A stretch of DNA of 43,136 nt, from positions 1-43,136 of the forward strand of contig JAOABY010000014.1 of the NCBI GenBank assembly GCA_026418115.1, in the 5' to 3' direction. Below, in pieces: positions 1 to 43,136 of the stretch; the stretch's first letter is position 1, and every line of letters begins with the position of its first letter. The notes under the pieces were generated by a model. That model did no database searches, was not told where the DNA came from, and was given only the letters and a program-made list of their open reading frames with translations. This DNA comes from Spirochaetaceae bacterium. Its GTDB lineage: Bacteria; Spirochaetota; Spirochaetia; Treponematales; Rectinemataceae. Both the position numbers and the translations under genes were made by a program.

Positions 1-1721
1 GTCTTATACTAATCTATGCAAGACGAAAAGCTGCACAGGGGTATGCCTTTCCGCCCGATACAGAATGGCAACTCCAGTTCGAGGCTGGCTTTCCTTATGA
101 GGAGACTGAGGATCAGCTGCGATGCATAGAGGAAGTCAAGCGTGACATGGAAAGCCCAAGGCCCATGGACCGTCTCGTATGCGGTGATGTGGGTTTCGGC
201 AAGACCGAGATCGCCTTGCGGGCCTGCTTCAAAGCAATGACGGCTGGCAAACAGGTTGCCTTTCTGGCTCCTACCACCATTCTTGCAGAACAGCATTATG
301 AGAATTTCCTGGAGCGAATCGGCGAATTCCCCGTGAGAGTCGCGCTGCTCTCAAGACTCATTGATAAGAAAAAGCAGAAGGAAGTCCTCAAAGGGTTAGC
401 GGATGGCAGCATCGACATGGTGATAGGCACACACAGGATCCTGCAGAAAGATGTCCGCTTCAAGGATCTGGGCCTGCTTGTCATCGATGAGGAACAGCGC
501 TTTGGCGTCAAGGACAAGGAGAGGCTCAAGGAGATGAAGGCAGGCATAGACTGCCTCACGCTCACTGCAACCCCCATACCCCGTACGCTCCATATGTCCC
601 TGCTCAAGATCAGGGATATGTCGGTGCTGCAGACTCCCCCAATGGAGCGGCGTCCCATCCAGACCGTTGTGGAAGAGTTTTCCCCTGATATTGTGGCAAA
701 AGCGATACGGGCGGAAATGGAACGTGGCGGTCAGGTGTTCTACCTCCATAACCGCATCGAAAGCCTTTCGGAGGTTGAACAGTTCGTACGCCAGGTAGTG
801 CCTGAGGCGCTTGTCGAAACAGCCCATGGTCAGATGGATCCTCGAGACCTGGAAGGAGTCATGCACCGATTCATTCATGGCGCCTTCCACGTGCTGATAT
901 CAACGACCATTATCGAGAACGGCATCGACATACCCAATGTCAATACCATCATCATCGACCGTGCTGACAATTATGGCATCTCACAGCTGTATCAGCTCAA
1001 GGGAAGAGTAGGGCGGTCGGATCGCCAAGCCTACGCCTATCTGCTCTATCCGGATCGCAGGGCTCTGAGCGAGCTCGCGATGAAACGTCTGCAGATCATC
1101 TCCGACTTCACCGAACTGGGGTCTGGGTTCAAGATCGCCATGAAGGATCTCGAGGTGCGTGGGGCCGGAAACCTTCTGGGACGCGAACAGTCAGGTGACA
1201 TCTATGCTGTGGGTTTCGATCTATATCTCAAGCTCCTGGATGAGGCCGTGAGCCGACTTTCGGGAGAGGAAATGGAAGAGGAAGAGCCCTATCTGGAGCT
1301 GGAATATGCAGGCTTTATCCCTGACAGCTACATTGCCGCACCCATGATCAAGATGGAGATTTACAAGCGGATAGCGTCCGTGCGCCGCCAGGAAGAGCTC
1401 GACAGCCTGCATGCAGAACTTGAAGAGCGATTCGGACCATTGCCAGAGGAGGCGCTTTCGCTTTTGTCTCTCGCGGAGATGCGAATTCTATGCCGCAGGC
1501 TCTCCATCGCAAGCCTGCGTGAGCGAAGGGGCCTGGTCACTGTGGAATTTTCAAAGGTCTCAAAGGTTTCGGTCGAGAAACTGCTCAGGCTCATAAGGGA
1601 ATCTGGCGGGGCAGTGAAGCTGGATCCCGAAAGGCCGAATGCCATTCTCGTACAGACAAAGGCGATTGGGCTCAAGGAGAAGAGCGCCTACCTGAAGGAG
1701 CGCCTTTCGATGCTCGCCTGA
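1..1721 (+). CDS. mfd: Transcription-repair coupling factor Mfd (3' part)
   Basis: This is the C-terminal half of Mfd, the ATP-dependent translocase that removes RNA polymerase stalled at DNA lesions and recruits UvrA. The frame is open from base 3, so the 5' end lies outside the window. The visible part begins just before the family's FPY-EET-DQ block and carries Walker A GDVGFGKTE (about 183-209), the DEEQ box of motif II (IDEEQRFGVKDKE), TATPIPRTL, and the motif VI block QLKGRVGRS. The TRCF C-terminal domain follows. The UvrB-like N-terminal domains and the RNA polymerase-interacting domain are missing only because the window is cut. The last 50 bases overlap, convergently, the 3' end of the RsmI-like gene on the other strand. 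RecG has related helicase motifs, but the C-terminal domain settles the call. Confidence 0.97.
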   Translation, partial: LILIYARRKAAQGYAFPPDTEWQLQFEAGFPYEETEDQLRCIEEVKRDMESPRPMDRLVCGDVGFGKTEIALRACFKAMTAGKQVAFLAPTTILAEQHYENFLERIGEFPVRVALLSRLIDKKKQKEVLKGLADGSIDMVIGTHRILQKDVRFKDLGLLVIDEEQRFGVKDKERLKEMKAGIDCLTLTATPIPRTLHMSLLKIRDMSVLQTPPMERRPIQTVVEEFSPDIVAKAIRAEMERGGQVFYLHNRIESLSEVEQFVRQVVPEALVETAHGQMDPRDLEGVMHRFIHGAFHVLISTTIIENGIDIPNVNTIIIDRADNYGISQLYQLKGRVGRSDRQAYAYLLYPDRRALSELAMKRLQIISDFTELGSGFKIAMKDLEVRGAGNLLGREQSGDIYAVGFDLYLKLLDEAVSRLSGEEMEEEEPYLELEYAGFIPDSYIAAPMIKMEIYKRIASVRRQEELDSLHAELEERFGPLPEEALSLLSLAEMRILCRRLSIASLRERRGLVTVEFSKVSKVSVEKLLRLIRESGGAVKLDPERPNAILVQTKAIGLKEKSAYLKERLSMLA

Positions 1722-2508
1722 CTGGCATATCGCGTACCGATTGCATACCGACGGGGAGTCTGGCAGGCAGTCCCACCGCAAATACACAGGGGTCATTGGC
1801 AATCAGGCCTGCCAGATCCTGCCATGCCTGGAGAGGGGCCATGATCACCTTCTGGTTTGACGTGCCCAGCGCATAGCCTGCAGCCAGACTGACTTCGGAC
1901 GGCAGGCCCTGCATGCACGCATCCAGCAGTCTGCGATTGCGGTAGGGCGTTTCTATGAAAAGGCGAGTAGCGCCATCCCTGAGTACCGATGTACCAATAT
2001 GGCGGATTGCGGCAAGAAGCTCCGAGGGATGCCGCGGCAGATAGCCAAGAAATTCGAAATGCTGGCCATCGAGACCTGATGCCGCAAGTGTAGAGAGCAC
2101 TGAGCTCTCATAGCCACAGGGGTTCACACTGATCCTGAGCGCATGTGCGGCAGCGACCAGGGCCGCGCCAGGATCAGCGATGCACGGCATGCCTGCCTCG
2201 GAAAGCAGCCCGCAGGGAATGCCCTGTCGCAGCAGTGCCAGAGGCTCTTCAAGTGCAGCAGCGGTTGCATGCTCATCCAGAGGCATGAGAGTGCATGCAT
2301 CGAGGGCATCGGGAGGCAGCAGCCGCGAAAGCAACCGCAGCGCGGTCTTTTCGGATTCAACGATAAAATGCCGCAAAGAGCGAAGCAGACGCAAGGTTGC
2401 CGGGGGCATTGCATCCTCCAGCAGCGATGGATCCCATGCCTTCGGATCATAAGGGGTCAGAGGAGTGGGTATGAGGTGCAGAACCCCCTTCAAGGAAGTT
2501 GCTTCCAT
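1672..2508 (-). CDS. RsmI-like SAM-dependent methyltransferase
   Basis: Predicted tetrapyrrole-methylase-fold SAM-dependent methyltransferase of the RsmI superfamily, about 278 aa. RsmI itself methylates the 2'-O of C1402 in 16S rRNA. This protein resembles the RsmI-related branch that begins LHLIPTPL rather than classical RsmI, so its substrate is not certain. Visible motifs are LHLIPTPL near the N terminus, HFIVESEKTA, the SAM-loop-like LLSEAGMPCIADPG, and LFIETPYRNR. The start at 2508 was chosen because it gives the family N terminus, has an AGGG about 10 bases upstream, and directly follows the stop of the FAD-subunit gene (TGA-T-ATG), so translation is probably coupled. The last 16 or so residues are basic and are encoded opposite the 3' end of mfd. 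They look like a late extension rather than part of the fold. Confidence 0.82.
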   Translation of the reverse strand: MEATSLKGVLHLIPTPLTPYDPKAWDPSLLEDAMPPATLRLLRSLRHFIVESEKTALRLLSRLLPPDALDACTLMPLDEHATAAALEEPLALLRQGIPCGLLSEAGMPCIADPGAALVAAAHALRISVNPCGYESSVLSTLAASGLDGQHFEFLGYLPRHPSELLAAIRHIGTSVLRDGATRLFIETPYRNRRLLDACMQGLPSEVSLAAGYALGTSNQKVIMAPLQAWQDLAGLIANDPCVFAVGLPARLPVGMQSVRDMPVRRASKGAPSGRRSSP

Positions 2509-2509
2509 A

Positions 2510-3340
2510 TCAGAATCCCTCAGTAAGTATGCCGAGCGCGCGCTCCATTGCGGGCATGATGCGGTCAGTATTCCAGCATCGCCTCTGTGCGAGACTGTCA
2601 CCGTAACGGTCAAGAAGCTCCCGTATACGTCTTTTGCTCAGCGGCAGTTTCTGACCACTGACAGACTGTTCAAGGTCCATATCTCTGAAGACATGTCGGC
2701 CTGCAAGTACCAGTCGAAATGCGCCGATGGCAGTGCGATCGAAGTATGCGCTGCACACCAGCCAGGCTCCTTCACCATTCGGAAAGGGGCTGCCACCTAT
2801 TCTGGCTGCATGCAAATAATCGATCGGTCTGGCAGGGATCCTCGCTTTCAGCAGCAGAGACTGGGGAGGAGGGAGTGGACCTGCCTCAGGCTGCACCAGT
2901 CGGTCCATGCGTATGGAAAAGGTCCGATTTGCCTGTCGGAATTCAAGAAAAGCATCCAGGCTTTCAAGCAGAGGCCAGAGGGTAAGATAGCTGTCCCTGT
3001 AGAGAAGGTGTCCTCCAAGAGTTGCGGCATTCCTCAGAGCCTCGGTACCTATGCTGAAGAGCATGGCTCTGGCTGCGGGATGATCGAAAGGCGGTATGGA
3101 ACGGAGCTGGGAGAGTCGTACACAACTGCCAATGGCAATGGTTTGCTCAGTTCTGGAGAGTGCCTGAAGCTCCTGGATTCTTGACAGAGAGGCGACAACA
3201 GGTGGAAAGGCCAGGGCATGACCTTGAGAACGGTAACAGGTTGCAGTTCCGCCAGCAACGATGGCAATGGGAGGATCCTGCTGCAGCAGGGCGCACAGGG
3301 ATGCTGCGGAATCCGGGAAATGCAGCTCAGAGATGTGCAT
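2510..3340 (-). CDS. Xanthine dehydrogenase-like FAD-binding subunit
   Basis: FAD subunit of a three-part molybdenum hydroxylase (CoxM/XdhB type), about 276 aa and close to the family's usual 280-290 aa. In the family it passes electrons from the 2Fe-2S subunit to FAD and on to NAD or another acceptor. The first flavin loop is seen as IVAGGTATCYRS (residues about 27-38). The second appears as IGTEALRNAATLGGHLL, matching the family pattern IGS-QIRN-ATIGGN. A CO-dehydrogenase flavoprotein C-terminal domain probably follows from about residue 160. The start overlaps the end of the 2Fe-2S gene by 14 bases and has an AAGGA 7-8 bases upstream. It lies third of four overlapping genes behind the NusG paralogue. 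No substrate can be read from this subunit. Confidence 0.85.
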   Translation of the reverse strand: MHISELHFPDSAASLCALLQQDPPIAIVAGGTATCYRSQGHALAFPPVVASLSRIQELQALSRTEQTIAIGSCVRLSQLRSIPPFDHPAARAMLFSIGTEALRNAATLGGHLLYRDSYLTLWPLLESLDAFLEFRQANRTFSIRMDRLVQPEAGPLPPPQSLLLKARIPARPIDYLHAARIGGSPFPNGEGAWLVCSAYFDRTAIGAFRLVLAGRHVFRDMDLEQSVSGQKLPLSKRRIRELLDRYGDSLAQRRCWNTDRIMPAMERALGILTEGF

Positions 3341-3815
3341 GGCTCATCCTTCCCGAGGGATGCTCTCCACGGATTGCAATCACCTTGGCTGCAAGAGTGC
3401 GGGTATCAGTGCAGGCGCACGGTATGGATGAAAGCTCTCTGACAGCATCCTCGAGCAGCACTGTGGCGGGTCTGGTGATGAGATACATGGCATAGAGCAG
3501 TTTTGCATTCCTGCAATGCCTGCATGGCAATATCCCCATATGGTCGAGCTCAATGACCAGATGCTCGTATATCGCATTATTGCGGTAGCTTTCGAGGGTG
3601 AGTATTGAACTGCCCTTGAGCAGAAATGCAGGTATCAGACAGGAAGGTACGGGCAATCCATCCTTGATGATCATGCACCTGCCGCAGAATCCAGACATGC
3701 AATCCGTCTGGATACTCTTGATTCCGCATTTGCCGATCAGAACATCTGATGCTCGTTCGGCACTGGTAACATTGACGCTTCGTGTACTGCCATTGAGCGT
3801 GAAATCAATGATCAT
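3327..3815 (-). CDS. Xanthine dehydrogenase-like 2Fe-2S subunit
   Basis: Small iron-sulfur subunit (CoxS/XdhC type), about 162 aa, which carries two 2Fe-2S clusters between the molybdenum centre and FAD. From the ATG at 3815 the plant-ferredoxin-type cluster ligands are C39, C44, C47 and C59 (C-x4-C-x2-C-x11-C). The second cluster ligands are C98, C101, C133 and C135 (C-x2-C-x31-C-x-C). Both spacings are canonical. The residues around the second cluster are not: the usual QCGFCTPG is PCRHCRNA, and CRCTG is CACTD, so the glutamine that contacts the cofactor in relatives is replaced by proline. The start was chosen because its ATGA overlaps the stop of the Mo-subunit gene. An upstream in-frame ATG at 3848 would add 11 residues and is less likely. 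Confidence 0.88.
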   Translation of the reverse strand: MIIDFTLNGSTRSVNVTSAERASDVLIGKCGIKSIQTDCMSGFCGRCMIIKDGLPVPSCLIPAFLLKGSSILTLESYRNNAIYEHLVIELDHMGILPCRHCRNAKLLYAMYLITRPATVLLEDAVRELSSIPCACTDTRTLAAKVIAIRGEHPSGRMSHAHL

Positions 3816-5872
3816 GATTCGACCACTCCGGAATAGAGCTGTTGCCATCGAATCGGCAGGATCAGATCAGTTTCCCCTGAGGCCTGGCGCCAGGCTCCGG
3901 CAAACGCTGCAGGTATGAGGAGTGCAGGCAATGCTCCGCAGGAACGTGGGGCAGCTGATTTCTCATCTTCAAGAAAACTGATGGTGATGACTGAAAGAAG
4001 TCTGCTTCGTGATATTTCCCGGTCCAGACCTTGAGCAGCAATGCAGTCGGCGAGTGCCCGGCAGGCCATCTTCCGGAGTGCTGACGCTGCACATGCGGGA
4101 TCAAGAATCTTGCCAGCATAGATATGAAGATCGGCGCGGCGAACTTCGAGTTCGCCGATATTTCTGTTGAAGGCGAGTTCCACTGCCGCAGCACCCCACG
4201 CCGGACGCCCTTCTGAAGGCAGGCTGGCTGCATCATCCTGGTAGCGGAGTCTTGCAAATGCACGGACTGTACAGGGGAGTCCCTGCCGGAAACGGAGCTT
4301 CTGCATGCGCTGTGCAGCTCTTCGTATGATTTCCGCCAGGGATCTCATGCTGGCTGATGGAAGAAGTGCAGCTTCGCTTCGGCCCATCTCGGCGGGGGGC
4401 AGGAAAACCACGTTCTGGATCGGAATACCGAGAATCTGTGCTGCAAGAATGGCGAGAGCCTTTCTCTGACGCGTCGACCCATGGTGCGCAGAGGACTCGA
4501 TATGCAGTATCAAGTCTCTCTGCAGTGTCATGTTGACAGACACCAGGCCGGCCATATCGCTGAGCGGTATCGGATACACAGGCTGCTGCGCGAGTGCTAT
4601 GCCTATGCCTCTGGTCAGCGTTTCCCGATATCCAGGGTTACGCTGCAGGACAAGTTCATTGGCAGCCCATGATCGCCTGAAATCGGAGCGGGAAGCCAAC
4701 TTGTTCAGCAATAATGAAGGAAGGCCATGCACCATGCCGGTTTCCGGATCGGTCGAACGCTCCTGCTTCTCCTGCACAAGCGAAGCGATAAGTGTTTCAG
4801 GCAAGACGCCAAGTGCGCCCGCAGCACGCAAGGCGTGGCTCGTGAATACTGCATGAAGCGCACCGTTGGCTGGACATCCCAGCAGTCCCATGGGCTGTGT
4901 ATCGGTACGGATGGCGCATGCCAGAACAGAACAGGCAACATCTGCAGGAAGCTGCCGCAAGGGAGAGAGCATGGTTTCCAGAATCTGATGGGCGAGCAGG
5001 CTATATGGACCGACAGGTATAGCAAAGCGTGCTTCGACTGATACAAGACGCCGCGCCGACCTGGACCAGGTCGTCTGCATATAGCCTATGACTCCATGTC
5101 CAACAGGAAGAAATCTTCCCTGGCTTTTCCACGGCACGATTATCCTGACAGGTCGCTTCAGCTCTCGCGCAGCAAGCGCAGCCTGAGCCGCCAGTATTGC
5201 AGTGTACCAGACTTGCAGGTCGTTGCTGCTCTCCATGTCCAGCGGTTTGATGAGAATATCCCGAACATCGGCCCCTGTCATCGTTCCAACAGCTTTTCGG
5301 ACCATCCCTGGCCAGAGGGTTCTGCAGTATATCGTGAGTTTGTCATAGTCCCATGAGGCTGCTACTTCTTCCGACAGCAGGGGAATTTCTGAAGGAGCCA
5401 TTTCAATGCTGCTTGCAAAGGAGAGAGTGTCCTGCTGGTCTGTCTGTGATGAAGGACTGGTCGGATGCTGCAGGCGGATCATGGCAGCAATATGCCCGGA
5501 TGAGAATACATGCCAGTCGGTTCGTGCCACTCGGGGGAAAGGCTCCATGCTCACGGAAGCCGTCAGGGCAAGATTTTCTGCAAGCAGAGGATCAGGCCCG
5601 AGCACAAGTCCAACCGGTTCACCAACGTAGCGCACATTCGACCATGCCAGCACGGGGATCTGTGTGCCGGCGATATCAATCGATGGCTCGGCTCCAAGAA
5701 GGCCTGCGTGCAGGAGACTGCATCCAGGTGCCTGTTCCGCAAGCGAAATGCTGCTTACCCTTCCAGGAGCAGCTGGAGCCCGGATTGCAAAACCATACAA
5801 TGCATCCGGAAGATCCAGTTCCCTGAGTGAGGGATGGCTCCATGGATCCAGTTCATGCTTCTGCCGCGGCAT
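3812..5872 (-). CDS. Divergent xanthine dehydrogenase/aldehyde oxidase-like molybdopterin subunit
   Basis: Large molybdopterin-binding subunit of a xanthine dehydrogenase/aldehyde oxidase-like enzyme, about 686 aa, somewhat short for the family (usually about 730-780). The a/b hammerhead domain is clear from VRYVGEPVGLVLG near residue 95. The later block AAQAALAARELKRPVRIIV matches the start of the first molybdopterin domain, but the glycine loop GGGFGGK that normally precedes it is not recognisable. Near the C terminus the pattern GEPP-PAA reads GALPALLIPAA, so the catalytic glutamate position is Ala647 (codon at 3932-3934). The start at 5872 overlaps the NusG-like gene by 20 bases. The order NusG-like, Mo, 2Fe-2S, FAD suggests one transcript. 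It could be an active enzyme with altered chemistry, a non-catalytic relative or a decaying gene. Substrate unknown. Confidence 0.8.
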   Translation of the reverse strand: MPRQKHELDPWSHPSLRELDLPDALYGFAIRAPAAPGRVSSISLAEQAPGCSLLHAGLLGAEPSIDIAGTQIPVLAWSNVRYVGEPVGLVLGPDPLLAENLALTASVSMEPFPRVARTDWHVFSSGHIAAMIRLQHPTSPSSQTDQQDTLSFASSIEMAPSEIPLLSEEVAASWDYDKLTIYCRTLWPGMVRKAVGTMTGADVRDILIKPLDMESSNDLQVWYTAILAAQAALAARELKRPVRIIVPWKSQGRFLPVGHGVIGYMQTTWSRSARRLVSVEARFAIPVGPYSLLAHQILETMLSPLRQLPADVACSVLACAIRTDTQPMGLLGCPANGALHAVFTSHALRAAGALGVLPETLIASLVQEKQERSTDPETGMVHGLPSLLLNKLASRSDFRRSWAANELVLQRNPGYRETLTRGIGIALAQQPVYPIPLSDMAGLVSVNMTLQRDLILHIESSAHHGSTRQRKALAILAAQILGIPIQNVVFLPPAEMGRSEAALLPSASMRSLAEIIRRAAQRMQKLRFRQGLPCTVRAFARLRYQDDAASLPSEGRPAWGAAAVELAFNRNIGELEVRRADLHIYAGKILDPACAASALRKMACRALADCIAAQGLDREISRSRLLSVITISFLEDEKSAAPRSCGALPALLIPAAFAGAWRQASGETDLILPIRWQQLYSGVVES

Positions 5873-6389
5873 GTTCCGTATCCGGTTCCAGCAGGTCAAA
5901 GGCAAGGTCCAGCGTCATGGGGGAGGCCGCAAGAGTAATCCGTATCTTTGCCCTCCGTTTCCGACGGTCGACCTTGATGATATTGCCTTCCATGCCTTTC
6001 AATGGCCCATCGACGACTCTGATTCGTTGATGTTCATCGAACGTGACCAGGCTTGCAGGAACCCGGCCTCCATATACCAGCCAGTGTCTGATGATTTCAC
6101 TGTCATGCTGGTCGAGCGGATGCGGAGATTCGTTGCTGGGAAGAAAGCGGATGAAATATCTGGAGTGTCGGATGACATAGAGCAGTTCTGCAGGAAGGAC
6201 TTTATCGGGGTATTCCATGAAGATGTAACCGGGAAAGAGCGGAGTGTCCTTGGTGATCATCTTTCCTCGCCTGCGGACATACATCCGTTTCATGATCTTG
6301 TGAAATCGTATGGAACGAACCGACTCACGCATTCGAGCGAGCCATTCGTCTTCGCGGCGGGTGGCAACCTGAATGGCGAAGTAGTTCAT
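5853..6389 (-). CDS. NusG-family transcription elongation factor (specialised paralogue)
   Basis: NusG/RfaH/LoaP-superfamily protein, about 178 aa from the ATG at 6389. It starts with a NusG N-terminal domain (YFAIQVATRREDEW, then LFPGYIFMEY near residues 50-60), which binds the clamp of RNA polymerase. It ends with a KOW motif (RIRVVDGPLKGMEGNI, about 118-133). It is not in the secE-rplK neighbourhood where housekeeping nusG normally sits. Instead it is the first gene of a unit with the molybdenum hydroxylase subunits, with which it overlaps. Specialised NusG paralogues such as RfaH, UpxY and LoaP typically act on the operon they lead, so processive antitermination of this operon is a reasonable inference. 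The longer reading frame to 6497 runs into the ligA promoter and is not supported. Confidence 0.85.
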   Translation of the reverse strand: MNYFAIQVATRREDEWLARMRESVRSIRFHKIMKRMYVRRRGKMITKDTPLFPGYIFMEYPDKVLPAELLYVIRHSRYFIRFLPSNESPHPLDQHDSEIIRHWLVYGGRVPASLVTFDEHQRIRVVDGPLKGMEGNIIKVDRRKRRAKIRITLAASPMTLDLAFDLLEPDTEHAAAEA

Positions 6390-6395
6390 ATGCCG

Positions 6396-6425
6396 AGCAT
6401 AGCACAGGAGGGGCAGAATAGTCAG
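6396..6425 (-). promoter_or_regulatory. Putative promoter of the nusG-like/hydroxylase operon
   Basis: On the minus strand CTGACT (6420-6425) and TATGCT (6396-6401) are 18 bases apart. The -10-like box ends 6 bases before the ATG at 6389. No Shine-Dalgarno sequence precedes the ATG, so the transcript would start at or within a base or two of the start codon. Confidence 0.5.
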
Positions 6426-6440
6426 TATCCGTTCCAGCCT

Positions 6441-6469
6441 TTGACAGAGCACGTGCCGAAAGATACCAT
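6441..6469 (+). promoter_or_regulatory. Putative ligA promoter (leaderless)
   Basis: TTGACA (6441-6446), a 17-base spacer and TACCAT (6464-6469) form a sigma70-like promoter with a perfect -35 and a 4/6 -10. Six bases separate the -10 from the ligA ATG at 6476, and no Shine-Dalgarno sequence is seen, so the mRNA is probably leaderless. Confidence 0.6.
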
Positions 6470-6475
6470 GCAGAC

Positions 6476-8395
6476 ATGACAGAGACAGATCGCACACGCG
6501 TAGAAGAACTGGCTCGAGAAATCCGCCGACATCAACAATTGTACTACAATGGTGAACCTGAAATCACAGACGAGGAATTCGACGCGCTCTGGGACGAACT
6601 GGCCCGGCTGGACCCCTCACATCCCCTCTTGGCTGGCATCGGTGCGGATCGATCTGACCGCTGGCCCAAGCAGACGCATCGCATGGTGATGGGCAGCCTC
6701 TCCAAGGCAACCGACCCGGAATCCTTTCTCGCATGGGCCAGAAAAACCAGGCATCCACTGTACCTCGTACAGTACAAAATGGATGGCGCAAGTCTGGAAC
6801 TGCAGTATGATCATGGCATTCTGGTTCGTGCCGTCACCCGGGGCGATGGTCTAACAGGTGATGATATTACGCCCAATGCCCGCAGAATGCATGGCGCAGT
6901 GCATGATCTTGGAGTTCCCTACACGGGTTCCGTGCGTGGCGAAGTACTCATGTCAAGAGCAATCCATCAGGCGAAATACAGTGACAAGGCGAACTGCCGC
7001 AATGCCGCAAATGGTCTCATGAAACGCAAAGACGGAGCGGGTGTCGATGATCTTGATATCATCTGCTATGACGCAGTGGGTACGCTTGAGGACGGCAAGC
7101 CTCCTTTTACTACTGAAAGGGAAAAGATTGCCTGGCTGCAGGCTTGTGGCTTCATGGTCGTCCAGACAGAGCTCTGCCACACACCCGAAGAAGTCATTGC
7201 CTACAGAGCAAAAGTCATGGATCTCAGGCCCAGACTGCCCTATGACATAGATGGGCTTGTCGTCAAGGGCGATGCGATTGATGAAGAAGATATGAAAAAT
7301 CTGAGGCCAGAGCGCCAGATTGCCTTCAAATTCAGTCCTGAAGAAGCAGTCACGACGCTGGTCGGCATTGAATGGAGCGAATCTGGAGCGACCGTTACTC
7401 CCATCGGCATCGTAGAGCCTGTCCGGCTTGCGGGAACGACGGTCCAGAGAGCCAATCTCTGCAATCCCGACATGATACGATCGATGGATCTCAGAATAGG
7501 CTCACGTGTGGTGATCACAAAACGGGGAGAAATCATTCCCAAGATTGAATCGCTGGTAGAAAATCCACCAGGTTCTGTGCAGATCGAGATGCCGGCTACC
7601 TGTTCAGCATGCGGAGGATCTCTGGTGGATGAAGGCAGCCGTCTCTACTGCCCGAATCCCGGATGTCCAGGCAAGGCATACCATAGACTGGAGAAGTGGC
7701 TCGCGGTAGTCGATGTCAAGGATATCGGTCCCGCTCTGCTCCAGCGCCTTTTTGAATCGGGCAGAGTGCGCCGGATACCCGACCTGTATTCCCTTACTGT
7801 CGAGGAATTGCTCGCCTATGAACGCATGGGCGAGAGGCTGGCCCAGAAGATTGTGCGCAACCTCGGAGCCCGGAATGAGGTAAGTCTGGCGGAATTCATT
7901 GCAGGTTTTGACATTGAGGGCATAGGTATCCTGATGGCGGAAAAGCTGGTAGCTGCAGGATACGACACGCTCGATCGACTCCTTGCTGCGCAGGTAGAAG
8001 ATATCGTCAAGGTGGAAGGATTTGCAGAGATTACTGCCGGTACGCTCGTGCAGGGACTCAGGATGCTGAGAAAGGACATGGAAGAACTGCTTGCTCGAGG
8101 GTATATTCGCGTGCGGCAGCCTGAGCGGCAGGCATCTGGGGGTTCGTCACTGGCAGGCAAGAGCTTCTGCTTCACAGGTGAGCTGCGCTCCATGAAGCGA
8201 AGCGAGGCTGAGAAACTGGTTCGCTCGCTGGGCGGCATTGCGCGTGCTTCTGTGACAAAGGATCTCGATTATCTTGTTACCAACGATCCCGCTTCGGGTT
8301 CGGAGAAGAACCGAAAAGCCAGAGAATATGGCATCCGCATTCTTGACGAGGAAACCTTTCTTGCCATGACGGGGCAGCGCCAGAAGGAGCAATGA
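6476..8395 (+). CDS. ligA: NAD-dependent DNA ligase LigA
   Basis: NAD+-dependent DNA ligase, 639 aa (family usually 660-680), which seals nicks in replication and repair. Domains in order: Ia (YYNGEPEITDEEFDAL, residues about 23-38), adenylation domain with KMDG (K101 is the expected AMP-accepting lysine), OB fold, four-cysteine zinc finger (CSACGG...CPNPGC), helix-hairpin-helix repeats, and a C-terminal BRCT domain (FCFTGEL onward). Several usually invariant residues differ. The glutamate two positions before the catalytic lysine is Gln99 (QYKMDG instead of E-x-K-x-DG), and the block usually reading RAPRWAIAYKFP is RPERQIAFKFS. This looks like a clade-specific LigA rather than damage, because the frame and all domains are intact. 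It is followed by a DUF167 gene with an ATGA overlap. Confidence 0.96.
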   Translation: MTETDRTRVEELAREIRRHQQLYYNGEPEITDEEFDALWDELARLDPSHPLLAGIGADRSDRWPKQTHRMVMGSLSKATDPESFLAWARKTRHPLYLVQYKMDGASLELQYDHGILVRAVTRGDGLTGDDITPNARRMHGAVHDLGVPYTGSVRGEVLMSRAIHQAKYSDKANCRNAANGLMKRKDGAGVDDLDIICYDAVGTLEDGKPPFTTEREKIAWLQACGFMVVQTELCHTPEEVIAYRAKVMDLRPRLPYDIDGLVVKGDAIDEEDMKNLRPERQIAFKFSPEEAVTTLVGIEWSESGATVTPIGIVEPVRLAGTTVQRANLCNPDMIRSMDLRIGSRVVITKRGEIIPKIESLVENPPGSVQIEMPATCSACGGSLVDEGSRLYCPNPGCPGKAYHRLEKWLAVVDVKDIGPALLQRLFESGRVRRIPDLYSLTVEELLAYERMGERLAQKIVRNLGARNEVSLAEFIAGFDIEGIGILMAEKLVAAGYDTLDRLLAAQVEDIVKVEGFAEITAGTLVQGLRMLRKDMEELLARGYIRVRQPERQASGGSSLAGKSFCFTGELRSMKRSEAEKLVRSLGGIARASVTKDLDYLVTNDPASGSEKNRKAREYGIRILDEETFLAMTGQRQKEQ

Positions 8396-8679
8396 TGGCA
8401 GAGATCCCGGAATGGCTGCTTCCTGCCGTGAGAGAGCGCGGAGAGGATCTGGTGATCGAGGTGACCGTCATCCCGCGCGCAGGCCGCAATGCAGTCGAAG
8501 GCTTGCGCAATAATACCGTCCTTGTACGTGTTACCTCGGCTCCGGAACAGGGAAAGGCGAATGAGGCAGTGCTTTCACTCATCGCTGAACTGCTGGGTGT
8601 GCCGGTCTCCATGCTTGCCATCATCAGAGGCGCAACGTCACGACACAAGCAGGTACTGGCAAGAAAAAGGATTTCCTAG
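8392..8679 (+). CDS. DUF167/YggU family protein
   Basis: Small protein of about 95 aa of the DUF167 (YggU) family, whose role is not established. The family signature is visible: VTVIPRAGRNAVEG near the N terminus and RVTSAPEQGKANEAV in the middle, followed by IIRGATSRHKQV. The start at 8392 overlaps the ligA stop (ATGA). A second ATG at 8395 is 5 bases from a GGAG and may be the real start. It sits between ligA and argS and is probably carried on the ligA transcript. Confidence 0.85.
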   Translation: MMAEIPEWLLPAVRERGEDLVIEVTVIPRAGRNAVEGLRNNTVLVRVTSAPEQGKANEAVLSLIAELLGVPVSMLAIIRGATSRHKQVLARKRIS

Positions 8680-8694
8680 TAGTATCGCAGCCGT

Positions 8695-10470
8695 ATGGAA
8701 CACTACCGACAGCATTGGAAAGAGATGATCGCCGGCTTGCTCGAGAGACTGGCGACCAATCGGCAGATCGAAGGATTCACGCTCTCTGCTGAAGAACTGG
8801 TGGCAGAAAAGCCGCCAAAACCTGAGCTTGGCGACATTGGATTCCCCATGTTCAATGTTGCGAAAAAACTCAGAATGGCTCCACCACAGATCGCTGCTGC
8901 GGCAGCGCAGCTTTTTGTTGAATCCCAGGGTACGGGAAACAGCCTTGCCTGTCCTGGCGAGCTTCGTGCAGTGGGCCCTTACCTGAATGTGTTCCTCGAT
9001 CGTGCGACTGCTGCGGAGCAGCTTGTTCGCGAGGCTGCAAGTGACAGCTGGGGAGCAAGCCAGGTGCTGGCGGGCAAAAAGGTAATGATCGAATTCTCCT
9101 GCCCCAATACCAACAAACCTCTGCATCTTGGCCATCTGCGCAACAATGCGCTGGGAGAGTCGCTGTCTCGCATCATGAAGGCGGCCGGGGCAGAGCTTAA
9201 AAAAGTGAATCTCATCAACGATCGTGGCATTCACATCTGCAAATCCATGCTCGCCTATCAGGTATACGGCGGGGGCAGAACTCCCGAGGAAGAAGGCCTG
9301 AAGAGCGATCACTTCGTGGGCAAATATTATGTGATGTTCAACAGGCTCAAGGAAGAGGATCCGGAAGCGGAAGACAAGGCCCAGGCTCTCCTGCAGCGAT
9401 GGGAAGCAGGCGACCCTGAAGTGATTGCACTCTGGAAACGCATGAACGGCTGGGCTGTGGATGGCATCATGCAGACCTATCGCAGGCAGCAGATCAGTTT
9501 TGACGAGTTTCACTACGAACACGAAACATACAAACTGGGCAAGCAGGAAGTGCTGGATGGCCTTGCCCGCGGCATCTTCTATCGCGATGAGGAAGGAACC
9601 ATCTGGGTCAACCTCGAGGATGTCGGCCTTGATCGCAAGGTGCTCCTCAGAAAGGATGGCACCAGCATCTACATCACCCAGGACATTGGCACTGCCATCA
9701 TGCGCCATGAGCGCTGGCCATTTGACAGGCTCATCTATGTAGTGGCATCCGAACAGCAATATCATTTCAAGGTGCTGTTCGAGGTGCTCAGGCGTCTCGG
9801 CCATATCTGGGCCTCCGATCTGCACCATCTTTCCTATGGTCTTGTCAATCTGCCTTCTGGACGAATGAAGACCCGCGAAGGTACAGTTGTGGATGCTGAT
9901 GACCTGATCGATGAGCTCGCACGCCTCGCCACCCAGGAAATCGAGGCAAAGGGCAGAGCGGACATGGTTGGCGAAATCAGCTCGGTCGCCGAGAAAATCG
10001 CCCTTGGAGCCCTTCATTATTACCTTCTGCAGACGTCGCCGATCAAAGACATGCTCTACAATCCAGAGCAGTCCCTTTCCTTTACAGGAGACACCGGACC
10101 CTACATCCAGTACATGGGAGCCCGCTCATGTTCCATTCTGCGCAAGCATGAAGAAGGAGAAGGCAATGCCCGCCATGGCAGGTTCAGGCCCGAACTGCTC
10201 GCTCGCGACGGGGACTGGCAGCTGGTCAGGACCCTGCTTGAGTTTCCTGCTGTTACGTCACTCGCCGCACAGTCGATGGACCCCTCGATAATGGCGAATT
10301 ATGCTCATGAAGTGGCTGCGGCGTTCTCCACCTGGTACCGCGATAACCCTGTGCTCGTCAATGAGGATCCCGACCTCTCCGCGACCCGTCTCGAGTTGGT
10401 GAAGGTGGTGCGGGCAACCCTGGAAAAGGCAGCATGGATGGTCTGTGTGCCATTCCTTGAGGTCATGTGA
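8695..10470 (+). CDS. argS: Arginyl-tRNA synthetase
   Basis: Class I arginyl-tRNA synthetase, 591 aa, which charges tRNA-Arg in the cytoplasm. The Arg-specific N-terminal domain occupies roughly residues 1-110. The HIGH motif is HLGH (144-147) in the block SCPNTNKPLHLGHLRNN. The KMSKS region is the relaxed form GRMKTREG seen in many ArgRS. A DALR anticodon-binding domain follows to the C terminus (YIQYMGARSCSILRK, then an Ala-rich helical region). The gene starts 15 bases after the DUF167 stop, without a clear Shine-Dalgarno sequence. It reads as the last gene of the ligA unit. No terminator is obvious in the 100 bases before rplU. Confidence 0.96.
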   Translation: MEHYRQHWKEMIAGLLERLATNRQIEGFTLSAEELVAEKPPKPELGDIGFPMFNVAKKLRMAPPQIAAAAAQLFVESQGTGNSLACPGELRAVGPYLNVFLDRATAAEQLVREAASDSWGASQVLAGKKVMIEFSCPNTNKPLHLGHLRNNALGESLSRIMKAAGAELKKVNLINDRGIHICKSMLAYQVYGGGRTPEEEGLKSDHFVGKYYVMFNRLKEEDPEAEDKAQALLQRWEAGDPEVIALWKRMNGWAVDGIMQTYRRQQISFDEFHYEHETYKLGKQEVLDGLARGIFYRDEEGTIWVNLEDVGLDRKVLLRKDGTSIYITQDIGTAIMRHERWPFDRLIYVVASEQQYHFKVLFEVLRRLGHIWASDLHHLSYGLVNLPSGRMKTREGTVVDADDLIDELARLATQEIEAKGRADMVGEISSVAEKIALGALHYYLLQTSPIKDMLYNPEQSLSFTGDTGPYIQYMGARSCSILRKHEEGEGNARHGRFRPELLARDGDWQLVRTLLEFPAVTSLAAQSMDPSIMANYAHEVAAAFSTWYRDNPVLVNEDPDLSATRLELVKVVRATLEKAAWMVCVPFLEVM

Positions 10471-10508
10471 AAAGTGCAGCAGGTATAGGATTACCGGACT
10501 GACCGTAG

Positions 10509-10538
10509 TTGACAGAAACAGGCGATCGAGTGTATAAA
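10509..10538 (+). promoter_or_regulatory. rplU-rpmA promoter
   Basis: TTGACA (10509-10514) and TATAAA (10533-10538) are 18 bases apart, one of the best sigma70-like matches in the window. Transcription would start near 10545, leaving a leader of about 30 bases that carries a GAGGA ribosome binding site before rplU. Confidence 0.7.
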
Positions 10539-10575
10539 TGCCAGCCTGACCAGAAATTTCTGTGAGGATATGTAT

Positions 10576-10887
10576 ATGTACGCAGTTGTTGAGATCAACG
10601 GAAAGCAGTACCGCGCCGAAAAGGGCCGCAAGCTCAAGGTCGACCGGATGGACATCCAGCCCGGCGAATCCGTGGTGTTCGATCGGGTAGTGCTCCTTTC
10701 GGGCGAAAAGACCGAGGTTGGCAATCCCTATGTCCAGGGCGCAGCCGTCAAGGCAACGGTCAATGAAGAAGTGAAGGGCGACAAGATCGTCGTGTTCAAG
10801 TATATTCCCAAGAAGGATTATCGCAGGACGCACGGTCACCGTCAGCGCTACACGGTTCTCACGGTGGAAGACATTATCGGCGCCTGA
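10576..10887 (+). CDS. rplU: 50S ribosomal protein bL21
   Basis: Ribosomal protein bL21, 103 aa, a 23S rRNA-binding protein of the large subunit. The family N terminus [17 protein letters not shown] and the C-terminal block [12 protein letters not shown]-type sequence (here [15 protein letters not shown]) are clear. Two in-frame ATGs lie six bases apart (10570 and 10576). The second was chosen because GAGGA at 10563-10567 is 8 bases from it but only 2 from the first, and because it gives the standard N terminus. It is followed by rpmA after 28 bases. The Prp protease gene that lies between rplU and rpmA in Firmicutes is absent. Confidence 0.97.
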
Positions 10888-10915
10888 GGCGCCTGCAGGA
10901 AGCGGAGGTACAGCT

Positions 10916-11161
10916 ATGGCACACAAAGGCGTCAACGGGCGCGATTCGAATCCTCAGCACCTCGGCGTGAAAGCATTCGCCAATCAGGTGGTTACCGCCG
11001 GCTCGATCATTGTCCGCCAGCGTGGTTCGAAGATCAACCCAGGCAAGAATGTCGGCATGGGCAAGGATGATACCCTCTTTGCTCTCGTTGACGGCAAGGT
11101 AAGCTTCCGGGAGTACAAAGGCAAGAAATATGCCGATGTGGAGCCGCTCGCGCAGGCGTGA
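10916..11161 (+). CDS. rpmA: 50S ribosomal protein bL27
   Basis: Ribosomal protein bL27, 81 aa, whose N-terminal tail reaches the peptidyl-transferase centre. The protein starts [19 protein letters not shown], so it has the short N terminus that needs no cleavage by the Prp protease. This agrees with the lack of prp next to it. A GGAGG lies about 10 bases before the ATG. A strong intrinsic terminator follows the stop within 25 bases, so rplU-rpmA form their own two-gene unit. Confidence 0.97.
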
Positions 11162-11183
11162 AGCTCGAAGTGGCCTCTCCAGG

Positions 11184-11217
11184 AAGACCGCTCCTGCCAC
11201 GTGGGGGCGGTCTTTTG
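11184..11217 (+). terminator. Intrinsic terminator after rpmA
   Basis: The arms AAGACCGC (11184-11191) and GCGGTCTT (11207-11214) form a perfect 8-bp stem followed by a short T run. It ends the rplU-rpmA transcript. Confidence 0.8.
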
Positions 11218-11249
11218 CTATGTGGCAGCCATGCTGCACCATGCGCCAT

Positions 11250-11278
11250 CTGACATGCATGCAGTCAATTAGTAGTGC
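11250..11278 (+). promoter_or_regulatory. Possible obg promoter
   Basis: CTGACA (11250-11255) is a 5/6 match to a -35 box. TAGTGC (11273-11278), 17 bases on, is only a weak -10. The position after the rpmA terminator and about 55 bases before obg supports a promoter here, but the exact boxes are uncertain. Confidence 0.35.
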
Positions 11279-11335
11279 AGTGATTCGTTTCGAAGCAACC
11301 TTTTCTCGGGAAACGGGAGCAACAGGGAGCAGAGT

Positions 11336-12451
11336 GTGATCAAGTTTGCTGATGAAGTGACCATCATTGTTGCCAGCGGCAAGGGGGGTGATGGCTGCAT
11401 TGCCTTCAGGCGAGAGAAATATGTCCCCTATGGCGGCCCAGCTGGAGGTGACGGCGGGAAGGGCGGAGATGTCGTGTTTGTTGTCCGCAAGAACCTGCGC
11501 ACCTTGGCTGATCTGCGCTATCGACAGACATTCAGGGCGCAGAATGGCCAGCCCGGCATGGGCAAGAACATGCATGGCAAGGATGGCGAGGATGTGATCA
11601 TCCCCGTGCCGCCGGGCACGATCATCAAGGACGCCGATACCGGCGAGATACTGAAGGATTTCAGCGCACGGCCAGGTGCCGGTGCTGCGATGGAGACAGA
11701 ACGCTGGGTGTTTCTCAAGGGGGGCAAGGGAGGATGGGGGAATACCCATTTCAAGACTTCTGTGAACCAGGCCCCTCGCATTGCACAGAAAGGGCAACCG
11801 GGCCAGGAACGCCGCCTCAAGGTAGAGCTGAGTATCATCGCGGACATCGGTCTTGTAGGTTTTCCCAATGCCGGCAAGTCGAGCCTGCTTGATGCTTTCA
11901 CCAATGCACGCCCGAAGATCGCACCGTACCCTTTCACCACCAAGATACCAAATCTCGGTGTGCTGACTCTCCATGATCGTGACATTATTCTTGCTGACAT
12001 ACCGGGGATCATTGAAGGCGCGCACGAAGGCGCCGGCCTGGGGCTGCGATTTCTGAAACATATCTCAAGAACTGCCTGTCTTGCCTTTCTCATCGATCTT
12101 TCCGATGACAACTGGCGTGAGGCGTATCACATCCTTCAGCAGGAACTCGCTGAATACTCGCCTCTTCTGGCCCGCAAGCCGCGGGTAATTGTCGGTACCA
12201 AGCTTGATCTGCCGGAAGCCGAAGCCCGCTTTGAGGAATTCGCCTCGATGTTCGAGAGCGAAAAGGTCTTCGGTATTTCGGTCTTTTCAGGCAGGGGGCT
12301 GCCTGAACTCAGACAGGCTTTCTTTGAGAAAGTCGAGGAGTTTGAGCGGGAAGAAGCCGCAAGAACGGAAGAGCAGAGGCTCGACACCGACCCCGGGCAT
12401 GTCTTCGACGATATTGTGGCAGAATTCACCGAAGAGGCCGACAGCATATGA
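11336..12451 (+). CDS. obg: Obg GTPase
   Basis: Obg/CgtA GTPase, 371 aa, a GTP-binding factor for 50S subunit assembly and stress signalling. The glycine-rich Obg fold covers residues 1-160 (GKGGDGCIAFRREKYVPYGGP, then many Gly-Gly turns). The G domain follows, with G1 GFPNAGKSS (175-183), G3 DIPGIIEGA and the G4-like GTKLDLPEA. The C-terminal tail is short and acidic. The start is a GTG at 11336 with GGGAGC 6-10 bases upstream. It gives the usual N terminus (MIKFADEV). The stop overlaps the nadD start (ATGA), so the two are translationally coupled. Confidence 0.96.
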   Translation: MIKFADEVTIIVASGKGGDGCIAFRREKYVPYGGPAGGDGGKGGDVVFVVRKNLRTLADLRYRQTFRAQNGQPGMGKNMHGKDGEDVIIPVPPGTIIKDADTGEILKDFSARPGAGAAMETERWVFLKGGKGGWGNTHFKTSVNQAPRIAQKGQPGQERRLKVELSIIADIGLVGFPNAGKSSLLDAFTNARPKIAPYPFTTKIPNLGVLTLHDRDIILADIPGIIEGAHEGAGLGLRFLKHISRTACLAFLIDLSDDNWREAYHILQQELAEYSPLLARKPRVIVGTKLDLPEAEARFEEFASMFESEKVFGISVFSGRGLPELRQAFFEKVEEFEREEAARTEEQRLDTDPGHVFDDIVAEFTEEADSI

Positions 12452-13026
12452 AACTTGCCATGCTTGGAGGGAGTTTCAACCCTCCCCATATTGGTCATCT
12501 GGTGCTGGCTGAAGAAGTGCTGGTCGAATGCGGCTATGATCGGATAGTGTTCGTGCCGGCTTTCATGCCTCCCCACAAACTCCCGGCCAGAGACCCCGGA
12601 TCCCAGCTCCGTACTGCCATGATTCGAGCGGCCATCCAGCATGATACGCGCTTCATGCTGGAAACCTGCGAAATGGACAGGAAGGGAATCTCATATACCA
12701 TCGATACACTCCGCTGGCTCAGAAACCGGTACAGCCCTGATGGAAAGATCGGACTCATCATCGGGGATGATCTTGCAGGCGATTTTCTCACGACATGGCG
12801 GGATCCTGAGGCAATTCTCGAGGAGGCAGACATCATTGTCGCGCATAGAATGGCAACCAGCAGTCCTGAGCTCTCCTTCGAGTACCGGGCGCTGGACAAC
12901 CTGCTGCTGCCCATCTCATCAACGCTCGTCCGTGAGCGCATAGAGAGAGGCGGAGCCTGGCGCTACCTAGTGCCGCCCGCCGTCAGGGAGATAATAGAAC
13001 ATCATGGACTCTACGGCATTGCATGA
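12448..13026 (+). CDS. nadD: Nicotinate-nucleotide adenylyltransferase
   Basis: NadD, 192 aa, which joins ATP and nicotinate mononucleotide to form deamido-NAD in NAD biosynthesis. The nucleotidyltransferase motif GGSFNPPHIGHL lies at residues about 7-18, and the second motif ISSTLVRERI is near the C terminus. The ATG overlaps the obg stop, and the 3' end overlaps the start of yqeK by 23 bases. The order obg-nadD-yqeK-(LytR_C)-rsfS resembles the nadD-yqeK-rsfS block known from many Gram-positive and spirochaete genomes. Confidence 0.95.
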   Translation: MKLAMLGGSFNPPHIGHLVLAEEVLVECGYDRIVFVPAFMPPHKLPARDPGSQLRTAMIRAAIQHDTRFMLETCEMDRKGISYTIDTLRWLRNRYSPDGKIGLIIGDDLAGDFLTTWRDPEAILEEADIIVAHRMATSSPELSFEYRALDNLLLPISSTLVRERIERGGAWRYLVPPAVREIIEHHGLYGIA

Positions 13027-13621
13027 AGCTGCTGCCCGGATCGACGAGCGTCTCGAGACGATGGTGAAACCGCATCGCGCATCGCACAGCCGTGCTACCG
13101 CCAGACTGGCGGCTGAGCTGTGCGAGAGATTCGGCATCGATCCGGCACAAGGCCTGCTGGCTGGGCTGGCTCATGACATGTGCAGAGATCTCCAGCCTTC
13201 ACGTCAGTTCGCCATGGCAGAGGCCTTTGCAATCGGTCATCCTCTTTTCGCTGCACGTGAGTCCTTTCAGTCGCTCCTTCAGGATGAGCGCTTCAGGGAA
13301 AGGATGCTCCACGGGCCGGCTGCAGCACATGCTCTGGAGAACGACTACGGAATCAAAGACACCGCTATCCTTGAAGCGGTCGCGTTCCACAGTATTGGAG
13401 ATGCAGATCTCTGCGATCTGGCAAAAATCGTATTCATTGCTGACAAGCTCGAACCTGGAAGGGTACGAAGGCCGTCCGATGCCGACAGCATGCTTCGCAC
13501 TCTTTCTCTGGAGCCTCTTTTCAGGTATACCATTGCATGTATTCATGACTGGTTTTCGAATCAGGGTATGGAACTCTCACCCTTCACCAGAGTTCTCTAC
13601 GCAAGGATTGTCGCATCATGA
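13004..13621 (+). CDS. yqeK: HD-domain hydrolase, YqeK-like
   Basis: HD-superfamily metal-dependent phosphohydrolase of the YqeK type, 205 aa. In Gram-positive relatives YqeK hydrolyses symmetrical diadenosine tetraphosphate, and that role is inferred here. Metal ligands expected from the family are H28 in the N-terminal helix and the H57-D58 pair in GLAHDMCRDL. A second histidine block is EAVAFHSIGD. It overlaps nadD by 23 bases, and its own stop overlaps the next gene by ATGA. It is the usual YqeK partner between nadD and rsfS. Confidence 0.87.
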   Translation: MDSTALHEAAARIDERLETMVKPHRASHSRATARLAAELCERFGIDPAQGLLAGLAHDMCRDLQPSRQFAMAEAFAIGHPLFAARESFQSLLQDERFRERMLHGPAAAHALENDYGIKDTAILEAVAFHSIGDADLCDLAKIVFIADKLEPGRVRRPSDADSMLRTLSLEPLFRYTIACIHDWFSNQGMELSPFTRVLYARIVAS

Positions 13622-14808
13622 GTGAATTCGGCCCAGGTCTCTTCAAGAAGAGCGCGCTGCCTCTCCTGATCATTCTGGTCATTCTGGCAGGCGGCATTTT
13701 TGCTGCAGCCTCTCTCATCGAAAGTACGAGGATTTCCACCACCATCAAGAAGGAAAAGCCGCTGGCCATTCTGTTCATGTTTGAGTTGCACGGCAAACCT
13801 GCGGTCAATGAGCTTTTTCTCTGGTTTCCCGACAAACGGAAAGCAGCAATGATGGATGTTCCCGGCTCAATGGGCATCATCCTGAAGAGCATGAAGCAGA
13901 TGAACGCAGTGGACACGGTCTACGATCCCCGCCAGCCGGCCAGATTCGTCAAGGAAATCGGATCATACCTTGGGATCGATATACTGGGATGGTTCATCTA
14001 TAACGAGAAGGCATTGTCGGAAACCATCGATCTGGTGGAAGGGATGCCGGTTTTTCTGCCTGAACAGATTCTGCCTGATGAAACCTCTCCCGGAATCAGT
14101 CTGCCGGGAGGAAGCTCCGTGCTGGATGGAGAAAAGACTGTTCAGTATCTGGCATATGTCTGCAAGGATGACAGTTACGCAGAGATGGTTTCCCGCCGGC
14201 AGAAATTTTTCTCATCTTTCCTCGCCAGGATTGCGAAGAACCCTCAGGTGTCCTCCTCAAGCCAGATGGCAGATCTCCTTGCCAGAAAACCATCGAGCAA
14301 TTTCGGAATGGCGGTCCGGAAAGAGCTCATGAAGCGTTTTTCGACGATTGATGCCGACACGATAATGGCACAGCACATTTCCGGTTCGCTTAAGTCCTTC
14401 GAAGGAAGAATGCTGCTGTTTCCGCATTTTGATGGTGAGCTTGCACGTGATGTCATCCAGCAGACGGTCAAGGCGCTTGCCGTTTCCGAGGCACAGCTTG
14501 CAACCAAGGCTGCTGTCACAGTGGAAATTCTGAATGGTTCAGGAGTCAAGGGTATCGGTACCAAGGCTGCCGAGCTGTATGAGAGTTTCGGCTATAGAGT
14601 GGTATCGGTAGGGAATGCACCCCGATTCGATTTTGAACAGACTGTCCTCTATGACAATGATGGTGACAAGACTGTCGCGCAGCAGGCTGCAGAAATTATC
14701 CGCTGCAGACAGTTTGGAGATCCTTCGGATCTTTCCGGAGCGAGAAATGCTGATATCACCATCGTGATCGGCAAGGATTTCAATGGGAGGTATTGCATTG
14801 GAAAATGA
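13618..14808 (+). CDS. Membrane-anchored protein with LytR C-terminal domain
   Basis: Predicted membrane-anchored extracytoplasmic protein, 396 aa. A single N-terminal transmembrane helix (about residues 12-33, ALPLLIILVILAGGIFAAAS) has a basic residue on the cytoplasmic side. The central region (about 50-290) resembles a divergent LytR-CpsA-Psr domain, the fold that transfers glycopolymers to peptidoglycan, but I cannot point to its catalytic arginines with confidence. The C terminus (about 300-390) is a LytR_C domain: VTVEILNGSGVKGIGTKAA, then ESFGYRV. It is coupled to yqeK by ATGA and overlaps the start region of rsfS. A lone LytR_C/LCP protein between yqeK and rsfS looks typical of spirochaetes. 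The function in cell envelope assembly is inferred. Confidence 0.75.
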   Translation: MSEFGPGLFKKSALPLLIILVILAGGIFAAASLIESTRISTTIKKEKPLAILFMFELHGKPAVNELFLWFPDKRKAAMMDVPGSMGIILKSMKQMNAVDTVYDPRQPARFVKEIGSYLGIDILGWFIYNEKALSETIDLVEGMPVFLPEQILPDETSPGISLPGGSSVLDGEKTVQYLAYVCKDDSYAEMVSRRQKFFSSFLARIAKNPQVSSSSQMADLLARKPSSNFGMAVRKELMKRFSTIDADTIMAQHISGSLKSFEGRMLLFPHFDGELARDVIQQTVKALAVSEAQLATKAAVTVEILNGSGVKGIGTKAAELYESFGYRVVSVGNAPRFDFEQTVLYDNDGDKTVAQQAAEIIRCRQFGDPSDLSGARNADITIVIGKDFNGRYCIGK

Positions 14809-15172
14809 ATCTCTGGCCACAGATGTGGCACGGATTCTCGCTGAGCACAAGGCACTGGATGTGGTTCTCCTCGATGTGAGGGAGACGGCAGGGTGGGCTG
14901 ATTACTTCGTGATCGGCACCTGTACCAGTTCAGCCCACATGAAGGGATTGCTCAGGCACCTGGAGGAATACCTTGCATCATTCCATCTAGTTCCTCTGAA
15001 CAAACCCGATCCTGCAGATGATCAGCGCTGGCTGCTGCTCGATCTGGGCACGGTCGTTGTGCATGTGATGACTGCGGAAGCCAGGCAGTTCTACGACCTT
15101 GAATCGCTATGGTTCAAGGCATCAAGAGTGTCGATCGGAGCTTCTGCACCTTCATCGGGGGAAAGCATCTGA
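14798..15172 (+). CDS. rsfS: Ribosomal silencing factor RsfS
   Basis: RsfS (Iojap family), about 124 aa, which binds ribosomal protein uL14 and blocks subunit joining in starved cells. Family blocks are VVLLDVRETAGWADYFVI and a C-terminal WLLLDLGTVVVHVM followed by an F-YDLE-LW stretch. I place the start at the TTG at 14798 (LENESL read as MENESL). The motif GGGAGG at 14785-14790 is 7 bases before it. The in-frame ATG at 14783 lies inside that motif and so is unlikely to be used. It ends the obg-nadD-yqeK unit. Confidence 0.9.
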   Translation: MENESLATDVARILAEHKALDVVLLDVRETAGWADYFVIGTCTSSAHMKGLLRHLEEYLASFHLVPLNKPDPADDQRWLLLDLGTVVVHVMTAEARQFYDLESLWFKASRVSIGASAPSSGESI

Positions 15173-15250
15173 CAAGGCGTTGAAAATTGGAATTGAGACG
15201 TTCGGAATCTGGCTGAATCGCAAGCAATTCCGGATGACCTTCTGTAATGC

Positions 15251-15280
15251 GAGGGGCCGCATGCAGTGATGCGGCCCCTC
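15251..15280. terminator. Perfect 12-bp hairpin between convergent genes
   Basis: The arms at 15251-15262 and 15269-15280 (GAGGGGCCGCAT and its complement) pair perfectly around a 6-base loop. Neither side is followed by a T run. The position between the convergent rsfS and acidic-protein genes suggests a bidirectional transcript end or an mRNA 3' stabiliser, not a standard intrinsic terminator. Confidence 0.5.
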
Positions 15281-15323
15281 GTGACTGGATGAGTTCTCCA
15301 CAGACGATGGGATCTCTCAAGCC

Positions 15324-15540
15324 TCACTCATCGAGATCTTCGCCATAATCAAAGTCTTCGTCTTCGAAGTCGTCCTCATCATCGAAATCTTCATCATCGA
15401 ATTCGTCTTCATCGAAGTCCTCGTCCTCGTCGAAGTCTTCATCCTCGAAGTCCTCGTCCTCGAACTCGTCCTCGTCCTCAAATTCATCCTCGTCCTCGAA
15501 ATCATCCTCATCCTCGAAATCATCGTCAAACGAGGCATCA
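15324..15540. repeat. Imperfect 15/18-bp repeats coding the acidic tail
   Basis: On the plus strand this stretch consists of degenerate TCN-rich units of 15 and 18 bases (for example TCGAAATCATCCTCATCC), each coding one Phe followed by acidic residues. The units are in register with the codons, so unequal recombination or slippage would change tail length without shifting frame. Confidence 0.7.
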
Positions 15541-15653
15541 AAACGGACGGTGGGACGGATCACATATGAGTATTCAGCGGAATCGCCGCTTGGCACAGTT
15601 ATGATTTCATATTCGACAGAAGAATCAGTGGTCACGGTAAGGTTCTGGTCCAT
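15324..15653 (-). CDS. Small hyperacidic protein with Phe-punctuated Asp/Glu tail
   Basis: Unrecognised protein of 109 aa. The first 35 or so residues look like a short beta-rich segment (VEYEIITVPSG, SYVIRPTV). The remaining 70 or so are almost only Asp and Glu, broken by a Phe every 4-6 residues (units such as FEDED, FDDED, FDEDE). A GGGAGG 7-8 bases before the ATG and an upstream promoter-like sequence support a real gene. It stands alone between convergent rsfS and divergent ispE. Acidic tails of this kind occur in DNA mimics, in the delta subunit of Gram-positive RNA polymerase and in some chaperones, but no homology to any of them is visible. The function is unknown. Confidence 0.75.
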   Translation of the reverse strand: MDQNLTVTTDSSVEYEIITVPSGDSAEYSYVIRPTVRFDASFDDDFEDEDDFEDEDEFEDEDEFEDEDFEDEDFDEDEDFDEDEFDDEDFDDEDDFEDEDFDYGEDLDE

Positions 15654-15698
15654 GATGCAGTCCTCCCTGGCTTGGTCTCTTCGTATTGAAGCAGGTGT

Positions 15699-15727
15699 AC
15701 TATTACCGGAAACCTCTTTTGCGTCAA
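15699..15727 (-). promoter_or_regulatory. Putative promoter of the acidic-protein gene
   Basis: On the minus strand TTGACG (15722-15727) is followed after 16-18 bases by the AT-rich TAATAGTA block, with several possible -10 registers. A leader of about 40 bases with a GGGAGG ribosome binding site would precede the ATG at 15653. Confidence 0.4.
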
Positions 15728-15805
15728 TACTCAGGCAAGCAAAATCTAAATGTGCGCAGTAAATCTGTCAACACTAAAAATGCATTTTTTCGACTTCCGG
15801 CAGCT

Positions 15806-15835
15806 TTGACGAAGAGCACCCAGCTGACATACAGT
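15806..15835 (+). promoter_or_regulatory. Putative ispE promoter (leaderless)
   Basis: TTGACG (15806-15811), an 18-base spacer and TACAGT (15830-15835) precede the first ispE ATG at 15843 by only 7 bases. There is no Shine-Dalgarno sequence before that ATG. Confidence 0.5.
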
Positions 15836-15842
15836 AGAGAGC

Positions 15843-16790
15843 ATGCAGGGAATGATGGTGCGAGCCTTTGCCAAGCTGAATCTCGGTCTGAGAGTGGGCG
15901 CCCGCCGCAAGGATGGCTTTCATGATCTTGAAGGGATTTTCCAGAATGTATCGATCGAGGATCACCTCGTGGTGAGACTGCGGGAACAGAGAGACATTCT
16001 GATAGAAGGAGAGCTGGGCTGCTCCCCTGAGTCGTCGACGGTGTACAAGGCGGCGCGAATCATGTTTGATCGTCATGCCCCTGGTTTGGGTGCCCACATT
16101 CAGGTAACGAAAGGTATTCCTTCAGGTGCGGGGCTCGGAGGGGCAGGAGCTGATGCCGCTGCAGTGCTTGTAGCGCTCGACAGTCTATTGGGGCTGCATC
16201 TGAGTAAGGATGCTCTCGTGAATATTGCTGCAATGGTAGCGAGCGATGTTCCTTTTTTCATACATGGTGGAGCCTGCATAGTCCGCGGCCGAGGAGAAAT
16301 GATCACACCTCTTCCTGCAAGAACGGATTTTGGTATTGTGCTCGTGCAGCCACCGTGGCACTCCGGGACTCCGGCTGCCTATGCAGCGCTTGATGCAATC
16401 CGTGTCTCACCCGAGGAGTCAAGTGCGCCCTTGGTTGGAGAGCATCAAGCAGCGACGAATGATGCTGTGTTGTCTGAACGATACCGGGGTTCTCTCGCGC
16501 AGTGGCAATGCCAGAATGATTTCCTTCCCGTGCTGCGGGCAATGCATCCTGTCTATGACATCATTCTAAATGCTCTTGCTGGCACAGGTGCAGTGCAATG
16601 CAGTGTGACCGGTTCCGGTGCCTGCTGCTATGGTATCTTCGAGTCGCCGGAGGCCGCAGTCAGAGCAGCAGCGCAGCTCAATGCTCTGCGCAGTATCGAT
16701 CCTCTCCTGGCTGCCATTGTGAGGGATATCCGGGCTCTGGAACCGCTTGCGCGAAGCATGATTGTAAGTTATATTGAAACCAGCGACTAG
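15843..16790 (+). CDS. ispE: 4-diphosphocytidyl-2-C-methyl-D-erythritol kinase
   Basis: IspE, up to 315 aa, a GHMP-family kinase that phosphorylates CDP-methylerythritol in the non-mevalonate isoprenoid pathway. The family N terminus is [12 protein letters not shown]. The ATP-binding GHMP loop is [17 protein letters not shown] (about residues 90-106), and the C-terminal GHMP motif is [13 protein letters not shown]. Three in-frame ATGs lie at 15843, 15852 and 15855. The first fits a leaderless promoter. The other two stand directly behind an AGGGA and would be poorly spaced. It is followed after 23 bases by spoVG, probably on the same transcript. Confidence 0.94.
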
Positions 16791-16813
16791 GTCGGACAAG
16801 GAGCACCCTCGGT

Positions 16814-17098
16814 ATGGAAGTCACTGACATCCGCATCCGCAAAGTGAGCGCAGAAGGCAAACTGAAAGCCTACGTAACCGTGACCTTCGATGATTGCTTT
16901 GTCGTCCACAACGTCAAAGTCATTGAAGGCAAGAGCGGCATGTTCATCGCGATGCCGAGCCGCCGCACCAAGACGGGCGAATACAAGGACATTGCACATC
17001 CCATCTGTCCGGAATTCCGCGCCAAGCTCCAGGAAAAAATCCTGGCCGCCTATGAGGCAGGTGGAGCAAGCGACGAGTCGGTGCCTGAATTCGACTGA
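16814..17098 (+). CDS. spoVG: SpoVG family RNA/DNA-binding regulator
   Basis: SpoVG, 94 aa, a small site-specific nucleic-acid-binding protein conserved in Firmicutes and spirochaetes. In Borrelia it regulates other genes. The N-terminal block [11 protein letters not shown], the central [17 protein letters not shown] and the family signature [20 protein letters not shown] are all present. The tail after residue 80 is acidic. AGGAG lies about 10 bases before the ATG. It is followed by tRNA-Gln and rplY. The targets in this organism cannot be inferred. Confidence 0.95.
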
Positions 17099-17135
17099 GA
17101 GGCACTCTGCCTCGGTGCCGTTACCAGAATCGCTT

Positions 17136-17206
17136 TGGGACGTCGGCAAGCGGTAAGCCTCCGGATTTTGGTTCCGGCATGCGCAGGTTCGAATCCTGCC
17201 GTCCCA
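17136..17206 (+). tRNA. tRNA-Gln (anticodon TTG)
   Basis: A full cloverleaf of 71 bases can be folded. The acceptor arms TGGGACG and CGTCCCA pair, the D arm is GGC/GCC around AAGCGGTAA, and the anticodon stem CCGGA/TCCGG encloses TTTTGGT, giving anticodon TTG. The T arm is GCAGG-TTCGAAT-CCTGC. CCA is not encoded. It lies between spoVG and rplY and is probably processed from the same transcript. Confidence 0.95.
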
Positions 17207-17239
17207 GAGATTGTGACTGAGATGCAAAAGGAGTGAAGT

Positions 17240-17869
17240 ATGGAACATATTGAGCTTGCTGCTACTCCGAGAGAAGCCCTTTCCCGTGGTGGCATGAAGG
17301 CTGCACGCAAGGCAGGGAAAATTCCGGCCAGCCTTTATGGAACGAACGTAGGCCAGATGGCACTGTTTCTGGAAAAGAGCCATGTAATGAGCGCCATCAG
17401 GCATATTACCGAGAGTTCCATCATCAACCTCAGGACCGGGGGGAAGGTCTACTCGGTAATCATCAAGGAAATCCAGCGCGATGAAATCACTGGCGACATT
17501 CTCCACATCGATTTCAATGCAATTGCTTCAGGCCACAGAATTCACGCCAAGGTTCCTCTCCACCTCACCGGAGCAGCAAAGGGCGTGCGCGAAGGCGGTA
17601 TTCTCGAGCACTCCATCCATGATATCGAGGTGGAATGCCAGCCTGACCAGCTGCCGGAAAAGATTGATGTCGACATCACCAATCTTGAGGCCAACCATGC
17701 TCTGCACGTGCGCGATCTTCCCCAGATTCCGAATGTACGCATACTGACCAATCCCGATACGGTGATTGCCATAATCAAGTTCACCCGCGCAGAAGCCGAG
17801 AAGATGAAGGAAGCCGAAGCCCAGCAACAGGCTCAGCCTGCAGAGGCTCCTGCCCAAGAAAAGAAATAA
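17240..17869 (+). CDS. rplY: 50S ribosomal protein bL25 (Ctc type)
   Basis: Ribosomal protein bL25 of the long CTC/TL5 type, 209 aa, which binds 5S rRNA. The N-terminal bL25 domain (about 1-95) shows GGMKAARKAGKIPASLYG and the block IQRDEITGDILHIDFNA. The C-terminal TL5 domain (about 95-185) has KVPLHLTGAAKGVREGG and VECQPDQLPEKIDVDI. The last 25 residues are Ala, Gln and Glu-rich and probably disordered. AAAGGAG lies 8 bases before the ATG. In many bacteria pth follows this gene. Here a terminator and tilS follow, and pth is not in the window. Confidence 0.95.
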   Translation: MEHIELAATPREALSRGGMKAARKAGKIPASLYGTNVGQMALFLEKSHVMSAIRHITESSIINLRTGGKVYSVIIKEIQRDEITGDILHIDFNAIASGHRIHAKVPLHLTGAAKGVREGGILEHSIHDIEVECQPDQLPEKIDVDITNLEANHALHVRDLPQIPNVRILTNPDTVIAIIKFTRAEAEKMKEAEAQQQAQPAEAPAQEKK

Positions 17870-17901
17870 GGGCGGTTCCCGTTCTTCTGATGCTCAGCTT
17901 T

Positions 17902-17941
17902 GCCCAGCTTTTCGGCCAGTGCCGGGAAGCTGGGCTTGTTA
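17902..17941 (+). terminator. Intrinsic terminator after rplY
   Basis: The arms GCCCAGCTT (17902-17910) and AAGCTGGGC (17927-17935) form a perfect 9-bp stem, followed by TTGTTAT. It ends the ispE-spoVG-tRNA-rplY unit. The tilS start follows within 30 bases, so tilS may depend on read-through or on a promoter overlapping the 3' arm. Confidence 0.75.
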
Positions 17942-17965
17942 TATGCTGAAATGGTGGCAGAGAGT

Positions 17966-19426
17966 ATGACACGGAAAGCTTCTTCACTGGAAAGGCGCCT
18001 CCAGAACCTGCTCGGTGCGAGACTCGAGGCTGCAGGCATCCACAGTGAGGATCCCTTGATCGTGGCATTCTCGGGGGGCGCAGACTCAACAGCACTGCTG
18101 GCTCTTCTGGCGAGGCGAGGCTGCACACGGGTCAGGGCAGTGCACATACGCCACAATATCAGGCCAGATGCAGAACTTGACCAGGAAGAAACCATAGTGC
18201 AGCGCATTGCGGCAATGCTGCAAATGCCTCTGGATATTGTTGCTCTTGGCCGTGGCGAAGTAGAGCAGAGAGCGCATCAGCTGCACTGTGGCGTGGAAGC
18301 TGCTGCACGAACTCTGCGCTATGCCGCGCTCCGCACTCAGGCTCTGCAGCATGGGAGCAGGTTTGTTCTTACCGGACATCATGCTGACGATGATGCAGAA
18401 ACCCGCCTGCTTGCTCTGGTGAGAGGAGGCAGCCCGGGAGCCCTGCGGGGAATACGATTCTCCCGATGGCTGGACGCGGAACACCATATCAGCGTCATAA
18501 GACCGCTACTCGATATCAGGCGTGCAGAGCTCATGGAATATCTCAGGCAGGAAGGCCTGCCCTGGTCGGAGGACAGCAGCAATCAGGAGCGCATCTATGC
18601 TCGCAACCGCATTCGCCTCTCGCTCATGCCTTTGCTCGACAGAGAATTTCCGAACTGGCGCAGGACGCTCGGCTCTCTGGGAGACCGGGTGGCAGAAGAG
18701 CATGACTGTCTTCTCCGACAGGCCCGACAGTTGGCGGATCAGCAGATGAGCATGAAGGGCAATGGTTGGTGCCTGAACAGAGATGCATTCCTCGAAGTGC
18801 AGCCGGCACTGCGAATCCTCATGCTGCAGGAAGCCATGCTGCATCTTGGTGCACCTGCCGGCAGAATCTGGAGACTGGCAAAAGTTCTGGACAAGGCTAT
18901 TGTCGCAGGAGAGGAAACCATCAGTCTGCCGGGTGTCGCAATTCGCCGGGATGGGCAGGCAATCATGCTTTTCGGCGCTCGCAGCAAACTCCGGCGGGAA
19001 CGGATGACCCGCCTTGATTTCCTGCAGGAAGACAGGTATTTTCTCATCTTGAAGCAAGAAGGGGAATACCATGCACCCGGTTTTGCCTGCACGCTTGCAG
19101 CAGCGGATCCGGAAGAGCATACGCGCTCCACTCTGCAAGGTTTTCTGCCTCTGGTGGTGAGAAACCGTCAGGCAGGGGATTTTGTCATTACGGCCACAGG
19201 CCGGAAGATGGTGGATGATTATCTCAAAGAGAGCGGTATACCCCAGGTCGTACGAAATATGATTCCTGTCGTGGAAGACAGACATGGCATATGCGCAGTG
19301 CTTCCTGCAGCTCTTGAGTGCTGTTCCGGCATTCGGCCGCTTCTCAGAAATCCCGTGTATGGCGGCAAGCTGTTTCTGCTGCGTATCTACATGAAAGGAG
19401 CTGAAATATCCCATGGCAAACCATGA
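17966..19426 (+). CDS. tilS: tRNA(Ile)-lysidine synthase
   Basis: TilS, about 486 aa, which uses ATP and lysine to convert C34 of the CAU-anticodon tRNA-Ile to lysidine. The N-type ATP PP-loop motif FSGGADSTA lies about 35 residues from the chosen start. The tRNA-binding block LTGHHADDDAETRLL follows, and a TilS C-terminal domain is seen in RQAGDFVITATGRKMVDDYL...GIP. Possible ATGs lie at 17951 and 17966. A TATGCT box at 17942-17947 would put the transcript start near 17954, which favours the later ATG, but this is not certain. The 3' end overlaps ftsH by 14 bases, the tilS-ftsH pairing common in bacteria. Confidence 0.92.
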   Translation: MTRKASSLERRLQNLLGARLEAAGIHSEDPLIVAFSGGADSTALLALLARRGCTRVRAVHIRHNIRPDAELDQEETIVQRIAAMLQMPLDIVALGRGEVEQRAHQLHCGVEAAARTLRYAALRTQALQHGSRFVLTGHHADDDAETRLLALVRGGSPGALRGIRFSRWLDAEHHISVIRPLLDIRRAELMEYLRQEGLPWSEDSSNQERIYARNRIRLSLMPLLDREFPNWRRTLGSLGDRVAEEHDCLLRQARQLADQQMSMKGNGWCLNRDAFLEVQPALRILMLQEAMLHLGAPAGRIWRLAKVLDKAIVAGEETISLPGVAIRRDGQAIMLFGARSKLRRERMTRLDFLQEDRYFLILKQEGEYHAPGFACTLAAADPEEHTRSTLQGFLPLVVRNRQAGDFVITATGRKMVDDYLKESGIPQVVRNMIPVVEDRHGICAVLPAALECCSGIRPLLRNPVYGGKLFLLRIYMKGAEISHGKP

Positions 19427-21296
19427 AAGAGAGCGCAATGATAAAAAGCCCGAGCTTCCTGCTGCTCCTCGAGCCAATCGGGCAGCGCTGGCAGTATTTC
19501 TCTCGCTGACGGTACTGTTTGGAGCCTATCTTCTCTTTGGCGACAGGAGCAGTTCAAAGGAGATTCCCTATTCATCCTTTCTGTCCTATCTGGAGCTTGG
19601 TGAGGTTAAATCAGTCCGCATCATCGATCAGCGTGATATGGAAGGTGTGCTGAGGGGGAAGGGAGGTGCCGAGGTTGCGTTCTCTACAAGAATTCCCTAC
19701 TACGATGACGACCTCATGCGCACGCTGAGAGAAAAGAATGTCAGTGTCACCGGCGAGGTAAGAGGCGCTAGTCCGCTCCAGATACTCATTGAACTCACTC
19801 CATGGCTGTTCGGCTTCATGCTCATCTGGGTGATGATGCGCCAGATGCAGGGCAACAACAAGGCGTTTACCTTCGGTAAAAGCCGGGCAAAGCTGTATTC
19901 GGATAACGGCAGGCGCATCACCTTCGACGATGTAGCTGGCCAGAAAGAAGCCAAATATGAGCTCATGGAGGTGGTCGACTACCTGCGGAATCCACAGAAG
20001 TTCCTCAAGATGGGCGCAAAGATTCCCAAGGGGGTGCTGCTGGTTGGCATGCCGGGTACTGGCAAGACGCTGATCGCCAAGGCAACCGCCGGTGAGGCAA
20101 ATGTTCCATTTTTCCATATGTCGGGCTCGGATTTTGTGGAAATGTTCGTTGGTGTAGGCGCAAGCCGCGTACGCGACCTTTTCGAGGAAGGGCGTAAGCA
20201 TGCGCCCTGCATCATTTTTATCGATGAGCTCGATGCAGTGGGAAGAACGCGAGGATCGGGTCTTGGCGGTGGTCATGATGAGCGTGAGCAGACTCTCAAT
20301 CAGATGCTGGTCGAGATGGATGGCTTCGATACCAAGGATGGAGTGATTGTGCTTGCTGCCACCAATCGCCCTGATGTTCTGGATCCTGCGCTGCTCAGGC
20401 CGGGCAGATTTGACAGGCAGGTTGTCGTCGCCATGCCGGATGTGCAGGAACGGGCAGAAATTCTCAAAATACACATGAAGCGTATTCCCGTGGCGGAGCA
20501 GGTTGACGTCGAAAGGCTCGCCAAGGCTACTCCCGGTACCTCGGGAGCAGATCTTGCGAATCTCGTCAATGAAGCAGCCCTCTTTGCCATTCGAAAAAAC
20601 AAGACAGTGGTCGAGATGGACGACTTCGAAGATGCCCGCGACAAGATTCTCATGGGCGTTGCCAGGAAGAGCCTCGTGATTGCGGATGAGGAAAAACGCG
20701 CAACCGCCATTCATGAATCGGGCCACGCGCTCCTGCATTATTTCCTGCCCAATGCGGATCCGCTCCACAAGGTCACCATAGTGCCGAGGGGCAGGGCGCT
20801 CGGGCTTGCGCTCTCGCTGCCGGAAAAGGATGTCTACTCAAGATCTTATGGTTGGCTATTCGATCGACTCGTCATAACCTATGGCGGGTATGCGGCAGAG
20901 AAAATTGTCTATGGCGAAACCACCACAGGTGCTGCTCAGGATATCAAGCAGGCTACCGATCTCGCGCGCAAGATGGTATGTGAATGGGGCATGTCGGAAA
21001 AGCTGGGTCCAATAGCGTTCGGGCAGGAAGAAGAACCTATATTCCTTGGCCGTGAGATTGCGCAGCATAAGGATTACTCCGAGCTGACCGCTCAACGCAT
21101 CGACCAGGCTGTCCATGAGCTGCTCGGGAAAGCGCTGGATCAGGCGATAGCCATTCTGGAACGGGAAAAAGATCGTCTTCTGCAGCTTGCAGATCGTCTG
21201 ATACAGGTTGAGACTCTAGAAGACCATCAGGTGAAGGAACTGCTGCAGCTGCCGCCCTCATCTTCAATGCTGTCTGCAGATGCACAGCTCTGCTGA
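19413..21296 (+). CDS. ftsH: ATP-dependent zinc metalloprotease FtsH
   Basis: FtsH, 627 aa, a hexameric membrane AAA+ protease that degrades misfolded membrane proteins and some short-lived regulators. Two transmembrane helices (about 24-43 and 124-142) flank a periplasmic domain. The AAA module has Walker A GMPGTGKT (212-219, with Met in the usual Pro position), Walker [10 protein letters not shown] (267-275) and the second region of homology ending in RPGRFDRQ. The zinc protease site is HESGH (434-438). AAAGGAG lies about 11 bases before the ATG, inside tilS. The C-terminal tail after the protease domain is short. Confidence 0.97.
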
Positions 21297-21395
21297 ACGT
21301 TCATCTCAGCATGAGAGTAAAGGCCTCTTTCTGCCTACCGGTATGAGTACCGCATCGCGCTGATCTGTGGCATACTTGAATGTGGAGCCTGGCGC

Positions 21396-23294
21396 ATGGC
21401 ACGAATCGTTGTAGTTGAATCGGAAGCGGTAGTCGCGCTGGATATGGCAGGGAGCCTGCAGACGCTGGAAGATGTCGAGGTAAGACTCGAGCGGGATGCC
21501 CTCGCTGTACATGCAAACCTGACTGCCTTTCGTGATTGCTGTGATCTGCTCGTAGTTGATATTGGTGATCCTGGTGGACTGGAACTCGCTGTTGCGGCAT
21601 ACAGAGATCATGGCATACAGAGTGTGATCCTCAGCGACTTGCCTGCATCAGAAGTTCTCTCTTCTCTCAAGGAAGCCTATCCTCTCGGGGTCCTTGTCAA
21701 GCCTTTTCACGAAAAAGAGCTGGTAGCAACCATCGAGAATGCGCTTGCCCGCTCCCTGCTCCAGAGAAAACTCGAAGCCAGCGAGAGACGCTATCATGAC
21801 CTTTTTACCTACAGCCTGGCTGCACGATGCGTGTGTACTCCGGAAGGGAATATCATTGAAACCAACAATGCGTTCATGAATATACTCGGGGAAGCTGCCG
21901 CCAGAGGTGAAATCTCTGCCATTTTTTCTCAAAGCGGACAATGGGATGCGCTGCTCGGCGAGCTTGTCGCTCGAGGTTCGCTGATGCAGCGTGAACTTCA
22001 TACAGGCGATCTAGGCAGAGGAGAAAAGGACCTTCTGGCAGGCTTTCTGCTCTTCGAACAGTCAGACGGAAGCAGACAGATACTCTGCGAATTCTTCGAT
22101 ATCACCGAATCGAAACGGCTGCAGGAAGAACTTGTCCAGGCTCAGAAGCTCGATGCGATGGGCCGTCTGGCAAGCGGTGTAGCCCATGATCTCAACAATC
22201 TGCTCACCTCGATCATAGGCTACATGGAAATGATGAAACTTGACGCTCCGGATATCGCACAATCGGAAGACTTTCATGGCATTGAAAGGACCATTCAGCG
22301 CGCCTCAATATTGACTCGTCAGCTTCTTGGCTTTTCGAGGCGGAGAACATTCGTGCCCGATATAGTCGATCTCCGTCTGCTGGTTACAGATGCCGCCAAG
22401 ATGCTCAGGCGCCTGATGCCAGAGCGGATTTTCTTTAGTCAGAGCATACCAGAAAGAGAGATGCCGGTACGTTGCGATCCCGGTCATATCCAGCAGATAC
22501 TCATGAACCTCGTCGTCAATGCACGGGATGCGCTGGAGTCGGCTGAGCATCCAAGGGTCTCGATCTCTGTCAACGCCGAGTATCTCGATACACCCAGAAA
22601 GGCGGTTAGGAGCACGATTCAACCGGGGCACTATGCCGTCATCGAGGTGGCGGATAATGGTTCTGGCATACCATCAGAACTCACCGACAGAATTTTCGAG
22701 CCTTTCTTCTCTACCAAGGCGGAGGGGAAAGGCACAGGGCTCGGACTGTCGATTGTGCTGTCACTTGCTGCCATGAATGAGGCAAGGCTGATTCTGGATA
22801 CAAGAGTAGGGCATGGCACTGCGTTTTCGCTCTACCTGCCTCTTGTCGAGCATGCAGGCGAGAGAAATGCATCGCTGCAGGTGCAGGAAACAGACAGACC
22901 TTCGCCAGCTGCGGCTGCCAGTCATACTTTGGGCCGACTTGCAGGGAAGCGCATCATGCTCGTTGATGATGATGAAGATCTGCTCACTTCCTGTGTTCGC
23001 AATCTTGAGCGAAGCGGGGCTCAGGTAGTAACAGGCAGGAATGCGGGCGATGTCTTCCTTCTGCTCGACGGCAGGGAGCATTTCGATCTCATGGTGGTCG
23101 ACATCGTTCTGCCGGGAATGAATGGCATGGATCTATGGAAAAGAGTCAGGCAGCAGCGACGGATCGACTATTGTCTCTTCATAACCGGATACGAGCAGTC
23201 AAGTTTTGAGGATATCGCAGGCTACAAGGTGCTCGAAAAGCCATTTTCGCCAGCGCAACTCGTGCTTGCCTGTGCCGAAGCTCTCGGTGTCTAG
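21396..23294 (+). CDS. Hybrid sensor histidine kinase (REC-PAS-HisKA-HATPase-REC)
   Basis: Soluble hybrid histidine kinase, 632 aa, with no transmembrane segment. Domains in order: an N-terminal receiver (1-115, likely phosphoacceptor D55, Lys102-Pro103 pair), a PAS-like domain (about 128-238, ending DITESKRLQEEL), HisKA with H264 in GVAHDLNN, HATPase with N box NLVVNARDA (371-379) and G boxes EVADNGSGIP and GKGTGLGLS, and a C-terminal receiver (518-632, phosphoacceptor D569 in VVDIVLPGMNG). The first receiver reads VESEA where VEDEA is usual, so one acidic-pocket residue is Ser9. The signal and output are unknown. Its stop codon interlocks with that of the convergent ABC ATPase gene. Confidence 0.93.
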   Translation: MARIVVVESEAVVALDMAGSLQTLEDVEVRLERDALAVHANLTAFRDCCDLLVVDIGDPGGLELAVAAYRDHGIQSVILSDLPASEVLSSLKEAYPLGVLVKPFHEKELVATIENALARSLLQRKLEASERRYHDLFTYSLAARCVCTPEGNIIETNNAFMNILGEAAARGEISAIFSQSGQWDALLGELVARGSLMQRELHTGDLGRGEKDLLAGFLLFEQSDGSRQILCEFFDITESKRLQEELVQAQKLDAMGRLASGVAHDLNNLLTSIIGYMEMMKLDAPDIAQSEDFHGIERTIQRASILTRQLLGFSRRRTFVPDIVDLRLLVTDAAKMLRRLMPERIFFSQSIPEREMPVRCDPGHIQQILMNLVVNARDALESAEHPRVSISVNAEYLDTPRKAVRSTIQPGHYAVIEVADNGSGIPSELTDRIFEPFFSTKAEGKGTGLGLSIVLSLAAMNEARLILDTRVGHGTAFSLYLPLVEHAGERNASLQVQETDRPSPAAAASHTLGRLAGKRIMLVDDDEDLLTSCVRNLERSGAQVVTGRNAGDVFLLLDGREHFDLMVVDIVLPGMNGMDLWKRVRQQRRIDYCLFITGYEQSSFEDIAGYKVLEKPFSPAQLVLACAEALGV

Positions 23295-23998
23295 ATCCCA
23301 AGCAGGTTGAAAAGCTCCTGCTCCGCGGGAGCGAGCGCTGGCGCACCCAGGGAGCGTTGCTCGCGGGAAACGGGAATGCTGACGATGCCTGCCCCATGCG
23401 CGGGCCGATCCGAGAAAACCACGATCTGATCAGCGAGCGAGAGAGCATCATGGATATCGTGGGTTACCATGAGCACAGTTGGCTTTTCTTTCTGCCACAG
23501 ATCCAGGAATGTTCGCATCAGGTCCTGCTTCTGACGGAAATCCACTGCAGTGAAAGCCTCATCAAGAAGCAGCACATCTGCGGGCATGGCAAAGGCCCGC
23601 GCCAGTGCGAGCCGCTTCTGCATGCCCCCGGAGAGCTGAGGAGGTTTGTAGTGCTCGAAGCCTGCAAGCCCCGCTTCTTTCAGAAATCGCATGCAGCGCT
23701 GTTCCGCCATTGTAGAGTCATCGAGGCCCGAAAGCGCATACATCATATTGCCTTTCGCACTCAGCCACGGAAGCAGACGGGGGTCCTGGAAGCAGTAGGA
23801 AAAGCGCTTGTTCTCGAAACCGGAAAGCGAGCCGCTGCTGGGAAGCAGCAGTCCGGCTACAATATTCAGCAAGGTTGTCTTGCCGGAACCGCTCGGCCCC
23901 ACCACAGCCGTGATTGATCCACTTTCCATCGAGAAGCTGATGCGGTCCAGCACTTCGAGAGGCCCGAATCTCATTGAAACTGAGGTAATCTCAAACAT
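23291..23998 (-). CDS. ABC transporter ATP-binding protein (SsuB/TauB/ThiZ type)
   Basis: ATPase subunit of an importer, 235 aa. It has Walker A GPSGSGKTT (about 34-42), a Q loop in YCFQDPRLLPW, the signature LSGGMQKR (about 122-129), Walker B DVLLLDEAF, and the switch histidine in MVTHD. QDPRLLPW and the short C terminus are typical of nitrate/sulfonate/taurine/thiamine-precursor importers. The start lies 3 bases after the permease stop. The gene is the last of the secA unit. Its TAG stop and that of the kinase gene on the other strand share the palindrome CTAG (23291-23294). Confidence 0.93.
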   Translation of the reverse strand: MFEITSVSMRFGPLEVLDRISFSMESGSITAVVGPSGSGKTTLLNIVAGLLLPSSGSLSGFENKRFSYCFQDPRLLPWLSAKGNMMYALSGLDDSTMAEQRCMRFLKEAGLAGFEHYKPPQLSGGMQKRLALARAFAMPADVLLLDEAFTAVDFRQKQDLMRTFLDLWQKEKPTVLMVTHDIHDALSLADQIVVFSDRPAHGAGIVSIPVSREQRSLGAPALAPAEQELFNLLGI

Positions 23999-24001
23999 CA
24001 G

Positions 24002-24805
24002 CTATACCCCGGTCTGATGCTGCACCGAGCCAATGGCTCGCCATGCTGCCTTGCTCGCACTATGAAGAATGAATTCACTGATGCCGCAGAGCGTAATGGT
24101 GGTCGCGGCCCATGCGAACACAAACGGCGTCTCAAGCATGAGTCTGGCTTCCTGCATGCCGCTGCCGAGTGCCCCTGAAGGTTGACTGAGTACTTCTCCT
24201 GCGACGACTACTTTCCATGAAAGACCAAGGATATTGCTGGCGCCTGAGAGTATATAGGGCCATGCCGAAGGCAGGTCGAGAGAGAGCAGGCGTGTTCTCC
24301 TTGGTACCGCAAAGAGCCTCGACATTTCCAGCAGCCGCGGATCGCGTGCACGTATACCCGCATAGGTTGAGGTGTGCATAACCGGGAAACCCATGAGCAC
24401 CGCGCTGAAGACCGGAACCTGGGAAGCAGGAAACCAGAACATGGCGAGAAGGATGAGCGCCAGCACCGGTGTTGCTCGAATGCCTGTCATCAGAGGGGCA
24501 AGGAGGCTCTCCACTCGCGAATCCCATGCCGAAAGTGTGCCCGTGATCATGCCCAGCACCGAGCTGATCAGAAATGCCTCCAGCACTCGCAGAAAGGATC
24601 CGCCTACCGCTGTCCAGAATCGAGCTGTCCCTACAAGTCCCAGCCAGGCACGCAGCATGGCAGCCGGTGTCGGCAGGATGAGATGGCTTCCTACTGCTGC
24701 GGCACCCAGCTGCCATACCAGCAGAAATATGCCAATACCTGCAATACCCCATAACCAGGTACGTCTGCCAGCATGGTCTGGGAAATGCCTATTCGAGTTC
24801 GGCAT
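24002..24805 (-). CDS. ABC transporter permease (SsuC/TauC/ThiX type)
   Basis: Inner-membrane permease, about 267 aa, with around six transmembrane helices beginning at WLWGIAGIGIFLLVWQLG. The BPD_transp_1 EAA loop that contacts the ATPase is in the region SRLFAVPRRTRLLSLDLPSAWPYI (shown here only as its key block, residues about 165-188). LPTPAAML after the first helix is typical of the SsuC/TauC family. The start at 24805 overlaps the substrate-binding-protein gene by 17 bases. The longer frame to 24835 lacks support. Confidence 0.9.
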   Translation of the reverse strand: MPNSNRHFPDHAGRRTWLWGIAGIGIFLLVWQLGAAAVGSHLILPTPAAMLRAWLGLVGTARFWTAVGGSFLRVLEAFLISSVLGMITGTLSAWDSRVESLLAPLMTGIRATPVLALILLAMFWFPASQVPVFSAVLMGFPVMHTSTYAGIRARDPRLLEMSRLFAVPRRTRLLSLDLPSAWPYILSGASNILGLSWKVVVAGEVLSQPSGALGSGMQEARLMLETPFVFAWAATTITLCGISEFILHSASKAAWRAIGSVQHQTGV

Positions 24806-25769
24806 AGAATGATGCTGCAGGCAGCTTGCCGCCAACGGATGCCGGTTCGAACTTCAGGAATACCGACAGCATTGCTTCGATGGAAGGCCTGGCACGTGCT
24901 GCTGGCTGATAGACAAAGTTTGATACTGGAATTGCCGCTGCTGCAACCTGCGCCTTGATGCCAAGATCAAGCGATTCAGCTAGTTTGCCGATGGCCATCG
25001 GATCACGGAGTGCTGCAGCGATTGACTGTCGGTATGCTTCTGCAAGCGCGCTGGCTGCTCGCGGCTGCTCCTCCATGAATGCCTTTCTTGCCACAAGGAG
25101 AGACATTGGATAATCGGCCAGGCCTGTCGCGAGCTGCCACTCCCTGCTCAGATCGACAGGCATCCTGATCGAGGGGTTCTGCTGGAGCGCCTGCGTGGCG
25201 AAAGGTTCGGGAAGCACCGCGCAGGCAACTCTGCCGGTTGCCAATCCAGCCGCAATTTCCGGATAGGCAAGTGAATAGACTGGAGTGTAGTCGGTTCCGG
25301 CTGCAAGCCCTTCTCTGCTTGCAAGGAACTGGAACAGATAGTCTGGGGTTGCCTTCTGGCCAGCTATATGAATCGTCTTGCCTTTGATGTCTTCAAGACT
25401 CCGGATGCCTGGATCGGTAGTAAGAAATTTCACCATGCCGTTGCCGACCACAGCGAGCGCCACCACATTCTGACCGGCATTGTGCAACTTTGCTGCGACA
25501 TTGACCGGCAGCACGCCGGCATCGATTTCTCCATTGAGAAGCTTGGCAACGACCATATCGGCGCCTGCAACCGTCAAGAAGCTGTAGGTGGATTCATTCT
25601 GTGAAGCAGAGCCAAGCTGATAGGCCATCCATGCGCCACTCAGGCCCGATGGACCTTTGATGATGGCGACTCTGATGCGAGGGGCCGGCGCAGCGTGTAT
25701 GGGAAACAATGCCACACCAAAGCCCAGCACCAGCATCATCCTCGCCATGAATGTAGCAAGAGCGTTCAT
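24789..25769 (-). CDS. ABC transporter substrate-binding protein (SsuA/NrtA/THI5-like)
   Basis: Periplasmic substrate-binding protein, 326 aa. An N-terminal signal peptide (about 1-27) has a hydrophobic core MMLVLGFGVALFP and a likely cleavage after HAA. There is no lipobox cysteine. The mature part has the NMT1/SsuA fold features: VAGADMVVAKLLNGEIDAGVLPVN, a hinge KGKTIHIAG and ACAVLPEPFA. Relatives bind sulfonates, nitrate, pyrimidine thiamine precursors or similar small molecules, and the ligand cannot be told from sequence alone. Its ATG overlaps the stop of the NFACT gene (ATGA). Confidence 0.88.
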   Translation of the reverse strand: MNALATFMARMMLVLGFGVALFPIHAAPAPRIRVAIIKGPSGLSGAWMAYQLGSASQNESTYSFLTVAGADMVVAKLLNGEIDAGVLPVNVAAKLHNAGQNVVALAVVGNGMVKFLTTDPGIRSLEDIKGKTIHIAGQKATPDYLFQFLASREGLAAGTDYTPVYSLAYPEIAAGLATGRVACAVLPEPFATQALQQNPSIRMPVDLSREWQLATGLADYPMSLLVARKAFMEEQPRAASALAEAYRQSIAAALRDPMAIGKLAESLDLGIKAQVAAAAIPVSNFVYQPAARARPSIEAMLSVFLKFEPASVGGKLPAASFYAELE

Positions 25770-27208
25770 GTCGTATCCTCCCCGCTTTCACTGAGCAGTT
25801 CGCGAATTTCGGATTCCCTGAAAGAAATATATAAATTTTTCTCGTGATAGGGAATGACAAGGCCTTTGGGACCTTGCTGTGCACGACGAAGGTATTTGAC
25901 AAAAGTATGGTGCACATTGCCGCCCAGGTTTTTCCTTCCTTTTGAATAGTAAACAGCCAGTTTTGCACCGGCAACAAGGATTTCCGGTGGCACGGATTTG
26001 CCGCGCCGTGCCCGTATGAATACATACGCACCCTGATAGTCTCGTGCATGGAGCCAGACATCCGATCCTTTCACCACATGGCGCAGAAGCTCATCGTTTT
26101 CTGTTGCATTTCTGCCTATGAGAATCGTCCACCCCTGCAATTCGAGAGCCAGACACGGATAGCGCGGTTTTTCCCGGGCGCGCATCGTGCCGGCTTTTCT
26201 GAGAGCCTTTGCAACTGTGAGTGGTTCGGTAGAGCTGCGGAGCTGTGCAATCCATGTTTCGAGTTGTGCAAGAGACCGCTCGCAGCGGGTGATCTCCTGG
26301 ATGACGTCTCCCAGCCCTGATTTTGCCTTGTGGTATTTTTCATAATATCGTGTCGCATTTTCGGCAGGAGGCTTGTTGGCATCGATCTCGATGAGAATCT
26401 CCTCATCGCGATAGAAATCGTATGCCTTGGCATAATGGTGTCGCCCCTGAGGGATCGGCTCATAGCCTGCAAGAAGAATGTCACCGAGTTCCTTCCATCG
26501 TTCTGCAGAAGTATATTCATCCTTCAGCCGATGCAGCGCTTCGAGTCTTGCCGCGAGCATGCTCTTGCGTTTCTGATACTGTATCTCAGCCTGTTCGAGG
26601 AGTGACTGCAGAGAGAGCGCCCCTGTGCGTTCGGCATATTCCCGCTCGATTGCCTTCCAGAATGGTCCATCCTGAGGTATAGCACGAAGCTGGTAGCCGG
26701 CAGCCCTGTCTGAAGGTTGCATCGCGCGCATGCTGTTGAGGTCGAAATGAGCGCCCGAAATTTCGCCTTTTGCCGGGATTCTGCGCAGCGCGTCGATTAT
26801 GGTGCCATCTTCCGATACCAGAAGGATATTGCCTGATGGGCCGCTCCAGAGTCTGGAAACCAGCGAGAGCCGGGTGAGCGAACCATCCTCGGCTCTGCGG
26901 GCAATGCTGATCTCTACGATTCTGTCCATTCCATGCTGCACTGCTTCGAGAACAGTACCACCGCGGATATGAGCCCGCAGGCACTCCATGAATCGAAGCG
27001 GCCTTTCGTTTCTGGGCGGCAGTGAGGTAAGGGGGTGAAGCCGGCAGGCTCCATGCGCAATGCTCAGAAGATAGGGCAGGCGTCTGCCTTCTCCGTACAG
27101 TTCAAGCACCAGGGTGTCAAACGATGGCTGGAAAACCTCCTGAATTTTGCAATGAGCAAGAGGTGCTTCCTGCAGAATGCGATCGATTTCCACACAGTTC
27201 AGGGACAT
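25766..27208 (-). CDS. rqcH: NFACT-family ribosome quality control protein, RqcH-like
   Basis: NFACT (Rqc2/RqcH/FbpA) family protein, 480 aa against about 570 in Bacillus RqcH. In Bacillus RqcH binds obstructed 50S-peptidyl-tRNA complexes and recruits tRNA-Ala to add C-terminal alanine tails. NFACT-N covers residues about 1-150 and keeps the Asp-Arg pair (D95-R96 in GMDRIVEI) needed for tailing in RqcH. A coiled-coil middle region lies at about 205-250 and 300-345. The NFACT-R domain is clear from GWTILIGRNATENDELL and DVWLHARDYQGAYVFI. It starts 39 bases after secA and overlaps the transporter gene, so it is probably cotranscribed with secA. Calling it an adhesin (the old FbpA label) is less likely. 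Confidence 0.88.
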   Translation of the reverse strand: MSLNCVEIDRILQEAPLAHCKIQEVFQPSFDTLVLELYGEGRRLPYLLSIAHGACRLHPLTSLPPRNERPLRFMECLRAHIRGGTVLEAVQHGMDRIVEISIARRAEDGSLTRLSLVSRLWSGPSGNILLVSEDGTIIDALRRIPAKGEISGAHFDLNSMRAMQPSDRAAGYQLRAIPQDGPFWKAIEREYAERTGALSLQSLLEQAEIQYQKRKSMLAARLEALHRLKDEYTSAERWKELGDILLAGYEPIPQGRHHYAKAYDFYRDEEILIEIDANKPPAENATRYYEKYHKAKSGLGDVIQEITRCERSLAQLETWIAQLRSSTEPLTVAKALRKAGTMRAREKPRYPCLALELQGWTILIGRNATENDELLRHVVKGSDVWLHARDYQGAYVFIRARRGKSVPPEILVAGAKLAVYYSKGRKNLGGNVHHTFVKYLRRAQQGPKGLVIPYHEKNLYISFRESEIRELLSESGEDTT

Positions 27209-27247
27209 CGGATGCTCTCTGGCGCGGGCGGGAAGGGGCCGCAGATC

Positions 27248-30004
27248 CTATCGGCCATGGCAATGCTTGTATTTTTTGCCGGAACCACAAGGGCAGGGGT
27301 CATTTCTGCCAATTTTCTGACCACTTCTGACGACCGTGGCCGCTTCGGGCCGTGATGCAGCTGCTATGGCCGACTCGTGCTGAACCGAGCTGCGTTCCTC
27401 ATCAAAACTTGAGATCGAGGAATGATCTGCCTGCATGGGCTTTGCCGTCTGCTGGTGCGTCGCCGTCGGTGCTTCTTCACGGCGAATGCGAACTCTGAAC
27501 ACCTTTGATGCTATTGCGCTCCGGATATTGGTGATGAGGGACTCGAAGATATCGGAGCCTTCGAGTTTGTATTCAAGAAGAGGGTTCTTCTGGGCATAGC
27601 TGCGCAGATAGACTGCCTCACGCAATGCTTCCATTGCCTCAAGATGATCGAGCCACTTGTCATCGATTTCCTGCAGATAGGAATAGCGGATGAAGAGATT
27701 GAGGTTCTCTCTGCCGGCCAGCTCAATCTTGTTTGCCAGGTCCTGCTCTAGCATCTGCTGGATGGAGGAGAGAAGCGTGCCATTCTGGTACATGCTGCTT
27801 GCCTGTGCGGCAGGCAGCAGAATGCCGAATGTATCGAGCAGGTAGGTGCAGAAATCGGCTGCGGCCTTGCCAGCGTTCGACTTCCATGCATCAGCCATGC
27901 GGCTCATTTCCTGGTCGAGCATCTCAAGCGCCGCTTCCCGCACGCGATCGATGAGATTGTCTTCGGCGAGAATGGCGTTCCGCTGTTCATAGATGAAGTT
28001 GCGCTGCTTGTTGAGCACGTCATCATATTCAAGAAGATGCTTGCGGATTTCGAAATTGCGCTCTTCTACCTTTTTCTGTGCGCTCTCTATGGACTTGTTC
28101 AGAAGGGGATGGTAGATGGGCTCGCCAGGCTTCATGCCCACGCGAGACATCATCTGCTTGAAATTCTCCCCCGCAAAGAGTCGCATCAGATCATCATCGA
28201 GTGAAAGGAAAAACACTGACCGTCCAGGATCGCCCTGGCGCCCTGACCGGCCACGAAGCTGGTTATCAATACGTCGAGATTCATGACGCTCCGTACCTAT
28301 GACACAGAGGCCCCCAAGATTTCTGACTTCTTCGTAATCCTTCCGCCACAGCTCGTATTCTTTGGCAAGCGCAGTCTCGTAGACTTCCTGAGGAGCCTGC
28401 GTGCCGACTTTCTTGCGCGCCCTGAACTCCGGGTTGCCGCCGAGCTTGATATCCGTGCCACGACCGGCCATATTGGTTGCAATGGTCACCGCTCCCTTGG
28501 CGCCAGCCTCAGCAATGATCAAGGCTTCTCGCGCATGATTCTTGGCATTGAGAACTTCGTGACGAATTCCGTTTCTGGTCAGGAGAGCAGAGAGTTTCTC
28601 GGATTTTTCGATCGACACGGTACCCACGAGGATAGGCTGACCTTTCTGATGCAGGGTCTTTATTTCCTGTACGATAGCATCAAGCTTGTCCGATTCGTTG
28701 AGGTAGACAAGATCATCTTCGTCCTTGCGGACCACCGGGCGGTTCGTGGGGATAACTACGACATCGAGGTTGTATATTTTATTAAACTCAGGCGCCTCGG
28801 TATCGGCGGTACCGGTCATGCCGGCTAATTTTTTATACAATCTAAAGTAGTTCTGGAAGGTGATGGTTGCAAGCGTCCTGTTGCGACGGGCTATCTTGAT
28901 ACGCTCCTTGGCTTCGATCGCTTCGTGCAGACCATCCGAATACCTTCTTCCATGCAGGATGCGTCCGGTGAATTCATCCACAATCTGGACCATGTTGTCC
29001 TGCACCACATAGTCGACATCCTTGTGGAAAAGGTGCTGCGCCTTTACCGCCTGGGTGAAGTAGTGCACATATTCGAAATTCTGAGGATCAAAGAGGCTGC
29101 CTTTGATGAGGCCTCGCTTCTGGAGCAGTGATTCGATGTGATTGAGCCCATCACTGGTAAACATGACGCGCTTGGATTTCTCATCAATCCTGAAATCACC
29201 TTCAGATACTTCTCCCTTGCTCTCATCTGGATACTCGCCAGTAGCTGGATCTTTCTTCACTTCGTTGAGAGAGAGCGCAAGTCGGTTGACTTCATTTACC
29301 TTGTAGGTATCATCGTCTGCCGGTCCGGATATGATGAGGGGTGTACGCGCTTCATCTATGAGGATTGAATCGATTTCGTCCACGATACAGTATGCATGAC
29401 CCCGCTGCACTTTCTGGTCGAGAGACCAGACCATGTTGTCCCGCAGATAGTCAAAGCCGAACTCGTTGTTGGTACCGTAGGTGATGTCACAGGCATAGGC
29501 TTCCTTGCGCGCGATGTTATCCATCGAAGACAGTATGCAGCCCACAGTCAGGCCGAGAAATCGATAGATCTGTCCCATCCACTGGCTATCGCGCTCTGCA
29601 AGATAGTCATTGACGGTAATGACATGGACACCTGCTCCCGAAAGGGCATTCAGGTAGGCAGCTGAGACCGAGGAAAGCGTCTTGCCTTCGCCGGTCTTCA
29701 TTTCCACGATCTTGCCCTGATGCAGCACGATACCGCCGAGAATCTGAACATCAAAGGGGCGTTCGCCCAGCACACGTCTGGATGCTTCCCGCACCAGGGC
29801 GAATGCTTCCGGAAGCAGGTCGTCAAGAGTCTCACCCTTGGAAAGTCTTTCCCTGAAGCGGAGTGTCATCCGCGGAAATTCATCATCGGGCAGTGACATG
29901 GCCCATGATTCGAGAGCATTGACCTTATGCAGAAGAGGCAGCAGCGCCTTGATATCTTTCTCGCGCTTGGTGCCGAACAGAGCAGCAACAATTGAAACAG
30001 GCAT
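27248..30004 (-). CDS. secA: Preprotein translocase ATPase SecA
   Basis: SecA, 918 aa, the ATPase that drives proteins through SecYEG. The DEAD-like motor has Walker A MKTGEGKT (102-109), motif II in [17 protein letters not shown], the preprotein cross-linking domain, and the second nucleotide domain with [13 protein letters not shown]. Near the end are the helical wing and scaffold regions, then a Ser/Ala-rich linker. The C-terminal zinc-binding tail [15 protein letters not shown], used for SecB and ribosome contact, is intact. The ATG at 30004 is preceded by a good promoter only 6 bases away and no ribosome binding site. It is the first gene of secA-rqcH-ABC transporter. Confidence 0.98.
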
Positions 30005-30010
30005 GCAACA

Positions 30011-30039
30011 AGAATACTTTCGTTCTCATGAAGGGTCAA
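30011..30039 (-). promoter_or_regulatory. secA promoter (leaderless)
   Basis: On the minus strand TTGACC (30034-30039), a 17-base spacer and TATTCT (30011-30016) match sigma70 promoters at 5/6 and 5/6. Six bases separate the -10 from the secA ATG. The spacer contains the -35 of the divergent lipoprotein promoter. Confidence 0.65.
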
Positions 30040-30052
30040 GGAATGCTATACT
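30023..30052 (+). promoter_or_regulatory. Putative lipoprotein-gene promoter (leaderless)
   Basis: TTCTCA (30023-30028) and TATACT (30047-30052, 5/6) are 18 bases apart. Eight bases separate the -10 from the ATG at 30061, and no Shine-Dalgarno sequence is seen. The secA -35 lies in the spacer of this promoter, so the two are interlocked. Confidence 0.55.
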
Positions 30053-30060
30053 CCTCTCAG

Positions 30061-31278
30061 ATGCTGACACACAGGGATCCCCCAGGAAGGCTTTTCCTGT
30101 TGGGAATGATACTTGCTTTCTCAATCGGTCTGGTGGCATGCACATCGGGCCAGCCCGGTTCTTCCCATCTGCTGTTTTCGCTGGGGTATGGCAATACGGA
30201 TCTTGCCTTCAGTCCGCCTTCCGGGCCTTCGACCGGTTTTGGACTGGCAGTGCAGCGAGGTATGATCACGGTCTTTTCCAGGAAAGATCGCAAGCTGGTT
30301 CGCTACTCAGCCTATGGAGAACCGCTCTTCATGCTCTATGACCCTGCAGGCGGGGCGGTGCCTCAGCTTCTGGGGCTTCGTCTATCCGCGGGCGACAATG
30401 GCACAGAAACGGCGCGCAGCCAGGGGAGAGCTGCAGTGCAGACGTCTTTCGTCGATCCCTGGCCATGGGCAATCGCTTCGGACCAGACGGTCTATATTGC
30501 AGATATCCTGGGAAATGGCAGTTCACAGCTTGCACCAAGACCTGGCGCCCGCCATATGATTCGCAAGTTTGACTCGCAGGGTACAGAAGAAGATCCTATA
30601 GGAGCGGATGGTCAGGGGGGCAGCGCCTTGAAGCCCATCCAGGGGCTCGAAGCACTGGCACAGGGTCTGCTTGCCGTGACGACATCCGAAGAGGCTGGGA
30701 TCAGAATCTCACTGTATGATCGCAACGGAGCGCTCACTTCCTCTCTTGTGCTGGATTATCGGAATCTGCCGGTTCCCCTTGCAGTCACCAAGGCACTCCA
30801 GAACCGTGACCATCTCATGGTTGTGCCCGATATCGAGTCTATCCTGCAGGGAACTCTCAAGGGAGAACCTGTTGCCATACTCCATGTTCAATATCACCTG
30901 GCTGCTCAGCCTGCTGGTACTGAAGGTACTTCTGACATACTGGAGACTCATTCATGGCTGTTGATTGCAAATCTGGCCAATGGCTCGATACGTGCTGCAT
31001 TTCCATTTGAGGATCCCAAGACCAGGCGCAAGATACCGCAGCTTGTCGGACTGTCGGAGGGAAGTGTGGTAGGCATTCTCTGGGATGACGAGGGGGCAGG
31101 TGGTACTGCATGCCTGTTTGATGCCCTTCAGGGAAGAATAATGCGCCGCATACGATTTGATCCTGGCCATGGGACATCACTGCTTTCAATCAAGGTGGCC
31201 GATGACGGAAGGCTCTATCTGCTGGCAGCTGCATCCGATCGCATGTCGATTCACGCATGGCGGCTGACAGGGCGTTGA
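30061..31278 (+). CDS. Conserved lipoprotein, probable beta-propeller
   Basis: Predicted lipoprotein of about 405 aa. From the ATG at 30061 the N terminus is a basic head (RDPPGR), a hydrophobic core (LFLLGMILAFSIGL) and the lipobox LVAC, giving an N-terminal Cys27. The rest has repeated short strands with patterns such as ITVFSRKDRKLVRYSAYGEP, VYIADILGN and GRLYLLAAASD, typical of NHL or WD-like propellers. It resembles a family of spirochaete lipoproteins annotated as conserved hypothetical (LIC_12708-like), though I cannot confirm that without a search. Earlier in-frame ATGs at 29992, 30028 and 30043 would place the promoter inside the gene and give a poor signal peptide. The role is unknown. 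Confidence 0.78.
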   Translation: MLTHRDPPGRLFLLGMILAFSIGLVACTSGQPGSSHLLFSLGYGNTDLAFSPPSGPSTGFGLAVQRGMITVFSRKDRKLVRYSAYGEPLFMLYDPAGGAVPQLLGLRLSAGDNGTETARSQGRAAVQTSFVDPWPWAIASDQTVYIADILGNGSSQLAPRPGARHMIRKFDSQGTEEDPIGADGQGGSALKPIQGLEALAQGLLAVTTSEEAGIRISLYDRNGALTSSLVLDYRNLPVPLAVTKALQNRDHLMVVPDIESILQGTLKGEPVAILHVQYHLAAQPAGTEGTSDILETHSWLLIANLANGSIRAAFPFEDPKTRRKIPQLVGLSEGSVVGILWDDEGAGGTACLFDALQGRIMRRIRFDPGHGTSLLSIKVADDGRLYLLAAASDRMSIHAWRLTGR

Positions 31279-31287
31279 TGGTATGCT
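31279..31287 (+). promoter_or_regulatory. Possible extended -10 promoter of the NAD(P)HX repair gene
   Basis: TG-N-TATGCT (31279-31287) directly follows the lipoprotein stop. No convincing -35 is seen, which is common for extended -10 promoters. It would give a leader of about 12 bases with AAAGGG before the ATG at 31306. Confidence 0.35.
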
Positions 31288-31305
31288 CTTGAAAGGGTGG
31301 AACAG

Positions 31306-33003
31306 ATGCGTACGCTGGTGAGTATGGAACGATCTCTTGCCCTCGATGCAGAGGTCAGAGAGCAATTCGAATTTCCTCCGGACGGTCTCATGGAGATTGC
31401 AGCCATCAAGCTCTGGGAGCGATGTCGCGCTCTTCTGGAGGAAAGACATATGGATCTCCGGCACTGCCGCATTGCAGCAGTGTGCGGCAAGGGAGATAAC
31501 GCAGGTGATGCCCTGGCCATGCTGAGGCATGCACGATTCGAGGGTTGTCCTGTATGTACGGCATTTGTGTCTCATCCGGATGGCATGAAGCCCTCCGCTG
31601 CTCTCAATCTGAGGAGAGCCCTGGCATCAGGAGTGGAGGTTGTTGCATGGCCTGCCGATGCAGAGAGTGCTGTACACGTGCTGGAGAGCTATGATCTGCT
31701 GCTCGATGCCGTACTGGGCACAGGGGTACGGGGACCTGCATCGGGTATTCCTGCGCATATGATAGCAACTCTGCTTCGTATCAAGGCGTCTGGTCCAGAT
31801 CGGCCGGCTGATGGGAGCAGACGACCGCTTATCATTGCACTTGATGTCCCTTCGGGGCTCTCGGATATCCATGTGCCAGACTGGCCAATCGTGGAAGCCG
31901 ATATCACCCTGTGCATTGCGCCAGTCAAGGCGGCACTGTACAATCCGGGCGTTCGCCGGCATTGCGGAACAATCGTACCTGTGGACGGTATTTTCCCTCC
32001 AGATGCTCTGCTGGCCAAAGACATGGCCACATCGCAGAATGAGGAAGAACATCACGACGGCGAATTCTCCATCAGACTTCTGGAGCCGGAAGATACAGAG
32101 CGACTTCTGCCTTGCCCGGATCCCTTTGCCTATAAAATGCAGCGCGGCAAAGTAGGAGTACTGGCAGGCAGCCCATCAGGCATGGGGGCAGCAATGCTCT
32201 GTGTGCGCGGTGCACTCGCAGCAGGAGCAGGATATGTAGCGCTGTTCTGCGACCAGCATCTGCAGGCAGTAGCACTTGGTGCCCTGGGTGGAGCAGCGAT
32301 TGTGCGAGATCTCGAAAGTCTGAATCCCTCAGACTGGGATGTGATCGTTGCTGGCTGCGGCTGGGGCATGGATCCTGCATGCGAGAATGTGAGGATGCAT
32401 GTCTTGCAGAATGTGCTTGCAGAGGGAACGCCGCTTGTACTCGATGCTGACGGCATTCGCCTCATGGCGAGTATTGCTGAAAAGGGTGTATGGCAGCGAG
32501 GACAGTCTCCTCTTGTGCTGACACCCCACCCGGGCGAGTTCCGGGTGCTCTCGCATATGTGCAGGGATTGTGTACATGATGCGCCAGAGCCTTTCGTCCG
32601 GAGTGTGGCGCAGAAGGCGAGTGCACTGGATGCCATCATTGTCCACAAGGCAGCAGCAACTCACTGTGCAACTCCCGATGGAAGGATCAGCATACTCGAT
32701 GGTGTGAATCCCGGTCTCGGCATTGCGGGTTCGGGAGACGTGCTCGCAGGAATGCTTGGCGGATTGTGGGCGCGTCGGATTGCAGGAAGCAATCCAGCCA
32801 GCCGGAAGGATGTGATCGAAGCAGGGTATGAGGCCTGTCAGGCAGGCATGCTCGTCCACGCACAGGCAGGACGTCTTCTGTTTTCGCGCCTTGGATGGTT
32901 CGATGCGGCATCACTGGCCGAAACAGCAGCATGGGTTACGGCGCATCCTGGAGAAGCGATGACATGCAGCACCATATGGGCCACGAACAGGAGCAGGACA
33001 TGA
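31306..33003 (+). CDS. nnr: Bifunctional NAD(P)H-hydrate epimerase / dehydratase
   Basis: Fusion enzyme of about 565 aa that repairs hydrated NADH and NADPH. The N-terminal YjeF_N epimerase domain (about 1-230) shows VCGKGDNAGDALAML (about 59-73) and IALDVPSGL. The C-terminal ADP/ATP-dependent dehydratase domain (about 255-550) has VGVLAGSPSGMGAA, VLTPHPGEF and the phosphate-binding loop GSGDVLAGMLGG. Both halves look complete. The ATG at 31306 was preferred to the GTG at 31297 because it has AAAGGG 8 bases upstream and gives the normal N terminus. Its stop overlaps the Nudix gene start (ATGA). Confidence 0.94.
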   Translation: MRTLVSMERSLALDAEVREQFEFPPDGLMEIAAIKLWERCRALLEERHMDLRHCRIAAVCGKGDNAGDALAMLRHARFEGCPVCTAFVSHPDGMKPSAALNLRRALASGVEVVAWPADAESAVHVLESYDLLLDAVLGTGVRGPASGIPAHMIATLLRIKASGPDRPADGSRRPLIIALDVPSGLSDIHVPDWPIVEADITLCIAPVKAALYNPGVRRHCGTIVPVDGIFPPDALLAKDMATSQNEEEHHDGEFSIRLLEPEDTERLLPCPDPFAYKMQRGKVGVLAGSPSGMGAAMLCVRGALAAGAGYVALFCDQHLQAVALGALGGAAIVRDLESLNPSDWDVIVAGCGWGMDPACENVRMHVLQNVLAEGTPLVLDADGIRLMASIAEKGVWQRGQSPLVLTPHPGEFRVLSHMCRDCVHDAPEPFVRSVAQKASALDAIIVHKAAATHCATPDGRISILDGVNPGLGIAGSGDVLAGMLGGLWARRIAGSNPASRKDVIEAGYEACQAGMLVHAQAGRLLFSRLGWFDAASLAETAAWVTAHPGEAMTCSTIWATNRSRT

Positions 33004-33413
33004 AGCCTCGGTCGGTCGCGGGCATTGCCAGGAGAGGCAATCTTGTATTTGTCGCAAGGCGCATGCGTGATGACACCGCCATGAGCCATCGATGGGAATT
33101 CCCGGGGGGCAAGGTCGAACCAGGTGAGACCGACACAGATGCGCTCCACAGGGAGTTTCTGGAAGAACTGGGGGCAAGTATACAAGTGATCAGACTGCTG
33201 GGTGAGTCATCATTCCACAATAATGGTGGTACCCGTACTCTTGCAGCCTGGCTGATCGATATGGATCCTGAAGCGGTGACCTTTCTGCGAGAGCATGAGG
33301 AAGCAGCATGGGTGCCCTGGAACTGTCTGCGCAGTCTGCACCTGGCTGATTCCGATCGATCCCTGCTGCCTTTCATTGAAGAACTCGTGCAGGATTGCAG
33401 CGAGTCTCCATGA
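33000..33413 (+). CDS. Nudix hydrolase, MutT-like
   Basis: Nudix hydrolase, about 137 aa. The Nudix box GX5EX7REUXEEXGU is complete in GGKVEPGETDTDALHREF followed by LEELG (about residues 37-59). The start MKPRSVAGIARRGN and FPGGK just before the box are typical of the MutT/8-oxo-dGTPase group, with a C-terminal W-PW-C segment. This suggests a role in cleaning oxidised nucleotides, but the substrate is not proved by the box alone. The start at 33000 overlaps the stop of the NAD(P)HX repair gene (ATGA) and has GGAG about 8 bases upstream. Twelve bases separate its stop from the convergent xseB. Confidence 0.88.
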   Translation: MKPRSVAGIARRGNLVFVARRMRDDTAMSHRWEFPGGKVEPGETDTDALHREFLEELGASIQVIRLLGESSFHNNGGTRTLAAWLIDMDPEAVTFLREHEEAAWVPWNCLRSLHLADSDRSLLPFIEELVQDCSESP

Positions 33414-33425
33414 GGCAGCCTGGCA

Positions 33426-33698
33426 TCAGTTCCCGTCGATATCTGAGGATTCCTCGATATCCGTATTGTCGAGCGCGTCAATATCCTCAAACTTCGGCGC
33501 TTCATCAGGCCCTGCCTCGATGCTGTTGGCCAGCAATTCCACCTTGCCTTCAAGCAACGCGAGCTCCCGGCGCAGGGCTTGGGCCAGCCTGACGCCTTCC
33601 TGAAAAAGCGAGAATGCATCCTCAAGAGGAAGGTTCTGATCACGCATGCTTTCAGCTATGGTTTCCAGACGTGCGAGCTTCTTTTCAAAATCCTTCAT
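33426..33698 (-). CDS. xseB: Exodeoxyribonuclease VII small subunit
   Basis: XseB, 90 aa, the small helical subunit of exonuclease VII, which degrades single-stranded DNA. The family pattern is clear: FEKKLARLETIAESM near the N terminus, LPLEDAFSLFQEGVRLAQ in the middle and a second helix LEGKVELL. The last 30 residues are acidic and not part of the usual domain. Its ATG overlaps the xseA stop (ATGA), so the two subunits are translationally coupled. Confidence 0.93.
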   Translation of the reverse strand: MKDFEKKLARLETIAESMRDQNLPLEDAFSLFQEGVRLAQALRRELALLEGKVELLANSIEAGPDEAPKFEDIDALDNTDIEESSDIDGN

Positions 33699-34954
33699 GA
33701 TGATGCTCCTTTCTTTTGAGAGTCGCTCTTGAAAGCTTTCTCGATGGCGGTGACCGATGCTTCCGCGGCGCCCTCGGCAAAGGTGATATGCAGGTGAGTA
33801 CCCCTGGCAAGCTGGTCTGAGGAACGCACCAGCGCTCCATTGGCTGTTCGGACAATCGAATATCCTCTGGAGAGGATGGCAGAGGGATCGGCGAGATGGA
33901 GTGCCATCGTAGCCAGCTCAAGGCGATGACGCTGCTGCACAAGCCTGTCGTTCATGGCTCTCCGCATGGTTTCGGCAGCGAGATCAAAACGCTGGGATGC
34001 GATGAACACTCTCTGCTCGAGTTGCTGGCCGAGGAAGCGGGGAGAGTTTCGAGCAAGCCGTTCGCGGATGCCTGACAGAGCCCTGCGCATATTCTCTACC
34101 ATGAGCATTGAAAACTGACTGATTTCGCGTTCTACCAGACCGAGGTCGGCGCATGCCATTTCGGCTGCAGCGCTGGGAGTGGGCGCCCGCACATCCGCTG
34201 CAAAATCCGAGAGGGACCAGTCGGTTTCGTGCCCGACTGCACTGATGACAGGAATTTCAGAAGCAGCGATGGCGCGAACAACTTCTTCATCGGAAAAAGG
34301 CAGAAGGTCTTCCAGAGACCCGCCGCCTCTGCCCACAATCAGCACATCCGCAAGCTTCCACTGATTGGCTTGTCTGATTCTTGCGGCGATACAGGCAGTA
34401 GATTCATTGCCCTGTACCAGTGTAGGCAGAATGATGATATGCGCTTTGGGATTCCGTCTGTGCAGTACCCTGATAATATCGCGCACTGCAGCACCGGTAG
34501 GGCTTGTGACCACGCCTATGCGCTGTGGAAAGAATGGCAGGGGCCGCTTGCGCGAGGTATCGAAGAGCCCTTCCGCTGCAAGCCTTCGTTTTCTCTCTTC
34601 CAGTTCGGCCAGAATATCACCCTGGCCAGCTTTGACCATGAGTCTGGCAATCAGCTGATACTGCCCGCGGGCCGCATAGACCGAAATGCTGCCTCTCGCC
34701 CGGACTTTCATGCCGTCTTTCGGCTGAAATGTCAGTCCAAGAAGATCTCGTCTGAACATGACTCCGAGCAGGACGGCATCGGAGTCCTTGAGCGAAAAAT
34801 AGAAATGGCCGGAGGCTGCGGTTTTGCAATTCGAAAGCTCACCTTCCACGAGGACGTCCGGAAAGGCACTTTCCAGATCGTCCCTTATGCGTGCGGTGAG
34901 TTCCGAGACGCTGAGCACGGGTGGACGTCCTTGCTGCCATGGTAAGTCTTGCAT
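33695..34954 (-). CDS. xseA: Exodeoxyribonuclease VII large subunit
   Basis: XseA, 419 aa, the catalytic subunit of exonuclease VII. The N-terminal OB fold (about 15-105) has VEGELSNCKTAASGHFYFSL and LKD. The catalytic domain shows RIGVVTSPTGAAVRDI, the block DVLIVGRGGGSLEDL and ISAVGHETDWSLSDFAADVRAPTPSAAAE (quoted here in two known pieces, VGHETDWSLSD and RAPTPSAAAE). A coiled-coil region follows, then the C-terminal AILSRGYSIV. The ATG at 34954 stands 6 bases after a TAGACT -10-like box, without a Shine-Dalgarno sequence. It is divergent from the hrpA gene. Confidence 0.95.
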   Translation of the reverse strand: MQDLPWQQGRPPVLSVSELTARIRDDLESAFPDVLVEGELSNCKTAASGHFYFSLKDSDAVLLGVMFRRDLLGLTFQPKDGMKVRARGSISVYAARGQYQLIARLMVKAGQGDILAELEERKRRLAAEGLFDTSRKRPLPFFPQRIGVVTSPTGAAVRDIIRVLHRRNPKAHIIILPTLVQGNESTACIAARIRQANQWKLADVLIVGRGGGSLEDLLPFSDEEVVRAIAASEIPVISAVGHETDWSLSDFAADVRAPTPSAAAEMACADLGLVEREISQFSMLMVENMRRALSGIRERLARNSPRFLGQQLEQRVFIASQRFDLAAETMRRAMNDRLVQQRHRLELATMALHLADPSAILSRGYSIVRTANGALVRSSDQLARGTHLHITFAEGAAEASVTAIEKAFKSDSQKKGASS

Positions 34955-34960
34955 GCCTGC

Positions 34961-34990
34961 AGTCTAGCAGATCACGCACCACTGGCGCAA
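34961..34990 (-). promoter_or_regulatory. Putative xseAB promoter (leaderless)
   Basis: On the minus strand TAGACT (34961-34966) lies 6 bases before the xseA ATG. A weak -35, TTGCGC (34985-34990), is 18 bases further upstream and overlaps the -35 region of the divergent hrpA promoter. Confidence 0.45.
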
Positions 34991-35011
34991 ACCTGGATGG
35001 CGGAATAGACT
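34982..35011 (+). promoter_or_regulatory. Putative hrpA promoter (leaderless)
   Basis: TAGACT (35006-35011) lies 6 bases before the ATG at 35018, with a weak -35 CTGGCG (34982-34987). The -10 hexamer is identical to that of xseA, and the -10-to-ATG segments of the two genes match at 12 of 15 positions. Confidence 0.45.
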
Positions 35012-35017
35012 GTGAGC

Positions 35018-37762
35018 ATGATGAATCCTCATGAGCTTCCGATCTATCAGCACAAGGATATCATTCTCCAGGCTCTTGCCGAGAACCAGGTGATCGTGGT
35101 CGAGAGCCCCACCGGATCAGGAAAGACCACGCAGCTCCCCATCATTCTGCATGAGGCTGGCTATGCTTCCAGAGGCATCATCGGCATTACCCAGCCGCGC
35201 CGCATCGCCACGCTGTCGGTGAGCGATTTCATTGCGCGTCAGCTCGGCACTTCGGTACCAGGCATTGTCGGCTACAAGATGCGTTTCGAGGACATGACGA
35301 CGCCGGAAACCGCCATCAAGATAATGACCGACGGGATTCTGCTTCAGGAAATGAAGCTCGATCCCTTTCTTTCCCGCTATGGCGTCATCATGGTCGATGA
35401 GGCGCATGAGCGAAGCCTCAATATCGATTTCATTCTCGGACTGCTCAAGAAGATTCTCGAAGCCCGGAGTGATTTCCGGGTGATCGTATCGTCGGCAACC
35501 ATCAATGCCGAAGTATTTTCCGAATATTTTTCGGAATGCCCCATCGTGCGCATCGATGCTCCCATGTATCCAGTCAGGGTAGTCTACGATCCGCTGAGGC
35601 CCGCGCCTGGTACGCCCGATGCTGCAACTGCCAATGTTCGCGGCTTTCAGAATCCATCAGGATCAGGCATTGCGCAGCGTGCTGATCAGAAGAGTGGCAG
35701 TGAACCAGGGCAATCACCGGCGACTGACGCGTTTTTCCGCTCCTCTGATGAAGCTCTCTACGACAAGATCGAGTCTATTGTTGGGCGCGTCCTTGATGGC
35801 GAGGCAGGTGCAGAACCTGGTGACATACTGATTTTCCTGCCAGGCGAGAAGACCATCAAGGAATGCCTCATGCGTCTCATGTCCAGCCGATGGGCCAGGC
35901 GTCTGCATTGCATTCCTCTGTATGCCCGACTGGGAAAGGATGAGCAGGAACGGGTATTCGAACCGGCGCCTGAGGGCAAGATCAAGGTGGTGATCGCCAC
36001 CAACATTGCCGAAACGAGCGTCACCATTGACGGCATTACGGTAGTCATAGATTCGGGACTCGCGAAGATCAATTTCTATAATCCAAAGACCTTCACCGCA
36101 AGTCTCATCGAGTCGCCCATTTCGCGGGCATCCTGCAACCAGCGCAGGGGAAGAGCTGGCCGAACCCGCCCGGGTATCTGCTACCGGCTCTATTCGCTCA
36201 AGGACTTTGAAAGCAGGCCGCTCTATCCTACCGAAGAGATCCATCGCACCGATCTGTCGGAAGTGCTGCTACGAATGGCAGAACTTGGCATTACCGACTT
36301 CGAGCATTTTGATTTTATTTCGAGGCCTCCCAAGGCGGCCATTCGAGGTGCCATAGAGGTGCTGACACTGCTTGATGCGCTCAATGCAGACCGCACGCTC
36401 ACCAGCATCGGAGAAATGATGTGCGCTTTCCCGTTGCTGCCAAAGCTCTCCCGCATGGTTGTCGAAGCCATCCGACGCTATCCCGATGTCATTTCGGAAG
36501 TATTGATTGCTGCGGCATTTCTGTCCACCACCAGTCCCTATGTCCTGCCGCCGGGAGAGGAGACGGAAGCGCGGGCAGCACACCATCAGTTCCGCGATCC
36601 GCTTGGCGATTTCGTTTCCTATCTTCGTCTCTATGATGCATTCAATGATGCCCGGGACAAGACTCGATTCTGTGAACGAAACTATCTCGACGAGCGTACG
36701 CTCAGGGAGATCGTGCGTATCAAGACCCAGCTCGAGCTCATCGTCTCGGATCTCGGTGTGCCGATAGGATCGGGAGGTTCGCTCTCCGACTATCTCTGCG
36801 CAGTGAGCAGGGGGCTCATTCAGTTCGTCTGTGCACGAGAGAGCAGGGGTCTCTTCCGCTCTCTTACGGCGGAGAAAATCCAGATCCATCCAGGTTCGGT
36901 CATGTTCAGGGAAAATCCCGATTTTATTGTAGCGGGCGAGATTGTCCGCACCACCAGGATGTACGCAATGTCAGTCTCTCCGCTCACTACAGAACAGCTC
37001 TACCGCATCTCTCCTGATCTTGCCGAGCAGCTCATAGCCATACGCAAGGGTATCCAGACGGAATTTACAGTTTCTGCGCGTAGCACGAGGGCAGCAATGA
37101 TGGCCTCCCGTGGGCTGCCGGAAGCTGCCAGGCAGGGACGAACGGAAGGCCGGGAAAAGCTGCCTGCATCTGCATCTGGGCTGCAGCGGCAGGATACGCT
37201 GTCGCTTGGTGGTGCAATCTTTCCGATTGAAGGCAAGAAGCGGAACAGGCGTATGGTGGTGCTCGAATGGAACAGGCTGAAGCCTGTGCTGCAGGCAATC
37301 GGTCCCGCCGATGAACTGCTCGCCAGTTCGATCAGAGCACGGCTGGAGGTGGGCAAGTACCGCCTCTTCGAAGGAGAGAAGCTGAGTACCGTGCTCAGGG
37401 CTCTCCAGTGGATCGATCCCGAGCGGCAGCTGGGCGATACATGGCCGAAGGGGAGAACCTATGCGCTTGGCGATGAAGAAAAAGCGATCCAGGAGCTGTT
37501 GGAGCTTGTAGCTTCGCTGGATCTTCTGCTCCATCCGGCAAAGGTGGGCAAAACCGGCAGGCTGGGCTTCCTGGCGCTGTGCACCGATGATGCAGTCAAT
37601 TTCTGGTTCAGGCCGTCCAAGTCCTTTGCCGTTGCGATCTCACTGAGTCTTTCGAGTATTGAACTGCTCATCGATCATGCACAGAAACTGGGAGCCTCAT
37701 CCCATGTAAGAGAAAAGATAGGAAGCTTCTATCGCAAGCTTTCGGCTTCCATCGCTACCTGA
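35018..37762 (+). CDS. hrpA: ATP-dependent RNA helicase HrpA-like (DEAH box)
   Basis: DEAH-box helicase, about 914 aa, shorter than E. coli HrpA (about 1300). Motif I is ESPTGSGKTT, motif II is VDEAHERSLN, motif III is SSATI, and motif VI is in NQRRGRAGRTRPG. The HA2 and OB-fold regions follow. About 50 low-complexity residues (near 205-255, rich in Gly, Ser, Pro and Ala) are inserted between the two RecA-like domains. HrpA relatives act on mRNA and on collided ribosomes. That role is inferred. A GTG at 35012 and ATGs at 35018 and 35021 are possible starts. The ATG at 35018 fits a leaderless transcript from TAGACT. Confidence 0.9.
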   Translation: MMNPHELPIYQHKDIILQALAENQVIVVESPTGSGKTTQLPIILHEAGYASRGIIGITQPRRIATLSVSDFIARQLGTSVPGIVGYKMRFEDMTTPETAIKIMTDGILLQEMKLDPFLSRYGVIMVDEAHERSLNIDFILGLLKKILEARSDFRVIVSSATINAEVFSEYFSECPIVRIDAPMYPVRVVYDPLRPAPGTPDAATANVRGFQNPSGSGIAQRADQKSGSEPGQSPATDAFFRSSDEALYDKIESIVGRVLDGEAGAEPGDILIFLPGEKTIKECLMRLMSSRWARRLHCIPLYARLGKDEQERVFEPAPEGKIKVVIATNIAETSVTIDGITVVIDSGLAKINFYNPKTFTASLIESPISRASCNQRRGRAGRTRPGICYRLYSLKDFESRPLYPTEEIHRTDLSEVLLRMAELGITDFEHFDFISRPPKAAIRGAIEVLTLLDALNADRTLTSIGEMMCAFPLLPKLSRMVVEAIRRYPDVISEVLIAAAFLSTTSPYVLPPGEETEARAAHHQFRDPLGDFVSYLRLYDAFNDARDKTRFCERNYLDERTLREIVRIKTQLELIVSDLGVPIGSGGSLSDYLCAVSRGLIQFVCARESRGLFRSLTAEKIQIHPGSVMFRENPDFIVAGEIVRTTRMYAMSVSPLTTEQLYRISPDLAEQLIAIRKGIQTEFTVSARSTRAAMMASRGLPEAARQGRTEGREKLPASASGLQRQDTLSLGGAIFPIEGKKRNRRMVVLEWNRLKPVLQAIGPADELLASSIRARLEVGKYRLFEGEKLSTVLRALQWIDPERQLGDTWPKGRTYALGDEEKAIQELLELVASLDLLLHPAKVGKTGRLGFLALCTDDAVNFWFRPSKSFAVAISLSLSSIELLIDHAQKLGASSHVREKIGSFYRKLSASIAT

Positions 37763-37809
37763 TGTGTTGTTCCGGTTCGCTCAGGGGCTCGCAGAAAGGA
37801 AGAGACGGC

Positions 37810-38565
37810 TCAGATCCTGACATAGAAAAGCTCAAAGGCCCCGCGACCCGACTCTCGTGCATGCCGCTCGAATTTAGTCTCCGGTCTCCATTCCTGATGT
37901 GGCGCAAATCCCTCATACCTGTTGCGCAGCAGCGGTTGTGCATCGAGCACCTCTCTGGTTGCGTGCGCATAGGATTCTATGTCGGTCACAAAATAGAGAT
38001 AGCCGCCCGGTTGGAGGAGATCAGCCATCAATGCGACGACAGCGGGCTGCATGAGCCTGCGTTTGTGGTGTCGTTTCTTGGGCCATGGATCGGGATAGAA
38101 AATATGAATGCCCGTGAGGCTTGCTCCAGGCAGCATGTCTCGCATGACCTCCACGGCATCATGCTGAATGATGCGTACATTCTCGATGCCATGCCTGACA
38201 AGATCCATCACCAGCCTTCCGATACCGGGAGTATGCACTTCGATACCGAGATAGTTGTAATCGGGCCGGTCCCTGGCGATCTGCCAGGTAGCCTGCCCCA
38301 TGCCGAATCCGATCTCGAGGATCAGGGGAGCAGCTCGATGGAACAGAGTGTCCGGGGCCAGAGGCTCCTTGCTGAAAGGTATGATGAAACGTGGCCCCCA
38401 CTGTTCGAGCGCTCGTTTCTGGGCATCGGTAAGCCTTCCTGATCGCAGTACAAAGGTTCTGACGGTGCCGTTCAGTATCTGGCTGCCATCTGAGGGTACG
38501 CTCGGTTCGGATTGCCCTTCATTCGGCAGACCATGCTGAAGATTCATTTCCTCATCGGGCTCCAT
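37810..38565 (-). CDS. trmB: tRNA (guanine-N7-)-methyltransferase
   Basis: TrmB, about 251 aa, which forms m7G46 in tRNA with SAM. The SAM-binding motif I is LEIGFGMGQA. The family motif FYPDPWPKKRHHKRRL and the C-terminal TKFERHA are both intact. The N-terminal 35 or so residues are polar and probably disordered. The start at 38565 lies inside the end of hisS (14-base overlap) and has AGGAGG 7 bases upstream. It follows hisS on the same strand, so both genes of this unit act on tRNA. Confidence 0.94.
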   Translation of the reverse strand: MEPDEEMNLQHGLPNEGQSEPSVPSDGSQILNGTVRTFVLRSGRLTDAQKRALEQWGPRFIIPFSKEPLAPDTLFHRAAPLILEIGFGMGQATWQIARDRPDYNYLGIEVHTPGIGRLVMDLVRHGIENVRIIQHDAVEVMRDMLPGASLTGIHIFYPDPWPKKRHHKRRLMQPAVVALMADLLQPGGYLYFVTDIESYAHATREVLDAQPLLRNRYEGFAPHQEWRPETKFERHARESGRGAFELFYVRI

Positions 38566-39871
38566 CAAGCAGCCTCCTGATGGCATCGAGCAATTCTTCG
38601 AAGGTGGCGCATGTTTCGTTCTCGCGCCTGGAAAGAATCCGGAGCGTGTAGGATCCTGTGGCAGCAGAATCCGTCATGAGTGCGAGGGGGATGCGCTTCC
38701 GGTCTGCAAAGGTATACTGGGTGGCTGGTTTTTTTGGCTCTGGATAGACCTCCACGGTCAGTCCGCTGCTTCTTAGCCTCTGGGCCAGTGCATGAAGATC
38801 GGCTATGTTGTTGTGCTCCTGATGCACAATGAGCACATCGGCACCAGCGGGCACCTGCATGGCCCTGCCCGCCGCATCCAGTGCTGCCAGAAGTCTGTCC
38901 AGCCCCACTGAAGCCCCCACGCCAGGCAGTTTTCTTGTTGTGTACAGACTGGCAAGTTCGTCATAGCGGCCTCCAGAACAGACCGAGCCGATTTCACGGC
39001 ATGCTCCCAGCGTCGTTTCCAGCACTATTCCCGTGTAGTAATCAAGCCCCCTGGTGATGCTTGGATCCAGCACGAGATGTCCACCATGACCGGCAGCCTC
39101 CACACATTCGGCTACCTGCAGAATACGCTGGCGTGCTGCAGCAGCAATGGCATCTCCGGGCTCGCAGTAGGCAATCATCTTGTTGAGGGTTGCATCCAGG
39201 CTCGATTCTCTGTGGATGAAATCAAGGATGTCTCTGGCAGCGTCTTCTCCAGCGATGGAGGCGAGCTGCGCTTCGGTAGCCTGGGCACCGATTTTCTCGA
39301 GTTTATCGACAGTTCTCAGAATGGGTACGGATTGAGAGGCCAAGCCTCTTCGTGCAAGGAATCTGTTGAACAGAGCCCTGTGATTGATGCGAACGGTGAA
39401 CTCACCCACATCGAGGGCCTGCATGGCCGTGCAGGCGGTGAGCACGATATCGGCATCCGCTGAGGCGGCATCAGTACCGACAATATCGAAATCACACTGC
39501 ATGAACTCACGATAACGGCCGCGCTGAGTATTTTCACCTCGCCAGACCTTGGCAATATGATACCGCCGGAACGGCAGATAGAGCTCATCCACATGCTCAG
39601 CCATGAACCGTGCAAAAGGAACGGTGAGGTCGAATCTCATGGCGACATCGCGATCGCCATGATCCCTGAAACGATAGACCTGCTTGTCGGTTTCCCCGCC
39701 ACCCTTGCCAAGAAGAATTTCAGCATATTCAAGCACGGGCGTATCAATAGGGACGAAGCCAAAGGATGCAAACACGGATTCGAGGGTACGCACGAGCCGT
39801 GCTCTCGCCATCTCGGCTTCAGGGAGCATGTCCCGGAATCCTTTCAGCACACGTGGTTCTATGACTGCCAT
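38552..39871 (-). CDS. hisS: Histidyl-tRNA synthetase
   Basis: Class II histidyl-tRNA synthetase, 439 aa. The N terminus has the family block LKGFRDMLPEAEMAR. Motif 2 is the region FRRYHIAKVWRGENTQRGRYREF (key residues Arg in VWRGEN and RYREF). The histidine-specific motif is LDPSITRGLDYYTGIV, and motif 3 is in GGRYDEL and GVGASVGLDRL. The anticodon-binding domain follows. GGAG lies about 8 bases before the ATG. It is the first gene of hisS-trmB and is divergent from rpsF. Confidence 0.96.
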   Translation of the reverse strand: MAVIEPRVLKGFRDMLPEAEMARARLVRTLESVFASFGFVPIDTPVLEYAEILLGKGGGETDKQVYRFRDHGDRDVAMRFDLTVPFARFMAEHVDELYLPFRRYHIAKVWRGENTQRGRYREFMQCDFDIVGTDAASADADIVLTACTAMQALDVGEFTVRINHRALFNRFLARRGLASQSVPILRTVDKLEKIGAQATEAQLASIAGEDAARDILDFIHRESSLDATLNKMIAYCEPGDAIAAAARQRILQVAECVEAAGHGGHLVLDPSITRGLDYYTGIVLETTLGACREIGSVCSGGRYDELASLYTTRKLPGVGASVGLDRLLAALDAAGRAMQVPAGADVLIVHQEHNNIADLHALAQRLRSSGLTVEVYPEPKKPATQYTFADRKRIPLALMTDSAATGSYTLRILSRRENETCATFEELLDAIRRLLDGAR

Positions 39872-39917
39872 ATGTCTTTCTCCAGAATTTCATGTGAGAT
39901 GCAACCGGCGAGCGCCT

Positions 39918-39946
39918 ATTATGTGCAGGAATCGCGAAGGATGCAA
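39918..39946 (-). promoter_or_regulatory. Possible hisS promoter
   Basis: On the minus strand TTGCAT (39941-39946, weak) and CATAAT (39918-39923, 5/6) are 17 bases apart. The leader would be about 40 bases and include the GGAG ribosome binding site of hisS. Confidence 0.4.
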
Positions 39947-39956
39947 GCAGGCAGGC

Positions 39957-39986
39957 TTGCAAATGGCCAAGGTATTATGATATAAA
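39957..39986 (+). promoter_or_regulatory. rpsF operon promoter
   Basis: TTGCAA (39957-39962) and TATAAA (39981-39986) are 18 bases apart. Transcription would start near 39993, giving a leader of about 77 bases that contains two hairpins before rpsF. Confidence 0.55.
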
Positions 39987-40000
39987 ACAATGCCCTCTTT

Positions 40001-40045
40001 ATCCGGTCTCGCAGAAGAACCGGATCATCAAAGCCCCTCAGGGGC
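40001..40045 (+). promoter_or_regulatory. Structured leader of rpsF-ssb-rpsR, possible S6:S18 autoregulatory site
   Basis: Two hairpins follow each other. ATCCGGT (40001-40007) pairs with ACCGGAT (40019-40025) around an 11-base loop. GCCCC (40033-40037) pairs with GGGGC (40041-40045) around 3 bases. The Shine-Dalgarno sequence lies 13 bases after the second hairpin. In other bacteria the S6:S18 pair represses its own operon by binding a leader hairpin with a CCG element. An unpaired CCG is not clearly displayed here, so the match is only suggestive. Confidence 0.4.
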
Positions 40046-40069
40046 ATGCAAGTCCATAGGGAGGAATGC

Positions 40070-40351
40070 ATGAGACAGTACGAACTGGTAGCTGTCCTGA
40101 ACTCTGAAGAAGATCAGTTCAGGGCTGGCAAGCAGGCCGTCTCGGAACTGCTGGCGCGGTTCAAGGCGGCTGACGTCAAGGAAGAAGACATGGGTGATCG
40201 CCCGCTTGCCTATTCCATCCGCAAGAAAACCCGCGGGCACTACATGCTGTACAGAATGAGCTTCGATCCTGCCTCGATCGTAGCATTCGAGCGCGAGCTC
40301 AAACTGGCTCCCTCAGTGCTGAGGCATCTCATGGTCAAGGTAGAGGACTGA
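40070..40351 (+). CDS. rpsF: 30S ribosomal protein bS6
   Basis: Ribosomal protein bS6, 93 aa, which binds 16S rRNA together with bS18. The family start MRQYELVAVLNSEED, the middle DMGDRPLAYSIRKKTRGHY and the end SVLRHLMVKVED are all typical. The start at 40070 follows AGGGAGG at 40058-40064. The upstream in-frame ATG at 40046 would add 8 non-family residues. It heads the rpsF-ssb-rpsR operon. Confidence 0.97.
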   Translation: MRQYELVAVLNSEEDQFRAGKQAVSELLARFKAADVKEEDMGDRPLAYSIRKKTRGHYMLYRMSFDPASIVAFERELKLAPSVLRHLMVKVED

Positions 40352-40379
40352 CGTCGTCGTCCCCTGGAAGGAGCATAAC

Positions 40380-40841
40380 GTGAGCGACATCAACGTAGTG
40401 GTGCTTGTCGGACGTCTCACTCGCGACAGCGAGCTGAAATACACGCCATCCGGCCTTCCCATCTGTCGCTTTTCTCTGGCAGTCAACCGCAGCAGAAAGC
40501 AGGATGAGCAATGGGTCGATGAACCGCATTTCTTTGATGTGGAATTCTATGGCAAGAGCGCCGAAGGCCTTGCCCGATACCTGCTCAAGGGCAGGCAAGT
40601 GGCAGTCCAGGGAGAACTCAGGCAGGACCGATGGGAAAAGGATGGCCAGCAGCGATCTAAAATTGTGGTAGTCGCTGCTACCGTACGTCCGATCGGACCA
40701 GCCCCGGCAGGCGATGCCGGCAAAGGCCGTTATGCTCAGGAACCAAATGGCACGAAAACTGACCAGTTTGCGAATGGCAACAATGGTCAGGCTCCGATTC
40801 CTCCGGGGATCGATGAATTTGCCGACGACATACCGTTCTGA
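40380..40841 (+). CDS. ssb: Single-stranded DNA-binding protein
   Basis: SSB, 153 aa, which coats single-stranded DNA and recruits repair and replication proteins. The OB fold covers about residues 1-108 (VVLVGRLTRDSELKYTPSG, then FFDVEFYGKSAEGLARYL and QGELRQDRW). A Gly, Asn and Pro-rich linker leads to the acidic tip DEFADDIPF that binds partner proteins. The start codon is GTG at 40380, with AAGGAG 7 bases upstream. It lies between the two subunits of the S6:S18 pair, as in many bacteria. Confidence 0.97.
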   Translation: MSDINVVVLVGRLTRDSELKYTPSGLPICRFSLAVNRSRKQDEQWVDEPHFFDVEFYGKSAEGLARYLLKGRQVAVQGELRQDRWEKDGQQRSKIVVVAATVRPIGPAPAGDAGKGRYAQEPNGTKTDQFANGNNGQAPIPPGIDEFADDIPF

Positions 40842-40892
40842 GCGGCGGGTGTCGTGCACCTACAACGCTCTGCAGTAGAGGAGAACTATAGT

Positions 40893-41210
40893 ATGGATGA
40901 GATGAGAGATACCATTGAGACCAGACCCTCGCGACAGGAAGGCGAAGCGGCCGAGGTACGCAGGGATCAGGAAGACAGAGGCGCTCTCCGCAAGGGCAAG
41001 GGTTTCTTCCGCAAGAAAGTGTGCCGCTTCTGCGCACAGAAAGTGAAAATCGATTACAAGGATGCAGAGACCCTGCGCCGCTATACTACCGAACGCGGCA
41101 AGATTCTGCCACGGCGCATTACCGGAACCTGTGCCAAGCATCAGCGTGCGCTTGCAGTCAATATCAAGCGAGCCCGTGCAATAGCCTTGCTTCCATACGT
41201 GGCGAAGTAA
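40893..41210 (+). CDS. rpsR: 30S ribosomal protein bS18 with N-terminal extension
   Basis: Ribosomal protein bS18, 105 aa against the usual 75-80. The core is clear from [16 protein letters not shown] through [18 protein letters not shown] to the C terminus. Cys44, Cys47, Cys80 and His83 suggest a zinc-binding (C+) form. The first 35 residues form a charged extension of unknown role (rich in Glu, Asp and Arg). GAGGAG about 10 bases upstream supports the ATG at 40893. The longer frame to 40854 crosses that ribosome binding site. Confidence 0.94.
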
Positions 41211-41237
41211 TTCTGACTATCCGGGAGAACGCACAAG

Positions 41238-42284
41238 ATGGAAACCAGGCCGGCTGAAAACAGTCTCGCCATCCTGAAACAGAGGCGTCTGCCTCTCTTC
41301 CTGGGAATGGGAGTGCTGTCTGGCCTGTTGTATTCCAGCGGCATAGGAATCTTTCTGTTCCTGATGCCGGCAGCTGTCGTGACCGTCAACCGCGGCTTCA
41401 AAGAGGGCGTGCAGGCTTCGGTGACGGCGCTCGCAGTCATTGCTGCGGGGATGGCATGGCGTCTTGGTGCGCTGGGATTCCAGAATATTACCGGCATACT
41501 GCTCTCGCTGGTGCCGGCAGCAATCCTGCTTGCCTGCATGACCGCACTTGCGCTGCAATGGGGCACTGCCTGGCTTCGACTGCTGGTGGTGACGGCGGTG
41601 GCTACGATTGCCTTTGGGTTTATGTTCAGATCGGCATTCGGTACCGCAGATTCCATCGCCTTCATGACACAGGTGGTGGCAGCAGTGTTGGCGAACGCTG
41701 GCATCTCATCGCAGGAAGCGCAGTCGGTAGCACAGATCTATGTGGAACGGACGATCCGCCTGGTGTGGTACAGCTATGCAGCAGTGTTGTGGGCTGTATT
41801 CGCAGGATCTCTGTGGGTGGCATCGCGGGTCGCGTCAGTTTCAAAAGACAGGCGGAACGCTGAGCCTCAGCATGCTGTAATCGAAGAGAATACTTCCGCC
41901 GGACTCTCCCTGACCGGCAGCGATGCTGAGGAGCGTGCTCCAGCAATCGCACGCGTGACAGTACCGCGCTGGATGCTCTGGCCGGCACTGCTCTCATGGG
42001 CACTGCTTCTCGCCATCCTGTACGGGAAGCTCCACGGTGCCCTTGCAGCCATTGCGTGGAATGCCGCATTGCTCAGCGCGCTTGCCTATGGCATCCAGGG
42101 CTGGGCAATAATAGTGTTCTTTCTCTCGGAACGTGGTTTTCGGAAAGGTGCCGGCCTGGTACCGGCGTTGATGATACTTGCATTTCTGCTCGACAGAAAA
42201 ATCGGGCTGTCTGCGGCCATACTTCTGCCTTCGCTAGGTGTCATGGAAGTCTGGTCACAGTATCGAACACGTAAAGGAGCCTGA
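41238..42284 (+). CDS. DUF2232-type polytopic membrane protein
   Basis: Predicted inner-membrane protein, 348 aa, with about eight transmembrane helices, for example LFLGMGVLSGLLYSSGIGIF and LWPALLSWALLLAILYG. A hydrophilic loop of about 45 residues lies near 205-245. Position between rpsR and rplI matches the DUF2232 (YybS-like) family, which occupies the same site in Firmicutes and Alphaproteobacteria. The sequence similarity itself is weak by eye. Its stop lies 2 bases before the rplI ATG. The function is not established. Confidence 0.75.
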   Translation: METRPAENSLAILKQRRLPLFLGMGVLSGLLYSSGIGIFLFLMPAAVVTVNRGFKEGVQASVTALAVIAAGMAWRLGALGFQNITGILLSLVPAAILLACMTALALQWGTAWLRLLVVTAVATIAFGFMFRSAFGTADSIAFMTQVVAAVLANAGISSQEAQSVAQIYVERTIRLVWYSYAAVLWAVFAGSLWVASRVASVSKDRRNAEPQHAVIEENTSAGLSLTGSDAEERAPAIARVTVPRWMLWPALLSWALLLAILYGKLHGALAAIAWNAALLSALAYGIQGWAIIVFFLSERGFRKGAGLVPALMILAFLLDRKIGLSAAILLPSLGVMEVWSQYRTRKGA

Positions 42285-42286
42285 CG

Positions 42287-42880
42287 ATGAAAGTCATACT
42301 GAATCAGGACATACCCAATCTCGGCGAGATAGGGGATATCAAGGATGTTGCGCCTGGCTATGCGCGCAACTATCTGCTGCCTCGCAAGCTTGTCATGGTC
42401 TACAACGAGCGGACCGCTGCGATGCTCGAGAAGAAGCAGGCTGAAATTGCTGCCATCAAGGAGCAGAAACGCCTTGCTTCCCGTTCGCTGAAGGAAAAAA
42501 TCGAGGCCGATGTGCTGGTGATTTCGATGCCTGCAGGCCACAACGGCAAGCTGTATGGTGCGGTCAACAGCCATACCATCGCTGACGAGCTGCTGAAAAA
42601 GGGCATTGAGGTTGACCGGAAGAAAATCGAGGTTCCCGGTCGCACCATCAAGAGCGTAGGCAATTACAAGGTACTCATAAAGCTGTATGAGAAGGATGAA
42701 GCGATTCTCCGCATCTCGATCGAAGGCCAGAAAATCGCAACTGAGGAAAAGAATGCCGAAGCTGGCGAGCAGAAGAAGAGCAGGCCTCGCCGCCAGCGTG
42801 CAGAATCTGGCGAGCCAGCAACTGCAGAGGAACAGGCTGCAGCCTTCGAAGCAGCTGTCAACCAGGGCAAGCTTGGCTGA
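42287..42880 (+). CDS. rplI: 50S ribosomal protein bL9 with C-terminal extension
   Basis: Ribosomal protein bL9, 197 aa against the usual 148-150. The N-terminal domain has the family signature GEIGDIKDVAPGYARNYLLPR (quoted here as two pieces, GEIGDIKDV and PGYARNYLLPR). A long connecting helix (about 40-75) leads to the C-terminal domain (LYGAVNSHTIADELLKKGIEVDRKKI region). From about residue 150 a tail rich in Glu, Ala, Arg and Lys is added (EQKKSRPRRQRAESG and so on), of unknown role. AAAGGAG lies 6-8 bases before the ATG. A strong terminator follows. Confidence 0.95.
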   Translation: MKVILNQDIPNLGEIGDIKDVAPGYARNYLLPRKLVMVYNERTAAMLEKKQAEIAAIKEQKRLASRSLKEKIEADVLVISMPAGHNGKLYGAVNSHTIADELLKKGIEVDRKKIEVPGRTIKSVGNYKVLIKLYEKDEAILRISIEGQKIATEEKNAEAGEQKKSRPRRQRAESGEPATAEEQAAAFEAAVNQGKLG

Positions 42881-42948
42881 TCCTGGCTTGTGATGCTGCC
42901 TGCCGGTGCACCGTCGGCAGCAGATCCAGGCATCACACCCACTTTACA

Positions 42949-42983
42949 AGAGGCTCCTCGTGCTCGAAGGAGCCTCTCTTTTT
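42949..42983 (+). terminator. Intrinsic terminator after rplI
   Basis: AGAGGCTCCT (42949-42958) and AGGAGCCTCT (42968-42977) form a perfect 10-bp stem followed by CTTTTT. Between the rplI stop and this stem a second, imperfect hairpin can form (TGTGATG...CATCACA outer, CTGCC...GGCAG inner, about 42892-42937). Confidence 0.88.
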
Positions 42984-43008
42984 GCCGGCTGTTTCCAACA
43001 CGTCATCG

Positions 43009-43038
43009 TTGACGAGTCTCAGATCTCGAGTGTAGATT
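43009..43038 (+). promoter_or_regulatory. Putative dnaB promoter
   Basis: TTGACG (43009-43014) and TAGATT (43033-43038) are 18 bases apart. This leaves a leader of about 27 bases with GGGAG before the ATG at 43072. Here the gene has an ordinary leader, unlike ligA or secA. Confidence 0.5.
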
Positions 43039-43071
43039 CATTGCTGCACGCACGCACACAGGGAGACGCCC

Positions 43072-43136
43072 ATGACCCCACAACCGCTCAAGGACAAACT
43101 GCCTCCTGCCAATCTGGATGCCGAACAGGCATGCCT
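43072..43136 (+). CDS. dnaB: Replicative DNA helicase DnaB (5' end)
   Basis: Only the first 21 codons are in the window. They read MTPQPLKDKLPPANLDAEQA and then CL, which matches the start of DnaB (the family pattern LPP-N-EAE-A-LG). GGGAG at 43061-43065 is 6 bases before the ATG. The position after rplI is the classical rpsF-ssb-rpsR-rplI-dnaB order. DnaB is the hexameric helicase that unwinds DNA at the replication fork. Confidence 0.85.
   Translation, partial: MTPQPLKDKLPPANLDAEQAC

Follow-up and report, generated by a model that had tools for sequence, protein, structure and literature searches.

In Bacillota, the delta subunit (RpoE) of RNA polymerase (RNAP) displaces nucleic acids from the enzyme by means of a disordered C-terminal region of 83 amino acids with a net charge of −47 (PMC7749165). 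In eukaryotic acidic activation domains, acidic residues keep hydrophobic residues exposed, a principle known as acidic exposure (PMC10550315). D/E repeats of eukaryotic DNA/RNA-binding proteins, such as the acidic tail of HMGB1, may act through electrostatic mimicry of nucleic acids (PMC10250230).

We analyzed a 43,136-nucleotide stretch of a Spirochaetaceae genome, hereafter the window, which carries a gene for an extremely acidic protein. The tail of this protein resembles that of delta in its acidity, predicted disorder, length (71 versus 83 amino acids), and net charge (about −54 versus −47), whereas the protein has no folded N-terminal HARE-HTH domain of the kind that anchors delta, its N-terminal segment being variable and 38 amino acids long. 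Pfam searches gave no HARE-HTH match (PF05066) in the protein, in 32 relatives, or in the genome of the window, and across the class the domain was seldom found (5/60 genomes, in most cases within frames longer than 300 amino acids). RNAP delta itself appears to be missing from the genome of the window. As the acidic protein has no HARE-HTH domain, it does not belong to the delta family and would be at most delta-like in action. With acidic activation domains it shares the clustering of acidic residues with W/F/Y/L (39-residue tiles of the tail have net charges of −30 to −32 and contain 7–8 W/F/Y/L residues), but it is bacterial, far more acidic, and more regular, and an evolutionary relation is not implied. 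Pfam and related profile searches detected no DNA-binding domain in this stand-alone protein. Its tail is, like the D/E repeats of HMGB1, an extended run of Asp/Glu with the potential for electrostatic mimicry of nucleic acids, but hydrophobic residues interrupt this run every 2–6 positions, and it belongs to a stand-alone protein.

No Pfam family matched the window protein or any of the 32 relatives, and searches of Pfam, NCBIfam, PADLOC, and PDB revealed no credible relative of the acidic family. Weak NCBIfam/PADLOC matches to ZrgA, SepX, and GajA were three single-member hits (E = 0.04–0.6) and were dismissed as chance. The initial annotation, which recognized no described family, was thus right on this point. 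Literature searches did not find a description of this acidic gene.

The acidic gene and its expression signals

The features of the locus are as follows.

14783..15172, plus strand: rsfS, convergent neighbor and syntenic anchor (TIGR00090 match at 14816-15112; synteny)
15250..15281, no strand assigned: G+C-rich hairpin with a 13-bp stem, in the gap separating the acidic gene from the convergent rsfS and resembling a bidirectional terminator (z = −4.6)
15324..15653, minus strand: acidic protein gene, 109 amino acids plus stop (homologues; pN/pS 0.11–0.13)
15327..15356, minus strand: C-terminal motif DFDYGEDLDE, a degenerate form of the wider-family consensus DYxDxxDYDDFDE
15327..15539, minus strand: acidic tail, residues 39–109, 76% D/E, interrupted by hydrophobic residues at intervals of 2–6 (AlphaFold)
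15540..15653, minus strand: N-terminal segment, residues 1–38, conserved in alignments of the genus
15661..15668, minus strand: Shine-Dalgarno sequence AGGGAGGA, 7 nt ahead of the ATG, kept in 9/9 genus members
15700..15727, minus strand: promoter-like P2, TTGACG-16-TAATAG, in a block conserved in 9 genus members
15743..15771, minus strand: promoter-like P1, TTGACA-17-TAGATT, 10/12 matches (genus conservation; promoter scoring)
15843..16790, plus strand: ispE, divergent neighbor (position and similarity of the neighbor set)

The start codon ATG occupies 15651-15653 and the stop codon ends at 15324; the initial annotation had placed the gene exactly, leaving the minus strand unstated. A plus-strand frame rich in Ile/Val/Leu/Phe at the same place was rejected as the mere complement of the acidic codons. 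Overall, the protein carries a net charge of about −58, and no comparably acidic ORF was found elsewhere in the 43-kb window. An AlphaFold model of the single chain had a mean pLDDT of 59.5, a pTM of 0.17, and no secondary structure, suggesting that the protein is probably intrinsically disordered. The N-terminal segment is of ordinary composition; it reads ..EFELITLTxGDSADTIYSLRPTVRFD.. in alignments of the genus and diverges between families to ELALMxV...PFxxFDD.

Counted from F38, the hydrophobic residues of the tail are 13 F, 1 Y, and 1 L, at spacings of 4, 4, 6, 6, 6, 5, 5, 6, 5, 5, 6, 5, 2, and 4. The variance of these gaps was 1.23, compared to 15.7 in shuffled positions, and none of 2000 shuffles was as even. 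Family-wide, gaps were more even than in shuffles (p<0.05) in 55/92 members. The initial annotation had described a Phe-spaced Asp/Glu tail; the regular spacing was borne out, but it is not specific to Phe, as F, L, I, and Y interchange between species. The tail DNA is an imperfect tandem array of 15/18-nt units matching at about 72%, and the even spacing may therefore stem partly from unit duplication. Because the codons within this imperfect array are mixed (GAC 16/35, GAG 14/25, and TTC 9/13), the tail appears to be old rather than a fresh product of slippage.

Comparison among eight other species of the genus gave pN/pS values of 0.13 for the N-terminal part and 0.11 for the tail, the latter being rough since synonymous sites are near saturation. 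D and E interchange freely within the family. Upstream, TTGACA-17-TAGATT, TTGACG-16-TAATAG/T, and the Shine-Dalgarno core GGGAGG are near-invariant in the genus, whereas the remaining upstream region has diverged. Four promoter-like sites were found versus 0.5 in shuffles; P2 was alternatively scored as a 17-nt variant. A promoter-like sequence and a ribosome binding site had been proposed from the window alone, and both are present and conserved in the eight other species. Comparative sequence evidence thus establishes that the acidic gene is genuine, codes for a protein under selection, and carries expression signals of its own.

Most relatives have, at the corresponding position, a strong hairpin comparable to that at 15250..15281, and several of these hairpins are flanked by A/T tracts on either side; a T tract was not found at the window copy. 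The convergent orientation to rsfS, the separate promoters, and the terminator-like hairpin indicate that the acidic gene shares no operon with the ribosome and GTPase genes. The region had been called ribosome- and GTPase-rich, and the neighborhood does hold rsfS, obgE, and rplY. The sole Rfam match in the window was a tRNA gene at 17136-17207, between spoVG and rplY.

Distribution in the class Spirochaetia

To follow the gene in relatives, we used its N-terminus, a profile, and its position. A search with the N-terminal 49 residues matched 12/39 relatives, including the genome of the window; apart from one genome, the whole genus was matched, as were three further genera of the family. The profile search detected the acidic protein in 18/30 genomes of the GTDB family. 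In the remaining genomes, an opposite-strand acidic ORF was found by its position between rsfS and ispE wherever the region was assembled, giving a total of 29/30 genomes; in the exception (G001), neither rsfS nor ispE is assembled.

The positional criterion was an ORF with at least 20 D/E in 40 residues, on the strand opposite rsfS and no more than 700 nt from the rsfS stop codon. By this criterion, an acidic ORF was present at 36/43 loci in the other families of the order (Treponematales), at 27/39 informative loci of the class Spirochaetia outside this order, and in 0/20 cases in other classes of the phylum. Loci around obgE in 73 non-spirochaete genomes contained no such acidic protein; in these genomes, however, rsfS does not invariably lie close to obgE. 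The acidic gene lies on the opposite strand just past rsfS, usually ahead of ispE-spoVG, and the window gene likewise is a D/E-rich opposite-strand ORF directly downstream of rsfS. Most spirochaete families sampled retain the acidic gene in this one place beside rsfS. The protein had been called an orphan, a description that does not hold, as homologues were found by N-terminus, profile, and position across the class. A conserved N-terminal segment was matched in the genus and in other genera of the family, and synteny beside rsfS and ispE extended across the class.

Family proteins are roughly 70–150 amino acids long with a median net charge of −53. The reading frame is preserved in all members, while tail length varies. 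Members from eight families (f7, f8, f14, f22, f25, f30, f41, and f43) do not carry the terminal motif and were assigned by position and composition alone. Taken together, sequence and position show an undescribed, extremely acidic family with a fixed place next to rsfS throughout the class Spirochaetia.

The acidic gene was missing beside rsfS at 7/43 loci of the order and 12/39 other loci of the class, which suggests that it is dispensable; absence beside rsfS is not absence from the genome, and the profile search is too weak to tell the two apart. These loci include Borrelia-like and Treponema pallidum-sized genomes. An HMM built from the 32-member alignment was uninformative about copies elsewhere in genomes without the gene, since the positive control recovered only 3/20 known carriers. 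A search for related loci with the family alignment gave no matches, probably owing to low complexity. The conserved family is thus invisible to ordinary homology tools and was found via gene position. Few molecular features of this kind were known for Spirochaetes in a 2013 survey (PMC3726837), and the acidic family would serve as such a molecular marker for one bacterial class.

Several loci departed from the usual arrangement. In two species of the genus, 4–5 kb of inserted DNA carrying a gene for a MarR-like regulator and two ABC-transporter genes (L018:6448-10661 and L019:6701-10933) parts the acidic gene from rsfS, and adjacency to ispE is retained. In a Sphaerochaeta-like genome, a short acidic ORF (L232:9407-9682) lies some 4 kb away from rsfS and may be a moved homologue or unrelated. 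A match in G189, a 40-residue stretch with an internal stop, was dismissed as low-complexity noise. Acidic ORFs with a distinct inner block, SITDEYDEEYLNEEGFxIE, were observed at L226, L227, L241, and L252 (f7, f8, and f22), and possibly represent a subfamily with a different docking motif.

The C-terminal motif and the overlap with rsfS

The C-terminal motif (..LDYDDFDE), defined by the pattern [LIVM][DE][YF][DEN]2[FL][DE], was found in 54/92 members and 21/33 families compared to 0.2% of shuffles. It is degenerate in the genus of the window (DFDYDDDTDE, DFDYGEDLDE) and intact in 17/28 members of the window's family.

Outside the order, rsfS and the acidic gene converge, and in most families their ends overlap; the overlap measures exactly 22 nt in 13 families and has other lengths in further ones. 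The stop codon of rsfS falls within the Asp-Tyr codons of the acidic C-terminus, and the 22-nt overlap causes RsfS to end in an antisense-derived SSKSS. Overlap-derived SSKSS was seen at rsfS 3' ends among L225-L264, for example at L237, L239, and L257. RsfS at L259, which lies at a contig end, ends likewise, suggesting that the acidic gene is probably there too.

In Treponematales, including the window, most loci no longer have the overlap, and the two genes are parted by a hairpin. A Ser-rich end imposed by the antisense strand was present in 21/25 RsfS at overlapping loci and in 0/65 at loci without overlap, where 39/65 acidic proteins nevertheless keep the motif. These results argue that the acidic motif is conserved in its own right, and we rejected the idea that it is a mere by-product of antisense to rsfS. 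The mutual constraint with rsfS and the release from it in Treponematales constitute a clean natural experiment on overlapping-gene evolution.

Candidate functions

The most reasonable reading is that the protein is a multivalent binder of basic surfaces, as the initial annotation had suggested; this putative role is strengthened by the conserved charge, spacing, and C-terminal motif. Mutually repelling Asp/Glu residues would keep the regularly spaced Phe/Tyr/Leu "stickers" exposed on a disordered chain. The chain could then dock fuzzily and multivalently onto a core gene-expression machine, at a basic surface that offers hydrophobic pockets; the short segment at the N-terminus and the DYDDFDE box at the C-terminus would provide the specific docking motifs. 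By analogy, binding to a nucleic-acid-handling machine in general has a little less than an even chance of being correct. The single likeliest partner would be RNAP, where the acidic chain might enter the nucleic-acid channel and help to release or exclude DNA/RNA, like the acidic C-terminal region of delta; this RNAP version, also drawn by analogy, is in itself unlikely. A fuzzy multivalent binder is favored, with RNAP as the first candidate, because the tail combines the sticker design of acidic exposure with a delta-like character and delta is apparently missing.

The protein could instead be a chaperone or sponge, a polyanion that shields new ribosomal or nucleoid proteins from non-specific binding to RNA/DNA and hands them on. 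Acidic-aromatic histone chaperones and ribosomal-protein chaperones provide a precedent, the charge, aromatic anchors, and strong conserved Shine-Dalgarno sequence would suit an abundant chaperone, and rsfS, obgE, and rplY are nearby. However, the acidic gene is not co-transcribed with these three genes, and several complete genomes with the same ribosomal proteins lack it next to rsfS; we consider this role doubtful. A simpler buffer of charge, metal, or polyamine, for which the exact partner is irrelevant, would accord with the high median charge and the free interchange of D and E. A pure buffer, on the other hand, would need neither evenly spaced hydrophobic residues nor a C-terminal motif conserved independently of the rsfS overlap, making this explanation improbable.

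Two further readings would make the protein secondary or meaningless. Convergent transcription or the 3' overlap might tune the lytR-rsfS mRNA as antisense, in keeping with the exact 22-nt overlap in 13 families (other lengths in more) and the convergent orientation preserved across the class. This is quite improbable, as the protein remains under purifying selection in Treponematales despite the mostly lost overlap and the intervening hairpin, and as the two species with the 4–5 kb insert have the genes well apart. That the ORF is spurious and without function, as its low complexity and the missing database family might imply, is scarcely credible: frame, N-terminus, C-terminus, promoter, Shine-Dalgarno sequence, and position are conserved, with pN/pS near 0.1, and this conservation refutes the spurious-ORF reading.

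Returning to the multivalent binder, we tentatively propose, as a rather speculative whole, a class-defining and wholly disordered family without a folded domain, docking fuzzily through acidic-aromatic contacts on a gene-expression machine, kept since early Spirochaetia, overlooked owing to low-complexity filters, and ancestrally sharing codons with rsfS in the 22-nt overlap. The family offers a natural test case of whether bacteria use stand-alone acidic-aromatic disordered proteins in the manner of eukaryotic acidic activation domains and D/E repeats. Elsewhere among the loci, an ORF holding an L25-type (rplY) gene (L240:7536-8345) was observed to carry a Glu-rich C-terminal tail of its own.

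Follow-up and report, generated by a model that had tools for sequence, protein, structure and literature searches.

The closest described arrangements come from Escherichia coli, from plasmid pLS20 and from the spirochaete Leptospira interrogans. At the bidirectional promoters of E. coli, one stretch of DNA is read into divergent mRNAs by RNA polymerase bound in either of two mutually exclusive orientations; the two directions share a −10 element, and most of the paired starts are separated by 10, 18 or 23 bp (PMC12825309). At five of these promoters basal activity is too low for the two directions to compete, and competition arises only when one side is strongly activated (PMC12825309). The divergent promoters Pc and Pr of pLS20 also have overlapping elements, so that binding should be exclusive, and they form a switch that has its own regulator, RcoLS20, and involves looping of the DNA (PMC4207663). 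In L. interrogans about 440 mapped mRNAs are leaderless, starting on the start codon or immediately beside it; such starts are thus known as common in Leptospira and as a feature of spirochaetes (PMC5243855).

The locus described here lies in a 43,136-nucleotide stretch of Spirochaetaceae DNA (the window), in which 56 bases (30005–30060) separate secA from a divergently transcribed lipoprotein gene. It resembles the E. coli bidirectional promoters in that a single stretch of DNA would accept polymerase in two exclusive orientations and give rise to divergent mRNAs. However, its −10 elements are 30 bp apart and its predicted starts about 56 bp apart, the overlap runs through spacers and −35 elements, both mRNAs appear to be leaderless, and in relatives a −35 is shared; it therefore lies outside the bidirectional promoter as defined by Warman et al. 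(a shared −10, with starts 10–23 bp apart). Unlike pLS20, neither secA nor the lipoprotein gene is a known regulator, and the locus has no known operator. The predicted starts are of the type mapped in L. interrogans, although the main text of that study makes no mention of secA, and the putative leaderless secA described here belongs to another order (PMC5243855). Plausibly, the locus represents a new form of overlapping divergent promoters, with mutual exclusion and a conserved leaderless secA. Literature searches returned nothing published about a shared −35 or about the secA–lipoprotein locus, a result that is not proof of absence.

Results

Promoter elements in the intergenic gap

A promoter scan placed two candidate promoters in the 56-base gap, at exactly the positions given in the preliminary description (30011–30039 for secA and 30023–30052 for the lipoprotein gene), and each −35 lies inside the spacer of the opposing promoter, as had been proposed there. 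The core elements overlap on opposite strands, which is what defines overlapping divergent promoters. The individual features are collected in Table 1.

Table 1. Features of the secA–lipoprotein locus in the window.
Feature	Position	Strand	Basis and remarks
secA coding sequence	27248..30004	-	ATG 30004; Pfam SecA domains, NCBIfam TIGR00963 1110 bits
Lipoprotein gene	30061..31278	+	ATG 30061; LIC_12708-like beta-propeller lipoprotein, lipobox Cys27
Conserved block, 42 bp	30011..30052	.	limits are the two −10 elements; identity among seven congeners
secA −10, TATTCT	30011..30016	-	promoter scan; pairwise identity 1.0, seven congeners
Lipoprotein −35, TTCTCA	30023..30028	+	promoter scan; weak (4/6), within secA spacer
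secA −35, TTGACC, with flanks CTTGACCC	30034..30039	-	promoter scan; identity 1.0 in seven congeners
TG of extended −10 (TGn), lipoprotein promoter	30044..30045	+	promoter scan; identity 1.0, seven congeners
Lipoprotein −10, TATACT	30047..30052	+	promoter scan and congener comparison

The spacers measure 17 bp at the secA promoter and 18 bp at the lipoprotein promoter, and the −10 elements end 6 nt and 8 nt, respectively, before the two ATG codons. Since the usual distance between −10 and start is ∼7 bp (PMC12825309), both transcripts should start no more than about two bases from the ATG, which agrees with the earlier proposal that both promoters put the start there and would make both mRNAs leaderless. 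No RNA family was found in the gap.

Taken alone, the window proves neither promoter, because the consensus scan of 10 kb around the gap returned four promoter-like sites where shuffled sequence would give 5.4, and because 10% of arbitrary positions are preceded, at an acceptable spacing, by a 4/6 ‘−35’ such as TTCTCA. Comparison with relatives establishes what the window sequence does not: it supports both predicted promoters, their fixed distance from the ATG and their overlap. Among the seven congeners of the Rectinema group in which the gap is intact, mean pairwise identity is 0.927 over the 42-bp block, as against 0.366 at 229 fourfold-degenerate secA sites, and it falls to 0.43 and 0.39 just outside the two −10 elements. 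The block is thus bounded as two real promoters predict. The weak TTCTCA is identical across the five congeners that are interlocked like the window (0.905 identity over all seven), its variation being confined to two genomes whose lipoprotein promoter has moved.

Gene order in relatives

Searches recovered the lipoprotein from 53 of 58 relatives, and in a wider sample of the order 271 of 291 genomes had it. SecA was matched in 57 of the 58, one of them (G013) by a C-terminal motif only, so that 56 were counted. Among the 53 relatives with both genes, the two are divergent with fewer than 460 bases between the matches in 40, lie 1.2–1.4 kb apart in three (G010, G016 and G025), and are far apart or on different contigs in ten. 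In G010 and G016 an ORF intervenes (L019:178-1218 and L026:259-1347, respectively), which we take to be M23 peptidase-like.

Variation of the overlap

The interlock seen in the window recurs in five of the eight informative genomes of the genus (G000, G002, G003, G007 and G008); the remaining two of the ten are G001, which has neither gene in the data, and G004, which is cut inside secA. In G005 and G006 the lipoprotein −10 is displaced by ∼20 bp, the −10 region having apparently been duplicated, and a TATACT/TATAAT further downstream stands 7 nt before a shifted lipoprotein ATG. In G009 the secA and lipoprotein promoters are on separate contigs (L006:1-160 and L035:1-175) whose ends are unlike the block. 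Both breaks carry the same 8-base sequence, CAAGGAAT, and the sequences at the ends match six and nine times in the genome, which we interpret as an insertion sequence that entered the interlock and duplicated an 8-base target; the secA promoter is intact.

Outside the genus, one genome of family f3 (G050) has the −11 offset between −35 elements that is found in the window. In other f1 genera the lipoprotein promoters lie at +11 to +81 where they can be placed, and none could be assigned in f4; the overlap is lost in seven other f1 genomes with both promoters placed. On this comparison the exact interlock is a local feature, and its loss from some congeners speaks against its being strictly required. 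The preliminary description had looked to the conservation of the intergenic layout in related genomes; what is conserved is the divergent adjacency, whereas the exact interlock is present in five of the eight informative congeners.

Helical phasing of the −35 offsets was considered for close pairs (−11, −1, +9, +11 and +21), but the pattern is post hoc, is not followed by wider offsets at new loci (+47, +67, +78 and +94), and is not claimed. The new loci also added further −1 offsets, probably through shared descent.

A shared −35 element in two families

A different overlap is seen in families f3 and f5, where a single TTGACAA acts as the −35 of both promoters, reading TTGACA for the lipoprotein gene and TTGTCA for secA on the opposite strand. 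A strict pattern for this arrangement matched 14 of 60 new loci and none in 50 shuffles of each. When given 10 loci of an earlier set (nine from f3 or f5, one from f4), it matched three more (G038, G053 and G057), making 17 loci in all. A looser pattern, set after three loci had been viewed (G191, G243 and G254) and allowing a lipoprotein leader of up to 35 nt and a secA distance of up to 10, matched 20 of 68 adjacent loci. These comprised 11 of 16 in f3 and 9 of 17 in f5 (20 of 33 together), with none of the 35 adjacent loci in f1, f2 and f4. TTGTCA was found at none of the eight f3 and f5 secA promoters that do not adjoin the lipoprotein gene, as expected if TTGTCA is the price of sharing; adjacent loci that carry TTGTCA and do not share also exist (G148 and G259).

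Leaderless starts

A secA promoter matching at least 8 of 12 consensus positions, with its −10 ending 5–8 nt before the ATG, is present at 37 of the 40 adjacent loci, where shuffles would give 0.5. Nine of 15 further secA 5′ ends also have one (those of G031, G033, G034, G039, G047 and G052 fail), so that a promoter abuts the ATG in 46 of 55 secA 5′ ends of the order and nine miss the threshold. Of the 60 new lipoprotein loci, hand-picked to cover many genera, 28 had a recognisable secA start, and 23 of the 28 have such a promoter at 5–9 nt. The secA mRNA is very probably leaderless, an instance of a known start type that seems to have been kept across an order.

Background frequencies were taken from genome stretches with longest-ORF gene calls, in which start codons are approximate. 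In the G007 stretches, at a score of at least 9, leaderless-like promoters precede 8 of the 37 genes that have a divergent neighbour (0.4 expected) and 2 of the remaining 92 (0.5 expected). The G000 counts, which leave out secA and the lipoprotein gene, are 1 of 62 genes with a divergent neighbour (0.1 expected) and 5 of 98 others (0.45 expected), or 6 of 160 overall (0.6 expected). The stretches sampled across the genus contain 55 pairs of divergent neighbours; four have leaderless-like promoters on both sides, and the secA–lipoprotein pair alone overlaps. Elsewhere in the window, at 5853–8395, a NusG-like gene (− strand) and a NAD-dependent DNA ligase-like gene (+ strand, ATG 6476), both identified by reading the sequence, have leaderless-like promoters on both sides; they are 86 bases apart and have a −35 offset of +21.

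The lipoprotein

The lipoprotein scores 95.6 bits against NF047780 (LIC_12708) over nearly the full profile, below the curated cut-off of 150, and is a relative of the LIC_12708 family, not a member by the cut-off rule. It has no match in Pfam. The lipobox Cys27 is nearly invariant in the alignment (A1), and the structure model is a confidently predicted beta-propeller (mean pLDDT 84) whose best Foldseek matches are NHL propellers. Weaker matches include chains of the E. coli beta-barrel assembly machine (TM about 0.35), which could serve as a lead towards a role for the lipoprotein in outer-membrane assembly. The lipoprotein would itself be expected to depend on the Sec pathway, which makes its pairing with secA suggestive.

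Discussion

We consider it likely that the gap holds two back-to-back leaderless promoters of housekeeping type, which overlap and whose constitutive outputs are largely independent. Each would yield an mRNA that starts at or next to its own start codon, and both would presumably be recognised in the sigma-70 manner. Leaderless promoters have all their parts, −35 through +1, packed directly upstream of the ATG, so that two cannot fit into a 56-bp gap unless they overlap. The footprint of RNA polymerase should leave no room for two molecules on sites that overlap in this way. Polymerase would thus bind in either orientation and never in both, and the earlier statement that the two promoters cannot be occupied at once is sound as geometry. 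Competition would be expected only once one promoter becomes strongly active; any coupling of expression would depend on how busy the two promoters are, and strong coupling is not anticipated. Across the relatives, the divergent pair is conserved in this order of spirochaetes and its promoters overlap repeatedly, by the interlock here and by a shared −35 in two families.

The overlap could instead be a regulatory device in which competition for polymerase reciprocally couples the expression of SecA and the lipoprotein, as the preliminary description suggested. The geometry is exclusive, an overlap recurs as the shared −35 of f3 and f5, and one-sided activation does bring about competition at the E. 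coli bidirectional promoters (PMC12825309). Nevertheless, the overlap is lost in G005, G006, G009 and seven other f1 genomes, f4 has no placeable lipoprotein promoter, G010 and G016 carry an ORF between the genes, and the five E. coli promoters do not compete at basal activity (PMC12825309). Reciprocal coupling is not supported as a general rule, and we regard it as unlikely at this locus. A related proposal extends to the order as a whole: where the −35 elements overlap or are the same, each binding of polymerase would be a choice between SecA and a secreted beta-propeller lipoprotein, and the overlap would be kept to fix the ratio or the noise of the two products. That a shared −35 recurs and persists in f3 and f5 leaves room for a selected function and hints that tight packing may bear on regulation; we regard this proposal as a tentative possibility.

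Another explanation starts from the 18 positions of the block that lie outside the four hexamers, where identity is also 0.905. This exceeds what spacers need and might reflect a bound regulator that controls both genes together. Moreover, 15 of 58 relatives have a single copy of the extended motif CTTGACCC-N12-14-AAGTATNCT, and only at secA. No regulon is seen, however, since the motif was not found at other genes of those 15 genomes, and its flanks are kept in f1 genera whose lipoprotein promoter sits elsewhere, so much of the excess conservation belongs to the secA promoter. A bound regulator is on balance quite improbable. A repeated operator was also looked for in the window and rejected: AAGGGTCAAGGAA, with up to three mismatches, has 17 sites against 9.7 expected, and its only exact match is in the gap. 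Lastly, the secA promoter alone might be real, with the lipoprotein transcript starting elsewhere and the TTCTCA/TATACT match arising by chance. The frequency of 4/6 matches and the differing promoter positions between genera would allow this, but G002, G003, G007 and G008 carry TATAAT as the lipoprotein −10, in a TG-n-TATAAT whose distance to the ATG, either the sole one or the nearest, is 7 nt, and identity among the five interlocked congeners drops from 0.93 to 0.41 right past this element. We consider such a coincidence highly improbable.

If the overlap of the two leaderless promoters matters, the locus would offer a simple place to measure competition for polymerase between an essential export gene and one of its likely clients, with natural variants supplied by the relatives: interlocked, sharing a −35, displaced, and split by an apparent insertion. 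Even if the overlap does not matter, a secA that is probably leaderless across the order would anchor the annotation of promoters and start codons in spirochaetes.
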